From assembly GCF_000379905.1 (NCBI RefSeq), contig NZ_KB904057.1, forward strand, positions 1 to 64,000: DNA of 64,000 bases, read 5' to 3'. The DNA is from Rodentibacter pneumotropicus DSM 21403 (GTDB lineage Bacteria; Pseudomonadota; Gammaproteobacteria; Enterobacterales; Pasteurellaceae). How positions within the stretch are numbered: the stretch's first letter is position 1; every line of letters begins with the position of its first letter. The notes beneath the pieces are model-generated. The model was not told the DNA's origin and searched no databases. It was given only the letters and a program-made list of their open reading frames with translations. Of the stretch, positions 1-64,000 are shown piece by piece. Position numbers and translations under genes: made by a program.

Positions 1-127
1 GAAGCCAAAGTCAAAATGAAGCGAATAAAGACTAAACAGAATTAAGTAAGATAAATAAAGTAATCAGCTTGTGACCGAGAGAACAAAGAACTAAAAGAAA
101 AGACAAATTAGACGTTATTGAAGAATT
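1..127 (+). other. Spacer before 5S rRNA (probable 23S-5S spacer)
   Basis: AT-rich, A-rich sequence without an ORF lies directly before the 5S gene. In gammaproteobacterial rRNA operons this position is the spacer between 23S and 5S. The 23S gene itself is not visible, so it would lie off the left edge. I see no tRNA here. The spacer identity is inferred from position only. Confidence 0.5.
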
Positions 128-247
128 ATCTTGGCGGCGAGAGTGCAGTGGACCCACCTGAATCCATCCCGAACTCAGAAGTGAAACGCTGTAATGCCGA
201 TGGTAGTGTGGGGTTTCCCCATGTGAGAGTAGGGCACCGCCAGGTTT
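128..247 (+). rRNA. rrf: 5S ribosomal RNA
   Basis: This 120-base stretch can be aligned by eye with E. coli 5S rRNA along its whole length. It contains the conserved blocks CCGAACTCAGAAGTGAAACG, GCCGATGGTAGTGTGGGG and CATGTGAGAGTAGGG. The 5' end CTTGGCGG pairs with the 3' end CCGCCAGG to form the closing helix I, with one T-G wobble. It is the last gene of an rRNA operon and is followed directly by an intrinsic terminator. Exact ends are set by alignment and may be off by a base or two. Confidence 0.97.
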
Positions 248-258
248 TATTATTAAGG

Positions 259-291
259 AATCCCCTGAATCGAGAGATTTGGGGGATTTTG
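259..291 (+). terminator. rRNA operon terminator
   Basis: The arms AATCCCC and GGGGATT, with an inner partial stem GAATC/GATTT, form a hairpin followed by TTTTGCTTTT. It lies 11 bases after 5S and would end the rRNA operon. Confidence 0.85.
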
Positions 292-299
292 CTTTTGGG

Positions 300-552
300 G
301 CTATATGTTATATGTGTGGAGCAGAGGTAAAGAGCTTTATCGTGACATTAAATTGATAAAAAGTGCGGTTGAAAATCAGGAAATTTTTTTATTCTTAATA
401 TAAAATTTAAGTAGCACTTTTCCCTTGCTCAAATCAAATCTTCTTTCCTTCTATTTAATTATAGATTTATTTCTACTGTATTTTTATTCATGAGTGAAAT
501 TTGTTACACTAATGTCTAATTTAAGCGGTGATATGGTTATATTTTCTTTTTG
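300..552 (+). other. Intergenic region before yoaA
   Basis: About 250 AT-rich bases without a credible ORF. They hold one USS core (361-369) and, near 495-510, the sequence TTGTTACACT, whose TACACT is a possible -10 for yoaA. No clear -35 and no further structure was recognised. Confidence 0.4.
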
Positions 553-2466
553 ATGAATAAAGTTACAGAGTTTTTTGCTGAAAGTGGAGCATTAAGCCAG
601 CAAATTAAGGGTTTTTCCCCACGTGCTGAACAGTTAGAAATGGCGCAAGCTATTGAGACGGTTCTTTCTGAGAAAAGTGTATTGGTAGTAGAAGCCGGTA
701 CAGGGACAGGAAAAACTTTTGCGTATTTAGCTCCGGCATTACTTTCCGGTAAGAAGACTATTATTTCTACAGGCTCTAAAAATCTCCAAGATCAATTATT
801 TAATCGTGATTTACCTGCAATAAAAAAAGCGTTGAATTATACAGGGAAAACAGCTTTACTTAAAGGTCGAGCTAATTATTTATGTCTAGAGCGTTTAGAA
901 CGTTTAATTACACAAGGCGTATTAGGGGACAAATCGGTATTAAAAGATTTAGTTAAAGTCCGTCAGTGGAGCATTTCAAGTAAAACAGGGGATTTGACCG
1001 AGTGTACCGATCTTGCAGAAGATAGCCCTATTTTATCCCAATTAACCAGTACGGCTGAAAATTGCCTTGGATCAGATTGTCCGAATTATACTGACTGTTA
1101 CGTCGCATTAGCACGAAAAAAAGCGCTTAATGCTGACATTGTGGTAATCAATCACCATCTGTTTTTTGCAGATATGGCAGTGAAAGAAAATGGTTTTGGT
1201 GAGTTGATCCCGCAAGCGGAAAATATTATTTTTGATGAGGCTCATCAGTTACCTGATATTGCCAGTCAATATTTTGGGCAAGCGGTAAGTTCCCGACAAT
1301 TTTTTGATCTTTGTAAAGATATTAATATTGTGTACCACACGGAATTAAAAGATCTAAAGCAACTAAGCAGTGTAGCGGATACTTTACAAAAAACAGTACA
1401 AGATTTTCGTTTATTATTAGGGGAAGGAAATCTACGTGGTAATTGGCGTGAAATATTAAGACAAAGTGCGGTTGAAAAATCATTTAAAATTCTTGTTGAA
1501 AAATTAGCTTTTTTATCCGAAGTGATTAAATTAGCTTTAGGGCGTTCACAAGCTCTGGATAATATTTTTGAACGGGTTGAAAATCTGAAGAACTATTTAC
1601 AGCGTTTACTTGAAACGGATCGTGTCGGCTATTGTTACTGGTATGAAACCTTTGCACGTCAATTTGCTTTACATATTACACCTTTAACTGTTGCGGATAA
1701 ATTTGGTGAACAGCTGAAAACGAAGCAAGCCGCATGGATTTTTACTTCTGCTACTTTAGAAGTTGATGGGAAATTTGATCATTTTTATCATCGCTTAGGC
1801 ATTGAAAATGCACGCCAACTTATTTTAAAAAGCCCGTTTAATTATACTGAACAAGCATTATTGTGCGTGCCTCGCTATTTGCCAAATACAAACCAAACCA
1901 ATACACAAACAGAGTTGGGGAAAATGTTATTACCTGTTATTGAAGCCAATCAAGGGCGGTGTTTTGTGCTTTGTACTTCCTATGAAATGATGCGTAATTT
2001 AGCGGGATATTTTCGTTCAAATAGTCAACTATCAGTACTATTACAAGGTGAAATGCCAAAAACAACGTTATTGTCAGAATTTACCGCTGGTAAAAATACA
2101 GTTTTAGTTGCAACATCAAGTTTTTGGGAAGGAATTGATGTGCGTGGCGAGGCACTTTCTTTGGTTATTATTGATAAGCTTCCTTTTGTGTCACCTGATG
2201 AGCCTTTGCTTAAGGCGCGTATTGATGATTGCCGTTTACAAGGTGGAAACCCGTTCAATGATATTCAAATTCCTGAGGCCGTGATTATGCTAAAGCAAGG
2301 GGTAGGACGTTTAATCCGTGATGTTACGGATCGTGGGGCTGTCATTATTTGTGATAATCGCCTTGTTATGCGTAACTATGGTGAAACATTTTTAAAAAGT
2401 TTACCAAGTTTAAGGCGTACCCGTAATCTCAACAAAGTGATACAATTTTTACAAAAGAATAATTGA
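553..2466 (+). CDS. yoaA: ATP-dependent DNA helicase YoaA (DinG/XPD-like, Fe-S)
   Basis: Superfamily 2 helicase of the DinG/XPD family, 637 aa. YoaA unwinds DNA 5' to 3' and in E. coli works with the clamp-loader subunit HolC in repair of stalled forks. Visible motifs are Walker A AGTGTGKT (about residues 48-55), four cysteines spaced like the Fe-S cluster of this family (C111, C171, C176, C182), the Walker B box DEAH (228-231) and the C-terminal motif QGVGRLIR. An upstream TTG at 550 is in frame, but the ATG at 553 is the better start; the ribosome site is weak. The gene is followed at once by tsaB, the same order as in E. coli (yoaA-tsaB-slp-fadD-rnd). DinG is the alternative name for this family, but length and context favour YoaA. 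Confidence 0.93.
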   Translation: MNKVTEFFAESGALSQQIKGFSPRAEQLEMAQAIETVLSEKSVLVVEAGTGTGKTFAYLAPALLSGKKTIISTGSKNLQDQLFNRDLPAIKKALNYTGKTALLKGRANYLCLERLERLITQGVLGDKSVLKDLVKVRQWSISSKTGDLTECTDLAEDSPILSQLTSTAENCLGSDCPNYTDCYVALARKKALNADIVVINHHLFFADMAVKENGFGELIPQAENIIFDEAHQLPDIASQYFGQAVSSRQFFDLCKDINIVYHTELKDLKQLSSVADTLQKTVQDFRLLLGEGNLRGNWREILRQSAVEKSFKILVEKLAFLSEVIKLALGRSQALDNIFERVENLKNYLQRLLETDRVGYCYWYETFARQFALHITPLTVADKFGEQLKTKQAAWIFTSATLEVDGKFDHFYHRLGIENARQLILKSPFNYTEQALLCVPRYLPNTNQTNTQTELGKMLLPVIEANQGRCFVLCTSYEMMRNLAGYFRSNSQLSVLLQGEMPKTTLLSEFTAGKNTVLVATSSFWEGIDVRGEALSLVIIDKLPFVSPDEPLLKARIDDCRLQGGNPFNDIQIPEAVIMLKQGVGRLIRDVTDRGAVIICDNRLVMRNYGETFLKSLPSLRRTRNLNKVIQFLQKNN

Positions 2467-2474
2467 GAAAAATA

Positions 2475-3185
2475 ATGACAAATTTAACTTTATTAGCATT
2501 AGATACCTCTACTGAAGCCTGTTCTGTCGCATTGTTAAACAAGGGTGAAAAAACATATTTAAATGAATTGGCTCAACGCACTCATACAAAACGTATTCTG
2601 CCAATGATAGATGAAATTTTGGCAAACTCAGGAATTCGATTAAATCAAGTTGATGCTCTTGCCTTTGGTCGTGGACCCGGTAGTTTTACAGGAGTAAGGG
2701 TAGGTGCTGGGATTGCACAAGGATTGGCTTTTGGGGCGGATCTGCCGGTTATTCCCATTTCGAATTTAACAGCAATGGCACAGGCGGCATTTGAATTACA
2801 TCAAAGAGAAAATGTTGCTGCGGCCATTGATGCAAGAATGAATGAAGTTTATTTTTCTCAACTAAAACGAGAAAAAGTGCGGTCAGATTTCGGTGAATTT
2901 TTTCAATGGCGTGAAGTGATTACAGAGCAAGTTTGTCCGCCCGAGCAGGTTATTGCTCAGTTTACAGATGAGAGTGCTTTCCGAGTTGGAACAGGTTGGA
3001 ATGCCTATTTGCAGTTTTCTGAAAAACGTTTCACCGGTACGGATATTGAACTACCCAACGCTCTGTATATGCTGGAATTAGCTCGAGTGAATTGGTTACA
3101 AAAAGAAGTCATTTCAGCATTAGATATTGAACCTATTTATTTGCGTAATGAGGTCACTTGGAAAAAATTGCCCGGGCGTGAGTAA
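2475..3185 (+). CDS. tsaB: tRNA threonylcarbamoyladenosine biosynthesis protein TsaB
   Basis: TsaB (YeaZ), 236 aa, is the ASKHA-fold partner that holds TsaD and TsaE together when threonylcarbamoyl is transferred to A37 of ANN-decoding tRNAs. The N-terminus LLALDTSTEACSVAL is the family nucleotide-fold strand, and AFGRGPGSFTGVRVG near residues 65-80 is the conserved glycine-rich segment. The ATG at 2475 is chosen over an in-frame TTG at 2463, which would overlap the end of yoaA. Probably co-transcribed with yoaA and slp. It is essential in many bacteria. Confidence 0.95.
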   Translation: MTNLTLLALDTSTEACSVALLNKGEKTYLNELAQRTHTKRILPMIDEILANSGIRLNQVDALAFGRGPGSFTGVRVGAGIAQGLAFGADLPVIPISNLTAMAQAAFELHQRENVAAAIDARMNEVYFSQLKREKVRSDFGEFFQWREVITEQVCPPEQVIAQFTDESAFRVGTGWNAYLQFSEKRFTGTDIELPNALYMLELARVNWLQKEVISALDIEPIYLRNEVTWKKLPGRE

Positions 3186-3213
3186 TTTTCTTATAGATCG
3201 GTAGGAGGAGCTT

Positions 3214-3756
3214 ATGAGAGTAAAAACAATACTATTTTTAACCGCACTTTCTTTCTTATTAACAGGCTGTATTACATCGCCAAAAGGCTTAGATAAAAAT
3301 CGATTCTCAATTACCGATTATCGTGATATTTCACCGCAGGATCTGAATTGTCACTGTAAAACTATACGTTTAGGCGGAAAAATTATTCAATCGGAAATTT
3401 TGCCGAATAAAACGAAAATTGAGGTATTGAGTTTGCCAATTTCTAATTATTCGGGTAAACCTATTGTGGAGTCACAATCCCAAGGGCGTTTTATTGCGTA
3501 TTTTAACGGTTTTATTGATCCTGAAAATCTGAAAGATCGTTATATTACGTTAGGTGGAATTTTATCCGGAAAAGAAGAAGGCAAAATTGAACAAGCTAAT
3601 TACTCTTATCCACTGATTCAAATTGAAAATTATCGCCTTTGGACATTGAGTAAGCATTACTATTACCCACCAAATAATTGGGATGATTGGGGATTTTGGA
3701 GTTGGCATCATCGAGCGTGGCATAACGAGCCGGAAATTCGCTATTATTTAAATTAA
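3214..3756 (+). CDS. slp: Slp-family outer membrane lipoprotein
   Basis: A 180-aa lipoprotein of the Slp/YeaY family. The signal peptide ends in the lipobox LLTGC with the lipidated cysteine at residue 19, so the mature protein should be sorted to the outer membrane. The rest is hydrophilic and ends in an aromatic and histidine-rich tail (NWDDWGFWSWHHRAWH). A strong ribosome site (AGGAG) lies before the ATG. Position between tsaB and fadD matches E. coli yeaY. E. coli Slp is induced in stationary phase, but the molecular function is not known. Confidence 0.88.
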   Translation: MRVKTILFLTALSFLLTGCITSPKGLDKNRFSITDYRDISPQDLNCHCKTIRLGGKIIQSEILPNKTKIEVLSLPISNYSGKPIVESQSQGRFIAYFNGFIDPENLKDRYITLGGILSGKEEGKIEQANYSYPLIQIENYRLWTLSKHYYYPPNNWDDWGFWSWHHRAWHNEPEIRYYLN

Positions 3757-3802
3757 ATGATAGAATCCGCCGTTGATTTTCCAACTATAAGGTTAATAAT
3801 AA

Positions 3803-5491
3803 ATGGAAAAAATTTGGTTTCAAAATTATCCGGAAGGTGCTGAAAAATATCTGGATACCTCAAAATATGAATCAATTTTAGATATATTTAATAAAGCAAT
3901 TCGCGAACATCCTGATCGACCTGCATATATCAATATGGGACAGGTTCTCACTTTTCGTAAATTAGAAGAACGCAGTCGGGCTTTTGCGGCTTATTTACAA
4001 AATGAGTTTAAATTAAAACGCGGTGACCGTGTTGCCTTGATGATGCCGAATTTATTGCAATATCCTATCGCACTTTTCGGTATTTTACGGGCAGGTTTGA
4101 TTGTGGTGAATGTCAATCCGCTTTATACCCCGCGAGAACTTGAACATCAATTACAAGATAGCGGAGCGGTGGCAATTGTGGTTGTTTCAAATTTTGCCTC
4201 AACACTTGAGAAAGTTGTTTTTAATACGGATGTAAAACACGTTATTTTAACCCGAATGGGCGATCAGCTTTCTTTTGGTAAGCGTACATTGGTTAATTTT
4301 GTGGTGAAATACATCAAAAAATTAGTGCCAAAATATAAATTACCAGATGCCGTAACTTTTCGTGAAGTATTAAGTATTGGAAAATATCGTCAATATATTC
4401 AACCGGAAGTGTCACGTGATGATCTCGCTTTTCTGCAATATACGGGGGGGACAACCGGTGTAGCGAAAGGGGCGATGCTTTCCCATGGAAATATCATTAC
4501 CAATGTTTTCCAAGCAAAATGGATCGCAGAACCTTTTATCGGTGATTATGCCCGTGCCCGTTCAGCTATTCTTGCACTACCTCTTTACCATGTTTTTGCT
4601 TTAACAGTGAACTGCTTGCTTTTCCTTGAACTTGGTGTCACCGCTATCTTAATTACAAACCCACGTGATATTGATGGTTTTGTCAAAGAATTAAAAAAAT
4701 ATCGCTTTGAAGCCATTACTGGAGTAAATACGCTATTTAATGCACTGTTAAATAATGAAAATTTCAAAGAAGTTGATTTTTCGGCATTAAAACTTTCTGT
4801 CGGTGGCGGTATGGCTATTCAACAATCTGTCGCGACACGTTGGCACGATTTAACCGGCTGTAACCTTATTGAAGGTTATGGTATGACGGAATGTTCGCCA
4901 CTTATTGCTGCTTGCCCGGTAAATGTTGTGAAACACAATGGAACGATTGGTGTGCCTGTACCAAATACAGATATTAAAATTATCAAAGATGATGGTTCAG
5001 AGGCGGAAATCGGTGAAGCAGGAGAATTGTGGGTAAAAGGCGAGCAAGTTATGCAAGGTTACTGGCAACGCCCTGAGGCAACAAATGAAGTATTGAAAGA
5101 CGGCTGGATGGCAACCGGCGATATTGTGATTATGGATGAGAGTTACAGTTTACGTATTGTAGATCGTAAAAAAGATATGATTTTGGTCTCAGGTTTTAAT
5201 GTTTATCCGAATGAAATTGAAGACGTTGTAATGCTCAATTATAAGGTTGCGGAAGCCGTGGCAATTGGCGTACCGAACGAAGTTTCAGGAGAAACCATTA
5301 AAATTTTTGTTGTGAAAAAAGATGAAAGCCTTACCCGTGATGAACTTCGTCAGCATTGCCGTCAACATTTGACCGGCTATAAAGTGCCGAAAGAAATTGA
5401 GTTTCGAGACGAATTACCTAAAACAAATGTTGGAAAAATATTGCGTCGTATATTACGAGATGAAGAAATTGCCAATCGACCAACACATTAA
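3803..5491 (+). CDS. fadD: Long-chain-fatty-acid--CoA ligase
   Basis: Acyl-CoA synthetase, 562 aa, of the ANL adenylating superfamily. It activates long-chain fatty acids with ATP and CoA at the inner face of the membrane, feeding imported or recycled fatty acids into phospholipid. The ATP-binding motif [11 protein letters not shown] lies near residues 213-223, GYGMTEC is the second adenylation motif, and the C-terminal hinge and lysine region ends in [14 protein letters not shown]. Length matches E. coli FadD (561 aa). No beta-oxidation genes lie in the window. An intrinsic terminator follows. Confidence 0.94.
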
Positions 5492-5506
5492 GTTTCATTA
5501 TTTAAT

Positions 5507-5538
5507 AATGGGATAGCAATATCCCATTTTGTTTTTTT
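5507..5538 (+). terminator. Terminator after fadD
   Basis: The perfect 9-bp stem AATGGGATA/TATCCCATT with loop GCAA is followed by TTTGTTTTTTTAA. It would end the yoaA-tsaB-slp-fadD transcript. rnd begins 19 bases later, so rnd is either read through or has its own start. Confidence 0.85.
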
Positions 5539-5556
5539 AATCTAAGAGATAATGTC

Positions 5557-6711
5557 ATGATAAAAGAATGCCAAGAACCATTGCATTTTTCATTGATCAC
5601 AACAAATCAAGGACTGTGTGAAATTTGCCAATTGGCACGTCAAAAAAGTGCGGTCGCTTTGGACACTGAATTTGTGCGCGTATCGACTTATTTTCCAAAA
5701 CTAGGTCTCATTCAACTTTATGATGGTGAGCGGGTTTCTCTAATTGATCCTTTAAGCATTAGCGATTTTTCGCCTTTTATTGAATTATTGTCTGATCCCA
5801 ATGTGCTTAAAGTTCTTCATTCTTGTAGCGAAGATTTACTTGTTTTTTTGCAGGAATTTGATCAATTACCCCAGCCAATGATTGATACGCAAATAATGGC
5901 ACGTTTTCTTGGATTAGGAAATTCAGTAGGATTAGCGAAATTAGCATTAAATTATTTGAATACTAAGGTGGATAAAGGTGCGACGAGAACAAATTGGATT
6001 AAGCGCCCTTTATCGGAAACACAATTACATTATGCTGCAGGTGACGTGTGGTATTTATTACCAATTTACGATTGTTTACAAAAAGAATTAATGGCAACCC
6101 CTTGGCAAAATGCTGTACAAGCTGACTGTGAACTTGCCTTATCAAAAACAAAGAAATTACAAGCGCGTGATGCGGAAACTGCCTATTTGGATATTCCAAA
6201 TTCATGGAAGCTTAATCCATTGGAGCTTGCTCGATTAAAAATTTTGGCTCAATGGCGACAAGAAGTAGCGATAGAACGTGATTTGGCTCTTTCTTATGTC
6301 GTTAAGTCAGAAAATTTATGGAAAGTGGCAAAATACAATCCGCGTAATACCTCGGAAATGCTTGAAATGGGGCTTTCCAATAATGAGGTCAGAGTACGTG
6401 GTAAGAAAATTTTGCAACTCTTAGCGAAAGCACGCCGAGTATCGCCCTATGATTATCCGAAACGTATCCTTCGCATCGCTGATGATCCCCGTTATAAAAA
6501 GGCAATTCGCCTCTTACAAGAAAAAACTTATGAGCTAACGCCACAAGGTCTAACGCTAGAAATTTTAGCAAGTAAGCGAAGTTTGGAGGAATTAATCAAA
6601 TGGGTTTGGCGACACAATGAATCGCCGGATAAATTACCCGATTTATTAGTTGGTTGGCGTAGAGAAATAGGATTACAGCTTTTGGCTTTGTTGAAATCTA
6701 TTGAGGCTTAA
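5557..6711 (+). CDS. rnd: Ribonuclease D
   Basis: A 3'-5' exoribonuclease of the DEDD-Y family, 384 aa, that trims the 3' ends of tRNA precursors and other small structured RNAs. The acidic residues are visible: D36 and E38 in LDTEF, D93 in HSCSEDL, and Y159 with D163 in HYAAGDVWYLL. A HRDC RNA-binding domain follows near residues 205-285 and a second HRDC-like part to the end. Length is close to E. coli RNase D (375 aa). The ATG follows the ribosome site AAGAGA. It is the last gene of the plus-strand block and is converging on pta. Confidence 0.93.
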   Translation: MIKECQEPLHFSLITTNQGLCEICQLARQKSAVALDTEFVRVSTYFPKLGLIQLYDGERVSLIDPLSISDFSPFIELLSDPNVLKVLHSCSEDLLVFLQEFDQLPQPMIDTQIMARFLGLGNSVGLAKLALNYLNTKVDKGATRTNWIKRPLSETQLHYAAGDVWYLLPIYDCLQKELMATPWQNAVQADCELALSKTKKLQARDAETAYLDIPNSWKLNPLELARLKILAQWRQEVAIERDLALSYVVKSENLWKVAKYNPRNTSEMLEMGLSNNEVRVRGKKILQLLAKARRVSPYDYPKRILRIADDPRYKKAIRLLQEKTYELTPQGLTLEILASKRSLEELIKWVWRHNESPDKLPDLLVGWRREIGLQLLALLKSIEA

Positions 6712-6724
6712 AAATCATAAAAAA

Positions 6725-6760
6725 ATGACCGCACTTTGTTAATCAAAGTGCGGTCATTAT
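6725..6760. terminator. USS-pair terminator between rnd and pta
   Basis: ATGACCGCACTTTG and CAAAGTGCGGTCAT form a perfect long stem with a 6-base loop, built from two inverted copies of the USS. A-rich and T-containing flanks on both sides let it end the convergent rnd and pta transcripts. Confidence 0.85.
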
Positions 6761-6775
6761 CATTGCTGTTTCAGA

Positions 6776-8914
6776 TTAGCTCTGTGTTGCTTGAATTGCA
6801 GTTAATGCAATGGTGTACACAATATCATCCACTAATGCACCACGAGAGAGGTCATTAACCGGTTTACGCATACCTTGCAACATTGGACCGATAGATACCA
6901 AATCAGCAGAACGTTGTACTGCTTTATAGGTGGTATTACCTGTGTTCAAGTCAGGGAAAACAAAAACAGTCGCTTTACCGGCAACCGGCGAATCCGGAGC
7001 TTTGGAGCGTGCCACATCTTCCATGACTGCCGCATCATATTGTAACGGGCCGTCAATTAATAAATCAGGGCGTTTTTCTTTTGCGATACGGGTAGCTTCC
7101 TTCACTTTTTCTACGTCAGCACCACTGCCTGATGTACCGGTAGAATAAGAAATCATGGCAACTTTCGGATCGATACCAAAGGCTTTTGCCGAATCTGCTG
7201 ATTGAATCGCAATTTCCGCTAATTGTTCTGCATTCGGATCCGGATTTACGGCACAGTCACCATAGACTAATACTTGATCCGGTAATAGCATAAAGAAGAT
7301 AGAAGAGACAATTGAACTGCCCGGTGCGGTTTTAATGATTTGCATTGGCGGGCGAATAGTATTCGCAGTGGTGTGAACAGCACCGGAGACTAAACCGTCC
7401 ACTTCGTTTGCTTCTAGCATCATTGTACCCAGTACCACAGTGTCTTCTAATTGTTCGCGAGCAGCTGTTTCGGTCATTCCTTTCGCTTTGCGAAGTTCAA
7501 CCAAGCGATCCACATAATTTTCACGCACATCAGCCGGATTGATAATAGTAATACCTTTACCTAATTCAACACCTTGTGCTTCAGCAACACGTTGAACGGA
7601 GGCAGGATCTGCTAATAATACACATTCTGCAATACCACGTTCTGCACAAAGTGCGGCAGCTTTAATGGTACGAGGTTCGTCACCTTCCGGAAGGACAATG
7701 CGTTTTTTCGCTGCTCGAGCCAATTCGGTTAACTGGAAACGGAATGCAGGAGGAGATAAGCGGCGTAAACGTGTTGAACCTGCTACTAGGCTGTTGATAA
7801 ATTCCGCGTTGAATTGTTCGCTCATATAACTTTTAATATTTTCAATACGCTCTTTATCGTCAACCGGCACTTCAAGATTAAAACTTTGTAGGCTTAATGC
7901 AGTTTGCCATGTATTGCCTTCAATACGGAAGATTGGTAGCTGAGTTGATTCAAATACATGTTGGCAAAGTTTGTTAATTTGAGCATCAATTTTGTATCCG
8001 CCGGTTAGTAGCATACCGCCAATTTCTACGCCATTTGAAGCAGCAAGTGCCGCAGCAACGATCACATCAGGACGATCTGCCGAAACTACTAATAGGCTAC
8101 CTGCGCGGAAATGTTCAAGCATATTTGGCAGGCTTCGTGCACAGAATGTGATGCCACGAATACGACGGTTAATATTACCCTCATTAATAATTGCAGCACC
8201 TAAGTGTTTCACTAGATCAACCGCACGGGTTGCAATTAACTCGGCTGACCATGGTATGCAAGCTAAAAGCTTAATTGCACTATTTGAGAATAATTTAGCT
8301 AATTCGGCTTCACTGTTACGGCTATGCTGGAAAGAATCGAAAATTTCTGTTAAATCTGGGCGGGTACGACCGGATTCATCAATTGGTGCATTAAATTTAT
8401 TAACGACAACACCCAATAAATTAGGATTATTTTTTCCACCGAATAATGAGGCTGCGGCTTCTACACGCTCTTTTAATTCTGCTGGGGTTTCTGTTGCCGG
8501 AGCAGCAACTAAAATAATTTCTGCATCTAATGCTTGTGCAATTTCGTAGTTAATACTATTTGCGTAAGTGTGTTTACGGGTTGGGATTAAACCTTCAACA
8601 ACGATGATTTCATTATTTTTAGAAAGTTGTTGATGGTTTTCAACGATTTTTTCTAGTAGCACATCGGACTGATTTTGACCAATTAATGATTCTGCTACAC
8701 TTAACATAAAGGGTTCGACGGTTTCTAAAGTCGTATTGGTACGAACGATAGAGGTTGTGCGATCTAATTGATCTTCACCGGAGTTTGGTTGAGAAATAGG
8801 TTTCATAAAACCTACTTTCGCCCCTTTTTGTTCAAGAGATTGAATGAGACCAAGACTTACGCTGGTTAGACCTACACCGGTACTAATAGGAACAAGGATA
8901 ATTGTACGGGACAT
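6776..8914 (-). CDS. pta: Phosphate acetyltransferase
   Basis: Pta interconverts acetyl-CoA and acetyl phosphate; with AckA it forms the overflow/ATP-making acetate pathway. At 712 aa it is the long enteric type: an N-terminal P-loop-like DRTGG part ([19 protein letters not shown]), a central DRTGG domain, and the C-terminal catalytic PTA domain (about 390-712) with [16 protein letters not shown] and [16 protein letters not shown]. The ATG at 8914 has the ribosome site AAGG; a TTG 15 bases upstream in the same frame is rejected. It is downstream of ackA, with a terminator-like hairpin in the 66-base gap. Confidence 0.96.
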
Positions 8915-8945
8915 AATAAACCTTAACAAATTGAGTTATAAAGAA

Positions 8946-8971
8946 AAACTGCCGAATTTTCTCGGCAGTTT
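8946..8971 (-). terminator. Intrinsic-terminator-like hairpin between ackA and pta
   Basis: On the minus strand, AAACTGCCGAG and TTCGGCAGTTT form a GC-containing stem, followed by TTTTTCTTTAT. This has the shape of a Rho-independent terminator but lies inside the ackA-pta operon, so it may lower pta expression relative to ackA. Confidence 0.65.
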
Positions 8972-8980
8972 GTAGTTAAC

Positions 8981-10186
8981 TTAAAAACTAAGTTTTGCAG
9001 TGTCTTGAGCAATCACTAATTCTTCGTTAGTTGGAAGAACGATAGCTTTAAATTTAGAGTCATCAGAAGTGATCACCCCTTCGTTACCAAAACGGGCAGC
9101 AAGGTTGCGCTCATCATCAATTTTGATACCGAATAATTTTAAGTGATTTAATGTTAATTTACGTACTTGGGCAGAGTTCTCACCAATACCACCGGTGAAT
9201 GCAATGGCATCTAAGTGATCATCACCTAATATTGCCATATAGGCGCCGATATATTTTGCTAAACGATAGCTATAAACATCTAATGCACGTTTGGCTTCAG
9301 GTTTGGACTGATCTTCGTAGTTATCTTCTGAATAACGGCAGTCGCTGGTTACTCCGGTTAAACCTAAAAGACCTGATTTTTTCACTAAGGTCTCTTCAAT
9401 TTGATCCATAGACATACCTAAATTCTTGTAAAGGTAGAAGATAATTGCTGGGTCAATATCACCGCAACGGGTTCCCATCACTAAACCTTCTAATGGTGTT
9501 AATCCCATAGAGGTATCAACAGATTGACCGTGGCGAACAACCGACACCGAGCCGCCGTTACCTAAGTGGCAGATAATCGTATTTACTTGCTCGACAGGTT
9601 TTCCTACACGTTTTGCTACTTCACGAGAAATAAAGAAATGGCTGGTGCCGTGTGCGCCATAGCGACGAATGCCGTTATCTTCATATAAAGAGTATGGTAA
9701 TGCGTATAGATATGCTTCTTCCGGCATTGTTTGATGGAACGCTGTATCAAATACCGCAACGTTTTTATCTTTTAGATGTGGGAACGCTTTAAATGCTTCA
9801 CGAATACCAATTAAGTGTGCCGGATTATGAAGTGGTGCGAATTGTGCTGCGTCCTCAATGTTTTTAATGACATCATCATTGATTAAAACAGATCGGGTAT
9901 ATTTTTCACCACCGTGTACGATACGATGACCAATCGCAGCGATAGAGTTTTTAAGCTCATCGGTCATAATGTTTGATGCGATAAAATCAAGCGCTTCGGT
10001 ATGTGCTGCACCAGCACCTAAATCTGCGTTACCCTTTTCACCGTTAAGTTTCCATTTAATGCGAGATTCAGGAAGGAAAAAAGCTTCGGCTAAACCAGAT
10101 AATTTTTCTTCTCCTGTAGCAGGATCAAGAATTGCAAATTTTAACGAAGAACTACCACAGTTAAGGATAAGAACAAGTTTTGACAT
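8981..10186 (-). CDS. ackA: Acetate kinase
   Basis: AckA, 401 aa, makes ATP and acetate from acetyl phosphate. It belongs to the ASKHA kinase fold. Family signatures are visible: [14 protein letters not shown] at the N-terminus, [29 protein letters not shown] and LGNGGSV, and [10 protein letters not shown] near the C-terminus. Length is typical (400 aa in E. coli). It is the first gene of ackA-pta and diverges from yfbV over a 220-base region in which I could not fix a promoter with certainty. Confidence 0.97.
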
Positions 10187-10406
10187 AGGAACCCTATAAT
10201 TTGGTTAAAGTTAATAAAAATCCAATCGAAAAGATCGGACTGTAAAGTCGTACATAGGATACACCTTTTATGCAATAAAATAAATTCATCAAGAAAGAAA
10301 AATCTGACTTCATTTAGAGAAAAATGAAATTTGCATCAATTTGATAAGATAGAAATAAGAAGTGATCTGGAGTATCATAAGTGCGGTTATTTTTAAGGGT
10401 GTTTTT

Positions 10407-10850
10407 ATGTCGTTTTTTTCTATTTTTAAGCAAGGACAAATTTATCTTAATACTTGGCCGCAAGAAGCTAAATTAGGAATAATTTTTCCTGAACAGCGAG
10501 TTATAAAAAGCACGCGTTTTGCACAAAATGCGATGCCGTTAATCGCAGTATTTGCTGTTGTGTGGCAACAGCTTTATGCCAAGCACGATATTATGGCATT
10601 TTCTGCAGCGATTCTAACCGCACTTTTTGCCCTACTTATTCCGTTACAAGGACTATACTGGCTGGGGAAACGTGCGATGTCACCTTTGGAAGCGCAAAGC
10701 GCAACGTGGTTTTACGATATTTGTGAGCGTTTGAGGAATATACAAGAACCCTTGCCGCTTTTACAAGGTAAACCCACATATCAACATTTAGCCGAAGTTT
10801 TAAGGAAAGCGGAGCAACGATTAGAGCGTACTTTTTGGAAAGAAATTTAG
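10407..10850 (+). CDS. yfbV: UPF0208 membrane protein YfbV
   Basis: A 147-aa inner-membrane protein of the UPF0208 family. Two hydrophobic segments lie near residues 40-60 ([15 protein letters not shown]) and 65-90 ([23 protein letters not shown]). In E. coli, YfbV has been linked to organisation of the terminus macrodomain, but its biochemical role is unsettled. The ATG at 10407, preceded by AAGGG, is preferred over an upstream in-frame start that would run through a USS. Being divergent from ackA is the enteric and Haemophilus arrangement. Confidence 0.88.
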
Positions 10851-10863
10851 TTAAATTTATATG

Positions 10864-10879
10864 ACGCAAACGTTTTCTT
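10864..10879 (+). promoter_or_regulatory. PurR operator upstream of cvpA-purF
   Basis: ACGCAAACGTTTTCTT is a full match to the PurR box as I remember it (ACGCAAACGTTTNCNT). It lies 83 bases before cvpA. A -10 candidate TAGAAT is at 10897-10902, so a bound repressor would cover the -35 region. PurR with hypoxanthine or guanine represses purine genes. Confidence 0.9.
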
Positions 10880-10946
10880 TTTTACTTTATTTTTTGTAGA
10901 ATACGCAGGCTGCTTTGTGCAGCTCTTTTTATTGAGAGATTTTTTA

Positions 10947-11438
10947 ATGATCGATTACATTATTATTGGCATCATCGCTTTTTCTATTCTTGTCAGTTTA
11001 CTTCGTGGATTTGTGCGTGAAGTATTATCACTTGCCAGTTGGGTTGTCGCATTTATTGTGGCAAGTCAGTTTTATCCTTACCTTGCAACCTATTTAACAC
11101 AAATTGAATCTATGTACGTGCGAAATGGCACTGCAATCGGTATTTTATTTGTACTGACATTAATTGTCGGTGGTATCGTTAATTTTGTGATTGCACAGTT
11201 AGTTGATAAAACCGGATTAAGCGGGACTGATCGTGTATTAGGAGCAGCATTTGGTTTATTACGTGGTGCATTAATTGTCGCGGCGATCTTATTCTTCTTG
11301 GATACCTTCACGAATTTTGAACAAACCGATTGGTGGAAAGAATCAACATTAATTCCACACTTTGGGTTTATTATTGAATGGTTTTTCCAACAGCTTCAAG
11401 CAAGCTCCAGTTTCTTAAATTCAACATTTAATCAATAA
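10947..11438 (+). CDS. cvpA: CvpA family membrane protein
   Basis: A 163-aa inner-membrane protein with about four hydrophobic segments (residues 1-20, 28-48, 65-88 and 100-122). CvpA was named for colicin V production and is also needed for bile/deoxycholate tolerance in enterics; its activity is unknown. The ATG at 10947 after GAGAG is chosen over an upstream in-frame start. It sits 10 bases before purF under one PurR-controlled promoter, as in E. coli and H. influenzae. Confidence 0.93.
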
Positions 11439-11448
11439 GGGTTATGAA

Positions 11449-12966
11449 ATGTGTGGTATCGTCGGTATTGTGAGTCAAAGTCCGGTTAATGAGTCTATTT
11501 ATGCAGCATTAACGTTGTTGCAACATCGCGGACAAGATGCTGCGGGGATCGTCACAATAGACGATGAAAATCGATTCCGTTTGCGTAAAGCAAATGGGTT
11601 AGTCAGTGATATTTTTAGACATGAACATATGTTGCGGTTGCAAGGTAATGCTGGTATGGGACACGTGCGTTATCCCACCGCTGGGAGTTCAAGTGTCTCG
11701 GAAGCGCAACCTTTCTATGTGAATTCACCCTATGGGGTAACATTGGTTCATAATGGTAACTTAACCAATTCGGCAGAATTGAAGGAAAAAGTGTTTAAAA
11801 CCGCTCGTCGTCATGTAAATACCAATTCTGATTCTGAATTACTTTTAAATATTTTTGCTAATCATCTTGATAATATTCCGCAAGATCACTTGGATCCACA
11901 GGATATTTTTTATGCGGTGAGCAAAACCCACAAAGATGTGCGTGGCGCTTATGCTTGTCTTGCAATGATTATCGGACATGGTATGGTCGTGTTTCGTGAT
12001 CCCTTTGGCATTCGCCCTCTTGTGTTGGGGCAGCGTGAAGAAAATGGCAAAACAGAGTATATGTTTGCTTCGGAAACAGTCGCTTTGGATGTAGCAGGGT
12101 ATGATTTTGTTCGTGATGTTGCACCGGGTGAAGCAATTTATGTTACTTTTGATGGTGAACTTTACGCACAACAATGTGCTGAAAGTGCGGTCTTAAATCC
12201 GTGCGTTTTTGAATATGTCTATTTTGCTCGTCCTGATTCTATTATGGATGGAGTTTCTGTCTATGCTGCACGCGTTCATATGGGGGAACGTTTAGGCCAA
12301 AAAATTGCGCAGGAATGGAAAGATGAATTAGACAATATTGATGTTGTTATTCCCGTGCCGGAAACCTCAACGGATATTGCGTTACAAATTTCTAACGTGC
12401 TGAATAAGCCTTATCGCCAAGGTTTTGTGAAAAACCGCTATGTGGGTCGTACCTTTATTATGCCGGGGCAAGCGCAGCGTATTAGTTCTGTTCGCCGTAA
12501 ACTCAATACGATCAAAGCGGAGTTTAAAGATAAAAATGTGCTATTGGTAGATGATTCTATCGTCCGTGGCACTACATCAGAGCAGATTGTCGAAATGGCT
12601 CGGGCTGCTGGTGCGAAGAAAATTTATTTTGCCTCAGCCGCACCGGAAATTCGTTATCCGAACGTGTATGGCATTGATATGCCAACGAAAGATGAACTTA
12701 TTGCGAATGGTCGTAGCGTAGATGAAATTGCGAAATTAATTGGCGTTGATAAATTGATTTTCCAAGATCTTAATGCCTTAACCGAATCTGTTCAGCAAGA
12801 AAATCCGATGATTAAAGGATTTGATTGCTCTGTTTTCACCGGCGAATATATCACAGGGGATATTACACCTGAATATTTGGATAGCATCGCCTCACAACGT
12901 AATGATTCTGCAAAGAAAAAGCGTGAAAAAGACGCGACAAATTTAGAAATTCATAATGAGAGATAA
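11449..12966 (+). CDS. purF: Amidophosphoribosyltransferase
   Basis: PurF catalyses the first committed step of purine synthesis, making 5-phosphoribosylamine from PRPP and glutamine. The initiator Met is followed by Cys2 (MCGIVGIV), the N-terminal nucleophile of the glutaminase domain (about 2-230). The C-terminal phosphoribosyltransferase domain has the PRPP loop [14 protein letters not shown] near residues 363-376. Length (505 aa) equals that of E. coli PurF. The plain enteric type is seen, without an obvious long propeptide. A USS-pair terminator follows directly. Confidence 0.97.
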
Positions 12967-12971
12967 AAAAT

Positions 12972-13007
12972 AAAAAAGTGCGGTGAAAATACACCGCACT
13001 TTTTTTG
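12972..13007. terminator. USS-pair terminator between purF and ilvE
   Basis: AAAAAAGTGCGGTG and CACCGCACTTTTTT make a 14-bp perfect stem with a 6-base loop, built from two inverted USS copies. It can terminate both the purF and the converging ilvE transcript. Confidence 0.9.
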
Positions 13008-13018
13008 TTCAATTCTTA

Positions 13019-14050
13019 TTATTCAACTTTCACAATCCAGCCTTCCGGTGCTTCAATATCACCGAATTGAATACCGGTGAGCTCATTGTAAAGTTTACGG
13101 GTAATAGGCCCCACTTCGGTTTCGGAATAGAATACGTGGAATTTGTCTTTATGTTGAATACCGCCAACCGGTGAAATGACCGCCGCTGTACCACAAGCAC
13201 CGGCTTCGACAAATTGATCAAGCTGATCGATATACACATCTCCTTCAATGGCTTCCATACCCAAACGTTCTTTCGCAATATAGAGCAAAGAGTATTTTGT
13301 GATACTCGGTAGGATGGATTCTGATATTGGCGTGATAAATTTATTGTCTTTGGTTATCCCGAAGAAATTTGCTGCCCCCACTTCTTCAATTTTAGTGTGG
13401 GTTTTCGGATCAAGGTAAATCGCATCGGCAAATTTGCGTTCCGCAGTTCCCTGTTCTGCCGCTAATTCATGGGGGAGCAAGCTGGCGGCATAGTTGCCTC
13501 CGACTTTCACTCCACCGGTTCCCATTGGGGCAGCACGATCGTACTCGGTTGTGATGAAATTAGATGGCGTTAATCCGCCTTTAAAATAAGCACCCACCGG
13601 ACAGCAGAATACGGAGAAAATAAATTCCGGTGCCGCTTTTACGCCAATGTTTTCTCCTACGCCAATGAGGAATGGACGCAAATATAAGGTTGCACCGGAA
13701 CCATAAGGAGCAAGCCATTCTTCATTTGCTTTGACAACTTCTTTACAGGCACGAACAAATAATTCCGTAGGAACTTGTGGCATTAAGAGACGGTTTGCCG
13801 TGCGTTGCATACGTTTTGCATTTTCTTGTGGACGGAATAAGTTAATCGAACCATCTTTACAGCGGTAGGCTTTCAATCCTTCAAAACATTGTTGACCATA
13901 GTGAAGTGCGGTTGAACCTTCGTGAATATGCAAGGTATTGTCAGTGGTGAGTTTGCCTTCATCCCATTTACCATTTTTCCAATGAGCAATAAAACGGTAG
14001 TCGGTTTTAATATAATTGAAACCAAGATTATTCCAGTCTAAGTTTTTCAT
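13019..14050 (-). CDS. ilvE: Branched-chain amino acid aminotransferase
   Basis: PLP-dependent fold-type IV transaminase, 343 aa, for the last step of Leu, Ile and Val synthesis. The sequence is of the longer, eukaryote-like BCAT subgroup, not the 309-aa E. coli type: it begins [20 protein letters not shown], and [13 protein letters not shown] carries the expected PLP lysine, followed by [11 protein letters not shown]. The ATG is preceded by AAGGAA. It is monocistronic between purF and GcvB. Branched-chain amino acid genes are typical GcvB targets in enterics, but no pairing was tested. Confidence 0.94.
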
Positions 14051-14220
14051 TTTGCTTTCCTTAATATGATGCTGTTAGTGAACCGCTATTAATCTACATC
14101 ATTATTTTGAGTATTTAAACCTTAAAACCTTAATTTTTTGTGATTTTTCAAAATTTAGTTAGTTATTTTAAACATAATCAAGTAAAACAAGAAAAGAGAG
14201 TTGTGGTATAATTCTGAGAC

Positions 14221-14253
14221 GAAAAAAACGCCACTCAAAAAGGGTGGCGTTTA
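14221..14253 (-). terminator. GcvB sRNA terminator
   Basis: On the minus strand AAACGCCACCC, a short loop and GAGTGGCGTTTTTTT form a strong stem with a 7-T tail. It is the only terminator in this gap and fits the 3' end of GcvB. Confidence 0.88.
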
Positions 14254-14381
14254 ACCAAAAGGTTCAAATTATAGGAAGTAAATGAGTAACTTATTGTTAC
14301 CCAAGTTCAGTTACCTGAACTATATGCAAACACAACATCATACTTAAGTCCGAAACTCATTAACTCGTAAAGAATTACCAA
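14221..14381 (-). ncRNA. gcvB: GcvB small RNA
   Basis: About 160 nt on the minus strand, divergent from gcvA as in enterics. The hallmark is the G/U-rich R1 target-pairing region read as GATGTTGTGTTTGC (14326-14339, minus), very like E. coli GcvB. Downstream are small hairpins (GTTCAG/CTGAAC) and the Rho-independent terminator. A -10 box TATACT at 14388-14393 (minus) puts the start near 14380; the -35 is poor, as expected for a promoter activated by GcvA. GcvB is an Hfq-dependent repressor of amino acid and peptide uptake and synthesis genes. The 5' end is inferred. Confidence 0.88.
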
Positions 14382-14387
14382 CTACTA

Positions 14388-14393
14388 AGTATA
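14388..14393 (-). promoter_or_regulatory. gcvB -10 box
   Basis: TATACT on the minus strand lies about 7 bases before the inferred GcvB start. GcvA probably binds the 120 bases between here and its own gene. Confidence 0.55.
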
Positions 14394-14516
14394 CGTGTAT
14401 TGTAAGAATTGAAAATAAGAAGAACAAATGACGTTTTTTTATTTGAAAGATTAAAAAAATTAATCTGAGTTGAAACTGTCTAAGTATAGACGAAAAAATT
14501 ATATTTTGGAAGAACT

Positions 14517-15410
14517 ATGTATAAACGTTTGCCTCCCTTGAATTCATTGAAGTCTTTTGAATCTGCATCACGACACTTAAGTTTTACAAAGGCGGCCGAT
14601 GAGCTCTTTGTTACTCAAGCTGCTGTTAGCCATCAAATCAAATTATTAGAAGATTTTTTAGGTATTGAGCTATTTAAACGTAAAAATCGAGCTTTAGAAT
14701 TAACCGAATTTGGTAAGACCTATTTTGTCGATATTAATAAAATTTTACGTAAACTTAATGAAGCGACAGAGCGATTATTGACGCTAAAAGATGATCTTCA
14801 CTTAAGCATTAGTGTACCTCAAACTTTTGGTATTCAATGGCTTGTACCACATTTAAGTGACTTTAATCGGCTTCATCCTGAAATTGAAGTTCGTTTAAAA
14901 GGCGTGGATCAAGATGAAGGCTTATTAAATAAAGAAATCGATCTTGCCATTTATTACGGAAAGGGAGATTGGCAGAATTTACAAGTTGATTGTCTAGGCA
15001 AAGAAAACTTATTGATTTTAGCCTCACCGGAGCTGCTTGCCCAAAAACCGATTCGTGATAAACAAGATTTAAAACATCATACGCTACTCCATACGCATAC
15101 GCGTGATAACTGGAGAATTATGGCAGATTATTTAAAACTTGAAGATTTGAATATCCAGCAAGGTCCTTTATTTAGCCATACATTTATGGCATTGCAGGCG
15201 GCAAGCCATGGACAGGGTATTGTGTTGGCTAATCGTTTGATCTCGTTGCAGGAAATTGAGCAAGGTTCACTTCAAGTAGTATTACCGACAAATTTACCCG
15301 ATCCTAAATCTTTTTATGTGGTGAATCATCTTGATCGCCTTGATGATGAGCAAATTCAAGCCTTTCGCCATTGGATTATTAATACAATAAAAAAAGAAGA
15401 ATATGAATAA
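14517..15410 (+). CDS. gcvA: LysR-type regulator GcvA
   Basis: A 297-aa LysR-family regulator. The N-terminal winged helix-turn-helix lies at about residues 5-64 ([20 protein letters not shown]), and the effector domain follows. The opening [21 protein letters not shown] is the GcvA type, and the neighbouring divergent GcvB sRNA supports this. GcvA controls the glycine-cleavage genes and gcvB according to glycine and purines. The gcv operon is not in the window. The ATG is preceded by GGAAG. Its 3' end overlaps rlmM by 8 bases, so the two are translated from one message. Confidence 0.93.
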
Positions 15411-16491
15411 ATTAGCATTATATTGCCGTCCGGGCTTTGAAAAAGAAGTGGCAGCAGAAATTACGGATCATGCTGCAAGCCTAGGCATATTTGGTTTTGC
15501 CCGGGTTCAAGAACATTCGGGTTATGTGATTTTTGAATGTTATGAATCCAATGAAGCAGATCGTTTAGCACGTGAAGTGCCCTTTAATCAGCTAATTTTT
15601 GCCCGCCAGATGTTGGTGGTATCAAATTTATTGGAAAATCTTGATCCTGCCGATCGTATTAGCCCGATTCTCTCGGCATTTGAGAAATTGTCAGAGCAAA
15701 TCAATTTTAAGCAATCAACCACACTCTTTGTGGAAATGGCGGATACGAATGAATCCAAAGCGCTTTCAACTTTTTGTCGAAAGTTTACCGTGCCATTACG
15801 TCAGGCATTGAAAAAGAAAGGTTGCTTAATGGCTAACACGCCTCAAAAGTGCGGTCTGTTTTTACATTGTTTTTTCGTGAAACCGAATTATTGTTATGTG
15901 GGTTATTCCTATATCAATAACCATTCAGAACACTTTATGGGGATTTCTCGTTTGAAGTTTCCCTCTGAAGCACCAAGTCGTTCTACCTTAAAATTGGAAG
16001 AGGCGATTTTAACATTTATTCCTAAAAAGGAAGAAAAAAAGCGGCTCAATGAAAGTATGACAGGTGTCGATCTTGGTGCTTGTCCGGGTGGTTGGACATA
16101 TCAATTAGTCAAACGTGGCTTATTTGTTTATGCCGTCGATCATGGAAAAATGGCTGATAGTCTGCATGAAACCGGTCGAATCGAACATTGTGCTGAAGAC
16201 GGTTTTAAGTTTCAGCCACCAAAACGTAAAAAGGTTGATTGGCTGGTGTGTGATATGGTAGAACAGCCAAGCCGCATTACCAATCTGATTGGCAAATGGT
16301 TGGTGAACGGTTGGTGTCGTGAAACGATTTTTAATTTAAAGTTACCAATGAAAAAACGTTATCAAGAAGTGATGCAGTGCTTGGAAAATCTCACTGATAT
16401 GCTGAATAAACAAAATTTGACCTTTGAGATTCAGGCAAAACATCTTTTCCACGATAGAGAGGAAATTACTGTTCATATTGCTATTAAATGA
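15403..16491 (+). CDS. rlmM: 23S rRNA (cytidine-2498-2'-O)-methyltransferase RlmM
   Basis: RlmM (YgdE), 362 aa, methylates the 2'-O of C2498 in 23S rRNA. It has an N-terminal THUMP-like region, the SAM motif [14 protein letters not shown] near residues 222-236, a DMVEQPSR segment and [11 protein letters not shown]. These hold the Lys-Asp-Lys-Glu elements of RrmJ-like 2'-O methylases. The gene order gcvA-rlmM is as in E. coli. The start overlaps the end of gcvA. Confidence 0.95.
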
Positions 16492-16492
16492 G

Positions 16493-16530
16493 AAAAAGCA
16501 TTTTTCCCCACTGAGGAAAAATGCTTTTTA
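16493..16530 (+). terminator. Terminator after rlmM
   Basis: AAAAGCATTTTTCC and GGAAAAATGCTTTT form a 14-bp stem with T residues at the end, directly after the rlmM stop codon. Confidence 0.8.
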
Positions 16531-16545
16531 CCGATGAGACATATG

Positions 16546-16576
16546 AAAAAAGCACCGATAAAATCGATGCTTTAAA
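16546..16576 (-). terminator. Terminator of the initiator tRNA
   Basis: Minus-strand AAAGCATCGAT and ATCGGTGCTTTTTT form a stem with one weak pair and a T-run, starting only a few bases after the tRNA 3' end. Confidence 0.8.
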
Positions 16577-16579
16577 AAC

Positions 16580-16656
16580 TGGTTGCGGGGGCCGGATTTG
16601 AACCGACGGCCTTCGGGTTATGAGCCCGACGAGCTACCAAGCTGCTCCACCCCGCG
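16580..16656 (-). tRNA. tRNA-fMet (CAT), initiator
   Basis: A 77-base tRNA including an encoded CCA. The anticodon is CAT in the loop of the stem CGGGCTCATAACCCG. Its first base C faces A72, so the top of the acceptor stem is unpaired, and three G-C pairs close the anticodon stem: both are the hallmarks of initiator tRNA. Nearly the whole sequence matches E. coli tRNA-fMet. It is a single gene with its own promoter and terminator. Confidence 0.97.
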
Positions 16657-16669
16657 TCTGATGGGGCGT

Positions 16670-16697
16670 ACTATACTGCATTCAAGAAATTTTGCAA
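16670..16697 (-). promoter_or_regulatory. Promoter of tRNA-fMet
   Basis: Minus strand: -35 TTGCAA (16692-16697), a 16-base spacer and -10 TATAGT (16670-16675), followed by the GC-rich stretch ACGCCCC before the tRNA. Such a GC-rich discriminator is typical of stringently controlled stable RNA promoters. Confidence 0.7.
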
Positions 16698-16849
16698 GTA
16701 TTAAACAAAAGTTTATGTCGCGTTTGTTAATAAAATAACCAAAACGAATATAAATTAAACGCTATTGAGGAAATAGTGCTAGTGGTTTCAGACAATTTTT
16801 GATAGCGTATGCAGCCTCATAAAATTCATTTTTTGTTTAGGAATAAGAT

Positions 16850-17971
16850 ATGAAATTTTGTAAAAATCTCGGTATAAAAGTTTTTTCTCTTTTCGCAATC
16901 ACATCAATTTTGGTAGCCTGTGGTGGTTCATCACACAAATCATCAAATAACGGTTCGCCTATTCTCACACCAACAGGCGATGATCCTCAAAAATTTGGTG
17001 CAAAATACAATGGACGTCCCTATCAACAAAGTATTTTATCGCCGGTTGCTCGTGTGGAAAATCAAAGTGCGGTCATTAATCAAGGTGATTTTTTAACTCA
17101 ACTTTCTAATATTAAAGCTTACTCCGACAGACTATCCGAGCGTTTTTATGGCCACTATCAAAAAATTACGAATTGGGTGCTTGCCGGTGCGGATGTGCGT
17201 GAATTGTCGCAATACGGTATTTCTTCACAAATTATGAAAGGCTTTGATGGTTATCAAAATGTATTGATGACGGGCTATTACTCTCCGGTAATTCATGCCC
17301 GCCGTACACCACAAGGGAAATTTCAACACCCAATTTATGCCATGCCAACCTATAAACGTTTGTCTCGTGCGCAAATCTATGCAGGGGCATTGGAAGGGAA
17401 AGGTTTAGAATTGGCTTATAGTGATTCTATGATTGATAACTTCTTGTTAGGTGTACAGGGAAGTGGTTATGTTGATTTTGGCAACGGCAATTTGAATTAT
17501 TTTGCCTATGCCGGACAAAATGGTTTTAAATATCAAGCAGTAGGGCGTTTGTTGGTGGAAGATGGGGAAATTCCAAAAGAGAAAATGTCAATTCAAGCCA
17601 TTCGTGATTGGGGAAAAGCGAATCCTTCACGAGTGCAAGGCTTATTAGAGCGCAACCCATCCTATGTATTCTTTAAAAATGATCCAAGTGGAAAAGTAAA
17701 AGGTTCCGCAGGAGTACCTCTTGTACCAATGGCGGCGGTGGCTTCCGATCGTAATGTGATCCCATCGGGTTCCGTTTTATTGGTCGAAGTGCCGGATATT
17801 GATAATGACGGTAATTGGAGAGGTTCGCATAAATTACATTTAATGGTGGCATTAGATGTGGGTGGCGCGGTAAACGGACACCATTTTGATTTATACCGTG
17901 GAATCGGCGAGCAAGCAGGGCATATTGCCGGACTTTCAAAACATTATGGTCGTGTTTGGGTATTGCAATAA
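16850..17971 (+). CDS. mltA: Membrane-bound lytic murein transglycosylase A
   Basis: MltA, 373 aa, an outer-membrane lipoprotein that cleaves peptidoglycan between MurNAc and GlcNAc with formation of the 1,6-anhydro product. The signal peptide ends in the lipobox LVAC (Cys about 24). The double-psi barrel domain is shown by TGYYSPVIHARR, and the C-terminal 3D-type motif LMVALDVGGAVNGHHFDLYRG holds the catalytic aspartate. It overlaps tcdA by one base (TAATG), so the two are translationally coupled. Confidence 0.94.
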   Translation: MKFCKNLGIKVFSLFAITSILVACGGSSHKSSNNGSPILTPTGDDPQKFGAKYNGRPYQQSILSPVARVENQSAVINQGDFLTQLSNIKAYSDRLSERFYGHYQKITNWVLAGADVRELSQYGISSQIMKGFDGYQNVLMTGYYSPVIHARRTPQGKFQHPIYAMPTYKRLSRAQIYAGALEGKGLELAYSDSMIDNFLLGVQGSGYVDFGNGNLNYFAYAGQNGFKYQAVGRLLVEDGEIPKEKMSIQAIRDWGKANPSRVQGLLERNPSYVFFKNDPSGKVKGSAGVPLVPMAAVASDRNVIPSGSVLLVEVPDIDNDGNWRGSHKLHLMVALDVGGAVNGHHFDLYRGIGEQAGHIAGLSKHYGRVWVLQ

Positions 17972-18735
17972 TGGCACGTACGGATAACTACGAACAGCGA
18001 TTTGGTGGTATCGGACGACTTTATACGCCCGAGGGCTTAGCCCGTCTTCGACAAGCGCATATTTGTGTGATCGGTATTGGTGGAGTCGGCTCATGGGTGG
18101 TGGAGGCGTTAGCCCGTTCCGGTATTGGGCAGATCACCCTGATTGATATGGACGATATTTGTGTGACCAATATCAACCGCCAACTTCCTGCATTGAGTGG
18201 TAATATCGGTAAGCTCAAAACAGAAGTGATGGCAGAACGGGTAAAACTGATTAACCCAGAGTGTATCGTCAATATTATTGATGATTTTATTTCGCCTGAT
18301 AATCAGGCAGATTATCTCAATCGTGGTTATGACTATGTGATTGATGCCATTGATAATGTTAAAACCAAAGCGGCAATGATTGCCTATTGCAAACGCAATA
18401 AAATTAAAATTATCACTGTGGGGGGAGCAGGCGGACAAACCGATCCCACACAAATTCAAATTGCCGATTTAAGCAAAACCATTCAGGATCCCTTGCTAGC
18501 AAAAGTGCGGTCGGTTTTACGCAAGGATTTTAATTTTACTCAAAATCCGCAACGCAAGTTTGGCATAGACGCAGTATTTTCTACTCAGCCGTTGATCTTC
18601 CCTAAAATGGGTGAAGGGTGCACCGTCTCCGCTACCATGAACTGTGCCAACGGATTTGGGGCTGCCACAATGATTACTGCAACCTTTGGTTTTTTTGCGG
18701 TCTCAAGAGTCATTGATAAATTGTTGAGAAAATAA
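17971..18735 (+). CDS. tcdA: tRNA threonylcarbamoyladenosine dehydratase TcdA
   Basis: TcdA (CsdL, YgdL), 254 aa, is an E1/MoeB-like ATP-dependent enzyme that cyclises t6A37 of tRNA to ct6A. The Rossmann motif is GIGGVGSWVVEALARSGIG (about 33-51), followed by DMDDICVTNINRQ. This is a functional follow-up to TsaB encoded at 2475. The ATG shares a base with the mltA stop; an in-frame TTG 15 bases earlier is rejected. Confidence 0.94.
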   Translation: MARTDNYEQRFGGIGRLYTPEGLARLRQAHICVIGIGGVGSWVVEALARSGIGQITLIDMDDICVTNINRQLPALSGNIGKLKTEVMAERVKLINPECIVNIIDDFISPDNQADYLNRGYDYVIDAIDNVKTKAAMIAYCKRNKIKIITVGGAGGQTDPTQIQIADLSKTIQDPLLAKVRSVLRKDFNFTQNPQRKFGIDAVFSTQPLIFPKMGEGCTVSATMNCANGFGAATMITATFGFFAVSRVIDKLLRK

Positions 18736-18755
18736 AATATCAATCTTTCATCTAG

Positions 18756-18778
18756 GGCAACGTAGGTTGCCTTTTTGT
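18756..18778 (+). terminator. Terminator after tcdA
   Basis: GGCAAC, loop GTAG, GTTGCC, then TTTTTGTT. A short but clean intrinsic terminator. Confidence 0.8.
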
Positions 18779-18880
18779 TACAGAAAATTCCATTTATTTT
18801 TCCAATGAAAAAATCTCATTAAGTATCCATATAAAATTATTGCAATTTATTTTAAACAGTGTAGGCTTTTGTCTCTTCTT

Positions 18881-18895
18881 TGAGAATCATTATTA
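18881..18895 (+). promoter_or_regulatory. Fur-like operator before znuA
   Basis: TGAGAATCATTATTA matches the Fur 7-1-7 consensus TGATAATNATTATCA at 12 of 14 fixed positions. It lies 18 bases before the znuA start codon. A Zur site would be expected for a zinc gene; this site reads more like Fur. Confidence 0.6.
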
Positions 18896-18912
18896 ACAAT
18901 AGAGGAGACAAA

Positions 18913-19881
18913 ATGAAAACTATATTAAAAATGAGTGCAATTTCAACCGCACTTTTAACCCTTCCTATGATGGCTAATGCGGATGTATTGGCATCGGTAA
19001 AACCCCTTGGTTTTATTGCTTCAGCCGTTGCTAATGGTGTAACCGATACACAGATACTTGTACCGGCAGGTGCTTCTCCCCATGATTACAGCTTAAAGTT
19101 ATCCGATATTCAAAAAGTGAAATCGGCGGATTTGGTATTGTGGGTGGGCGAAGACGTTGATTCATTTTTAGAAAAACCGCTAAGTCAAATTGACCGCCAA
19201 AAAGTGATTACTATTGCTGACCTCGCTGAGGTTAAACCCCTATTAATCCAAGCCCATCACGAACATTTCCATGAAGAGGGGGAGCACGATCACAAACATG
19301 ACCATAAACACGAACACAAAAGTGGGCATGAACATGATCACGATCATGAAAATCACGAAGGATTAAGCACCAACTGGCACGTTTGGTACTCACCGGCTGT
19401 AAGCCAGATTGTTGCACAAAAAGTGGCGGATAAACTGACCGTGCAATTTCCTAATAAAAAAGAACTGATTGCAAAAAATCTTGCAGATTTCAACCGCACT
19501 TTGGCGGAGCAAAGTGATAAGATCAAAGCCCAACTCGCCCCTTTTAAAGAAAAAGGTTTCTTTGTTTTCCACGATGCTTACGGTTATTTCAATGATGCTT
19601 ACGGTTTAAAACAAATGGGTTATTTCACTATTAATCCACTGGTCGCACCCGGTGCGAAAACCCTTGCACATATCAAAGAAGAGATTGCCGAACATCGTGT
19701 AAATTGCTTGTTTGCGGAACCTCAATTCACACCAAAAGTGATTGAATCTCTAGCAAAAGGCACAGCGGTGAATGTAGGGCGTTTAGATCCGATTGGTGAT
19801 GGGGTAGAGCTAGGGGCAAATTCCTACGCAAATTTCCTTCAGGCAACGGCAGACAGTTATGCGCAGTGTTTGAGTAAGTAA
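18913..19881 (+). CDS. znuA: Zinc ABC transporter substrate-binding protein ZnuA
   Basis: A 322-aa periplasmic zinc-binding protein (cluster A-I). The signal peptide ends near ANA (residue 22). The likely metal-ligand histidines are in GASPHDYSLK, NWHVWYSP and VFHDAYGYF. A long His/Asp/Glu-rich insert between about residues 116 and 152 (repeats of HDHKHEHK type) is the zinc-collecting loop seen in H. influenzae Pzp1. The ATG at 18913 follows GGAGA. The gene is alone: znuB and znuC are not beside it. Confidence 0.95.
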   Translation: MKTILKMSAISTALLTLPMMANADVLASVKPLGFIASAVANGVTDTQILVPAGASPHDYSLKLSDIQKVKSADLVLWVGEDVDSFLEKPLSQIDRQKVITIADLAEVKPLLIQAHHEHFHEEGEHDHKHDHKHEHKSGHEHDHDHENHEGLSTNWHVWYSPAVSQIVAQKVADKLTVQFPNKKELIAKNLADFNRTLAEQSDKIKAQLAPFKEKGFFVFHDAYGYFNDAYGLKQMGYFTINPLVAPGAKTLAHIKEEIAEHRVNCLFAEPQFTPKVIESLAKGTAVNVGRLDPIGDGVELGANSYANFLQATADSYAQCLSK

Positions 19882-19894
19882 TTGTCATGTTTTG

Positions 19895-19924
19895 AGAAAT
19901 GGTGGGAAAACCCACCATTTTTTG
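19895..19924 (+). terminator. Terminator after znuA
   Basis: AAATGGTGGG, loop AAAA, CCCACCATTT and then TTTTGTTTG: a 10-bp perfect stem. Confidence 0.9.
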
Positions 19925-20001
19925 TTTGTGAAATCTATGCTCGCCTAATTTGACTGGAAATTTATGCTATAATCGCAAAAATTTTTTTCTTGAGATCCCA
20001 A

Positions 20002-22149
20002 ATGAAACAATTATTCGCCACAACCTCTCGTGGTTTTGAAGAACTCCTAAAAGTTGAGCTGACAGAACTTGGAGCCCTTGATACCAAAGTGGTACAAGGC
20101 GGCGTACATTTCCAAGCCGATGATGAAAGCCTTTATCGCACCTTGCTTTGGTCACGCCTTGCCTCACGCATTTTACTGCCATTAATCGAAACCAAAATTT
20201 ACAGTGATTTAGATCTCTATGCGGCGGTTTCCACCTTTAATTGGCTTGAACACTTTGATGAGCGTGTTACTTTTTTTGTGGATTTCAATGGCACGAACCA
20301 AGACATTCGCCATACTCAATTTGGCGCAATGCGAGTGAAAGATGGTATCGTGGATCACTTTGAACGCAAGGGCAAAATACGTCCGAATGTAGATAAAGCC
20401 CAACCGGATGTGCGTATCCATGCCTATTTAAACCGAGAAGAATTAGTCATTTCTTTGGATTTGAGCGGAGAAGCCTTGCACCTGCGTGGTTACCGTGAAG
20501 AAACGGGACAAGCCCCCTTACGTGAAACTTTAGCGGCAGCTATTGTGTTGCGTTCCGGTTGGAAAGCGGGTATGCCATTGGTTGATCCTATGTGTGGTTC
20601 AGGCACATTGCTTATTGAAGCCGCACAAATGGAAGCCGGTATCGCCCCTCAATTGTATCGTTTACATTGGGGCTTTGATTTTTGGAAAGGGCATAATCAA
20701 ACGGCGTGGGAAAAAGTTAAGAATGAAGCCATTATTTTAGCAGAAGAAAAACAAGGCAAAATTCAACCGCACTTTTATGGTTTTGATCTCGATCATCGCG
20801 TGTTAAAAAAGGCGCAAAGCAATGCGAAAAATGCCGGTGTCGACCACTTGATAAAATGGCAGCAAGGTGATGTAGCAGCTCTCACTAACCCAAGCCCAAA
20901 TGAAGTGGGAACAGTGATTTGTAATCCGCCTTATGGCGAACGTTTAGGCACGACGCCGGCGTTGATTGCCCTTTACTCCGTCTTTGGACAGCGTTTGAAA
21001 AAAGCATTTGGTGGCTGGAATGCCTCAATTTTTAGTAGTGAATCCACATTGCTGGATTGTTTGAGAATGCGGGCAAACCGTCAATTCAAGGCAAAAAATG
21101 GACCGCTTGATTGTGTTCAAAAAAATTATCAGATTTCTGCTCGAATTAGCGAAGAAAGTGCGGTGGAAAATTCCCTTGAATTTAACCGCACTTCAGAGGT
21201 GGCGGTGGATTTTGCCAATCGTTTACAAAAGAATATCAAGAAAATTGAAAAATGGGCGAAACAACAAGGGTTAGATGCCTATCGTCTTTATGATGCTGAT
21301 TTGCCGGAATATAATCTTGCGGTGGATCGTTATGCCGATCATATTGTGGTACAAGAATATGCTGCGCCTAAAAATATTGATGAAAATAAAGCACGTCAAC
21401 GTTTATTGGATACGGTGACGGCAACGTTAAACGTGACCGGCGTAGAAACCAACAAGCTGATTTTAAAAGTCCGCCAAAAACAAAAAGGCACGAATCAATA
21501 TGAAAAATTAGCCAATAAAGGCGAGTATTTTTATGTGAACGAATACGGCGCACAACTTTGGGTAAATTTAACGGATTATTTGGACACCGGGCTATTTTTG
21601 GATCATCGCCTTACCCGAAAAATGGTGGGGGAGTTGGCAAAAGGGAAAGATTTCTTGAATTTGTTTGCCTATACGGGCTCAGCTACCGTTCATGCCGCAT
21701 TGGGCGGGGCAAAATCCACTACGACGGTGGATATGTCGAACACTTATCTCAACTGGGCGGAACAAAACCTGATTCTCAACGATCTTGAAGGCAAGCAACA
21801 TCAACTCATTCAAGCGGATTGTTTGCAATGGTTGGAAAAATGTGATCGTCAATTTGATTTAATTTTTGTGGATCCGCCTACTTTTTCCAATTCAAAACGA
21901 ATGGAAACAAACTGGGATGTTCAGCGAGATCACATCAAATTAATGGGAAATTTAAAACGTATTTTACGTCAGGGCGGCACCATTGTTTTTTCTAATAATA
22001 AACGGGGCTTCAAAATGGATTTTGCCGGGCTGGAGGCATTGGGGTTAAGTGCAGTGGAAATTTCCCACAAAACCTTACCACTGGATTTTGAACGCAATAA
22101 ACAAATTCATAATTGTTGGTTGGTTACTGAGAAAAACTACGCTAGCTAA
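20002..22149 (+). CDS. rlmL: Bifunctional 23S rRNA methyltransferase RlmKL
   Basis: A fused enzyme of 715 aa. The N-terminal half has a THUMP domain (about 45-155) and the RlmL methylase that makes m2G2445; its catalytic motif is [12 protein letters not shown] near 310-321 and its SAM motif [14 protein letters not shown] near 195. The C-terminal half, from about 450, is RlmK, which makes m7G2069; it has [17 protein letters not shown] and [12 protein letters not shown]. The fusion is the usual gammaproteobacterial form. The ATG at 20002 is preferred to a TTG at 19990. Confidence 0.95.
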
Positions 22150-22171
22150 TTCTAAATTCACGGAGATTACA

Positions 22172-22777
22172 ATGTCATGCTCAAACTGTTGTCATTCAAC
22201 ACCTGTTCACATCTCTTCAGAATACCGTAAAGCTCTATGGATTGCCTTTGGGCTAAATTTCGCAATGTTTTTTGTGGAAATTCTCGTAGGTATAACATCA
22301 AGATCAACGTCATTATTATCTGATAGCTTAGATTTTTTTGGAGATAGTGCCAATTATTTAATCAGTCTATATGTTCTACCGATGGCGTTGGTTCATCGTG
22401 CCAAAGCCTCTCTAGTAAAAGGGGTAACAATGGGGGGATTCGGTATGTTCATTCTTTTTACTACTATATACCGTTGGTTCTATGGCGAAATTCCTCACTA
22501 TAGTCAAATGAGTATTGTTGGCTCCCTTGCATTATTGACTAACCTTGTTGCGATGTGGGTTCTCTACCGTTTCCGAGAAGGAGATAGTAATATGCGTGGT
22601 GTTTGGCTTTGTACAAGAAATGATGCAATGGGGAATCTGGTGGTTATTTTGGCAGGTGTAGTGGTTTATTTTACACAATCCAAATACCCTGATTTAGTTG
22701 TTGCTTTTATCCTCTCATTTCTTGCGATTCAAGCGTCTAAAGCGATTATCTTACAAGCTTTGGGGGAATTAAAATAG
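22172..22777 (+). CDS. Cation diffusion facilitator family transporter (short form)
   Basis: A 201-aa membrane protein of the CDF (zinc/iron/cadmium efflux) family with about six hydrophobic segments. The metal site residues are DSLDFFGD in TM2 and TRNDAMGN in TM5, which keep the paired acidic/His-Asp pattern of CDF exporters. The usual C-terminal cytoplasmic domain is absent: the protein stops at the end of TM6. The N-terminus MSCSNCCHSTPVH is a small Cys/His cluster that could bind metal. Start chosen at 22172 after CGGAG. The metal is not predictable from sequence alone. Confidence 0.85.
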   Translation: MSCSNCCHSTPVHISSEYRKALWIAFGLNFAMFFVEILVGITSRSTSLLSDSLDFFGDSANYLISLYVLPMALVHRAKASLVKGVTMGGFGMFILFTTIYRWFYGEIPHYSQMSIVGSLALLTNLVAMWVLYRFREGDSNMRGVWLCTRNDAMGNLVVILAGVVVYFTQSKYPDLVVAFILSFLAIQASKAIILQALGELK

Positions 22778-22862
22778 CAATCGAGGGTTGTGAAATATTG
22801 TTTCATGAATAAAAAATATTTCTTACATGGGTGAATGATACACTCTATGGATATAAAATAGC

Positions 22863-23429
22863 TCACAACCCATTCATCGCATTAATCAGCCTAATTTCAT
22901 CATATTTTTCAATATCTTGTGCATAAATTGTGGTTTCTCTAATTTTGCCTTGCTGCAATAATTTTTCCCGTTGTGTACCGGCTAATAATGGCGTATCCGA
23001 TGTGAGCCATTGATCGCCTTGACGAAAAATAAGATTACCGATGGAGCAATCCGTCACTTTTCCGTTTTTAATAATTATAATCTCATCGCACTTTCCCCGC
23101 TGAGCTAAAAGGGAATTGAGTAAATCCCGATTGGCATATTTCAGACTGTAATCAATTTCGTCACAGACAATTGGTTGAAAAGTGCGGTAGATTTTCCGTG
23201 TGTATTCAACGTACTGAATTTGGGTGCTTTCGGCATTGTAATCAACACGACAACGTACAAGATGATTTTGTAAGTGGGGCGGCACTTGGATTAATTCAAA
23301 AAGATTAAAAATATTGACCGCACTTTTGCCGTAAAATTGTCGTAAGCTCTGTTCATAACGGGTTTGATGGTATTCAATATTTTGAATTTTGCCCTTTTCA
23401 ACGGCAAGGGTTTCAAAGAGGGGAAACAT
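22863..23429 (-). CDS. pabC: Aminotransferase class IV, probable aminodeoxychorismate lyase
   Basis: A 188-aa fold-type IV PLP protein. It begins FPLFETLAVEKGKIQNIEYH, and the expected PLP lysine is in YSLKYANRDLL. It is shorter than E. coli PabC (269 aa). It starts inside the last base of pabB (TAATG) and so is translationally coupled to it. This supports conversion of 4-amino-4-deoxychorismate to p-aminobenzoate for folate. The family call is firm; the exact substrate rests on context. USS cores lie inside the gene. Confidence 0.8.
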   Translation of the reverse strand: MFPLFETLAVEKGKIQNIEYHQTRYEQSLRQFYGKSAVNIFNLFELIQVPPHLQNHLVRCRVDYNAESTQIQYVEYTRKIYRTFQPIVCDEIDYSLKYANRDLLNSLLAQRGKCDEIIIIKNGKVTDCSIGNLIFRQGDQWLTSDTPLLAGTQREKLLQQGKIRETTIYAQDIEKYDEIRLINAMNGL

Positions 23430-24409
23430 TAGTTTTTCTCCTCGGTTCGATAAAAAGACGGTAGATAGACTTTTTCGAGTAATTCTTGATATTCATCTTC
23501 CAAACGGCTTTGAATCGTAATACCGCCACCGCTGTGAAAATAATATTTCTCCCCCACTTGAGAGATAAAGCGAATGGCGACCGCACTTTGTAAGTTTTTA
23601 CCATCAAAAAGACCAAAAATACCGGTGTAATAACCTCGAGGTTGGTGTTCGGCCTGCTGAATAATTTGCACTGTTTTTTCTTTTGGAGCGCCGCTAATCG
23701 ATCCTGCCGGCAATAAAGTGGCAAGCAAATTACCAATATTTTCTTGCCATTTTTCATCAAGTTCACCACAAATCTCGGAACTTGTTTGCAAAATCTCGCC
23801 TTTTTGTGTGGCAATGCGATCCACATAACGAAATTTTGTTACCTGAATATTGGTCGCCACCATGGCTAAATCGTTTCGCATTAAATCTACAATGGTGTAA
23901 TGCTCACGCAGTTCTTTTTCATCATTTAGCAGTTGCTGTTCTGCATTGGGGAGGGCGGAATTAATTGTTCCTTTCATCGGATAAGTGAAAATTTTGTTAT
24001 CTTGAATATTGATAAAACATTCCGGTGAGAAGCAAACAAATTGATTTTTTAACCATAATTTATAAGGGGCGACAGCTTGATAAAAAAGGGATTCAAAATC
24101 AATATTTCCCGTAATTTCAGTGGGATAGGTTAAGTTTAATAAATAAGAATTGCCTTGTTGTAGTTGTTGTTGCACCAATTCAAAACTTTGCCGGTATTGG
24201 GTGAAAGAAACGGGATATTTTTCAATAGAGATGGCTTGATAAGCCTGACCAATATAATTGGTTTTTCCTTGAATATCAAAATAAATGCCTTGTTTTGATG
24301 CCTCTTCTAAAGGAAAAATTAACGGTTTTTGTTGTTCAAAATCAATCAAAAAAAAGAAAGGGAGAGATTGTGCCCCATAACGATTGGCTTGACGGATAAA
24401 ATGTTGCAT
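23429..24409 (-). CDS. pabB: Aminodeoxychorismate synthase component I
   Basis: Chorismate-binding enzyme of the PabB/TrpE family, 326 aa, converting chorismate plus ammonia to aminodeoxychorismate. It has the PabB-type TYPMKGTIN motif with the catalytic lysine, DLMRNDLA, and LLPAGSISGAPK. It is over 100 residues shorter than E. coli PabB (453 aa): the N-terminal beta-rich part with the tryptophan site is largely missing. Divergent from pabA (PabA supplies ammonia) and coupled to pabC. Confidence 0.92.
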   Translation of the reverse strand: MQHFIRQANRYGAQSLPFFFLIDFEQQKPLIFPLEEASKQGIYFDIQGKTNYIGQAYQAISIEKYPVSFTQYRQSFELVQQQLQQGNSYLLNLTYPTEITGNIDFESLFYQAVAPYKLWLKNQFVCFSPECFINIQDNKIFTYPMKGTINSALPNAEQQLLNDEKELREHYTIVDLMRNDLAMVATNIQVTKFRYVDRIATQKGEILQTSSEICGELDEKWQENIGNLLATLLPAGSISGAPKEKTVQIIQQAEHQPRGYYTGIFGLFDGKNLQSAVAIRFISQVGEKYYFHSGGGITIQSRLEDEYQELLEKVYLPSFYRTEEKN

Positions 24410-24465
24410 TGTGCTATTTCTAATTTCGAGTAAAATTGCCCGATTATAACGAAAGCCAAGCAGTT

Positions 24466-25035
24466 ATGAAATTACTCATTATTGATAATCACGATTCTTT
24501 TACTTTCAATTTAGTGGAGCTTGTTCGCCGCCTTGGTGTGACTTTTGATGTGCTAAATGTGGAAGATTTGCAGGAAAGTACGCCTGAATTTTATAGTCAT
24601 CTCTTAATTTCGCCGGGGCCTGACGTGCCACGGGCGTATCCGCAGCTTTTTGAGATGTTGGAGCGGTATCATCAGAAAAAATCAATGCTTGGGGTCTGTT
24701 TGGGGCATCAAACATTGTGTGAGTTTTTTGGTGGAAGGCTTTATAACCTTGATCAGGTTCGCCACGGGCAAAAACGGAGGGTAAAAGTGCGGTCAAATTC
24801 GCCGTTATTTTCAGGTTTACCGGTGGAGTTTGATATTGGCTTATACCATTCTTGGGCGGTGCAGGATGAAAATTTTCCTGAGGAATTAGAAATTATCGCC
24901 ATGTGTGATGAGAATGTGGTGATGGCGATGCAGCATAAATTTTTACCGATTTATGGTGTCCAGTTTCATCCGGAATCCTATATGTCGGAATACGGTGAGC
25001 AAATTTTGCGAAATTGGTTAAATATTAATCCATAA
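24466..25035 (+). CDS. pabA: Aminodeoxychorismate synthase glutamine amidotransferase
   Basis: A 189-aa class I glutamine amidotransferase. The N-terminus MKLLIIDNHDSFTFNLVEL is the PabA/TrpG signature, MLGVCLGHQT holds the nucleophile Cys, and the His-Glu pair is in QFHPES near residue 170. With pabB divergent 56 bases away the substrate is aminodeoxychorismate rather than anthranilate; no trp genes are near. The ATG at 24466 is chosen over an upstream TTG. Confidence 0.92.
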   Translation: MKLLIIDNHDSFTFNLVELVRRLGVTFDVLNVEDLQESTPEFYSHLLISPGPDVPRAYPQLFEMLERYHQKKSMLGVCLGHQTLCEFFGGRLYNLDQVRHGQKRRVKVRSNSPLFSGLPVEFDIGLYHSWAVQDENFPEELEIIAMCDENVVMAMQHKFLPIYGVQFHPESYMSEYGEQILRNWLNINP

Positions 25036-25112
25036 TAGTGCTTGATTCTTCATCTAAAATTCGTATTATAGCCGTCTATACGTCAATACATCCAAATTAA
25101 AAGAGAGAAACT

Positions 25113-26267
25113 ATGTCTAGTTATTTATTTACTTCGGAATCTGTGTCTGAAGGACATCCGGATAAAATTGCCGATCAGATTTCTGATGCGGTACTTGATG
25201 AAATTTTAAAACAAGATCCAAAGGCCCGTGTGGCGTGTGAAACCTACGTGAAAACCGGAATGGCGTTAGTGGGCGGTGAAATCACCACTTCAGCGTGGGT
25301 GGATATCGAAAACCTCACCCGAAAAGTGATTTGTGATATTGGCTACGAGCATTCCGATATGGGTTTTGACGGTCATTCTTGTGCCGTATTAAATGCGATT
25401 GGTAAACAGTCTGCGGATATTAACCAAGGCGTAGATCGCGAAAACCCATTAGATCAAGGGGCGGGCGACCAAGGTATTATGTTTGGTTATGCCACCAATG
25501 AAACCGATGTATTAATGCCGGCAGCCATTACTTATGCCCACCGTTTAATGCAAAAGCAAGCGGAAGTGCGTAAAAGCGGTAAATTAGCGTGGTTACGCCC
25601 TGATGCTAAAAGCCAAGTGACATTAAAATACGAAGATAACAAAATTGTAGGCGTAGATGCAGTGGTGCTTTCTACCCAGCATTCAGAAGATATCAATCAG
25701 AAAGATCTTCACGAAGGCGTGATGGAAGAAATCATCAAACCGATATTGCCAAGTGAATGGCTTTCAAAAGAAACTAAATTCTTCATCAATCCAACGGGGC
25801 GTTTTGTGATTGGCGGTCCGATGGGCGACTGCGGTTTAACCGGGCGTAAAATTATTGTGGACACTTACGGTGGTGCTGCACGTCATGGTGGCGGCGCATT
25901 TTCCGGTAAAGATCCGTCAAAAGTGGACCGTTCGGCGGCTTATGCAGCTCGTTATGTGGCGAAAAACATTGTGGCAGCCGGATTGGCAGAGCGTTGTGAG
26001 ATTCAACTTTCTTATGCTATTGGCGTGGCAGAACCGACTTCAATTATGGTGGAAACCTTTGGTACGGGTAAAGTCGCCAATGAATTATTGGTGGCATTAG
26101 TGCGCGAATTCTTTGATTTACGCCCTTATGGTTTAATCAAAATGCTTGATTTAATTCAACCGATTTATCGCGAGACCGCGGCTTATGGTCATTTTGGTCG
26201 TGAGCAATTCCCATGGGAAAAAGTAGATCGTGCGGAAGAATTGCGTGCGGCGGCAGGATTGAAATAA
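25113..26267 (+). CDS. metK: S-adenosylmethionine synthase
   Basis: MetK, 384 aa, makes SAM from ATP and methionine. Signatures: [15 protein letters not shown] (12-26), [12 protein letters not shown] near 118, and [23 protein letters not shown] near 260. Length equals that of E. coli MetK. No SAM riboswitch or clear MetJ box was recognised in the short leader (25036-25112). A terminator follows. Confidence 0.97.
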
Positions 26268-26282
26268 TCCTATATAAATGAC

Positions 26283-26310
26283 TAAAACCGCTATTTTTGG
26301 CGGTTTTTAT
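26283..26310 (+). terminator. Terminator after metK
   Basis: AAAACCGC, loop TATTTTT, GCGGTTTTT then ATTTTTCT. Clean intrinsic terminator, which ends just before sprT. Confidence 0.85.
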
Positions 26311-26323
26311 TTTTCTCCGTTTT

Positions 26324-26839
26324 ATGCTTTCATCACAAACTCAATTCCGCCATTTAAAAATGCAGGTTCAGCGTAAACTTGTCGAATCTTTGCATCTTGT
26401 AGAAAGTTATTTTAAACGTGAATTTTCAATGCCGACGATAAATTATGATTTGCGGGGTGTAAAAGCCGGGGTGGCGTATTTGCAAAAAAACGAAATCAAA
26501 TTTAACCGCACTTTATTGCTTGAAAATACACAGGAATTTATTCATCAAGTTGTTCCCCATGAATTGGCGCATTTAATTGTGTATCAGGTATTCGGGCGGG
26601 TGAAGCCCCATGGCAAAGAATGGCAGGGGGTGATGAATGAGATTTTTCATTTACCCGCAGATACTTGCCATCAATTTGATGTGCAAAATGTTCAAGGAAA
26701 AACCGTTGAATATCGTTGTACTTGTCAAACTCATTCCTTGAGTATTCGCCGCCATAACCGAATTTTAAAAGAAGGCGTGGAATATTTATGTCGGAAATGT
26801 AAAGGGAAATTGATTTTTGTCTGTGAAAATAAAGCGTAG
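26324..26839 (+). CDS. sprT: SprT family zinc metalloprotease-like protein
   Basis: A 171-aa SprT-like protein. The zinc motif HELAH is at residues 79-83, and a C-terminal zinc-ribbon-like set of cysteines follows (YRCTCQTH and YLCRKCKG). It is related to the SPRTN/Spartan protease core, but the bacterial role is not established. The ATG at 26324 is used; an earlier in-frame start would lie inside the metK terminator. The order metK-sprT is as in H. influenzae. Confidence 0.9.
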
Positions 26840-26889
26840 CTATGCTATATTCTGAGCGTTAGTTTGCAAATTAAATGAAGGAGCTTTCC

Positions 26890-27399
26890 ATGAAAAAATC
26901 ATTATTAATAGTTTTAGGTGCTTTTGCTATTGCTTCAACGGCAAATGCCGGTGTATATGCTGAGGGGGATATCGGTGTATCAAAAACAAAAGCAAATGGT
27001 AGCAGTAAAACGAAAGTAGAACCTCGAGTAGCAGTGGGTTATAAATTAGGTAATGTGCGTGTTGCAGGGGATTACACTCATCATGGCAAAATTGAGGGGG
27101 CAAAAATCCAAGGTCTCGGTGCTTCCGTACTGTATGATTTTGAGGTTAATTCCAGTGTACAGCCTTATGTGGGGGCACGTGTCGCAGCGAATAAATTTAA
27201 ATATGATAACCGTGCAGATCAACCTTATAAAAGTTCTTCCGATACTAAAGTAGGTTATGGGGTTGTTGCCGGCGCCAAATATAAATTAGATGAAAAATGG
27301 TATGCAAATGGCGGTGTTGAATATAACCGTTTAGGTAGTTTTGATGATACCAATGTGAATAACTATGGTGCAAAAGTAGGCGTAGGTTACGAGTTCTAA
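26890..27399 (+). CDS. Opacity (Opa)-family outer membrane porin-like protein
   Basis: A 169-aa small outer-membrane beta-barrel protein. The signal peptide is cleaved after TANA (residue 21). The remainder has alternating strands (YAEGDIGVSK, RVAVGYKLG, VGYGVVAGAKYKL) and ends in an aromatic residue (VGVGYEF), the usual C-terminal barrel-assembly signal. It resembles the Opa-like protein at the same position in H. influenzae. Ribosome site AAGGAG. No simple-sequence repeat is present, so there is no sign of phase variation. The function is unknown. Confidence 0.85.
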   Translation: MKKSLLIVLGAFAIASTANAGVYAEGDIGVSKTKANGSSKTKVEPRVAVGYKLGNVRVAGDYTHHGKIEGAKIQGLGASVLYDFEVNSSVQPYVGARVAANKFKYDNRADQPYKSSSDTKVGYGVVAGAKYKLDEKWYANGGVEYNRLGSFDDTNVNNYGAKVGVGYEF

Positions 27400-27411
27400 T
27401 TTTTCTTCCTT

Positions 27412-27441
27412 AAAAGAGCGGTAAAATCAACCGCTCTTTTT
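27412..27441 (+). terminator. Terminator after the Opa-like gene
   Basis: AAAAGAGCGGT and ACCGCTCTTTT with a 7-base loop, then T residues. The stem uses AAGAGCGGT, one base off the USS, in place of the usual USS pair. Confidence 0.88.
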
Positions 27442-27446
27442 ACTTT

Positions 27447-27480
27447 TCTCCCCTTGAAAATTCCGTTTTCATTCTTATAT
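27447..27480 (+). promoter_or_regulatory. Candidate heat-shock (sigma-32) promoter of htpG
   Basis: TCTCCCCTTGAAA (27447-27459) closely resembles a sigma-32 -35 element. The -10 at about 27474-27480 (CTTATAT) is a poor match to CCCCATNT. The gene is a heat-shock gene in enterics, which supports the call. Confidence 0.45.
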
Positions 27481-27525
27481 CTGTGACATTCAATTTTTAC
27501 TTATTTCATTTTATAAGGAAAAACT

Positions 27526-29406
27526 ATGTCTCAAAATCAAGAAACCCGTGGTTTCCAATCGGAAGTCAAACAACTATTACAATTAATGATTCATTCTTTA
27601 TATTCCAATAAAGAAATTTTCTTACGCGAACTTATTTCCAATGCTTCAGATGCGGCGGATAAACTTCGCTTTAAAGCGCTTTCCAATCCGGCGCTTTATG
27701 AAAATGACGGAGAATTACGTGTGCGTATTAGCTTTGATAGTGACAAAGGTACATTAACTATCAGCGATAACGGTATTGGGATGACCCGTGAGCAAGTGAT
27801 CGATCATTTAGGTACGATTGCAAAATCCGGCACTAAAGAGTTTTTAAATGCCCTTGGTAGCGATCAAGCTAAAGATAGTCAACTTATCGGTCAATTTGGT
27901 GTGGGATTCTATTCTGCCTTTATTGTTGCGGATAAAGTGACGGTGAAAACCCGTGCAGCGGGCGAGGAAGCAGGTAAAGGCGTACTCTGGGAATCTGCCG
28001 GAGAAGGGGAATACTCGGTTGCCGATATTGAGAAAAAATCCCGTGGTACGGATGTGATTTTGCATTTACGTGAGGATGAAAAAGAATTTTTAAATGAATG
28101 GCGCTTGCGTGATGTGATTGGCAAATATTCTGATCATATCGGTCTTCCGGTGGAAATGCTAACCAAAGAATACGATGATGAAGGAAAAGAAACCGGTGAA
28201 AAATGGGAAAAAATCAATAAATCAGATGCCCTTTGGACACGTAGCAAAAATGACATTTCCGATGAAGAATATAAAGAATTTTACAAACACCTAAGCCACG
28301 ATTTTGCCGATCCGCTTTTGTGGGCGCATAATAAAGTGGAAGGTAATCAGGAATACACCAGCTTGCTTTATGTGCCGTCCAAAGCCCCTTGGGATTTATT
28401 TAATCGTGAGCATAAACATGGATTGAAACTCTATGTTCAACGTGTATTCATTATGGATGATGCGGAACAATTTATGCCGAATTATCTGCGTTTTATGCGT
28501 GGTTTAATTGATAGTAACGATTTACCGTTAAACGTTTCCCGTGAAATTTTACAAGACAATAAAGTCACGGCAGCATTACGCAAAGCCTTAACCAAACGCT
28601 CCCTACAAATGTTGGAAAAATTAGCGAAAGACGATGGGGAAAAATACCAACAATTCTGGAAAGAATTCGGTTTAGTCTTGAAAGAAGGTCCGGCGGAAGA
28701 TTTCGGCAATAAAGAAACCATTGCGAAATTATTACGTTTTGCCTCCACCCATAATGACAGCAGTGAGCAAACCGTTTCTTTAGAAGACTATATTTCCCGA
28801 ATGAAAGAAGGGCAAAAAGCTATTTACTACATCACGGCAGATAGCTACGTGGCAGCTAAAAACAGCCCGCATTTAGAATTATTTAATAAAAAAGGCATTG
28901 AAGTCTTTCTGCTATCAGACCGCATTGACGAATGGATGTTGAGCTACTTAACGGAGTTTGACGGTAAACCGTTACAAACCATCACCAAAGCAGATTTGGA
29001 TTTAGGCGATTTAGCGGATAAAGACGAAGCGGAACAAAAAGAGCAGGATAAAGCCTTTGAAAGTTTTGTTGAACGTGTGAAAACATTATTAGGAGATCGT
29101 GTCAAAGAGGTTCGTTTAACCCATCGATTAACGGATACCCCGGCGGTGGTTTCTACCGATAACGATCAAATGACCACCCAAATGGCGAAACTCTTTGCTG
29201 CTGCCGGTCAGCCTGTGCCGGAAGTGAAATACACTTTTGAGATTAATCCGGAACACCATTTAGTAAAAAAAGTGGCGGATATTGCAGACGAAGCCCAATT
29301 CGCCGACTGGATTGAATTATTGCTTGAACAGGCAATGCTTGCCGAACGTGGCTCGTTAGAAAATCCGGTGGCGTTTATTAAACGGGTGAATAAGTTGTTA
29401 GGTTAA
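27526..29406 (+). CDS. htpG: Chaperone HtpG (bacterial Hsp90)
   Basis: Hsp90 of 626 aa. The GHKL ATPase domain (1-220) shows [14 protein letters not shown], the Mg/ATP motif DNGIGM and [11 protein letters not shown]; the middle and C-terminal dimer domains follow. Length matches E. coli HtpG (624 aa). Cytosolic ATP-driven chaperone. Possible sigma-32 promoter upstream and a terminator downstream make it a single-gene unit. Confidence 0.97.
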
Positions 29407-29423
29407 TTGGTTTCATTTAGGTT

Positions 29424-29460
29424 AAAATCCTCAGTCTAGTGAGATTGAGGATTTTTTATT
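29424..29460 (+). terminator. Terminator after htpG
   Basis: AAAATCCTCAGTCT and AGATTGAGGATTTTTTA form a long stem with a T-run. Confidence 0.88.
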
Positions 29461-29472
29461 TGAGGAGATTTT

Positions 29473-29817
29473 ATGATTACCGTTTACGGCATTAAAAACT
29501 GCGACACAGTGAAGAAAGCCTTGAAATGGCTTGCAGATCACCATATTGAGCATAAATTGCATGATTATCGTGTGGATGGTTTGAACAACGATTTCTTGCA
29601 ACAGGCTGAAGCAAAATTCGGTTGGGAAAATCTGGTGAACAAACGCAGTACCACTTGGCGGAATTTAGATAATGAGGTGAAAAAAACATTGTCAAAAACA
29701 ACCGCACTTAGCGTATTAGCGGAAAATCCCACTTTAATCAAACGCCCGATTATTATGCAGGATGAGAAGGCATTGATTGGGTTTGATGTCAAAGAATACG
29801 AGAAAGTGTTCGCCTAA
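29473..29817 (+). CDS. yffB: ArsC/Spx-family protein YffB
   Basis: A 114-aa thioredoxin-fold protein of the ArsC/Spx family. The N-terminus ITVYGIKNCDTVKKALKWL has the single cysteine of the CX3K-like site, and RPIIMQDEKALIGF is the C-terminal signature. It is not a proven arsenate reductase; E. coli YffB is linked to glutathione-dependent thiol chemistry. It sits 30 bases upstream of dapE, as in E. coli, so co-transcription is likely. A USS lies across its stop codon. Confidence 0.9.
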   Translation: MITVYGIKNCDTVKKALKWLADHHIEHKLHDYRVDGLNNDFLQQAEAKFGWENLVNKRSTTWRNLDNEVKKTLSKTTALSVLAENPTLIKRPIIMQDEKALIGFDVKEYEKVFA

Positions 29818-29847
29818 AGTGCGGTTAAAATTTGGGGTGTTTTTATT

Positions 29848-30987
29848 ATGAAAGAAAAGATTGTTCAATTAGCGCAAGAATTAATCCGTCGTCCTTCTAT
29901 CAGCCCGAATGATGAAGGGTGTCAGCAAATAATTGCAGAACGTTTGGAAAAACTCGGGTTTGAGATTGAATGGCTTCCTTTTAATGACACCTTGAATCTT
30001 TGGGCAAAACACGGTGTGAGTGAACCTGTCATTGCCTTTGCAGGCCATACAGATGTGGTGCCGGTTGGTGATGAAACTCAATGGGCTTATCCTCCTTTTT
30101 CTGCAGAAATTGTCGATGATATGCTTTATGGGCGGGGCGCTGCGGATATGAAAGGATCTTTAGCGGCAATGGTGATTGCTGTGGAAGAGTATGTAAAAAC
30201 TAATCCGCATCATCAAGGCACTATCGCCTTGCTCATTACTTCCGATGAAGAAGCGGCAGCGAAAGACGGCACAGTCCGTGTGGTGGATACGTTGATGAAA
30301 CGGGAAGAAAAAATTACCTACTGTATGGTGGGTGAACCTTCCTGTTCCAACACCTTGGGCGATGTGGTAAAAAACGGACGACGAGGTTCTATCACCGGCA
30401 ATTTGTATATTCAAGGAGTCCAAGGACATGTTGCTTACCCCTATTTAGCGGATAACCCAATTCATAAAGCGTTGCCATTTTTGCAAGAATTGACGAGCTA
30501 TCAATGGGATAACGGAAATGAGTTTTTTCCGCCTACTGGTTTACAAATCGCCAATATTCAGGCAGGCACCGGCAGTAATAATGTGATTCCGGGGGAACTT
30601 TACGTACAATTTAATTTACGTTACTGCACGGAAATTACTGATGATCTGATTAAACAAAAAGTTGCAAAAATGTTGGAAAAACATAGTTTGACCTATCGTA
30701 TTGAGTGGAATCTTTCCGGTAAACCGTTTTTAACCAAACCGGGGAAATTGGTAAATGCCGTGCTGGACAGCATTCAAGGAATAACAGGTATTACACCGAA
30801 ACTTGAAACCGGTGGGGGAACGTCTGATGGACGTTTTGTTGCTTTAATGGGGGCTGAAGTGGTGGAATTTGGGCCGCTTAATGCCACTATTCATAAAGTG
30901 AATGAATCTGTCAGTTGTGATGATTTGGCTAAGTGTGGGGAAGTTTATTATCAAATGATTGTAAATCTTTTGGATAAGGATAAATAA
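29848..30987 (+). CDS. dapE: Succinyl-diaminopimelate desuccinylase
   Basis: DapE, 379 aa, a di-zinc M20 peptidase-family enzyme that gives LL-diaminopimelate for lysine and peptidoglycan. Metal-binding segments are visible: [25 protein letters not shown] and [20 protein letters not shown] is the C-terminal signature. Length is the same as the well-studied H. influenzae enzyme to within a few residues. The stop codon abuts the start of the next gene. Confidence 0.97.
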
Positions 30988-31668
30988 ATGAAACTAACTA
31001 CGGCAATGCTCACAGGCAAGTCACGGGAACATTTGGTTAATTTGCCTTGTCCCTTTTCGACAAACCATTTTTTGCAGAAAGAGGCTCTACTGGCATTTCA
31101 AAGTTTGCAGCAATGTGCCGTTAAAAATGGCTTTAATTTACAACCGGCAAGCAGCTTTCGAGATTTTCAACGGCAACAGTTAATTTGGAATGGTAAATTT
31201 AGCGGTGAACGAAAAGTACATGATGATGAAGGTCATGGTTTGGATTTGACTTTATTGGACGATTGGCAAAAATGCCAAGCTATTTTACGTTGGTCGGCGT
31301 TACCGGGTGGAAGCCGTCATCATTGGGGAACGGAAATTGATATTTTCGATCCTGATCTTTTACCTCAAGGACAATCGTTACAGCTTGAACCTTGGGAGTA
31401 TGAAAAAGGTGGCTATTTTTTTGAGTTAAGTGAATTTCTTATTGAAAATCTACCGCACTTTGATTTTACTCTTCCTTTTATGCAGCAACCAATAGGTAAA
31501 AAAATTGGACGTGAGCCTTGGCATATCAGCTATTTACCTTTAGCGGAGCTGGCGAGGATGCAATTTTCACCTGAGATTTTATTGCATTCTTGGCAAAATG
31601 AGGAAATTGGCGGGAAAGATATTTTGCGGAAACATATAGATCAAATTTTTGAACAATTTGTGATATAG
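30988..31668 (+). CDS. M15-family peptidase (D-alanyl-D-alanine carboxypeptidase-like)
   Basis: A 226-aa protein of the M15/VanY metallopeptidase family. Zinc-site motifs: SRHHWGTEIDIF (about 110-121) carries His and Asp ligands and EPWHISYLP (about 176-184) the third His; ASSFRDFQRQ is the substrate arginine region. No signal peptide is seen, so it may be cytoplasmic or leave by another route. It starts at the base after the dapE stop and may trim peptidoglycan peptides. Ends in a shared USS-pair terminator. Confidence 0.85.
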   Translation: MKLTTAMLTGKSREHLVNLPCPFSTNHFLQKEALLAFQSLQQCAVKNGFNLQPASSFRDFQRQQLIWNGKFSGERKVHDDEGHGLDLTLLDDWQKCQAILRWSALPGGSRHHWGTEIDIFDPDLLPQGQSLQLEPWEYEKGGYFFELSEFLIENLPHFDFTLPFMQQPIGKKIGREPWHISYLPLAELARMQFSPEILLHSWQNEEIGGKDILRKHIDQIFEQFVI

Positions 31669-31669
31669 C

Positions 31670-31701
31670 AAAAGTGCGGTAAAAATTTACCGCACTTTTT
31701 G
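31670..31701. terminator. USS-pair terminator between M15 gene and rapZ
   Basis: AAAAGTGCGGTAAA and TTTACCGCACTTTTT form a perfect stem of two inverted USS copies, suitable for both converging transcripts. Confidence 0.9.
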
Positions 31702-31702
31702 T

Positions 31703-32560
31703 CTATTTATTTTTATTTTTTTCTAAGGATTTATGCTGAATTTTTACATTTTTCCCTTTCGCTTGGAAATATTCGCCAAGTTGTTGGGCAATGTAAACCG
31801 AGCGATGTTTTCCTCCGGTACAGCCTATGGCAATTGTCAAATAGCTACGGTTGTTTTGTTCTAACATTGGTAGCCATGTTTCAATGTAATTACGCGTGAG
31901 GTAGATAAAATTATTGACATCATCATGACGACTTAAAAAACGGGCGACAGGCTCATCTAAACCTGTCATTGGACGAAGCTCAGGATCCCAGTGCGGGTTA
32001 GGTAAAAAACGAACATCAAATACGTAGTCCGCATCAAGAGGAATACCGTATTTAAAACCGAATGATTCGACAATAATTTTGAGTTCTTTTTCCGTATTAC
32101 CCCGTAAAAATTCACGTAATTTTTCTGCCAAAGTGTGGGTAGAAATATGTGTCGTATCAATTACGAAATTTGCGTGTTGTAGTAAGGGCTCTAATTGTTG
32201 ATGTTCGGCATCAATGGCCGCTTCAAGGGAGAGGTCATCGGCTGAAAGAGGGTGAAGCCTACGAGAATCACTATATCGACGAATGAGTGTGCTACGATCG
32301 GAGTCTAAAAAAATAATTTTGGTGGCATAGTGATATTGAATATCCGTTAGAATTTGCTCAAGGGATTGTGCCGATTCGGGTAAATTACGGATATCAAGGC
32401 TGATTGCGACAGCAGTTTGATTTTTGGCTAGAATTTCCGTGAGTTGGGGTAACAGATCCAGAGGAAGATTATCAACACAATAGTAGCCCATATCTTCCAG
32501 TGCGCGCAGTGCCACTGATTTTCCCGCTCCGGAACGACCGCTGATAATGATAATTTCCAT
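31703..32560 (-). CDS. rapZ: RNase adapter protein RapZ
   Basis: RapZ (YvcJ), 285 aa, binds the GlmZ sRNA and guides RNase E to it, so linking cell-wall sugar supply to glmS expression. The Walker A motif is GRSGAGKS (8-15), and the C-terminal RNA/sugar-binding domain has [19 protein letters not shown]. It is the last gene of lptC-lptA-lptB-ptsN-rapZ. In E. coli npr (NPr phosphocarrier) follows rapZ; here the operon simply ends in a terminator. Confidence 0.95.
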
Positions 32561-32577
32561 AAAGATCCCTAGTAATA

Positions 32578-33081
32578 TTATGTTTCAGTCCCAGCCAAAG
32601 AATGGGCTTCTTCTGCAGTTTGATCCGAAATCTCAAAAACCTGCCAAATTTCGTCCGCACTTTTCGCAGAACGTAATTGTTTAAGAAAATTTTTATCTAT
32701 GAGCTTTTCCGTTAAGTCAGAAAGCACGGGAATATAAGTTTGGCACTGATTTTCAGGTACAAGGACGGCAAAAACCAAATCGACCGGTTTTCCATCTTGT
32801 GCGTCATAATCAATAGGTGTTTCTAACTGAAGAAATACAGCAAGGGCTTTATCGCTTGCTTCTGCGGGCAATTTTGCTTTTGGCATTGCCACACCATTGC
32901 CTAGCCCTGAGTTACCCAGTTTTTCACGTTCAAACAAGCACTCAAAACAGGCTTGCTCACCTTTCTCGCAATTTAATTGTTCAACGATAAAATGAGCGAT
33001 GGATTCAAATAATCGCTTTTTACTTGAAAAGCTGACACCCTGACGAATATTTTCAGGGCGAAAGAGTTCTGTTAATTTCAT
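32578..33081 (-). CDS. ptsN: PtsN-like EIIA(Ntr) domain protein lacking the active-site histidines
   Basis: A 167-aa PTS EIIA-2 fold protein in the place of ptsN. Similarity to E. coli PtsN is plain: [29 protein letters not shown] and [11 protein letters not shown]. In E. coli the phosphorylated histidine lies in IAIPHGKL; here the codons read MPKAKL, with Lys68 in its place. The second pocket histidine (KTHLHTL) is also gone (QTYIPVL). The protein therefore cannot take phosphate in the usual way and would act, if at all, like unphosphorylated PtsN. Two bases separate it from lptB. Confidence 0.9.
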
Positions 33082-33083
33082 CT

Positions 33084-33809
33084 TTATAATTTAAATTCTT
33101 CGCCCAGGTACACGCGTTTGACATGTTCATCGTTCATGACTTCTTCCGGCGTACCTGTGGCGATAATTTGACCTTTTCCTACAATATAAGCCCGTTCACA
33201 GACGTCTAGGGTTTCACGCACATTATGATCAGTAATTAATACGCCTAAACCACGGTTGCGTAAATCGGTAATGATCTTTTTAATATCTGTGACAGAAATA
33301 GGATCAACCCCTGCAAAAGGTTCATCTAATAAAATAAATTTTGGATTGGCGGCAAGTGCTCGAGCAATTTCTACACGACGGCGTTCACCACCGGAAAGGG
33401 ATTGCCCAAGGCTATCGCGAATATGTCCGATATTAAATTCTTCAATCAATTCATCCGCTCTTTGTCGGCGTTGCTCCGGTGTGAGATCCTTACGAATTTC
33501 CAATACAGCCATCAAGTTATCATAAACGCTTAAACGGCGAAAAATCGAGGCCTCTTGTGGAAGATAGCCGATACCGCGTTGCGCACGATTATGCATCGGT
33601 AATAAACTAATATCTTCACCATCAATAGTGATTTTGCCTTGATCTTGACGCACAAGCCCTACAACCATATAGAATGTAGTCGTTTTACCTGCACCGTTCG
33701 GACCTAACAACCCGACGATTTCGTTAGAATTAACCGTAAGACTGACATCGGAAACAACTTTACGGTTTCTATAACTTTTAGCTAAAAATTCGGCATGTAA
33801 TACGGACAT
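33084..33809 (-). CDS. lptB: LPS export ABC transporter ATP-binding protein LptB
   Basis: LptB, 241 aa, is the ATPase of LptB2FG, which extracts lipopolysaccharide from the inner membrane. Walker [10 protein letters not shown], signature [15 protein letters not shown], Walker [11 protein letters not shown] and the switch histidine in ITDHNVRE are all present. It lies in the lptC-lptA-lptB operon. In E. coli rpoN follows; here ptsN follows directly. Confidence 0.97.
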
Positions 33810-33812
33810 CGG

Positions 33813-34328
33813 TTATTTTTTACCTTTTTGTTGTAATTGGGTCGGAATTAACACAGTAGTGACGCGTGACTTACCACCATTTGCTTTTAATTGCTGTTTT
33901 TTCACATCGTAAGTAATGCGTTCACCATTGATTTTGCTGTCAAGCTGTCTTAGTTCCGCATTACCTGTAAGTGTTAAAAATTCCGCACCGAGATCATAAT
34001 GGACTTTATTTGCCTTGCCATCCACAGGTTTACCATCGTCTAATAATTGGTGGAACGTTACAGGTGTACCAAAAGCTTCCACGGTTTCTTTTTTACCGGA
34101 ATTTTCAGGCGGGCGGGTGATGACGACTTTATTCGCTTTAATCAGAATTGAACCTTGTGTAATCACCACATTATCGGTGAAAGTGACCACGCTGTTTTCC
34201 ATATCCAAAGACTGGTTATCAGAGACGATATTAATCGGTTGATTTGTATCATCTTTTAAGGCAAAAGCTGAAAGTGAGACCATCGCCAATGTTGTAGCGA
34301 GAAGAAATTTACGGGTTACTAATTTCAT
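33813..34328 (-). CDS. lptA: LPS periplasmic transport protein LptA
   Basis: LptA, 171 aa, is the periplasmic OstA-fold bridge that carries LPS from LptC to LptD. Signal peptide to about SAFA (residue 23). The beta-jellyroll repeats (INIVSDNQSLDMENSVVTFTDNVVITQG) are typical. Its start overlaps the end of lptC by 20 bases and its stop lies 3 bases before lptB. Confidence 0.94.
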   Translation of the reverse strand: MKLVTRKFLLATTLAMVSLSAFALKDDTNQPINIVSDNQSLDMENSVVTFTDNVVITQGSILIKANKVVITRPPENSGKKETVEAFGTPVTFHQLLDDGKPVDGKANKVHYDLGAEFLTLTGNAELRQLDSKINGERITYDVKKQQLKANGGKSRVTTVLIPTQLQQKGKK

Positions 34329-34914
34329 AATAGGTTTTTACCTGTTCCTTTAGAGTGGCCACTTGTTGGCGCAAATTACCCACCATTTTTAGGCCGGTGG
34401 AGTTAAAATTTTGTCCGTTAATTTTTACCGTTGTGTCGGACGTAATATCTTGGGTTTTTAAATTAACGACAGCTGATTGTGTTTCTACACGCTGGAGTCT
34501 AGAGGTCGGTTCTAGGCTTTCCGCTACGACATTTCCTTCTAAATACAGCATTTCATCTTTTGTTAAAACAGCCTTTTGCGCACTTAATTTCCAACTTTGT
34601 GATTCAAGTAATTTTGCCGTTTCGTTTTTCTGTTTTTGATTGTCGCCAGCTGTATTAAAAAGATAAACGAGCGGTGTAGTAAAATTTGTTTTGCCGTCTT
34701 GACTAAAATGTTCGACTTTGTCTGAAATCGCCAAATATTGTTTTTTACCATCCGGTGAAAATACGGTGGTTTCCATTTTTTGTCCGATATAATCAGGGCT
34801 ATCCGGTGCTTTTACTAAACTTTGTAAATCATTGTTATCTTGGTTCAGTGAATAATACCAGCCAAGCAAGCAAAGTGCCGCAACACCGAGAATAATATTC
34901 CAACGAATATTCAT
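34309..34914 (-). CDS. lptC: LPS export protein LptC
   Basis: LptC, 201 aa, anchored in the inner membrane by one N-terminal helix (IILGVAALCLLGWYYSL), with a periplasmic jellyroll that hands LPS to LptA. First gene of the lpt operon; kdsC/kdsD, which precede it in E. coli, are not here. The gap to darP contains one USS. Confidence 0.92.
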   Translation of the reverse strand: MNIRWNIILGVAALCLLGWYYSLNQDNNDLQSLVKAPDSPDYIGQKMETTVFSPDGKKQYLAISDKVEHFSQDGKTNFTTPLVYLFNTAGDNQKQKNETAKLLESQSWKLSAQKAVLTKDEMLYLEGNVVAESLEPTSRLQRVETQSAVVNLKTQDITSDTTVKINGQNFNSTGLKMVGNLRQQVATLKEQVKTYYEISNP

Positions 34915-35005
34915 AAAAATGTTTTATCCTGTTTAAAGTAAGGGCGAATCATACCACAAATTTAAAGGGGCACTAAAGCCAAGTGCGGTCAAAAAATAAG
35001 TTGTT

Positions 35006-35542
35006 TTAATCCGATAAAATAAGATCTTTTAACACTTGGTAAATTTCACGATAAGCTTTCAAGGGTTTATTTTGTGCTTTTTCTTTTTGTGCCATTCGAA
35101 TTAAATTGCGTAATTGCTGGCGGTCAGCCGCCGGATAGTCATTTAACAAATCGGTAAGCGCCGTATCTCCTTGTTCGATCAACTCATCACGTAATATTTC
35201 TAATTTTTGCAGTATCGCTTGTTGTTGATTATGCTTATTTTCAATTTTATCTAGAGCTTCGCGAATCGGTTCGACATCAATCCCACGCAATAATTTGCCA
35301 ATATATTGTAATTGGCGACGGCGTGCTTCCTTCTGCAAACGTTGTGCCAGTTCAACGGCTTCTAATAAAGAATCGTCTAGTGGCACTTTAGTCAGATTGG
35401 TTTTGGTTAAGTTCACCAACTTTTCACCGAGTTGTTTTAATTCCTCAGCATCACGTTTGATTTCACTTTTACTAACCCAAATGATTTCTTCCTGTTCTTC
35501 ATCTTCCCAATCAAAGACTTCTTTTTTCTTACGTTTTGCCAT
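35006..35542 (-). CDS. darP: Ribosome-associated protein DarP (YjgA)
   Basis: A 178-aa charged, helix-rich protein of the YjgA/DarP family (DUF615), an assembly factor for the 50S subunit. It begins [19 protein letters not shown] and has the long basic/acidic helices typical of the family. The ATG at 35542 with ribosome site AAGAAGGA is preferred to one 30 bases upstream. Divergent from pmbA, as in E. coli (yjgA-pmbA). Confidence 0.92.
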
Positions 35543-35630
35543 GTTATTCCTTCTTAGAAATTTAAGGCGCATTTTAGCATAAACTTTGAAAATAAGATAA
35601 AATGCGAAAAATTTTTAACGGAAAAAGAGA

Positions 35631-36986
35631 ATGAAAACAGCAGAAAATCAGACCGCACTTTTAAAAGCACAAGAGCAAGAATTACGTCAGGCGGTGAGTT
35701 TCGCTCTTGAGGTTGCCCAAAAAGCAGGTGCTACCGCAGAGGTTGGTGTAACAAAAGTGAGCGGTTTATCCGTTTCCACCCGTTTACAGGAAATTGAAAA
35801 CGTGGAATTTACCAATGACGGCGCACTTGGGATTTCGGTTTATTTAGGACAACAAAAGGGAAACGCCTCGACTTCAGATTTAAGCGATCAGGCGATTAAA
35901 AGCACTGTCGAAGCTGCTTTGGCTATTGCGAAATATACCTCGCCGGATGATTGTACCGGTTTAGCCGAAAAAGAATTAATGGCATTTGAGGCAATAGATT
36001 TAGAACTTTATCATGTTGCTGATGTGGATGTTGAAAAAGCAACAGCACTTGCGCTACAAACAGAAAAAGCTGCATTAGGAGCTGATAATCGAATTATTAA
36101 TAGCAATGGCGCAAGTTTTAATTCTCATACGGGTGTGCGTGTGTATGGAAATACGCACGGTATGCTGCAAAGTTATTTATCAAGTCGTTATTCTTTGTCT
36201 TGCTCGGTCATTGGCGGCGAAGAAGATGCACTGGAAAATGATTATGAATATACGATTTCACGTGATTTTAACCAATTGGAGCCAGCTCAATGGGTGGGGG
36301 AAAATTGTGCCAAAAAAGTGGTTGCCCGTTTGAATCCGCAAAAACTCACTACCCGTGAAGTACCGGTGATTTTCTTGAATGATGTAGCGACAGGTATTAT
36401 TTCACATTTTGCCGCAGCGATTAGCGGCGGGAGTTTATATCGTCAATCAAGTTTCTTGTTAGATCATTTAGGCAAACCAGTGTTGCCGGAATGGTTTAAT
36501 ATCAGTGAACGCCCGCATTTATTACGTCGTCTAGCCTCAACCCCTTTTGATAGTGAGGGTGTACGCACACAAGACTTAGAAATCGTACAAAATGGCATTT
36601 TGCAGACTTATTTATTGACTCATTATAGTGGTAAGAAAATGGGGATGCAGAGTACCGGTCATGCCGGTGGTATTCATAACTGGCTGGTTCAATCCAATTT
36701 AACCGGCGGATTGACCGCACTTTTGCGTGAAATGGGAACGGGATTATTGGTCACAGAGGTGATGGGACAAGGTGTGAATATTGTCACTGGTGATTATTCT
36801 CGTGGGGCTTCTGGTTTCTGGGTTGAAAACGGCGAAATTCAATATCCTGTATCAGAAATTACGATTGCGGGGCAATTACCGGACATGCTGAAAAATATCG
36901 TGGCGGTGAGCGATGATGTGGAGCATCGTTCTAATATTCAAACCGGCTCAATTTTGTTAGATAAAATGAAAATCTCAGGCAATTAA
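35631..36986 (+). CDS. pmbA: Metalloprotease subunit PmbA/TldE
   Basis: PmbA (TldE), 451 aa, the non-catalytic partner of TldD in a heterodimeric protease that matures microcin B17 in E. coli and degrades unfolded peptides such as CcdA. No HExxxH motif is present, as expected for TldE. Family motifs include [10 protein letters not shown] and [19 protein letters not shown]. The partner tldD is at 60397, about 24 kb away. A Fur-type box begins six bases after its stop codon. Confidence 0.95.
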
Positions 36987-36991
36987 TTATT

Positions 36992-37006
36992 TGAGAATAA
37001 TTCTTA
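36992..37006 (+). promoter_or_regulatory. Fur box over an sRNA promoter
   Basis: TGAGAATAATTCTTA is a near-perfect 7-1-7 inverted repeat and matches 12 of 14 fixed positions of the Fur consensus TGATAATNATTATCA. It abuts a consensus -35 TTGACA, so Fur-Fe would block the promoter. Confidence 0.82.
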
Positions 37007-37034
37007 TTGACAGATTTCCTGATTCTGTTACTAT
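37007..37034 (+). promoter_or_regulatory. Promoter of the candidate Fur-regulated sRNA
   Basis: -35 TTGACA (37007-37012, six of six), a 16-base spacer and -10 TACTAT (37029-37034). The predicted start is near 37041. Confidence 0.75.
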
Positions 37035-37040
37035 GTGCTT

Positions 37041-37139
37041 GTCTGTTCAGATGCGATTGCAGATTGCTCCAACAGGTAGAGTAGAAAGTAAATTCGTTAG
37101 AATTAAAAAAGCTGAAGGTTTAAACTTCAGCTTTTTTTT
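37041..37139 (+). ncRNA. Candidate iron-responsive small RNA (HrrF/RyhB-like)
   Basis: About 99 nt with no ORF, between pmbA and hpt. It has a Fur box and strong promoter directly upstream and a perfect intrinsic terminator at the 3' end. A short unpaired-looking middle part (TTGCTCCAACAGG) could be a target-pairing region. Size and control are those of RyhB-type RNAs; in H. influenzae the Fur-regulated sRNA HrrF plays this role. I cannot confirm it is the HrrF orthologue without alignment. Confidence 0.78.
37105..37139 (+). terminator. Terminator of the candidate sRNA
   Basis: AAAAAAGCTGAAG, loop GTTTAAA, CTTCAGCTTTTTTTT: a 13-bp perfect stem with an 8-T tail, of the kind seen on Hfq-bound sRNAs. 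Confidence 0.92.
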
Positions 37140-37188
37140 GTATAATGAGCCAAACTAATTGATCTCATTACTTAATTTAAGGAAAAAA

Positions 37189-37728
37189 ATGAAAAAACAT
37201 CATGTTGATGTATTAATTTCTGAAGCTGATGTGAAAGCGCGAATTACATCACTTGGAGAGGAAATTACATCTTTTTATCAGCAAAAACAGGTCAATAAAC
37301 TTATTGTTGTTGGGTTATTACGCGGTTCATTTATGTTTATGGCTGACTTAGTGCGTGAATTAAGGTTGCCGATAGAAATTGAATTTATGACAACCTCAAG
37401 TTACGTCAGTGGAATGACAACCAACCATGATGTGAAAATCAGCAAAGATTTAGAGGGTGATATTCAAGGCGAGAATGTACTTATTGTCGAAGATATTATT
37501 GATACCGGTTATACACTTGAGAAAGTGCGTGAAATTTTGAATTTACGTAACCCGGCAAGTTTGACAATTTGTACGTTGTTAGATAAACCTTCGCGAAGAG
37601 AGGTCAGTGTTCCTGTTGAATGGGTTGGTTTTGAAATTCCGGATGAGTTTGTTGTTGGTTTCGGTATTGATTATGCTCAACAGTATCGCAACTTAGGCTA
37701 TATCGGTAAGGTTGTATTGGAAGAATAA
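37189..37728 (+). CDS. hpt: Hypoxanthine phosphoribosyltransferase
   Basis: Purine salvage enzyme, 179 aa, making IMP (and GMP) from hypoxanthine or guanine and PRPP. The PRPP-binding motif [13 protein letters not shown] lies near residues 95-107, and [10 protein letters not shown] near 43-52 is the loop I region. The ATG at 37189 follows AAGGAAA; the ORF extends upstream without a better site. Its promoter may be between the sRNA terminator and the gene (TATAAT at 37141-37146). Confidence 0.96.
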
Positions 37729-37739
37729 ATTTTCAGCAT

Positions 37740-37790
37740 AAAAGTGCGGTCAATTTTAATGAAGTTTATGGTACATTGTTTTTGACCGCA
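37740..37790 (+). terminator. Weak USS hairpin after hpt
   Basis: AAAAGTGCGGTCAA and TTGACCGCAC are inverted with a loop of about 31 bases; the second USS is imperfect. It could terminate hpt and the converging gene, but the large loop makes this uncertain. Confidence 0.4.
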
Positions 37791-37798
37791 CACCATTT

Positions 37799-38287
37799 TT
37801 AATGGCTGAGTGACTTTTCAGCATTTTTATCCCAATTAATCCACATTCTCTGGATTTTATGTTCCCCGTCTTGCATTTTTGTACGAAAGTACATTTTTAT
37901 TTTCATCACCTCAATCTTTTCACCCAAAAAAGATGCCTTTAAATCATAGGTAGCAGTTAATCGGTTTTTACCAATCGGTAACACTTTAATTGCCTTTAGC
38001 ATATCATAATATAGCGTGCCGTCTTTTAAATTGTTTATCCAGTCAGTTTTAGTAAAACGTTTCCGTTTTGAATCACGAATAACAGTTAATAGAAAATCAT
38101 CAGAGAGTAATTTATCCAGTTCAATGTAATTTGCGTTTTCAAGAGCAGTAACAAGCTGTGAATATAAATCAGCCAATTCAGCCTGCTCGGTCTCCCGATT
38201 TTGCAGATCATAAAGAGCGGGGGCAATTGCTATTATACTGACAGTAAGTGATAGCAATAGTGAAAAGAAAATATGACGTAACTTCAT
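37799..38287 (-). CDS. Hypothetical small secreted or membrane-anchored protein
   Basis: A 162-aa protein I do not recognise at gene level. It starts with a hydrophobic segment (FFSLLLSLTVSIIAIAPALY, residues 6-25) that is either a signal peptide or an anchor. The remainder (LYSQLVTALENANYIELDKLLSDDFLLTVI, then alternating beta strands) has the pattern of an NTF2/SnoaL-like cone fold. It begins 5 bases after the MFS gene stop with a TAGG ribosome site, so the two form an operon. Start at 38287, not the in-frame TTG at 38299. The function is unknown. Confidence 0.7.
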   Translation of the reverse strand: MKLRHIFFSLLLSLTVSIIAIAPALYDLQNRETEQAELADLYSQLVTALENANYIELDKLLSDDFLLTVIRDSKRKRFTKTDWINNLKDGTLYYDMLKAIKVLPIGKNRLTATYDLKASFLGEKIEVMKIKMYFRTKMQDGEHKIQRMWINWDKNAEKSLSH

Positions 38288-38292
38288 TTTGC

Positions 38293-39363
38293 CTACCAAA
38301 TTAAAAAAACGACAGGAATAATATTCATCACAAGGGCTGTTGTACCGGCCAAGAGGAGCTTTGATGTGCCAAACATCAATCCTTGATTAGTGCCTTTATC
38401 CAATTTCACTAACATATTTGCCATGGCAGTATTGGCGAATAATCCTACAAAAGCGAAGATAATCAAATAAATATATGCTGTCATAAATGAAAGAAAATCA
38501 ATAACATAGAACCATGGCACAATGAGTGTTATTACTAAGAGCGGTGCAATATAAGTCAGTTTTACAACGCCAAAATTTAATTTTCGAGAAAAATGAGCTT
38601 GAAATAGTACAGCAATCAGATTGTTGACAAAAAAGGCAATAGGGATGGATTCAGGATTATCTAATAAGTTACTGAAAATATAGGGGAAGATGATATAAAA
38701 CGAAGTCCCCATTGCCAATGGAATAAACAATAGTAAATGAGTAAAAACAAAGCGTTTGCTTAATACTTGTCGGATATGACTCAGCTGAAACCGGGTTGCC
38801 CGTACGGTGCATGGTGTTTCTTTTACCGTTAGCAGCATAAAAATAAGCATTGTTACTTCAATACCACAACTGACCCAAATTAGCATTTCAGGCAGTTGAA
38901 ACTGTAAAAAGGGTAAAGCAAGTAACGGTGCAAACATTGAGGCTAGGCTTTGGATACGTAAAAATTTACCCTGAGCCTTCGCTTTATCATGGTAATTATT
39001 TGCTGCGGTAGAAAGTAATAGGGCACGAGCGTTTGTACCAAACAGCGTGCTACCAAAACCAAAAAAGAAGGTTGTTAAGAGCAAAAGTGGGTAGTAATCC
39101 GTTGTGATAAGTAAAATATAGGCAATCGCATCCATTAAGCAGCCGAGTAACATCATTTTTGAGCGACCGAAACGATCGCCCCAATATCCGGCAAATAAAG
39201 AGAAAGCTTGACTGGCAAATACCAATAAGGAAAATGCGCTGGCAATTTGAACGGTATCAAAGCCTTTGTTGCCTTGCAGGTAGATGAAAAAAACACTTTG
39301 CATGGCAGTGTAAGCGACACCGGAGAAAAAACGTCGCCATAAAATTACATTTTGAATATTCAT
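38293..39363 (-). CDS. Major facilitator superfamily transporter
   Basis: A 356-aa membrane protein with about 11-12 hydrophobic segments. The motif GYWGDRFGRSKMMLLG (residues 59-74) is the MFS loop 2-3 signature. It is shorter than most 12-TM carriers (about 400 aa). The substrate cannot be read from the sequence. It is co-transcribed with the small NTF2-like protein. The ribosome site is weak. The gene pair is not one I recall at this place in H. influenzae. Confidence 0.8.
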   Translation of the reverse strand: MNIQNVILWRRFFSGVAYTAMQSVFFIYLQGNKGFDTVQIASAFSLLVFASQAFSLFAGYWGDRFGRSKMMLLGCLMDAIAYILLITTDYYPLLLLTTFFFGFGSTLFGTNARALLLSTAANNYHDKAKAQGKFLRIQSLASMFAPLLALPFLQFQLPEMLIWVSCGIEVTMLIFMLLTVKETPCTVRATRFQLSHIRQVLSKRFVFTHLLLFIPLAMGTSFYIIFPYIFSNLLDNPESIPIAFFVNNLIAVLFQAHFSRKLNFGVVKLTYIAPLLVITLIVPWFYVIDFLSFMTAYIYLIIFAFVGLFANTAMANMLVKLDKGTNQGLMFGTSKLLLAGTTALVMNIIPVVFLIW

Positions 39364-39461
39364 TTTAAGATACTTTCCGAAACTAACTGGCGAATAATAT
39401 CAAATTATGGCGAATTTTCACTTAAAAAAGTTCAGTTATTCTAGGTTAGGTAATTTGGTGA

Positions 39462-39487
39462 TGGGGCAGTATATAAATGCCCCATTG
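39462..39487. other. Hairpin in the moeB-MFS gap
   Basis: ATGGGGCA and TGCCCCAT are perfect inverted arms around TATATAA. No T-run follows on either side, so it may be a weak terminator of moeB or an operator for the MFS gene. Confidence 0.4.
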
Positions 39488-39557
39488 TTTATTTGATATG
39501 ATAAAGATTAACAGTATAACCTATGATTTTGAGTGTTTTCGTTGAAATAAAAAATAT

Positions 39558-40289
39558 TTAAACCGTTTTTATCGGTAATTTGATTTCCCTGATTTTCATT
39601 GTCATCCCATCGATCATTAGTAAACGACCGGATAAATTCTCACCAATGTTTAGCCGAACTTTAATCGCCTCTAACGCTTGAATAGAACCCACAATTCCAA
39701 CAATCGGTGCGATCACACCGGCTTCTACACAGCTCAGTACATTTTGTCCAAAAAGTTGGCTGAGATCATAATACGTAGGCGTATTCGGTTCGTAAGTAAA
39801 GACAGAAACTTGCCCTTCCATACGAATTGCCGCACCGGAAATGAGCGGAATTTGGTTTTTCTTACATTGACGATCGAGCTGGTTACGGATCTCGACATTA
39901 TCGGTACAGTCAAGAATGACTTGAAAGTGCGGTATAATTTCGCCAAGTTTTTCTTCATCCAATTTATCGTTGATTGTCTCAATTTCAATATGCGGATTGA
40001 TTTGCTGCAACGCAATTTTTGCAGAATCTACCTTCGGCATATTCAGTCTTGCATCACAATGTAGTATTTGACGTTGAAGGTTGGAAAGCGAAACTTGATC
40101 AAAATCCAAAAGCGTTAAATGTCCCACACCGGCAGCCGCAAGATATTGTGCAGCTGCACAGCCTAAACCGCCTAAGCCTACAATCAGCATTTTGCTGTCT
40201 TTTAGCTTTTCTTGACCATCAAAATCAATAGATTTCATAATAATTTGACGGTTGTAACGCAGCTCTTCTTCATAACTTAGTGCAGACAT
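39558..40289 (-). CDS. moeB: Molybdopterin-synthase adenylyltransferase MoeB
   Basis: MoeB, 243 aa, adenylates the C-terminus of MoaD before it is sulphurated for molybdopterin synthesis. The nucleotide motif VGLGGLGCAAAQYLA (about 35-49) and DFDQVSLSNLQRQ are present, and CVEAGVIAP keeps the family cysteine. The two CxxC pairs that bind zinc in E. coli MoeB are missing: the first site reads TPTYYDLS and the C-terminal tail with the second is absent. Overlaps moeA by one base (TAATG). Confidence 0.92.
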   Translation of the reverse strand: MSALSYEEELRYNRQIIMKSIDFDGQEKLKDSKMLIVGLGGLGCAAAQYLAAAGVGHLTLLDFDQVSLSNLQRQILHCDARLNMPKVDSAKIALQQINPHIEIETINDKLDEEKLGEIIPHFQVILDCTDNVEIRNQLDRQCKKNQIPLISGAAIRMEGQVSVFTYEPNTPTYYDLSQLFGQNVLSCVEAGVIAPIVGIVGSIQALEAIKVRLNIGENLSGRLLMIDGMTMKIREIKLPIKTV

Positions 40290-41506
40290 TATTGCCCCAA
40301 TAGATGATTAAAGGGTTCAATAGTCACGGTTTCTCCGGTGGTAACATTACCGCGATCTTTTTCTAATACGATAAAGCAATTACTTTTCACAAAAGAGCTG
40401 AACAAATGAGAACCTTGGAAACCTACCGGTTGTACTTCAAGTTGCCCGTTTTCATTCATTCGATAATAACCCCGTTGGAAATTTAAACGGCCCGGTGTTT
40501 TTTTCAAATTGGTTGTGGTAATGGCAGTAAAGTGCGGTTGTTTTTTGAGATGTTTTTGCCCGCTTAATTGTAAAATTGCCGGTTGTACGAGCTGATAAAA
40601 TGTGACTAAAGCGGAGACAGGATTACCCGGTAATCCGCAGAACCAAGCGTTTTCTAACTTCCCAAAAGCAAAAGGTTTACCCGGCTTCATGGCAATTTTC
40701 CAGAAATTGACCGTGCCGACTTTTTCTAATACGGTTTTCGTAAAATCTGCTTCACCTACGGAAACGCCACCGCTAGTAATAAGTAAATCCGCTTGACGTT
40801 GGGCTTCAACAAAAGTTTTTTCAAATTCCGCTTCGTTATCGGGTAATAGACCAAAATCCAACACTTCACAATTTAATTGTTGCAACATAAGTTTGATCGT
40901 GAAACGGTTGGTATCGTAAATTTGCCCCTCTTTTAACGGTTGCCCCACTTGTACCAGTTCATCTCCGGTAGAAAGTATCGCGACTTTTAAACGGGGATGA
41001 ACTTTCACTTCGGCAATGCCGAGTGATGCAAGTAACGGCAAGGACACCGTATTCAGTACTTCACCTTGTTGCAAGACTATATCACCTTTTTTTACATCCT
41101 CACCAATGCGGCGAATATTTTGGTTGGGTTTAGGGAATTCGCTTAATGTGATCGTACCATCTTCATTGATGATGGCCTGTTCCTGCATGACCACTGCATC
41201 TGCACCTTGTGGGATCATCGCGCCGGTCATAATACGCACTGCACTTTGCGGAATCCATTCGCCTTTGAAAGGATTTCCGGCAAAAGATTTTCCCGCAACG
41301 GAGAGCGTTAATGATTGTGCTAAATCGGCTAAACGCACGGCGTAGCCGTCCATAGCGGAATTATCAAAGGAAGGAACATTTATTGGTGATACCACATCTT
41401 CAGCGCATACACGATTTGTTGCATCGGTTAAAGAAAGGGATTCACTTTGTGTTGGAAAGGGGAGTTGGCTGAGCATTTTGTTCAACGCTTGATCTAACTG
41501 AAGCAT
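40289..41506 (-). CDS. moeA: Molybdopterin molybdenumtransferase MoeA
   Basis: MoeA, 405 aa, inserts molybdate into adenylylated molybdopterin. The catalytic segment NVPSFDNSAMDGYA (about 39-52), ILSTGDEL and ITSGGVSVGEADFTK are present, and FGLLPDNE precedes the last. The C-terminal domain IV is complete. First gene of moeA-moeB and divergent from folE over about 180 bases, the Haemophilus arrangement. Confidence 0.95.
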   Translation of the reverse strand: MLQLDQALNKMLSQLPFPTQSESLSLTDATNRVCAEDVVSPINVPSFDNSAMDGYAVRLADLAQSLTLSVAGKSFAGNPFKGEWIPQSAVRIMTGAMIPQGADAVVMQEQAIINEDGTITLSEFPKPNQNIRRIGEDVKKGDIVLQQGEVLNTVSLPLLASLGIAEVKVHPRLKVAILSTGDELVQVGQPLKEGQIYDTNRFTIKLMLQQLNCEVLDFGLLPDNEAEFEKTFVEAQRQADLLITSGGVSVGEADFTKTVLEKVGTVNFWKIAMKPGKPFAFGKLENAWFCGLPGNPVSALVTFYQLVQPAILQLSGQKHLKKQPHFTAITTTNLKKTPGRLNFQRGYYRMNENGQLEVQPVGFQGSHLFSSFVKSNCFIVLEKDRGNVTTGETVTIEPFNHLLGQ

Positions 41507-41628
41507 AAGAATCCTGTGTAAACGGTTGAGAAAATTTGTCGGGCATTCTATCGCGAAATGATCTCTAATTTAAGGGGTAAATTCTGAAATGATGAATAAT
41601 ATCAATCAATATTGGTGATTTTTCTCAT

Positions 41629-41657
41629 TTTACGATGTACTTATATTTTGCTAGAAT
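41629..41657 (+). promoter_or_regulatory. Promoter of folE
   Basis: -35 TTTACG (41629-41634), a 17-base spacer and -10 TAGAAT (41652-41657), 30 bases before the start codon. Confidence 0.6.
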
Positions 41658-41687
41658 GCCGCATCATTTTTTAGGAACGGAAAGTAA

Positions 41688-42344
41688 ATGAGCGATATTT
41701 CTCAAGATGCACTAAATGTGCGTGATGCCCTGATTGCTAAGGGTATTGAAACCCCAATGATTACCCCCTGCCAAAATAAAGACGAACGCCGTTCCGGTAT
41801 TTCCAAGCATATGCGAGAGGTGATGAAACTGATCGGGCTGGATTTGGGAGACGATAGTTTAGAAGAAACGCCGAATCGTTTGGCAAAAATGTTCATTGAC
41901 GAAATTTTTAGTGGAATGGACTACGCCAATTTCCCTAAAATGACAAAAATTAAAAATCAAATGAAAGTCAGTGAAATGGTACAAGTTAATGATATTACGC
42001 TTACCAGCACTTGCGAACATCATTTTGTGACCATTGATGGTAGCGTTGCTGTTGCTTACTATCCAAAAGATTGGGTAATCGGACTCTCTAAAATTAACCG
42101 AATCGTTGCCTTTTTTGCACAGCGTCCGCAAGTACAAGAACGTTTAACTGAGCAACTTTTAACCGCGTTTCAAACCATTTTGGAAACTGACGATGTTGCC
42201 GTTTATGTGAAAGCGACCCATTTTTGTGTCAAAGCCCGTGGGGTGAAAGATACCAACAGTTATACGGTGACTTCCGCTTACGGTGGCGTATTTTTGGAAG
42301 ATCGTGAAACCCGCAAAGAGTTTTTAGCATCAATCCAAAAATAA
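41688..42344 (+). CDS. folE: GTP cyclohydrolase I
   Basis: FolE, 218 aa, the first step of folate synthesis (GTP to dihydroneopterin triphosphate). Zinc and catalytic residues are visible: [15 protein letters not shown] (Cys and His) and [13 protein letters not shown]. The zinc-type (FolE1) enzyme, length as in E. coli (222 aa). Folate context is shared with pabA/pabB/pabC at 22.9-25.0 kb. Ends in a USS-pair terminator. Confidence 0.96.
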
Positions 42345-42356
42345 AAATGTTAAAAG

Positions 42357-42398
42357 AAATGACCGCACTTTGAGCCATTAAAGTGCGGTCATTTTTTT
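42357..42398. terminator. USS-pair terminator between folE and the DASS gene
   Basis: AAATGACCGCACTTT and AAAGTGCGGTCATTT form a 15-bp stem with T-run on the plus side. It is the last USS before an 8.4-kb stretch without one. Confidence 0.9.
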
Positions 42399-42410
42399 GT
42401 GATTTTATCT

Positions 42411-43796
42411 TTAGATCCACATAAAGTAGGCAAATCCTCCGATGACAGCGATACAGAATAAATTCAGGATAAAACCGACTTTTGCCATATCAGCTTGTTT
42501 AACATGTCCTGTTGAGAAAACAATGGCATTAGGGGGCGTAGCGATAGGAAGCATAAAAGCACAGCTGGCACCGCAGGCAATAATTGCAGCAAGCGCAATA
42601 GGTGGTAGTCCCATAGATTGTGCGACGGAAATAATAATTGGCATAATTAACGCAGCACTTGCCGTATTAGAGGTAAATTCCGTTAAGAAAATAATAAAAC
42701 TTGCGATCGCGAAGCATAGTACCCAGAGCGGTTTTTCTTGTACAAATTGTACGATGGTATCCGCCATAATTTTACTTGCACCTGAATCTTTCATAACAAT
42801 GCTGAGTGTTAAGCCACCGCCAAATAGTAAAAGTACACCCCATTCCACCCGTTCTTGGATTTCTTTCCAGCTGGCAACCTTTGAAACACAAATTAAAATA
42901 ACAACGAGAAGTGCAATAACCGTATCGAAATTTTCAATTTTTTTCGGTAGCTCTAAAACTTGGCTGATCCATGGATTAATAATAGAGCCAAACAATAATA
43001 AAAGGGTCATAAAAATAAAAATACCGAGGGTAAGTATATTTTTTTGATTGAGTTCTACTTTTTCGATTGACGGTGAAAATTCGGCAGAAAAGTCAGGACG
43101 TAAAATAACCCATAATGCAAAAATCATAGATGGGATCAAGAGCAACATTACAGGAAATCCATAAGCTAACCATTCTGTAAAAGTCACCTGAATTTGAGAG
43201 GCTAAAATGGCGTTAGGGGCACTGCCGACAAGTGTTCCAATACCGCCAATATTCGCACTAAATGCCATTCCAAGTAATACAAAACAATAGAGGCGATAAT
43301 TTTTTTGGGCATTAATGCCTTTTAGCATACCCACGGTAAGTGGTAACATCATGGCTGCGACGGCGGTATTATTTATCCACATAGAAAGAAAAATTGTCAC
43401 GCCAAACAGATAAGCGACAGATAATTTTAAATTACCTTTCGCTAGGCGGATAATGTAGTTAGCGATAATTTTGTCGAGATTCTGGATTTGTAAAACTGCG
43501 GCAACAACAAATCCTCCAAAAAACATATAAATGATAGGGGTTGAAAAAGGAGCTAGTGCTTTTTGTGTGTTAATTAATCCCAAACCAATAGCAACTATCG
43601 GCACCATAAGTGATGTTACGGTAATATTAAAGGCCTCGGTCAGCCATAAAATCCCGACAAAAATCAGTAAAGCAAGACCACGATTTTCTTGTGGGGAGAA
43701 AGGGAGATGCTTAATTAAAACAAGCATGAGAATAAAATCCAAGGCAAGGATAATTAAGCTTTTATATTTGGAAAGATATGTTGTGTTTTTTTGCAT
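42411..43796 (-). CDS. SLC13/DASS-family sodium:anion symporter
   Basis: A 461-aa inner-membrane transporter of the divalent anion:Na+ symporter family (VcINDY type). The paired substrate/sodium motifs are MWINNTAVAAMM (about 137-148) and EFTSNTASAALIMP (about 380-393), each at a re-entrant hairpin tip; about 11 hydrophobic helices. Likely substrates are succinate, other C4-dicarboxylates or citrate. Start at 43796 after GGAGG; an earlier in-frame start is rejected. No CitAB or DcuSR regulator lies nearby. Confidence 0.88.
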   Translation of the reverse strand: MQKNTTYLSKYKSLIILALDFILMLVLIKHLPFSPQENRGLALLIFVGILWLTEAFNITVTSLMVPIVAIGLGLINTQKALAPFSTPIIYMFFGGFVVAAVLQIQNLDKIIANYIIRLAKGNLKLSVAYLFGVTIFLSMWINNTAVAAMMLPLTVGMLKGINAQKNYRLYCFVLLGMAFSANIGGIGTLVGSAPNAILASQIQVTFTEWLAYGFPVMLLLIPSMIFALWVILRPDFSAEFSPSIEKVELNQKNILTLGIFIFMTLLLLFGSIINPWISQVLELPKKIENFDTVIALLVVILICVSKVASWKEIQERVEWGVLLLFGGGLTLSIVMKDSGASKIMADTIVQFVQEKPLWVLCFAIASFIIFLTEFTSNTASAALIMPIIISVAQSMGLPPIALAAIIACGASCAFMLPIATPPNAIVFSTGHVKQADMAKVGFILNLFCIAVIGGFAYFMWI

Positions 43797-43910
43797 TGTA
43801 GAACCTCCATAATGAAGCCTTTTGTTATTAGATTGTATATTTTCCAACTAAGCTTTTAACAGAATTTATAATTTAGATCAAATTGTTTTAACAAATTATG
43901 GATGGTTAAA

Positions 43911-43919
43911 AAGAGCGGT
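43911..43919 (+). repeat. USS-like variant AAGAGCGGT
   Basis: One base off the USS core. The same variant is found at 44934-44942 (inverted), 48532-48540, 38537-38545, and as an inverted pair in the terminator at 27414-27438. Confidence 0.5.
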
Positions 43920-43990
43920 CAAATTTTCATATGAATTTATGAAATTACCCAGCATTTTGTAGCAATACACAAAATAAAAAATTTATACAA

Positions 43991-44143
43991 AATGTAGGCG
44001 TTGAGTACGTATTTCAAACACTGTGCCCGATAATCGACAGTATTGTTGTTAAACGTAACGGTACGGTTTACAAAGCAAAACTTTATTATTTACGCTAGTC
44101 TCCGAATAAATTAGCTCATATCAAAGCGTATTTAGGTGACTAA
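43991..44143 (+). pseudogene. rplS: Decayed 3' fragment of ribosomal protein L19 gene
   Basis: Plus-strand frame starting at 43991 reads [20 protein letters not shown], then [15 protein letters not shown], a TAG stop, and SPNKLAHIKAYLGD before TAA. This follows the C-terminal half of L19 ([28 protein letters not shown], then an IKE end) position by position. The first about 65 residues of L19 are missing and there is an in-frame stop, so it cannot make L19; the working rplS must be elsewhere. A terminator follows, as after a true rplS. Fragment, not a gene. Confidence 0.8.
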
Positions 44144-44155
44144 TTTTTATCAAGT

Positions 44156-44187
44156 AAAAAAGGCTTGGGAAATCCCGAGCCTTTTTG
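44156..44187. terminator. Terminator after the rplS fragment / before mdaB end
   Basis: AAAAAGGCTTGGGA, AA, TCCCGAGCCTTTTT (one T-G pair). T-runs on both sides allow it to serve the minus-strand mdaB unit too. It may be the original rplS operon terminator carried with the fragment. Confidence 0.85.
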
Positions 44188-44225
44188 TTTTCGATGTTAA
44201 GCCTAAATTCAAAATGTTTGCTAAA

Positions 44226-44806
44226 TTAACCAAACACGCGGTTTAAATGTGTTTTGTAATCGGCGATGTATTTTGGTACATCAGGCGATTTAATCACATC
44301 ATTACATATAAATGTCGGTAAGCGCTCGGTAATGCCAATAAACTCATTGGCTTTATGGAAATGTAAATAAACACCGTCCACTCCTTGTGCTTCAAAGAAA
44401 TCCCCTTCACGGGTAAAGGCTTCTATCGGTGCATTCCAAGTAAGCGAAAGCATATGTTTTTTACCATCCAATAAACCGCCCGTGCCATATCCCTCTGTCG
44501 GATTAACACGGTGACGACCATCGCTTTGATATAATTTGCCGTGTCCTGCGGTAAATACTTCGTCAATGTATTTTTTACCGTCCAAGGTTCGCCCATCCAC
44601 CAGCCGGGCATTTGCCAAATTACCGCGTCCATCCATAAAAATTTTTCGATTTCCGCTGTAATATCATAGCCCTGCTCAATAACAGTTTCTTGTACTTGAT
44701 GCCCCATGTTTACCAACACTTCGCGTGCTGTGGCGTGCAGGGTATGATTTAATTGTCCGTTAGAATGACCAAAGGTTTTTCCACCGTCTAATAATAAGAT
44801 GTTCAT
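44226..44806 (-). pseudogene. mdaB: Frameshifted NAD(P)H:quinone reductase MdaB
   Basis: Two overlapping frames together read as full-length MdaB (about 194 aa; 193 in E. coli). The first (44806 down to about 44572) begins MNILLLDGGKTFGHSNGQLN and holds FLWMDAVIWQMPGWWMGEPW; the second continues KKYIDEVFTAGHGKLY, LSLTWNAPIEAFT and ends YKTHLNRVFG. The switch falls in the A-tract at 44571-44576 (minus strand), which has six A where seven would keep the frame. All else is conserved, so the change is recent, a sequencing slip, or bypassed by -1 slippage. MdaB is a flavodoxin-fold FAD enzyme. Confidence 0.85.
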
Positions 44807-44868
44807 TATGCTCTCCTGATAGGTTTAATAATAATTAAGCGGTTAGATTTTTTGATTATTTGGTGTTA

Positions 44869-44914
44869 GCACAATATCCTAGATATCCAATTTTGTATAT
44901 CTCCGATATTGTGC
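44869..44914. promoter_or_regulatory. 46-bp palindromic operator candidate upstream of mdaB
   Basis: Outer arms GCACAATATC/GATATTGTGC and inner arms AGATAT/ATATCT form a symmetrical structure. Read on the minus strand it is two 13-bp inverted repeats, ATATCGGAGATAT and ATATCTAGGATAT, with centres 23 bp apart. It lies 63 bases before the mdaB start and has no T-run, so an operator for a dimeric repressor is more likely than a terminator. Confidence 0.6.
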
Positions 44915-44933
44915 CAAAACTTCTCCAAAATTA

Positions 44934-44942
44934 ACCGCTCTT
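44934..44942 (-). repeat. USS-like variant AAGAGCGGT (inverted)
   Basis: ACCGCTCTT on the plus strand, 8 bases before the pqqU stop codon. With the copy at 43911 it brackets the rplS fragment and mdaB. Confidence 0.5.
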
Positions 44943-44949
44943 TTAGTCG

Positions 44950-47004
44950 TTAGAATGCATATTTTACATTCATTCCAATGTTAAAGTTACGTTTTAGTGC
45001 TGGTTCGTAATAGCGACCGCTGGCATCGTTGATGACCACATTGGCATAATCTTTATCGAATAGATTATTGACATGCAAGTGGTGATCAATTTGCCAGTTA
45101 CCTTTTTCCCATAAGTAGCCCGCATAAGCTCCCACTACGGTGTAGCTTGGGGCGTATTCGCTGTTCGCATTATTGACCGCTACTTTGCCGTGATAACGGG
45201 CATCTGCGCCTATGCGCCAGCCTTTTTGGTCGTGCCAACCAAGGCTTGCGTAGGCATTATGCTTCGCTACACCGGCAATACGGTTGCCTTGGGTAATATT
45301 TGTTCCGACAGTTTGGCGGAAGCGAGCATCCACAAGGGTATAGCTTAATTGCATTTTTAAATCTTGCCAAAGCGTACCGTTCCAAGCCATTTCCGCACCT
45401 TGTCGGCGGGTTTTACCGGCATTGCGGAAGGTTGCCCGACCGTCCATTGTGCCTGCTGAAACAATATCATCTTTGCTGTCGGTACGATAAAGTGCCATAG
45501 TTAGCATACCATCACCTAAGCCTCGCTTCAGACCGATTTCATAATTATCCGTGGTAAGCGGTTTGAGATCGAAATTCAAGCCGGATTGCCCGTCTGGGCG
45601 ATAACTTAACTCTAAAAATGTGCCTGTTTCAAAGCCGCGGCTGTAAGAGGCGTAGAGATTGGTATCTGCCAGCCCTTGCCAACTTAGCCCAATACTTGGA
45701 AGCCATTTTTCATCTTTTTTGTGTCCGCTGTCATCGCCGTTGCGAAGATAGTGATCCTTTGATTTAAACGTGGTTGTGCTGTGTCGCAAGCCACTGTGAA
45801 AGGACCAATTCGGCAAGAATGCCCATTGTGCTTGCATATACGGATCGAGGTTGTAAATTTTATTGGTCTCATCACGGCGTAAAGCGCCTTTTATCCCATT
45901 GATCGTGCCGTTAAAATTTTCATAGCCTTTACGTTTGTCTTGCATATAGTCGAATGCCACACCGGTGATCACATTAAAGTTGTTGGTAAAATCGTGCTGT
46001 AAATGCACATCTGTACCTGCATAATAGCGAGTGAAGTCAATCACGCCGCCAGCGTGCCCGGCGTTACGGATTTGGGTAATGCGAGGAATGGACAAATACT
46101 GTTCAAGACGGCGTTCGCCAAGGTAAGCAGTCAAATTCAAGCGGTTTTTTTCATCCAATTTTTGGCGATAACTCAAGCCAAGTTGAGTTTGACGTACATT
46201 TTTGCGTGCATTAAACATTTCAAGATTCATCGCAACTTGATTACGGTTTTCTTTCCATTGTTCATAGCTTAATGCTCCCGGATCTTGCGCTTTAATATCG
46301 CTATGGTTGAAAGTAATGCCTACTTCCGCTTGATTTTCTGTTGTCCAATCCGCTTTAAAATTGACTTGATTTTTGCGTGCGGCACTGTGATCTCGTTCGC
46401 CTTGGATAGTGAAGCGATTAACGCTCAATACATACGCAGGCATATATTTATTGTCGCCTCCACCTTGCGCTTTTAAGCCGTAATGCCATGTACTATTGCT
46501 ACCACCGTCCACGCTGGTTTCAATACTCGGTGGGTTTTGTCCTTTTTGGCTATGCACTAAAATTGTGCCGGCTGATGAATTACCATAAAGGGAGGAAAAC
46601 GGCCCTTTGAGCATTTCAATGCGACTGAGTGAATTAAGATCGATGTGGGACGTTACCCCTTGACCGTCCGGCATTGTGGCTGGAATGCCGTCCACATATA
46701 ACCGTATGCCGCGCACCCCCATACGAGAACCGCGCGTAGAAAGATTAATATCTTGTGCATAATTATGCCGATCTACTGCTACTAAACCGGCAATGCCTTG
46801 CAAGGCTTCGCTTAAGCTGATATTCATTCCGCTTTTTTGGCGCACATCCTCTCCTTCAATAACATCAACGGAAGCAGGAGTACTAAAAGGGGTCATTTCT
46901 GCGCGAATAGCGGTTACAGTAATTTCATCTAATGCTGTTTCATTGTTAGCAAAACTATTGACTGCACTAGAGGCAATCAACGTTGCGATAACCGTTTTCT
47001 TCAT
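44950..47004 (-). CDS. pqqU: TonB-dependent receptor, PqqU/YncD-like (PQQ uptake)
   Basis: An outer-membrane TonB-dependent receptor of 684 aa. Signal peptide to about SFA (20), TonB box near DEITVTA, plug domain to about 150 and a 22-strand barrel ending in VKYAF. It is close to E. coli YncD (PqqU, the PQQ importer) over its whole length: RHNYAQDINLSTRG, GVRGIRLYVDGIPATMPDGQ, GPFSSLYGN, FNHSDIKAQDPG, AGKTRRQGAE and NDASGRYYEP. The gene just upstream encodes a PQQ enzyme, which supports the substrate. Ribosome site AAGGA. Confidence 0.85.
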   Translation of the reverse strand: MKKTVIATLIASSAVNSFANNETALDEITVTAIRAEMTPFSTPASVDVIEGEDVRQKSGMNISLSEALQGIAGLVAVDRHNYAQDINLSTRGSRMGVRGIRLYVDGIPATMPDGQGVTSHIDLNSLSRIEMLKGPFSSLYGNSSAGTILVHSQKGQNPPSIETSVDGGSNSTWHYGLKAQGGGDNKYMPAYVLSVNRFTIQGERDHSAARKNQVNFKADWTTENQAEVGITFNHSDIKAQDPGALSYEQWKENRNQVAMNLEMFNARKNVRQTQLGLSYRQKLDEKNRLNLTAYLGERRLEQYLSIPRITQIRNAGHAGGVIDFTRYYAGTDVHLQHDFTNNFNVITGVAFDYMQDKRKGYENFNGTINGIKGALRRDETNKIYNLDPYMQAQWAFLPNWSFHSGLRHSTTTFKSKDHYLRNGDDSGHKKDEKWLPSIGLSWQGLADTNLYASYSRGFETGTFLELSYRPDGQSGLNFDLKPLTTDNYEIGLKRGLGDGMLTMALYRTDSKDDIVSAGTMDGRATFRNAGKTRRQGAEMAWNGTLWQDLKMQLSYTLVDARFRQTVGTNITQGNRIAGVAKHNAYASLGWHDQKGWRIGADARYHGKVAVNNANSEYAPSYTVVGAYAGYLWEKGNWQIDHHLHVNNLFDKDYANVVINDASGRYYEPALKRNFNIGMNVKYAF

Positions 47005-47023
47005 TTGCTTATCCTTTAAAAGA

Positions 47024-47045
47024 AAGGCATCTTTAAAGATGCCTT
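47024..47045 (-). other. 22-bp perfect palindrome between gdhB and pqqU
   Basis: AAGGCATCTTT/AAAGATGCCTT, followed on the minus strand by TTCTTTTAAAGG, 19 bases before the pqqU start codon. It has the look of a weak intrinsic terminator or attenuator, or a structure that influences pqqU translation. Confidence 0.55.
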
Positions 47046-47095
47046 GAAATATTTACAAATTTTGGTCAATATCCGCCCGTTTGTGAGCGTTAGGA

Positions 47096-48487
47096 TTATT
47101 TACCGGTGTATTCAAACACGACAATTGCACCTTTATTTTGCATTTCAGTGTTCGGCTTGCCGTTTTTACCTAAACCGTAACCGACCGCATCGGTCGCCAC
47201 ATAGATTTTACGTGTGTCCGGACTGATTACCGCATTACGGTAACGGTTATCGGTTCTGAAGTGTTTACTAAAATCACCTTGTACTTGCTCCGATTTGCCA
47301 TCTAATTTCACGCGATAAATCGCACCGCTCTTTAAGGTTGTGATTAACAAGGAATTTTGCCATTCTTTGATCGCGCCGTCTTTCGGATAGTAAATTATGC
47401 TTGACGGAGCAATCGTCGGCCAGCATAAAAATGCCAATTTACCGCAGTTCTCATCGGAGTAGTTATAACCTGTTGGTACGGTAAAGAAAGTTTTCTGCGG
47501 CGCTTTAAAGTTTGGTGCATTAAATTCGCTCTCTTGTTTAACCGGTACGCCTTCCGGAATGACATTAGAATCAAATTTTGCTTGTAATTCTTTCGGTGCT
47601 TTAAACCATTCTGCGTAAACATAAGCTTCGTTATCTTTATAGCCTGCAACATTTGGCCAGCCATAGTTACCGCCTTTTTCAATAAGGTTTAATTCATCGT
47701 CGCTAGAAGGGCCGTGCTCCACTGCAAATAATTTATCACCAACAAAGGCTAAACCTTGTGAGTTACGGAAACCATAAGCGTAAACGTGGCTTTTCACCCC
47801 GTTTAATTCTGGGTTATCCGCAGGAATCGAACCGTCTACATTTAAACGGAGAATTTTACCCGGATAAAGTGAATAATCTTTGTTTGCAACCTGCTCAGCG
47901 GTTGGTAAGTATTGTGATTGGATTTCTTTATCAACGTGTTTACCTTGTCCAAAGCCCTGATCGCCAATGGTATAGAATAATGTCCCATCCGGTGCAAAAC
48001 GTAAACGTCCCGAGTTGTGGTCGCCGCTTGCCGGTAGTTTGTCAATGACAATGGTTTCATTTGCCAATTTATTGGCTTTTTCATCGTACGTTAAACGAAC
48101 AATGCGCGCGAATTTTTTCTCGCCTTCATTATACGTGTAGGCGGTATAAAGATGGTTTTCACCTTTACCTGATAAGAAGTCAGGCGCGAATGCCATACCG
48201 AGAACACCTTGATGTGGCGGTGCAGCAAACACATTTTCAAAGTGATAAAGCTGTGTACGTTTACCGGTTTTTGGATCGATTTTTGCAATGTTCTTGCCTT
48301 GACGTTCAGTCACCCAAATTTGGTTATCCTTACCCCAAAGCATTTCCCATGGGCTTTCCAAACCTTCTACTAAAACCGTGGCTTTGAATGGCTCTGCAAT
48401 ATCCACTTTATCACCGGCTTTCGCATAAAGATTGTTGCTTGTTAAAGTTAATGCGCCCAATGCAAGCGCAAGTGCTGTTTTTTTCAT
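47096..48487 (-). CDS. Soluble PQQ-dependent glucose/aldose dehydrogenase
   Basis: A 463-aa periplasmic quinoprotein of the soluble glucose dehydrogenase (Acinetobacter GdhB) family. Signal peptide to about NLYA (22). The six-bladed propeller landmarks are present: LLWGKDNQIWVTER-like blade 1 (MLWGKDNQIWVTER), catalytic His157 in GDHNSGRL, PQQ-binding Arg241 in YGFRNSQGLAF, then EHGPSSDDELNLI, KGGNYGWPNVAGYKD and LCWPTIAPSS. Closer to Acinetobacter sGDH than to the smaller E. coli YliI. No PQQ synthesis genes are in the window; the next gene is a PQQ receptor, which suggests use of external PQQ. Confidence 0.85.
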   Translation of the reverse strand: MKKTALALALGALTLTSNNLYAKAGDKVDIAEPFKATVLVEGLESPWEMLWGKDNQIWVTERQGKNIAKIDPKTGKRTQLYHFENVFAAPPHQGVLGMAFAPDFLSGKGENHLYTAYTYNEGEKKFARIVRLTYDEKANKLANETIVIDKLPASGDHNSGRLRFAPDGTLFYTIGDQGFGQGKHVDKEIQSQYLPTAEQVANKDYSLYPGKILRLNVDGSIPADNPELNGVKSHVYAYGFRNSQGLAFVGDKLFAVEHGPSSDDELNLIEKGGNYGWPNVAGYKDNEAYVYAEWFKAPKELQAKFDSNVIPEGVPVKQESEFNAPNFKAPQKTFFTVPTGYNYSDENCGKLAFLCWPTIAPSSIIYYPKDGAIKEWQNSLLITTLKSGAIYRVKLDGKSEQVQGDFSKHFRTDNRYRNAVISPDTRKIYVATDAVGYGLGKNGKPNTEMQNKGAIVVFEYTGK

Positions 48488-48531
48488 TTAATCTCCTAAA
48501 TAAGATTATGGTTGATAAAATTACCGAGTAA

Positions 48532-48540
48532 AAGAGCGGT
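48532..48540 (+). repeat. USS-like variant AAGAGCGGT
   Basis: Lies in the leader of the sugar dehydrogenase gene, at the upstream border of the PQQ pair; the copy at 44934 is at its downstream border in the opposite orientation. Confidence 0.5.
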
Positions 48541-48644
48541 CGGAAAATGCAATGGATTTTAGATATTGAATTTACCAACCGACTAAAATCAAGGTGCGTA
48601 TTCTAATGATTTATAAAATACTGGGGAAGATGTTGTGCAAATGA

Positions 48645-48666
48645 GCGGCCATCACCGCTCATTATT
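48645..48666 (-). terminator. Hairpin after the pirin gene
   Basis: ATGAGCGG and CCGCTCAT inverted around CCATCA; weak T content follows on the minus strand. Probable terminator of the pirin gene. Confidence 0.5.
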
Positions 48667-48676
48667 TATCATCTTA

Positions 48677-49399
48677 TTATGCTATGGCGACTTCCATTGG
48701 AACTTCCATCAACAAAATTTCGGCATCATCGGTAGCTTCCACATTGAAGTTTTCTACATCCCAAACGCCTAAGCCATCACGTTCGGAAAGATCAAATCCA
48801 GCCACTTTCGCCGAACCTTTGATCACAAACGCATAGACACCGTTTTTTGTATCATTTAAGCGGTATTCTTTCGCCGTGCCTTTGTCAAACTTCGCCAAGT
48901 TGAACCAGGCATTTTGGTGAATCCACACACCTTCATCATTTGCATTTGGAGAAAGAATTTGTTGGAAATCGTTTGGTTTTGCACCTTCCGCAAGGCTAAT
49001 TTGTTGATAACGAGGCTCAACATTGCGTTTGTTTGGGAAGACCCAAATTTGTAAAAATTTCACCGGCGTATTCGCATTCGGGTTCATTTCACTGTGGGTA
49101 ATTCCTGTACCTGCCGACATCACTTGAATATCGCCGTGGCGAATCACACTGCCGTTTCCCATACTGTCACGATGTGCTAAATCACCGCTTAATGGAATGG
49201 AAATAATCTCCATATTATCGTGTGGGTGTGTACCAAAACCGCGACCGCCTTCAACGAAATCATCATTAATCACCCGTAATGCCCCAAAATGAATGCGGTC
49301 AGGATCATAGTAGTTTGCGAAACTAAAAGTATGACGGCTTTTTAACCAACCGTGATCCGCATTGCCACGAGAATTTGCAGAATGAAATACAGTTTTCAT
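48677..49399 (-). CDS. Pirin family protein (YhhW-like)
   Basis: A 240-aa bicupin of the pirin family. The metal-binding His pattern is seen in GFGTHPHDNMEIISIP (residues 54-69) and in the later THSEMNP segment; the N-terminus RGNADHGWLKSRHTFSFANYYDP is the pirin signature. E. coli YhhW has quercetinase activity in vitro; the natural role is unknown. Its nearness to the mdaB quinone reductase might point to aromatic or quinone handling, but this is only a guess. Its own leader separates it from nrdB. Confidence 0.9.
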   Translation of the reverse strand: MKTVFHSANSRGNADHGWLKSRHTFSFANYYDPDRIHFGALRVINDDFVEGGRGFGTHPHDNMEIISIPLSGDLAHRDSMGNGSVIRHGDIQVMSAGTGITHSEMNPNANTPVKFLQIWVFPNKRNVEPRYQQISLAEGAKPNDFQQILSPNANDEGVWIHQNAWFNLAKFDKGTAKEYRLNDTKNGVYAFVIKGSAKVAGFDLSERDGLGVWDVENFNVEATDDAEILLMEVPMEVAIA

Positions 49400-49593
49400 A
49401 AATATTCCTTAACTTTTTAAAAATGAGTTGCACATTGCTGTGTTTTTGATGTGGCGTATATTACGCTTTCCTGAAAAAAGAAAAATATGGTTTTTGTAAA
49501 AAGATTATTTATTAATAGTGAATAATTGAAGAGAGATTATTTGAGTGTTTTTGTATTTTTATTAGGTAGAACATAAGATTAATTGGAGATATA

Positions 49594-49624
49594 AAAAAGA
49601 GCCAGCAAAGCCAGCTCTTTTATC
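49594..49624 (-). terminator. Terminator after nrdB
   Basis: Minus strand AAAAGAGC, inner TGGCTTTGCTG, GCTCTTTTTTAT: stem with T-run, about 35 bases after the nrdB stop. Confidence 0.82.
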
Positions 49625-49659
49625 GACTAAATAAATTCAGAATTTTGCTCAGTGCATAA

Positions 49660-50790
49660 TTAAAGATCAAAATCTCCGAAATCGTTGGTATCGACTTTTG
49701 AGTCTATTTGACCTACAAGATAGGAACTCACTTCCACTTCTTGTGGTGCCACTTGCACGTTATCGGAAACCAACCAAGCGTTAATCCAAGGAATTGGGTT
49801 GGAACGAGCTTGGAACGGCAACGGTAAACCAACGGCTTGCATACGGATGTTGGTGATGTATTCTACATATTGCACCAAAATATCTTTATTTAAGCCGATC
49901 ATTGAACCGTCTTTAAACAAATAATCCGCCCATTCTTTTTCTTGTTCCGCTGCGGCGAGGAATAAATCATAGGCTTCTTGTTTACATTCTTCGGCAATTT
50001 CTGCCATTTCAGGATCATCTTGGCCTGCCGCCATAATGTTTAAAATATGCTGTGTGCCGGTTAAATGTAATGCTTCATCACGGGCAATAAATTTAATGAT
50101 TTTTGCATTTCCTTCCATTAATTGACGTTCTGCAAAAGCGAAAGAGCAGGCAAAAGACACATAGAAACGAATCGCCTCTAGGGCATTGACACTCATTAAG
50201 CAAAGGTAAAGTTGTTTTTTGAGATTGCGTAAAGTAACGACACATTCTTTGCCGTCCACTGTGTAAGTGCCTTCTCCATACAAGCCATAAAGTTGGCTAT
50301 CACGGATTAAATCATCATAGTAAGAAGAAATATCACGCGCACGTTTGATAATCTCTTCATTGGTGACGATGTCATCAAAAACAATAGAGGGATCGTTCAC
50401 AATATTACGAATAATATGGGTGTAAGAACGGCTATGAATGGTTTCAGAGAACGTCCAAGTTTCGATCCAAGTTTCTAATTCAGGAATGGATACCAACGGT
50501 AACAATGCCACGTTCGGGCTGCGACCTTGAATAGAATCCAATAAGGTCTGATACTTTAAGTTACTAATAAAAATATGTTTTTCATGTTCCGGTAAAGCCG
50601 CATAATCAATACGATCTTGCGACACATCCACTTCTTCCGGACGCCAGAAGAAAGAAAGTTGTTTTTCAATGAGCTTTTCAAAGGTCTCATATTTTTGTTG
50701 ATCGTAACGAGCAACGTTTACGTTTTGACCAAAGAACATTGGCTCTTTTAGTTGGTCGTTTTTGGTTTGTGAGAAAGTGGTGTATGCCAT
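49660..50790 (-). CDS. nrdB: Class Ia ribonucleotide reductase, beta subunit
   Basis: NrdB, 376 aa, holds the di-iron tyrosyl radical for aerobic ribonucleotide reduction. The segments [31 protein letters not shown] and [17 protein letters not shown] supply iron ligands; the radical Tyr is within [13 protein letters not shown] or nearby and was not fixed. The C-terminal tail ENDFGDFDL-type ([10 protein letters not shown]) is the peptide that docks in NrdA. Downstream of nrdA with a USS hairpin in the 65-base gap. Confidence 0.96.
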
Positions 50791-50810
50791 TTGGGTTTCC
50801 TCTGTTTTTA

Positions 50811-50844
50811 AAAAAGTGCGGTCAATTTTAACCGCACTTTTAAA
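50811..50844 (-). terminator. USS hairpin between nrdA and nrdB
   Basis: AAAAGTGCGGTCAATTTT-like and TTAACCGCACTTTTAAA arms: two inverted USS cores with a short loop, and a T-rich tail on the minus strand. Inside an operon it could act as a partial terminator or a processing site. Confidence 0.55.
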
Positions 50845-50855
50845 GGGTTGATTAA

Positions 50856-53126
50856 TTAGATTTTACATGCCCCGCCTGCGCAGCCATCATCAAGATCTTC
50901 TTGGGCATCTTCTGCGCCGTCACGGGTGTTTTGGTAGTAAAGGGTTTTTAAGCCGTATTTGTAAGCGGTTAATAAATCTTTTAATAACACTTTCATCGGC
51001 ACTTTACCGTCTTCAAAGCGTTTTGGATCGTAGTTCGTATTTGCGGAAATCGCTTGATCCACGAATTTTTGCATAATGCCGACTAAGTGTAGATAACCAT
51101 CATTGTTTGGAATATCCCAAAGTAATTCATATTGATCACTTAAGTTTTCGTAATCAGGTACCACTTGTTTTAAAATACCGTCTTTTGAGGCTTTCACACT
51201 CACATGACCACGAGGCGGTTCGATACCATTGGTGGCGTTAGAAATCTGTGATGAAGTTTCTGACGGCATTAATGCAGTGAGCGTGGAGTTACGCAAACCA
51301 AACTCTTGAATGTCTTTACGTAAACTTTCCCAATCGTAATGCAGGGGTTCTTGTGTGAGCGAATCCAAATCTTTTTTATAGGTATCAATTGGTAAAATAC
51401 CTTGTGAATAGGTGGTTTGATTGAAATATTCACATGCACCTTGTTCTTTGGCTAAATTCATTGAGGCTTTCAATAAGTAATATTGAATGGCTTCAAAAGT
51501 GCGGTGGGTTAAATCATTCGCACTACCATCAGAATAACGCACTCCATTTTTCGCCAAGTAATAAGCATAGTTAATCACGCCAATCCCTAAAGAACGACGG
51601 GCAAGGGAACTGCGTTTTGCCGCGGCAACAGGGTAGTCCTGATAGTCCAATAGGGCATCTAACGCACGAACGGCAAGATTTGCTAACTCTTCCAATTCAT
51701 CAAGATTTTCAATTTTGCCTAAGTTAAATGCAGAAAGGGTGCAAAGAGCAATCTCACCATTTTCATCATGAATATGGCTTAATGGTTTGGTTGGTAACGC
51801 AATTTCTAAGCATAAGTTAGATTGGCGTACCGGTGCCACTTGAGGATCAAACGGAGAGTGAGTATTACAGTGATCCACATTTTGAATATAGATACGACCG
51901 GTTGAAGCGCGTTCTTGCATTAATAGAGAGAAAATTTCCACCGCTTTGACTGTGCGTTTACGGATGTTTGGATCTTGCTCATATTTGACATAAAGCTCTT
52001 CAAATTTATCTTGATCGGCAAAAAAAGCTTCGTAAAGTCCCGGTACATCGGAAGGGCTGAACAAGGTAATATCACCGCCCTTAATTAAGCGTTGATACAT
52101 CAATTTATTTAATTGCACACCGTAGTCCATATGGCGAACACGGTTATCTTCCACACCACGGTTATTTTTTAACACGAGCAAGCTTTCGGCTTCTAAATGC
52201 CATAATGGGTAGTAAACCGTTGCCGCACCACCACGAACACCGCCTTGTGAACAAGATTTTACCGCTGTTTGGAAATATTTATAGAACGGAATACAACCGG
52301 TATGGAAGGCTTCACCACCACGGATTTCACTGCCTAAGGCTCGAATTGCGCCAGCGTTTACTCCAATTCCTGCACGTTGGGAAACATATTTCACAATGGC
52401 AGAGGCGGTAGCATTGATAGAATCCAAACTGTCGCCACATTCAATTAAAACACAAGAACTGAATTGGCGGGTTGGAGTACGCACGCCTGCCATAATTGGT
52501 GTTGGTAAAGAAATTTTGAAGGTGGAAGTGGCATCGTAAAAACGCTTGATATAGTCCAAGCGGGTTTCTTGCGGATATTTTGAGAATAAACTCGCTGCGA
52601 CCAATAAATAAAGGAATTGTGCGGATTCGTAAATTTCACCGGTTACACGGTTTTGCACTAAATATTTGCCTTCCAGTTGTTTTACGGCAGCATAAGAAAA
52701 GGTCATATCACGCCAGTGGTCGATAAAACCATCCATTTCATCCCATTCTTCGCGAGTGTAATCATCTAAAAGGGCATGATCATATTTCCCCATACGCACG
52801 AGTTTTTTGACGTGATCATATAAACGAGGTGGCTCGAAATGACCATAAGCCTTTTTGCGCAAATGGAAAATCGCCAAACGAGCAGCGAGGTATTGATAAT
52901 CAGGGGTATCTTTACTAATTAAATCTGCTGCGGCTTTGATAATGGTTTCGTGAATATCGGAAGTACGAATCCCTTCGTAAAACTGGATATGCGAACGCAA
53001 TTCTACTTGAGAGACAGAAACATTTTCTAATCCTTCTGCGGCCCAAGTAATGACACGGTGAATTTTATCAAGATTGATTTGTTCTTGCGTACCGTCACGC
53101 TTGGTAACTTTTAAACTTTTGTTCAT
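50856..53126 (-). CDS. nrdA: Class Ia ribonucleotide reductase, alpha subunit
   Basis: NrdA, 756 aa, the catalytic subunit. An ATP-cone allosteric domain opens the protein ([26 protein letters not shown]). The active-site cysteine triad is represented by [21 protein letters not shown] and the C-terminal redox pair CAGGACKI. Length is near E. coli NrdA (761 aa). The promoter region carries two NrdR boxes. As I remember it, in H. influenzae the next gene upstream is dolP; here a 2.5-kb segment lies between them. Confidence 0.97.
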
Positions 53127-53157
53127 GAATATACGAGCCTTTTTATATTATTTTAAA

Positions 53158-53173
53158 ACACAATATATAGTGT
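53158..53173 (-). promoter_or_regulatory. NrdR box 1
   Basis: ACACAATATATAGTGT, a near-palindromic match to the NrdR box, 32 bases before the nrdA start codon. NrdR represses nrd genes when dATP is high. Confidence 0.88.
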
Positions 53174-53188
53174 TTGTGAAACAACGAT

Positions 53189-53204
53189 ACACAAGATAGT
53201 GTGT
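53189..53204 (-). promoter_or_regulatory. NrdR box 2
   Basis: ACACAAGATAGTGTGT, 31 bp from box 1 (three helical turns), the standard tandem spacing for NrdR. It agrees with box 1 at 13 of 16 positions. Confidence 0.85.
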
Positions 53205-53607
53205 TTTTTTTGTCAGATCAAGTAATAAATTTTTTATCAAAATGATTGACAAAAAATTTATTATTAAAAAACAAATACTTTTCCGAGAATTGTAAATATG
53301 AGAATTTTTGCTTGAAAAAAACAAAAAAGTGCGGTCGAAAATCGGCTATTTTCCGTTATTCTGACTCGAAAAGGGGATGGTCTCATAATGGAAGGGAGAA
53401 TAATCTACATTTGTGCGCATAAGCATTTTTTTGTACGTGAAACTTGGTTTTCCCACGCTTGGTTATGGAATGGGGAACTTTTATGAACTGTATCGTATAA
53501 TTGTACAAGGATGGAATATTTATAAATCCTAATATCTAATATGTTGGAAAAGTGTTACTCTGTACAATTTCCAGGACTCTATAAATAAAAGATTAATAGG
53601 ATTTCTT
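53205..53607. other. Intergenic region between nrdA and the DUF262 gene
   Basis: About 400 AT-rich bases. It holds one arm of a split USS inverted repeat (53325-53341) preceded by an A-run. The part from 53342 to 53607 seems to belong to the inserted segment. A 32-codon ORF at 53388-53486 has no support. No promoter was fixed for the DUF262 gene; AGGATTTCTT before its ATG is the ribosome site. Confidence 0.5.
53325..53341 (+). repeat. Left arm of 17-bp USS inverted repeat flanking the DUF262 gene
   Basis: AAAAGTGCGGTCGAAAA. The exact inverted copy is at 55873-55889. On the minus strand this arm is followed by a T-run, as the 3' arm of an intrinsic terminator would be. Confidence 0.85.
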
Positions 53608-55728
53608 ATGAAAGCTAGTGAAGCAAATTTATTGAAATTTTTGAAAAAATCGCCGCAATTTATAATCCCTATCTATCAAAGAAATTATTCATGGACAGAG
53701 ACTCAGTGTCGTCAACTATGGGATGATATTTTACGTACAGGTTCGGATGAACAAACTAACGCCCATTTTATTGGTTCAATTGTATATATTGAACGTGCGC
53801 TTTCTACCGTAACAAGTCATGAATCTTTACTCGTTATCGATGGGCAACAGCGCTTGACTACTTGCACCTTGCTTATCGCCGCTTTGGCAGATTATTTGGA
53901 AGAGCAGCAAATCCCTGAATTGTTGGATACATTTTCTGCTAGAAAGTTGCGAAACTATTATTTGTTTAATCCTGAAGAACAAAACGACCGTCATTTCAAA
54001 TTGCTTTTGTCAGAAACGGACAAAGAAACATTATTAGCAGTATTAAAGCAAGAACCTCTACAAGAATCTGCAAGCATACGAGTTACAGAAAATTATGATT
54101 TGTTTAAAAAATTAATTTCGGATAATAGTGATAAATTGGATAAAATCTGCCAAGGCATAGATAAACTGATTATTGTAGACGTTGCATTGGAGCGAGATAA
54201 AGATAACCCACAGCTAATTTTTGAAAGTATGAATTCTACAGGGTTGGAACTCAGTCAGGCTGATCTTATTAGAAATTATATTTTAATGGGATTGAGTCCT
54301 GATCTACAAAATGAACTCTATCGTTCTTATTGGAGAAAAATTGAAAAATTGTTTGGACAAGAAGCATATAGTCAATATTTCGATGACTTTATGCGTCATT
54401 ACTTGACTGTAAAAACAGGTACAATTCCTAATATTCGTAAGGTTTACAATGAGTTTAAAAGCTTTTCCATAAGCTATTTCAAGGGCGATTCCAAAGGTTT
54501 GGTTGACGATATTTATAACTATGCTGGTTATTATTGTGCCTTTGCCTTGGACAAAGAAAGTGATCCTAATTTGAAACAGGCATTTTCTGATTTACGAGAA
54601 TTAAAAGTGGATGTTGCCTATCCTTTCCTATTGAGCACCTACCATGATTACAAACAAGGTCGCTTGAAAAATGGTGAAGTGCTGCAAGTTGTTCGCTTGA
54701 TAGAGAGCTATGTATTCCGCCGATCGATTTGTAATATTCCTACTAATTCACTTAACAAAACGTTCGCTTCGCTTGCTAAATCATTGAACAAAGAGTTTTA
54801 TTTAGAAAGTTTGCAAGCTCAATTCCTGCTTATGTCATCCTATCGTCGTTTTCCGAGAAATGGGGAGTTTTTACGCGAAATTCAAATTAGAGATGTATAT
54901 AATTTTGGACGGAGAAGCTACTTTTTGCGTAAATTAGAAAATTACGGTCGTAAAGAGACAGTCAATATCGGTGAATATTCCATTGAACATATTATGCCGC
55001 AGAACAAAAAACTCTCTATCGAATGGCAAGCGGAATTAGGAGAAAATTGGCAGAAAATACAAGACACTTATCTACACACATTAGGCAATTTGACCTTAAC
55101 TGGATATAACAGTGAATATAGTGACCATTCATTTACTTATAAACGGATTGAAATTTGTAATAAAGAAGGTGAAAAAATAGGATTAGCTTACAGCCCTTTA
55201 AGATTGAATAATGGTTTTAGTGAAATAGAAAAATGGAATGAAGAACAAATTAAAGGTCGAGCCGAAAAGTTAGCTGAAAAGGCAGTTTCTATTTGGGCAA
55301 TGCCGGACTTGGATAGTGAACAACTTGCCAAGTATGAAGAAGCAAAAAAATCTGAAAATTTGACTTACAGCATAAATAATTTCCCTAATCTGTTGAATAA
55401 TGAAGAATTAAATAATTTGTTTCAGAAATTACGAAGCAGCATACTGATGTTGGATTCTTGTGTCAGCGAAGAATATTTGAAACTCTATATAGCCTATAAA
55501 TTCGAAAATAATTTCGTAGATATTACCCCACAAGCGAAACAGTTGAAGCTTGTATTAAATATACGTTTTGCTGATATTCAAGATCCACGTGGATTGTGCC
55601 GAAATATTACCGATATAGGGAAATGGGGAAACGGAGATGTAGAAGTGAAGTTGAACAATATGGATGACTTACCTTATATAATGGGGTTGATACGTCAGGC
55701 ATTTGAGTATCAAATGGAAAAAGGTTAA
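53608..55728 (+). CDS. DUF262/DUF1524 protein, probable modification-dependent nuclease (GmrSD/BrxU/SspE-like)
   Basis: A 706-aa three-part protein. The N-terminal DUF262 domain (ParB-like nucleotide-binding/hydrolysing fold) shows IPIYQRNYSW (20-29) and the hallmark DGQQRLTT (78-85). DUF1524, an HNH-type nuclease, has EHIMPQ with His461 and LHTLGNLTLTGYN near 490-503. The C-terminal 90 residues (DSCVSEEYLKLYIAY to the end) look like a DUF5655 domain. Fused DUF262-DUF1524 proteins such as GmrSD, BrxU and SspE cut modified DNA and protect against phages. No methylase, dnd/ssp or BREX genes are beside it, so it acts alone or with a distant modification. No USS inside; it interrupts the dolP-nrdA neighbourhood. 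Confidence 0.87.
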   Translation: MKASEANLLKFLKKSPQFIIPIYQRNYSWTETQCRQLWDDILRTGSDEQTNAHFIGSIVYIERALSTVTSHESLLVIDGQQRLTTCTLLIAALADYLEEQQIPELLDTFSARKLRNYYLFNPEEQNDRHFKLLLSETDKETLLAVLKQEPLQESASIRVTENYDLFKKLISDNSDKLDKICQGIDKLIIVDVALERDKDNPQLIFESMNSTGLELSQADLIRNYILMGLSPDLQNELYRSYWRKIEKLFGQEAYSQYFDDFMRHYLTVKTGTIPNIRKVYNEFKSFSISYFKGDSKGLVDDIYNYAGYYCAFALDKESDPNLKQAFSDLRELKVDVAYPFLLSTYHDYKQGRLKNGEVLQVVRLIESYVFRRSICNIPTNSLNKTFASLAKSLNKEFYLESLQAQFLLMSSYRRFPRNGEFLREIQIRDVYNFGRRSYFLRKLENYGRKETVNIGEYSIEHIMPQNKKLSIEWQAELGENWQKIQDTYLHTLGNLTLTGYNSEYSDHSFTYKRIEICNKEGEKIGLAYSPLRLNNGFSEIEKWNEEQIKGRAEKLAEKAVSIWAMPDLDSEQLAKYEEAKKSENLTYSINNFPNLLNNEELNNLFQKLRSSILMLDSCVSEEYLKLYIAYKFENNFVDITPQAKQLKLVLNIRFADIQDPRGLCRNITDIGKWGNGDVEVKLNNMDDLPYIMGLIRQAFEYQMEKG

Positions 55729-55789
55729 ATTATTCAGTAGCAAGAGCAGAATAAGTGAATAATTTATCATTCATGCACACATCAATAAA

Positions 55790-55822
55790 AATCTCCATTA
55801 AGTGGTTAATTCAATGGAGATT
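55790..55822. other. Hairpin downstream of the DUF262 gene
   Basis: AATCTCCATT and AATGGAGATT are perfect 10-bp arms with a 13-base loop, about 60 bases after the stop. There is no T-run, so termination is uncertain; it may be the 3' hairpin of the inserted segment. Confidence 0.5.
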
Positions 55823-55872
55823 GTAGAATTTTCAAGCTGTTAGGTCTTTGTGTAATTACTATAACACTGTAT

Positions 55873-55889
55873 TTTTCGACCGCACTTTT
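55873..55889 (-). repeat. Right arm of 17-bp USS inverted repeat flanking the DUF262 gene
   Basis: TTTTCGACCGCACTTTT, exact inverted copy of 53325-53341, 29 bases after the dolP stop codon on the minus strand. It stands where a USS-pair terminator of dolP is expected. Confidence 0.85.
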
Positions 55890-55917
55890 ATAGAAAAAAT
55901 AATTTTTAGAGTGAAAA

Positions 55918-56499
55918 TTAATTCAAGTATTTGAATACTTTAACCACTTTTTGTACCCCACTAATTTTGCTGGCAATTTCAGCGGCGGCATCCGCTTGGG
56001 CTTGTGTCACATTACCTAATAGGAACACTTCGCCATTTTCAGTGATGACTTTCACATCTGTTGATTTCACCCGATCATCCACTAACATTTTGGATTTCAC
56101 TTGTGTGGTGATCCAACTATCTTTGCTGATTTGCCCGATAGTAATTTTAGGGTTCACGCGTAATTCATTATAGACATCGACTACACCATCCACGCCCTTT
56201 GCCAAGCCGGTCGCGGTTTCCTTGGTATTTTCACTTGGTACTTGACCGATTAGTAATACACGGGCGCTGTAAGATACGGCATTCACACGCGCTTCGGATT
56301 TAATTTGTTCGTCTTTATCTAAGGCATTTTCTACCTTAAATTCAAGAGTCTCATCATCGACTTGAGTACCCATTGTGCGTGGGTCCGTTGCAACTTTTGT
56401 TCCTGCTGCGGCTCCGCCAAGTACAGCGGCGACACAGCCTTGGAGCAGAATGGAAGCACTTAGAATAAATGCCAATTTTTTAACTGGGGTTAGTTTCAT
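55918..56499 (-). CDS. dolP: Division/outer-membrane stress-associated lipoprotein DolP
   Basis: DolP (YraP), 193 aa, an outer-membrane lipoprotein with two BON domains (about 47-115 and 125-193) that supports envelope integrity and BAM activity. Signal peptide with lipobox LLQGC (Cys about 22). ARVLLIGQVPS and GEVFLLGNVTQ are the BON glycine motifs. Last gene of lpoA-yraN-diaA-dolP, the order known from E. coli and H. influenzae. Confidence 0.94.
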   Translation of the reverse strand: MKLTPVKKLAFILSASILLQGCVAAVLGGAAAGTKVATDPRTMGTQVDDETLEFKVENALDKDEQIKSEARVNAVSYSARVLLIGQVPSENTKETATGLAKGVDGVVDVYNELRVNPKITIGQISKDSWITTQVKSKMLVDDRVKSTDVKVITENGEVFLLGNVTQAQADAAAEIASKISGVQKVVKVFKYLN

Positions 56500-56590
56500 T
56501 TCTCTCTCCTTTATTTAAATGAATCAATTAGTTAGTCAAATAAATAGTGAAATAGTTTAGATCTAAGATTCTAGGATAATGAACATTCTA

Positions 56591-57175
56591 TCAAACTCTT
56601 GGAAATAATGTGTGATCAATCAGTTCACAAACAGCATTAATTACAAATAAATGATTTTCCAAAATACGGCTTTCTTTGTTGGTAGGAATGGAAATTTCCA
56701 AATCTTGTGCTGCTAATAAGCCTTGAATGGCGTCATTATTTGAACCGGTTAAAGCAATCACGCTAATTTCTTTGCTTACTGCATTGGCAATGGTGTTGAG
56801 TACGGCTTTTTCCACACCAAGCGGAGCAAACGCAATAAGTAAATCTCCGGGTTTTGCTATTGCATTAAATTGATGTTGATAGAGATTTTCCGCTGAATGA
56901 TCAAAAACTAAGGAAGAACCGACCGCACTTTCTAGGCTGAGTAGTGCCGAAGGAAAGCTTGGGCGCTCAATATCATAGCGATTAAGCAGGTTAGAAACCA
57001 AAAATTGTGCATTGGCGTAAGAGCGTGCGATACCGCAAGCAATCACTTTATTGCCACCCAGTAAGCATTGAATTACCTTTTGGCTTGCATTGGCGATATT
57101 TTCCGTGAGCAAACTGGAGGCGGAAATTTGAATTTGGATGCTTTCGCTATAAATGTCTTTAACTTGTTGTAACAT
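56591..57175 (-). CDS. diaA: DnaA initiator-associating protein DiaA
   Basis: A 194-aa SIS-domain protein. DiaA tetramers bind DnaA and stimulate initiation at oriC. It is related to the sedoheptulose isomerase GmhA; the context between yraN and dolP favours DiaA. SIS features: KVIACGIARSYANAQFLVSNLLNR and LLIAFAPLGVEKAVL. GmhA remains an alternative on sequence alone. Confidence 0.88.
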   Translation of the reverse strand: MLQQVKDIYSESIQIQISASSLLTENIANASQKVIQCLLGGNKVIACGIARSYANAQFLVSNLLNRYDIERPSFPSALLSLESAVGSSLVFDHSAENLYQHQFNAIAKPGDLLIAFAPLGVEKAVLNTIANAVSKEISVIALTGSNNDAIQGLLAAQDLEISIPTNKESRILENHLFVINAVCELIDHTLFPRV

Positions 57176-57189
57176 AATTGAAAATAAAA

Positions 57190-57549
57190 TTAGTCGAGAA
57201 AATTAGGAATCCATTGAATATCTTGCGCATTCTTGCCGAAAGCGATGAGATCAAAACGACAGTCAGCATCCTCTAAACTGAGATTCTGTTTCGCAAGCCA
57301 GAGATTTGCCGCATCAAGCCATTTCTGTTGTTTATACCAATCTACACTATCAATAGCAGAACCAAAATGTGCATTTGAACGTTGGCGAACTTCCACAAAT
57401 ACGATAGTTTGCCCATCTTGCATAATGAGATCTAATTCGCCACATTTAAAATACTGATTTGCCGCAATAAAATGCAATCCTTTTGATTCCAAAAAAAGGC
57501 GGGCTTGATGCTCAAAGCCCGCTCCTTGTTGGCGTTTTAATGAAAACAT
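57190..57549 (-). CDS. yraN: UPF0102 protein YraN
   Basis: A 119-aa protein of the UPF0102 family with a PD-(D/E)XK nuclease-like fold: [21 protein letters not shown] carries the Asp, Glu-x-Arg/Lys residues. A cellular substrate is not known. It starts 2 bases after the lpoA stop and probably depends on the same message. Confidence 0.92.
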
Positions 57550-57551
57550 AG

Positions 57552-59273
57552 TTAGTTGGCTACCGGAACTATGTTACTGTCTTGGTATTGGAACCAAGTC
57601 ATATCACGTTCTACATTACAATTCGGTCCTGCGCTGAGTATGCCGGTTAAGCCGCTTAATTGATAGCCCGGTACTTGGCGTAACTCATTGAAATGATTAA
57701 TTAACAACCACGCATCCGCACCCATTGCATACAAACGCATTAGCTGATATTCACCGCCGGTTGAGCCCGCCACTTTTTGATATTGTGCGGATGTAGCTTC
57801 TTTGAAGAACGGAATATCACTAAATTGTACGCCATTCATTTGTGTTACATATTCAGCTGAATTACTTGCTGAGTTCGAGCGTGAACTTGCGTAGATTTTT
57901 AAATTTGGCGCACTATTGGCAAGATAACCTTTAATTTCAGCCAATTCATCAGGTGATGCAACGGCATAAAGTGCGGTTGAATTTGATGCATTTTCTTGTA
58001 AGAAATAAGGCACATCCGCCGGTAAATTATAGTAGCGAATATTGGCATCCGTGGAAGCTAATTGCTGCCAACGCACATTAAAGGCATTGCCCACGCGCTG
58101 ACCTAATTCATTTTGTGGCATAGCGACAACAGGGGAGCGAACGCCATCATTCCACATTTTGGTTGCAGCTGATTCCGCTTCATCTTCCGGCGATAAACCG
58201 TAGTAACATATTTGATTAATTGCACGGGCATTTGGTGTGGCATTTAATGCCAATACATCCATACCTTGTACTGATACAGGGTTGTTAATGATTGATTCGA
58301 CATTTTGTTTTAAAAGCGGACCAACTAAGGCTTTCACACCGGCTTCTTTTGCCTGTGCGGTGATTTCATCGATTGAGTAGATAGCAGAATCAAAAATTTG
58401 CACAGGAATAGTGGAATTACCTTTAGCATCATTAAAACCGGATAAAATGGTATTACCTAATATTTGACCATCACCGCTGATTGGTAAAACTAAACCGATT
58501 TGCGCAAGATTTGTTTGTTGGAAATTTAACAAACTTTGTAATTCTTTTGGAAAAAGGGTAGCTGCCGCATGATTTGGATAAGCATTTTTCCAATTTTGTA
58601 GGGCTTGGCTTAATTGAACGGGCTGACGAATATTGTCGTTATAGGCTTTAATTAAAGTAAGCCAGCCACCTAATGCCACATTGCCGTCATCCAGTGCATT
58701 GTTGATCACGCCTGTATTTGCCGCACGTAATAACGCCCAAGTTTTATCCACATTGTTTTGCCGACGTTGTACATCGGTGAGATTTTCATCCATTTTGATG
58801 CGCGCTTTTACTGCTTCAATCATATCTTTACGATTTTCAAAAACAGTTGCTTGCGTTTCATAATAACGAGATTTTTGAGAGACACTTAGTTTATTTAAAT
58901 CAATTAAACGCAATTGGCTTTCCGCTACTTCATTTGCCCCTTTGGCGGCTGAAAGACGGGCTTCAATTAATGTGCGATCAAGTTTTTGTGCATCATTTAA
59001 TTCGCCTAATTCAGATAATATTGCCTCGGATTGGGCAATTTTATTCTCTACAATAAATGCACGTGCAGCGAATAATTTATAGGTTTCTTTATCTTCAACA
59101 TTCTGGGTTTGTTCTAATTTGTTCATATAAAATTCAGAACTGGCATTGGCATCGCGTTGAAGTGTTTCAGTAAAGCTGCTGCCGAATAAATTGGAACAGC
59201 CGGCTAACGCGACGGATAATAAAATTGGCATTAAACGTTTTTTAAAACCTGCGCCTTGTAATAGAATAGACAT
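57552..59273 (-). CDS. lpoA: Penicillin-binding protein activator LpoA
   Basis: LpoA (YraM), 573 aa, an outer-membrane lipoprotein that crosses the peptidoglycan and stimulates PBP1a. Lipobox LAGC (Cys about 26), a TPR-like N-terminal domain (about 30-250), and a C-terminal domain with periplasmic-binding-protein fold from about 258 ([15 protein letters not shown]). Length is near that of H. influenzae LpoA (575 aa). Divergent from rsmI across 75 bases. Confidence 0.96.
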
Positions 59274-59348
59274 ATTCGCTTTTGCTCCATTATGAATGAG
59301 TCAATAATGGCGTGATCTTACTTATCTCAAACCTTAAAAGCAAACAAA

Positions 59349-60194
59349 ATGAATAATGTAACCGGAATTTTATATATTGTGGCAACACCGATTGGTAATC
59401 TACAAGATATTACTCAACGTGCTCTGGAAACCTTTTCCCAAGTGGATTTAATTGCGGCAGAAGATACACGCCACAGTGGTTTATTGCTCAGTCACTATGG
59501 CATTAAAAAGCCGTTTTTTGCGTTGCATGATCATAATGAGCAAGAGAAAGCCTCTGTTTTGGTAGAAAAACTGAAACAAGGGGTGAATATTGCATTAATA
59601 TCCGATGCCGGTACACCTTTAATTAGCGATCCCGGTTTTCACTTAGTGCGTCAATGTCGTGAAGCGGAGATCCGTGTAGTTCCTTTGCCGGGAGCTTGCG
59701 CGGCAGTTACGGCACTTTGTGCTTCTGGTATCGCCTCAGATCGTTTTTGTTTTGAAGGTTTTTTACCGGCGAAAAGTAAAGCGCGTAAGGATAGATTGGA
59801 AAACATTGTGGAAGAAGACCGCACTTTGATTTTTTATGAATCTACCCATCGTATTTTGGATACCCTTGTAGATATGCAAGAGGTACTTGGTCAAGATCGT
59901 TATGTTGTATTGGCGCGAGAGCTCACTAAAACGTGGGAAACTATCGTTGGTGATACCGTGAAAAATTTACGTCAATGGCTAGTCGAAGATCCAAACCGGA
60001 CCAAAGGTGAAATGGTATTGATCGTAGAAGGCAAACCTAAACAGGAAAATGAGACAGAGTTCGCCCCTCAGGCAATTAAAGCCCTCACCTTACTTACACA
60101 AGAGTTACCCCTTAAAAAAGCGGCGGCGATTGTGGCGGAATTATATGGTTATAAGAAAAATGCCCTATATCAATTTGGTTTAGAGCATTTATAA
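59349..60194 (+). CDS. rsmI: 16S rRNA (cytidine-1402-2'-O)-methyltransferase RsmI
   Basis: RsmI (YraL), 281 aa, methylates the 2'-O of C1402 in 16S rRNA. Tetrapyrrole-methylase-like fold: [15 protein letters not shown] (8-22), [27 protein letters not shown] and [10 protein letters not shown]. Divergent from lpoA as in E. coli. A USS sits inside the gene. Confidence 0.97.
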
Positions 60195-60218
60195 GCGATT
60201 TTATTTCACAAAACTGCA

Positions 60219-60327
60219 CGGTATTATGTAATAGTTGCACAAAGCTGGTTTTTGTTGTGGAGACACACGGCGTGTGCCCTATATTTTGTTGAAATTTCTG
60301 TTTTTGTGCATTTGTTACATAATACCG
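60219..60327. mobile_element. MITE-like 109-bp element with imperfect terminal inverted repeats
   Basis: The ends CGGTATTATGTAA (60219-60231) and TTACATAATACCG (60315-60327) are perfect inverted repeats. After a 4x4 mismatch they continue as TGCACAAA/TTTGTGCA (60236-60243 and 60303-60310), so 21 of 25 end positions match. The middle has a small hairpin CACAC/GTGTG. No ORF and no T-run. It looks like a non-autonomous transposon relic or other repeat; no target duplication is clear (AAAACT occurs on both sides but not symmetrically). Confidence 0.55.
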
Positions 60328-60396
60328 AAAACTCGCTGTTTTTTGACCGCACTTTTAGATAAATTTTATAGACATCGTCTATTTACGGAGAAGAAT

Positions 60397-61845
60397 ATGT
60401 TAAAACAGGTTTCGGAAAGCTTACTAACTCCAAGCCATTTATCCACGAAAGAATTATTGAATATTTTTGATGTAATGTCGCATCGCAATATTGATTATGC
60501 CGATTTATATTTTCAGCTCAGTCAAGATGAAAATTGGGCGTTGGAAGACGGCATTATTAAAGAGGGCGGCTTTCACATTGATCGTGGGGTAGGGGTACGT
60601 GCCGTATCTGGTGAAAAAACCGGTTTTGCTTACTCAGATCAAATCAGTCTTGCCTCACTGCAACAATGTGCCAATGCGGTGAAAGGGATTGCGCAAAGTA
60701 AACAAGGCAACATTATTGTGCCAAATGCACTCAATGCCGTAAGTCCTATAATGCGTTATGCTTCCATTAATCCGTTGGAAAGCCTTTCTAAAGAAAAGAA
60801 AATTGAATTATTACATTTGATTGATCGCACTGCTCGAGCGGAAGATCCGCGTGTAACCCGTGTTTCTGCCGGTTTAAGTGCTGTTTATGAAGAAGTATTG
60901 GTGATGGCAACGGACGGCACATTGGCGGCAGATATTCGTCCACTGGTACGTTTGTCAATATCTGTGTTAGTGGAAGAAAACGGTAAGCGTGAACGTGGAA
61001 GTTGCGGTTCAGGCGGACGTTTTGGATTGGATTGGTTCTTTGAGACCGTTGATGGTGATATTCGGGCAGTAAATTTTGCGAAAGAAGCGGTTCGTCAAGC
61101 TTTGGTAAATTTAAGTGCTATCGCTGCACCGGCTGGGTTAATGCCTGTTGTATTAGGCGCAGGATGGCCGGGGGTGTTATTGCACGAAGCGGTGGGGCAT
61201 GGCTTGGAAGGGGATTTTAATCGTAAAGAGAGTTCTTTATTTACGGGTAAAATAGGCGAATTAGTTACCTCTCCACTTTGTACCATTGTGGATGATGGTA
61301 CGATTGCTCATCGTCGTGGCTCTATCACTATTGATGATGAAGGTGTACCAAGTCAATGTAATGTACTCATTAAAGAGGGTATTTTGCAGGGTTATATGCA
61401 AGATAAAACGAATGCACGTTTAATGGGCGTGAAGCCTACCGGTAACGGTCGTCGTGAGTCTTACGCTCATTTACCGATGCCTCGTATGACAAACACTTAT
61501 ATGTTGGCGGGGCAGAGTAAATTTGAAGATTTAATTGCTTCGGTGGATCATGGTGTTTATGCACCGCACTTTGGCGGCGGTCAAGTGGACATTACTTCAG
61601 GTAAGTTTGTATTTTCCACCTCGGAAGCCTATCTGATTGAAAAAGGGAAAATCACTAAGCCGGTAAAAGGTGCAACGCTAATCGGTAGTGGCATTGAGGT
61701 GATGCAAAAAATCTCTATGGTTGCCGATAAAACCGAGTTGGATTTAGGTATTGGTGTTTGTGGTAAAGACGGACAAAGTGTTCCGGTCGGTGTAGGACAA
61801 CCGGCATTGAAAATTGATGAAATCACGGTAGGTGGTACAAATTAA
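60397..61845 (+). CDS. tldD: Metalloprotease TldD
   Basis: TldD, 482 aa, the catalytic subunit of the TldD/TldE protease. The zinc motif HEAVGH is at residues 263-268 in [36 protein letters not shown] and the C-terminal [18 protein letters not shown] are family signatures. The ATG at 60397 follows CGGAGAAG; the ORF runs further upstream through the MITE-like element but without a credible start. The partner is pmbA at 35631. Confidence 0.96.
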
Positions 61846-61854
61846 TTCTAAAAA

Positions 61855-61890
61855 CAACCGCACTTTTTGTTTAATTAAAAGTGCGGTTAA
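61855..61890. terminator. USS-pair terminator after tldD
   Basis: AACCGCACTTTT and AAAAGTGCGGTT form a 12-bp stem with a 9-base loop, then AATTTTT. Confidence 0.85.
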
Positions 61891-61944
61891 TTTTTCCATT
61901 GGATTTCATTGTCCTAAGTTTATAAGCCCAAATTAATTTATAAA

Positions 61945-61976
61945 AAATCGGATAAAACCGTGAGGTTTATCCGATC
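61945..61976 (-). terminator. Terminator of the ula operon
   Basis: Minus strand ATCGGATAAACC, loop TCAC, GGTTTTATCCGAT and then TTTTTTA; 12-bp stem with one bulged base and a good T-run, 29 bases after ulaD. Confidence 0.88.
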
Positions 61977-62004
61977 TTTGTTTAGACATACTTTAAAGGA
62001 TTAA

Positions 62005-62685
62005 TTATGCCCAATATTTGTCAATTTCGGCCCGAATAGCTTCTGCGGTTGCTTTGCCTTTTTCTCCGACTAATGCTCTGCCGGCAATAAAGGCTTTAGC
62101 ATTTTTGATCTCTTTGAATAAATGAATATCTTCCGGCACAATACCACCGGTGATGGATAGCTCTAGTCCTAGAGCAGATAATTTTTTCATTAATTCAACA
62201 TCTTCTGATGTCCAACCTTTACCGGCTAATTCTGCATCGCGTGAACGGTGGTAGATTGCTTGTTTCACACCCAACTCAACCCATTCTTTAGCATCTTTTT
62301 CCACAGTCCAATTACCGTAGATCTCAATTTGAATTTCTTTTTTGATTTTTAATTCAGGGTGAGCGGCATTGAATTCATCTGCCACTTTTTTGCAAGCCGC
62401 TTTGGTGGCTGGGTGAGCTGCCGCAGAAACTGTCAGCCAGTCTGCCCCGGCTTCAAATGCCATTTTTGCTAAGATTGCGCCACCGTCAGTCGTTTTTAAA
62501 TCGCAAACAATAATATGGTTTGGATGTAAAGCACGCAAAGTACTGACTGCTTTCATTCCTTCCGCACAGGCGAGAATAGTACCGACTTCAACGATCTCCA
62601 CTAAATCTTCTGCTTGTTTAGCATCGGCAACAGCTTTTTCTAGAGAAAGAGAGTCAAGCGCAATTTGTAATAATGGTTTGGACAT
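62005..62685 (-). CDS. ulaD: 3-keto-L-gulonate-6-phosphate decarboxylase
   Basis: UlaD, 226 aa, a TIM-barrel decarboxylase of the OMP-decarboxylase superfamily. It converts 3-keto-L-gulonate 6-phosphate to L-xylulose 5-phosphate in ascorbate use. Typical stretches: LLQIALDSLSLEKAV, EVGTILACAEGM, CDLKTTDGG (catalytic Asp-x-Lys-x-x-Asp) and SITGGIVPED. The ATG at 62685 with AAGGA is preferred to an upstream in-frame start. Downstream of ulaC; ulaE and ulaF are not between here and the terminator. Confidence 0.95.
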   Translation of the reverse strand: MSKPLLQIALDSLSLEKAVADAKQAEDLVEIVEVGTILACAEGMKAVSTLRALHPNHIIVCDLKTTDGGAILAKMAFEAGADWLTVSAAAHPATKAACKKVADEFNAAHPELKIKKEIQIEIYGNWTVEKDAKEWVELGVKQAIYHRSRDAELAGKGWTSEDVELMKKLSALGLELSITGGIVPEDIHLFKEIKNAKAFIAGRALVGEKGKATAEAIRAEIDKYWA

Positions 62686-62717
62686 AGTGATTATTCCTTT
62701 TGTTAAATTGAAATAGG

Positions 62718-62751
62718 GGAAAGTGCGGTCAATTTTAACCGCACTTTTATT
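62718..62751 (-). other. USS hairpin between ulaC and ulaD
   Basis: GAAAGTGCGGTCAATTT and TTAACCGCACTTTT: two inverted USS cores in the 75-base gap inside the operon. On the minus strand the 3' side reads CTTTCCCC, so it is a poor terminator; it may be a processing or polarity element. Confidence 0.5.
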
Positions 62752-62760
62752 CAAATAAGA

Positions 62761-63228
62761 TTAGCCGTTTAATACTTTATCAATCGCAGCATAGACTTCA
62801 TCAGCACTGTTGCAGTTGCGGAAACGGTTTAAATCTACACCATCATCACTATCCGGATCATCAAGCACTTGAGTAATTTCCATTAGGCCTTGCATATGCT
62901 GATCGGAATCGCTACCCGCAAGAGTAATCAATACATAGACCGGTTCATTTTCACCGTCAAAATAAATCGGCTCTTTTAAGGTAACTAACGCAAATGCTGT
63001 TTTAATTACCCCTTCCTCCGGACGGGCATGAGGCATGGCAAGACCTGGTGCAAGAATAATGTAAGGCCCCATTTTTTCGATATTGCTGATAATTGTATCG
63101 TAATAACGGGGTTCAATAGCTCCTGAAGCCTCCAATAAATCCGTACCGATTTTGATCGCCGCTTTCCAATCTGAGGCGGTTTGATTGAGTTTAATGGAAT
63201 TGTTAGCGATAAGCGATTCTTTTAACAT
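62761..63228 (-). CDS. ulaC: Ascorbate-specific PTS EIIA component
   Basis: UlaC, 155 aa, EIIA-2-fold phosphocarrier of the L-ascorbate PTS. The active-site histidine is intact in GLAMPHARPEEG (about residue 66), which contrasts with PtsN at 32578. It passes phosphate from HPr to the EIIB domain. Downstream of the fused ulaA-ulaB gene by about 75 bases that contain an imperfect and a perfect USS. Confidence 0.94.
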   Translation of the reverse strand: MLKESLIANNSIKLNQTASDWKAAIKIGTDLLEASGAIEPRYYDTIISNIEKMGPYIILAPGLAMPHARPEEGVIKTAFALVTLKEPIYFDGENEPVYVLITLAGSDSDQHMQGLMEITQVLDDPDSDDGVDLNRFRNCNSADEVYAAIDKVLNG

Positions 63229-63304
63229 ATTAATGTCCTTAACTATGTAGTATGAAAGTAGCGCGGTAAATTTTCACCGAAAATCAACCGCACTTTATGG
63301 GGGA

Positions 63305-64000
63305 TTATTTATTATTTTGGAATTTGTTAATCAATTCGATTAATTCATCGCCAAAAGAGTTCGGGTTAAGCATATTTTGTACACCTAATACAAATTTACC
63401 TTCGCCCACTTGAATTTCACCGGATAAATGTTTAGACGAAACAATAATATCCGTGCTATCTAATTTACCTTTATAGTCTGTAACCGCACAAGAATCCATA
63501 ATGTTTGGAATACCACGTTTATCTAAATAGCCTTTGATCTTCATTTTCATCATCATTGAAGAACCTTGACCTGAACCACAGACAGCAAGAATACGAACCG
63601 GTTTAACCGTTTCATCGGAAACGTCGTCATTTTTGACCGCACTTTGAGCCGCTTGTTCTTGGGAAACGATCTCTTCCTCGGTTTCATCAGCGCCATAGCC
63701 GTCCATTTGCTCAAGGGTTTTACCTGCTGCCGCAGCCGCTGCTTCAGCAGCACGCAATTTTTTCGCGGCAAATGCCATGTAAGTGAATGCAGCCGCTAAG
63801 ATGACAAAGAAGAAGAACGGAATGCTGACGATACCTTGTAATATCGGTGGGAAGAATAACGCCCAGTCAGCCATACCCATCCAACCATTAAAGGTTGCTC
63901 CCTGGGTTGAGAGTAAATGAATAACCCATGCTGAGCCCAATACTTCAATAATCCCCATTACGAAACAGATTTTCATCACTGCACGCCATCCACCGAAATG
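63305..64000 (-). CDS. ulaA: Ascorbate PTS EIIC-EIIB fusion (partial, 5' end outside window)
   Basis: The C-terminal 231 codons of a gene that continues past the right edge; the frame is open to base 64000 (HFGGWRAVMKICFVMG). The first part has the last transmembrane helices of the UlaA-type permease; an Ala-rich linker (AAEAAAAAAGKTLEQ) follows, and then a UlaB-type EIIB domain with the phosphocysteine in VCGSGQGSSMMM. In E. coli UlaA and UlaB are separate proteins; here they are fused. A GTG at 63979 is internal, not the start. Confidence 0.9.
   Translation of the reverse strand, partial: HFGGWRAVMKICFVMGIIEVLGSAWVIHLLSTQGATFNGWMGMADWALFFPPILQGIVSIPFFFFVILAAAFTYMAFAAKKLRAAEAAAAAAGKTLEQMDGYGADETEEEIVSQEQAAQSAVKNDDVSDETVKPVRILAVCGSGQGSSMMMKMKIKGYLDKRGIPNIMDSCAVTDYKGKLDSTDIIVSSKHLSGEIQVGEGKFVLGVQNMLNPNSFGDELIELINKFQNNK

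Follow-up and report, generated by a model that had tools for sequence, protein, structure and literature searches.

The dolP-nrdA locus

In Rodentibacter pneumotropicus DSM 21403, a predicted nuclease gene lies between dolP and nrdA in the 64,000-nucleotide stretch of DNA analysed here (the window). The encoded protein matches GmrSD_N (DUF262; E 1.6e-36) and GmrSD_C (DUF1524; E 5.3e-22), and also DUF5655. Its best matches in PADLOC are Orf5 and HEC-06, and NCBIfam has no family for it. The comparison set comprised 140 Pasteurellaceae genomes, one per species, all of which carry dolP. Homologues of the nuclease were found in 12 of them, the window genome included, and in none of the 14 other Rodentibacter genomes.

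The gene is enclosed by two oppositely oriented arms made of the 17-mer AAAAGTGCGGTCGAAAA, which contains an uptake signal (USS; Table 1). The preliminary description had reported a 17-bp perfect inverted repeat around the DUF262/DUF1524 gene, about 2.53 kb without any other USS between its arms, and a T-run beyond the second arm on the minus strand. All three observations hold. Both copies are exact and have no further counterpart in the window, where shuffling (100 shuffles) gave an expectation of 0 for such a pair. The 2,531 bp that replace the hairpin loop between the arms contain none of the 55 USS cores, AAGTGCGGT, counted in the whole window, and a T-rich run does follow the second arm on the minus strand. 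Since the 17-mer is present eight times in the 2.26-Mb genome, the match of the arms is by itself suggestive, not proof. The nrdA-side junction shows no significant fold (z 0.17), and Rfam returned no match between positions 52500 and 57000.

Table 1. Features of the dolP-nrdA insert and its borders (window coordinates)
Feature	Position	Strand	Evidence
nrdA-side USS arm, distal stem of the predicted dolP terminator	53325..53341	+	exact 17-mer; T-rich run on the minus strand; also in the R. mrazii empty site
TATTTTC, putative copy of the target-site duplication, shorter by one T than its partner TATTTTTC	53347..53353	.	sequence; boundary from TIR scoring
Putative degenerate TIR, nrdA side (CGTTATTCTGACTCGAAAAG)	53354..53373	+	best of 22 nearby starts; inference
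Cargo: predicted GmrSD-type nuclease, 706 aa (DUF262 + DUF1524 + DUF5655)	53608..55728	+	domain matches
Subterminal end of an IS1595-type transposon	55784..55861	-	matches the G118 element end over 78 bp (85% identity), E 2.7e-18
Hairpin and T-run within the element end, likely replacement terminator of dolP (predicted)	55790..55822	-	MFE -12.8 kcal/mol, z -3.1
TIR, dolP side (inward CAGTGTTATAGTAATTACACAAAG)	55846..55869	-	TIR-profile scoring; matching element ends
TATTTTTC, putative copy of the target-site duplication, separated from the USS core by 1 bp	55870..55877	.	sequence; boundary from TIR scoring
dolP-side USS arm, proximal stem of the predicted dolP terminator	55873..55889	-	exact 17-mer; also in the R. 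mrazii empty site

Empty and filled sites in relatives

Among the species compared, the closest by dolP is R. mrazii (98%). Its dolP-nrdA gap measures 276 bp and contains an 8-nt loop between AAAAGTGCGGTCGAAAA and TTTTCGACCGCACTTTT, with T-rich DNA after the latter; the hairpin has an MFE of -24.5 kcal/mol (z -7.3), and the flanks are 94-95% identical to those of the window over 191 and 248 bp. This empty site is the decisive check that the split hairpin is real. Strains without the gene had been expected to show the two arms together as one hairpin, and this is what the genus displays. The site is empty in 12 of 15 Rodentibacter genomes and the hairpin is kept in all 12, with both exact USS cores in nine and with altered cores in the other three (G119, G128 and G129).

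The three filled sites are those of the window genome, G117 and R. rarus (G123). The G117 gap, at 459 bp, is longer than that of its relative G119 (274 bp); it contains a MITE of about 172 bp as delimited by its TIRs. In R. rarus 186 bp separate the cores, against the usual 20 or so; nrdA is absent from the 8 kb inspected at its dolP locus. Other genomes thus hold different inserts in the same loop, as had been anticipated, and the empty and filled sites together bear out the earlier proposal that DNA entered the loop of a USS terminator.

Beyond the genus, the survey covered loci taken within 1.5 or 8 kb. Within these limits paired exact cores adjoin nrdA in nine of 11 genomes of group g22 and in all three of group g19; the cores are absent from G079, and nrdA does not adjoin the site in G080, G131 and the distant genera inspected.

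Ends of the insert

Ends that match the final 144 bp of the insert next to dolP occur in 19 of the 140 genomes, the window's own included. Nine matching loci were read. In at least eight of them, by eye, the TIR is followed by a hairpin with a T-run, and folding of this hairpin in G118 and G022 gave z-scores of -6.1 and -5.8. An accessory ORF of about 170 aa comes next in seven of the nine, and a partial transposase was recognized by eye in two (L247 and L251). The 266 bp on the nrdA side have no IS-end relatives in the 140 genomes; their sole match elsewhere is 29 bp long, in one genome.

The boundaries were placed by scoring candidate starts with a TIR profile, on which a perfect TIR reaches 20.6 bits. 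On the nrdA side, 53354 is the best of 22 positions and lies in the top 0.2% of the window, but at 0.8 bits. On the dolP side, where 20 positions were scored, 55869 lies in the top 0.5%, at -2.0 bits, and 55860 scores slightly higher. Searched with a profile HMM of the TIR, the dolP side reached 4.5 bits, which is not significant, and the nrdA side gave no match. The duplication was at first read as GAAAAATA/GGAAAATA on the minus strand; upon end scoring this was superseded by TATTTTTC/TATTTTC, flanking repeats unequal by one T. With these boundaries the ends of the insert, 53354 and 55869, lie 18 and 9 bp from their respective USS cores.

No transposase ORF and no significant tblastn remnant of one (best E 0.021) was found in the insert, which is therefore a non-autonomous derivative at most. 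It looks like a worn copy of a USS-homing transposon, and transposition is most likely its route of entry. The earlier proposal is accordingly retained as to entry into the loop of a USS hairpin and revised as to a passive route, since IS1595-type transposition aimed at the USS looks likelier. Termination of dolP is probably kept in spite of the 2.5 kb that now separate the arms, because the element end appears to bring its own hairpin and T-run (z -3.1).

The IS1595-type element family

Allowing up to three mismatches, the TIR was detected in 93 of the 140 genomes and in 33 of 43 genera; a reversed-pattern control gave 0. Twelve of the 15 Rodentibacter genomes have IS1595 transposases (PF12762), with scores that exceed the family cut-off in 11; the window genome has four copies. 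Five full-length transposases from three elements, scanned singly, all contain PF12762 and PF12760. At 17 transposase loci with a TIR-like end, ACCGCACTT stands directly outside in 13. In 64 TIR pairs the two copies of the duplication differ by no more than one mismatch, and the duplications of the family are A/T-rich. A 1.28-kb element of G117 (178421-179708) had been considered as autonomous partner of the MITEs. Its transposase looks IS110-like by eye, judging from a motif, and the element seems to be nested in a MITE; the IS1595 transposases were adopted in its place.

Twenty complete elements of 3.3-13.5 kb, selected solely by their paired TIRs, come from 14 genomes, which belong to 8 genera other than Rodentibacter. 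The 8-bp duplication is exact in 14 of them. In the commonest layout a TIR is followed by a small ORF, a coiled-coil-like ORF, a transposase of about 344 aa, a divergent HTH ORF and the cargo; then come a second transposase of about 357-379 aa, often another small ORF, and the other TIR. The coiled-coil-like and HTH labels were assigned by eye, save for one HTH that was scanned, and several complete elements are without parts of this layout. Three 3.3-kb elements have TIRs, an exact duplication and USS arms, and no IS1595 transposase ORF; they are a precedent for the window cassette.

The cargo includes an ORF of a methylase, specificity, restriction or RnlA family in 14 of the 20 (L314-L320, L323, L325-L327 and L330-L332). 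Examples are Eco57I-like, AlwI and NgoFVII enzymes, pairs of methylase and specificity genes, type III helicases or methylases, RloB with AAA_21, and an RnlA-like protein. When 44 ORFs, including two transposases, were scanned, N6_Mtase was matched by 10, Eco57I by seven, Methylase_S by five, HSDR_N_2 by four and DNA_methylase by three. The remaining six elements are L321, L322, L324, L328, L329 and L333. L321 carries an MbnB/TglH/ChrH-like gene with DoxX and DUF2063, and L333 oxidoreductase-type genes; a 1076-aa ORF of L328 matches no family. One ORF of L322 was scanned, L324 was judged by matching ORF starts, and the cargo of L329 was scanned in part. An IS1595 transposase ORF is absent from L321, L322 and L324. 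Among four elements from Rodentibacter, the cargo comprises systems of type I, IIG-like and type III, as well as an AAA ATPase. The nuclease of the window was considered as regular cargo of the family, but this found no support: within 1.5 kb of flank or less, the IS end was found at none of 12 homologue loci (out of 13, L071 being left out), and locus L062 has one TIR-like end.

The window genome possesses a 9.9-kb element of its own. The first transposase gene of this element is 94.0, 92.9 and 91.5% identical in DNA to those of G022, G041 and G008, which represent three other genera, while the dolP proteins of the same three genomes are 60-67% identical to that of the window; transfer of elements across genera is therefore likely, as judged from these identities. 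The G008 elements are located at the other USS dialect. This transfer may have occurred by natural transformation.

Association with uptake signals

A converging USS core lies within 45 bp of 127 of 258 element ends, compared with 0.8% of control windows placed 300-650 bp farther out; 131 ends have none within this distance. The association is seen in Rodentibacter (85 of 180 ends; 10 of 1260 control windows) and in other genera (42 of 78; 4 of 546). The loci behind these counts were chosen by TIR, transposase, dolP, nuclease or tiling, the dolP loci adjoining the hairpin under study; a USS-containing pattern was used for L001 and L002 alone, and no end derives solely from these two. Over 1.2 Mb of G117, a converging core is found within 45 bp at 50 of 118 TIR ends, against 1.5% of random positions.

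MITEs behave in the same manner. Twelve of 39 lie between both arms of a USS pair (0.45% expected under an intergenic null, an enrichment of about 68-fold) and 26 have at least one arm (7.5% expected, about 9-fold); 38 of the 39 are at intergenic edges. Among the complete elements, 13 of 20 are located between paired USS, seven of them exact and of what we take to be the Haemophilus type and six of the presumed Actinobacillus type, the cores being read by eye. Of the latter six, L315-L317 have CAAGCGGT at both sides; in L314, L318 and L333 one core is exact and the other has a mismatch. Six complete elements have neither arm, and L330 has a single one.

Thirty-nine MITEs of G117 (1.2 Mb) and 14 of G119 (400 kb) were also compared between the two genomes. 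For 14 of these MITEs the covered part of the other genome offered a comparable place, which was clean and empty in seven cases. Three of the seven are USS pairs that enclose the insertion point (cores altered for G117 56912 and 263717, exact for G119 158557), two are immediately next to an intact pair, one adjoins a single USS and one is at neither. Terminator hairpins in general were considered as the target and rejected, as none of 13 MITEs without USS, a small number, lies in a stem of 8 or more, against a background of 6.5%. What the elements and MITEs target appears to be the uptake signal as such. A hairpin is hit because of the two USS that it contains, and a single USS is targeted as well. 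The idea that loops of USS hairpins offer cassettes a general way of entry thus looks right in that other elements show the same behaviour; it needs amending in that lone USS are hit too and hairpins devoid of USS are not favoured.

Spacing between USS core and element edge

Among 264 unique ends, 132 have a converging core within 62 bp. The distance from core to element edge is 9 bp in 37 of these, 18-20 bp in 58 and 27-28 bp in 14, so that the three peaks hold 109 of the 132 and 23 fall elsewhere. Part of the 18-20 peak mirrors the 9-bp peak in hairpins with an inner span of about 20 bp. The 64 TIR pairs with a duplication divide into 20 flanked by both arms, 23 with a single arm and 21 without any; where both arms are present, the distances are 9 bp on one side and 17-20 bp on the other in 11 cases. 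Under a strict definition of single-arm elements, 11 of 12 stand at 9, 17-19 or 28 bp.

The USS core, rather than the hairpin, appears to set the position of insertion, because single-arm elements keep these distances and MITEs without USS were not found in hairpins. The insert of the window, at 9 and 18 bp from its cores, fits the register. In principle, a host protein and not the transposase could be responsible for the spacing.

Origin of the split terminator

As a whole, these data are best explained if the split terminator arose by insertion of a cargo unit from an IS1595-type transposon, non-autonomous in that it has no transposase, a reading that we hold with considerable confidence. 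Two IS1595 transposases together with small accessory proteins, or a USS-bound host protein, would select the target, and an 8-bp staggered cut would be placed about one or two helical turns from the USS GCGGT. In an inverted USS pair, a cut at this position would put the element inside the loop, so that it would be flanked by two uptake signals. The hairpin and T-run of the element end would replace the lost terminator of dolP. Natural transformation would then favour uptake of the cargo (most often restriction-modification genes, in this window a GmrSD-type nuclease), which would enter recipients through recombination in the flanks. We infer that the flanking USS promote uptake and that the elements spread by transformation.

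Alternatively, natural transformation might have delivered the nuclease gene, and recombination via the arms or neighbouring sequence, either illegitimate or homology-assisted, might have placed it in the loop, with no transposition involved. Pasteurellaceae are naturally competent, and such a route would leave the USS arms intact on both sides, as they are, and would suit an nrdA-side end that lacks a clear IS end. It is nevertheless improbable: an IS end of 78 bp lies next to dolP, the boundaries show flanking repeats and TIR-like starts, and the 9/18 register is like that of transposons with exact 8-bp duplications.

A further alternative, to which we attach slightly less weight still, assumes random insertion into A/T-rich intergenic DNA and survival near terminators, where little harm is done, the association with USS then reflecting selection only. 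The A/T-rich duplications and the intergenic edges of nearly all MITEs agree with this, and so do the A/T-rich 8-bp repeats, mostly in non-coding DNA, described in the available portion of the ISApl4 account (PMC12561309). Nevertheless, the enrichment of both-arm and any-arm sites was calculated against an intergenic null, the distances to the core are quantised at single USS too, and hairpins without USS are not favoured. Finally, the notion that the arms are unrelated USS facing each other by chance across an ordinary gene, for which the eight genomic copies of the 17-mer might speak, is refuted by the 12 empty sites with a hairpin and by the same two arms in R. mrazii.

Insertion by transposition thus being preferred, the window cassette may in addition have spread later by homologous recombination. 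A broader proposal, towards which we lean slightly, holds that a transposon family spread across the Pasteurellaceae uses the USS as its docking site. Integration one or two helical turns from the GCGGT common to both dialects would be set by a transposase, by an accessory protein or by a USS-binding protein of the host. By integrating beside a USS, the elements would gain uptake signals on landing, ride natural transformation and move restriction systems within a shared gene pool. It is an open question how foreign cargo devoid of uptake signals becomes transformable when the bacteria favour DNA of their own kind. If the proposal is true, a transposon landing at a fixed distance from the USS would be a one-step solution that couples transposition with natural transformation. 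It would also help to explain the spread of restriction systems through the Pasteurellaceae, and it would give a defined problem of target selection for study in vitro.

Comparison with known systems

The nuclease resembles GmrSD, or DUF262-DUF1524, type IV restriction enzymes in having both domains within one protein, and differs from them by an extra C-terminal DUF5655. Mobile insertion cassettes and MITEs are classes of elements with IS ends and duplications and without a transposase of their own. The MITEs and the transposase-less 3.3-kb elements described here share these features; their distinguishing trait is a fixed distance from uptake signals.

The nearest relatives belong to the IS1595 family. 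According to the accessible part of the report, the repeats shown by ISApl4, an IS1016-subfamily member, are 8 bp long, A/T-rich and located for the most part in non-coding DNA, and natural transformation moved Tn7560, the pseudo-compound transposon of ISApl4 (PMC12561309). The elements found here resemble this family in the 8-bp A/T-rich duplications and the capacity for cargo (PMC12561309), and in the IS1595 DDE transposase domain with its zinc ribbon that the scanned transposases contain. The inverted repeat given there for ISApl4, GGGGCTGTACTAGA, is different (PMC12561309), and the elements found here have two different transposases around the cargo, as well as accessory ORFs. The accessible part of the ISApl4/Tn7560 account does not mention USS targeting (PMC12561309), nor do the portions available of two papers that mention IS1595-type elements in Pasteurellaceae genomes (PMC4943601, PMC3339403). 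A search of openly licensed papers, mostly at listing level, found no link between IS1595 elements and USS.

The minimal mobile elements of Neisseria likewise are gene cassettes that vary between two conserved genes across strains. They are defined, in the text available, as being incorporated solely by homologous recombination, and the IS ends and duplications seen here set the present elements apart from them (PMC3898611). Neisseria elements flanked by uptake sequences are mentioned in another source consulted in excerpt (PMC2397512), and the origin of USS has been attributed, in the part of that work at hand, to substitution rather than insertion (PMC1626085). USS occur in up to 22% of terminators in some Pasteurellaceae, as stated in the section available (PMC13020248). 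As far as the accessible text of these reports goes, the inverted-pair terminators made of USS or DUS are the same hairpins as the one studied here (PMC13020248, PMC2397512); at dolP-nrdA the hairpin is disrupted, apparently as the target of an insertion.

Elements placed relative to uptake signals

Among the 264 unique TIR ends of the IS1595-type element family pooled over all loci, the outward-facing USS form a sharp peak: in 16 cases the core ends at a spacing of exactly 20 bp to the edge of the element. This indicates that the elements also insert at a set spacing upstream of USS. Two members of the family from the window genome are listed below.

Elements with IS1595-type termini in the window genome
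Feature	Location	Length	TIR mismatches
MITE with TIRs of the IS1595-type family	window 60219-60327		2 and 4
IS1595 composite element	L188 1670-11526 (G000:C17)	9.86 kb	

The composite element lies within a USS hairpin and is accompanied by an exact duplication, GAAAATGT. It carries genes for a methylase, a specificity subunit and a 37-kD nucleoid-associated protein. The window MITE is flanked by repeats, one AAAACTGC-like and the other AAAACTCG, and a single USS is found downstream of it, at 60346.

In the Rodentibacter genome G117, an IS110-like transposase gene (identified by eye; L112, 18421-19708) seems to be nested in a MITE of the same family, and the USS around it face outward. A palindrome like GGTGCGTTACGGCTTCGCCTAACGCACC recurs within several MITEs of this genome.

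The dolP hairpin site in other genomes

In R. rarus, the same dolP hairpin as in the window also holds an insert (L048, 5879-7269). The gene following it, in place of nrdA, is one that we take by eye to be metX-like. Perhaps the dolP terminator of this species is a rearrangement breakpoint. A Rodentibacter-like genome, with dolP at 80%, is deposited under the title Pseudomonas stutzeri NCTC11607 (CABDVE010000001.1; L059); this record is probably mislabelled. Outside Rodentibacter, the dolP-nrdA gap of the g22 genome G079 (L022) contains a hairpin, CTGCCCCCAAAA...TTTTGGGGGCAG, in place of the USS hairpin; by its appearance it is what is left of a different mobile element.
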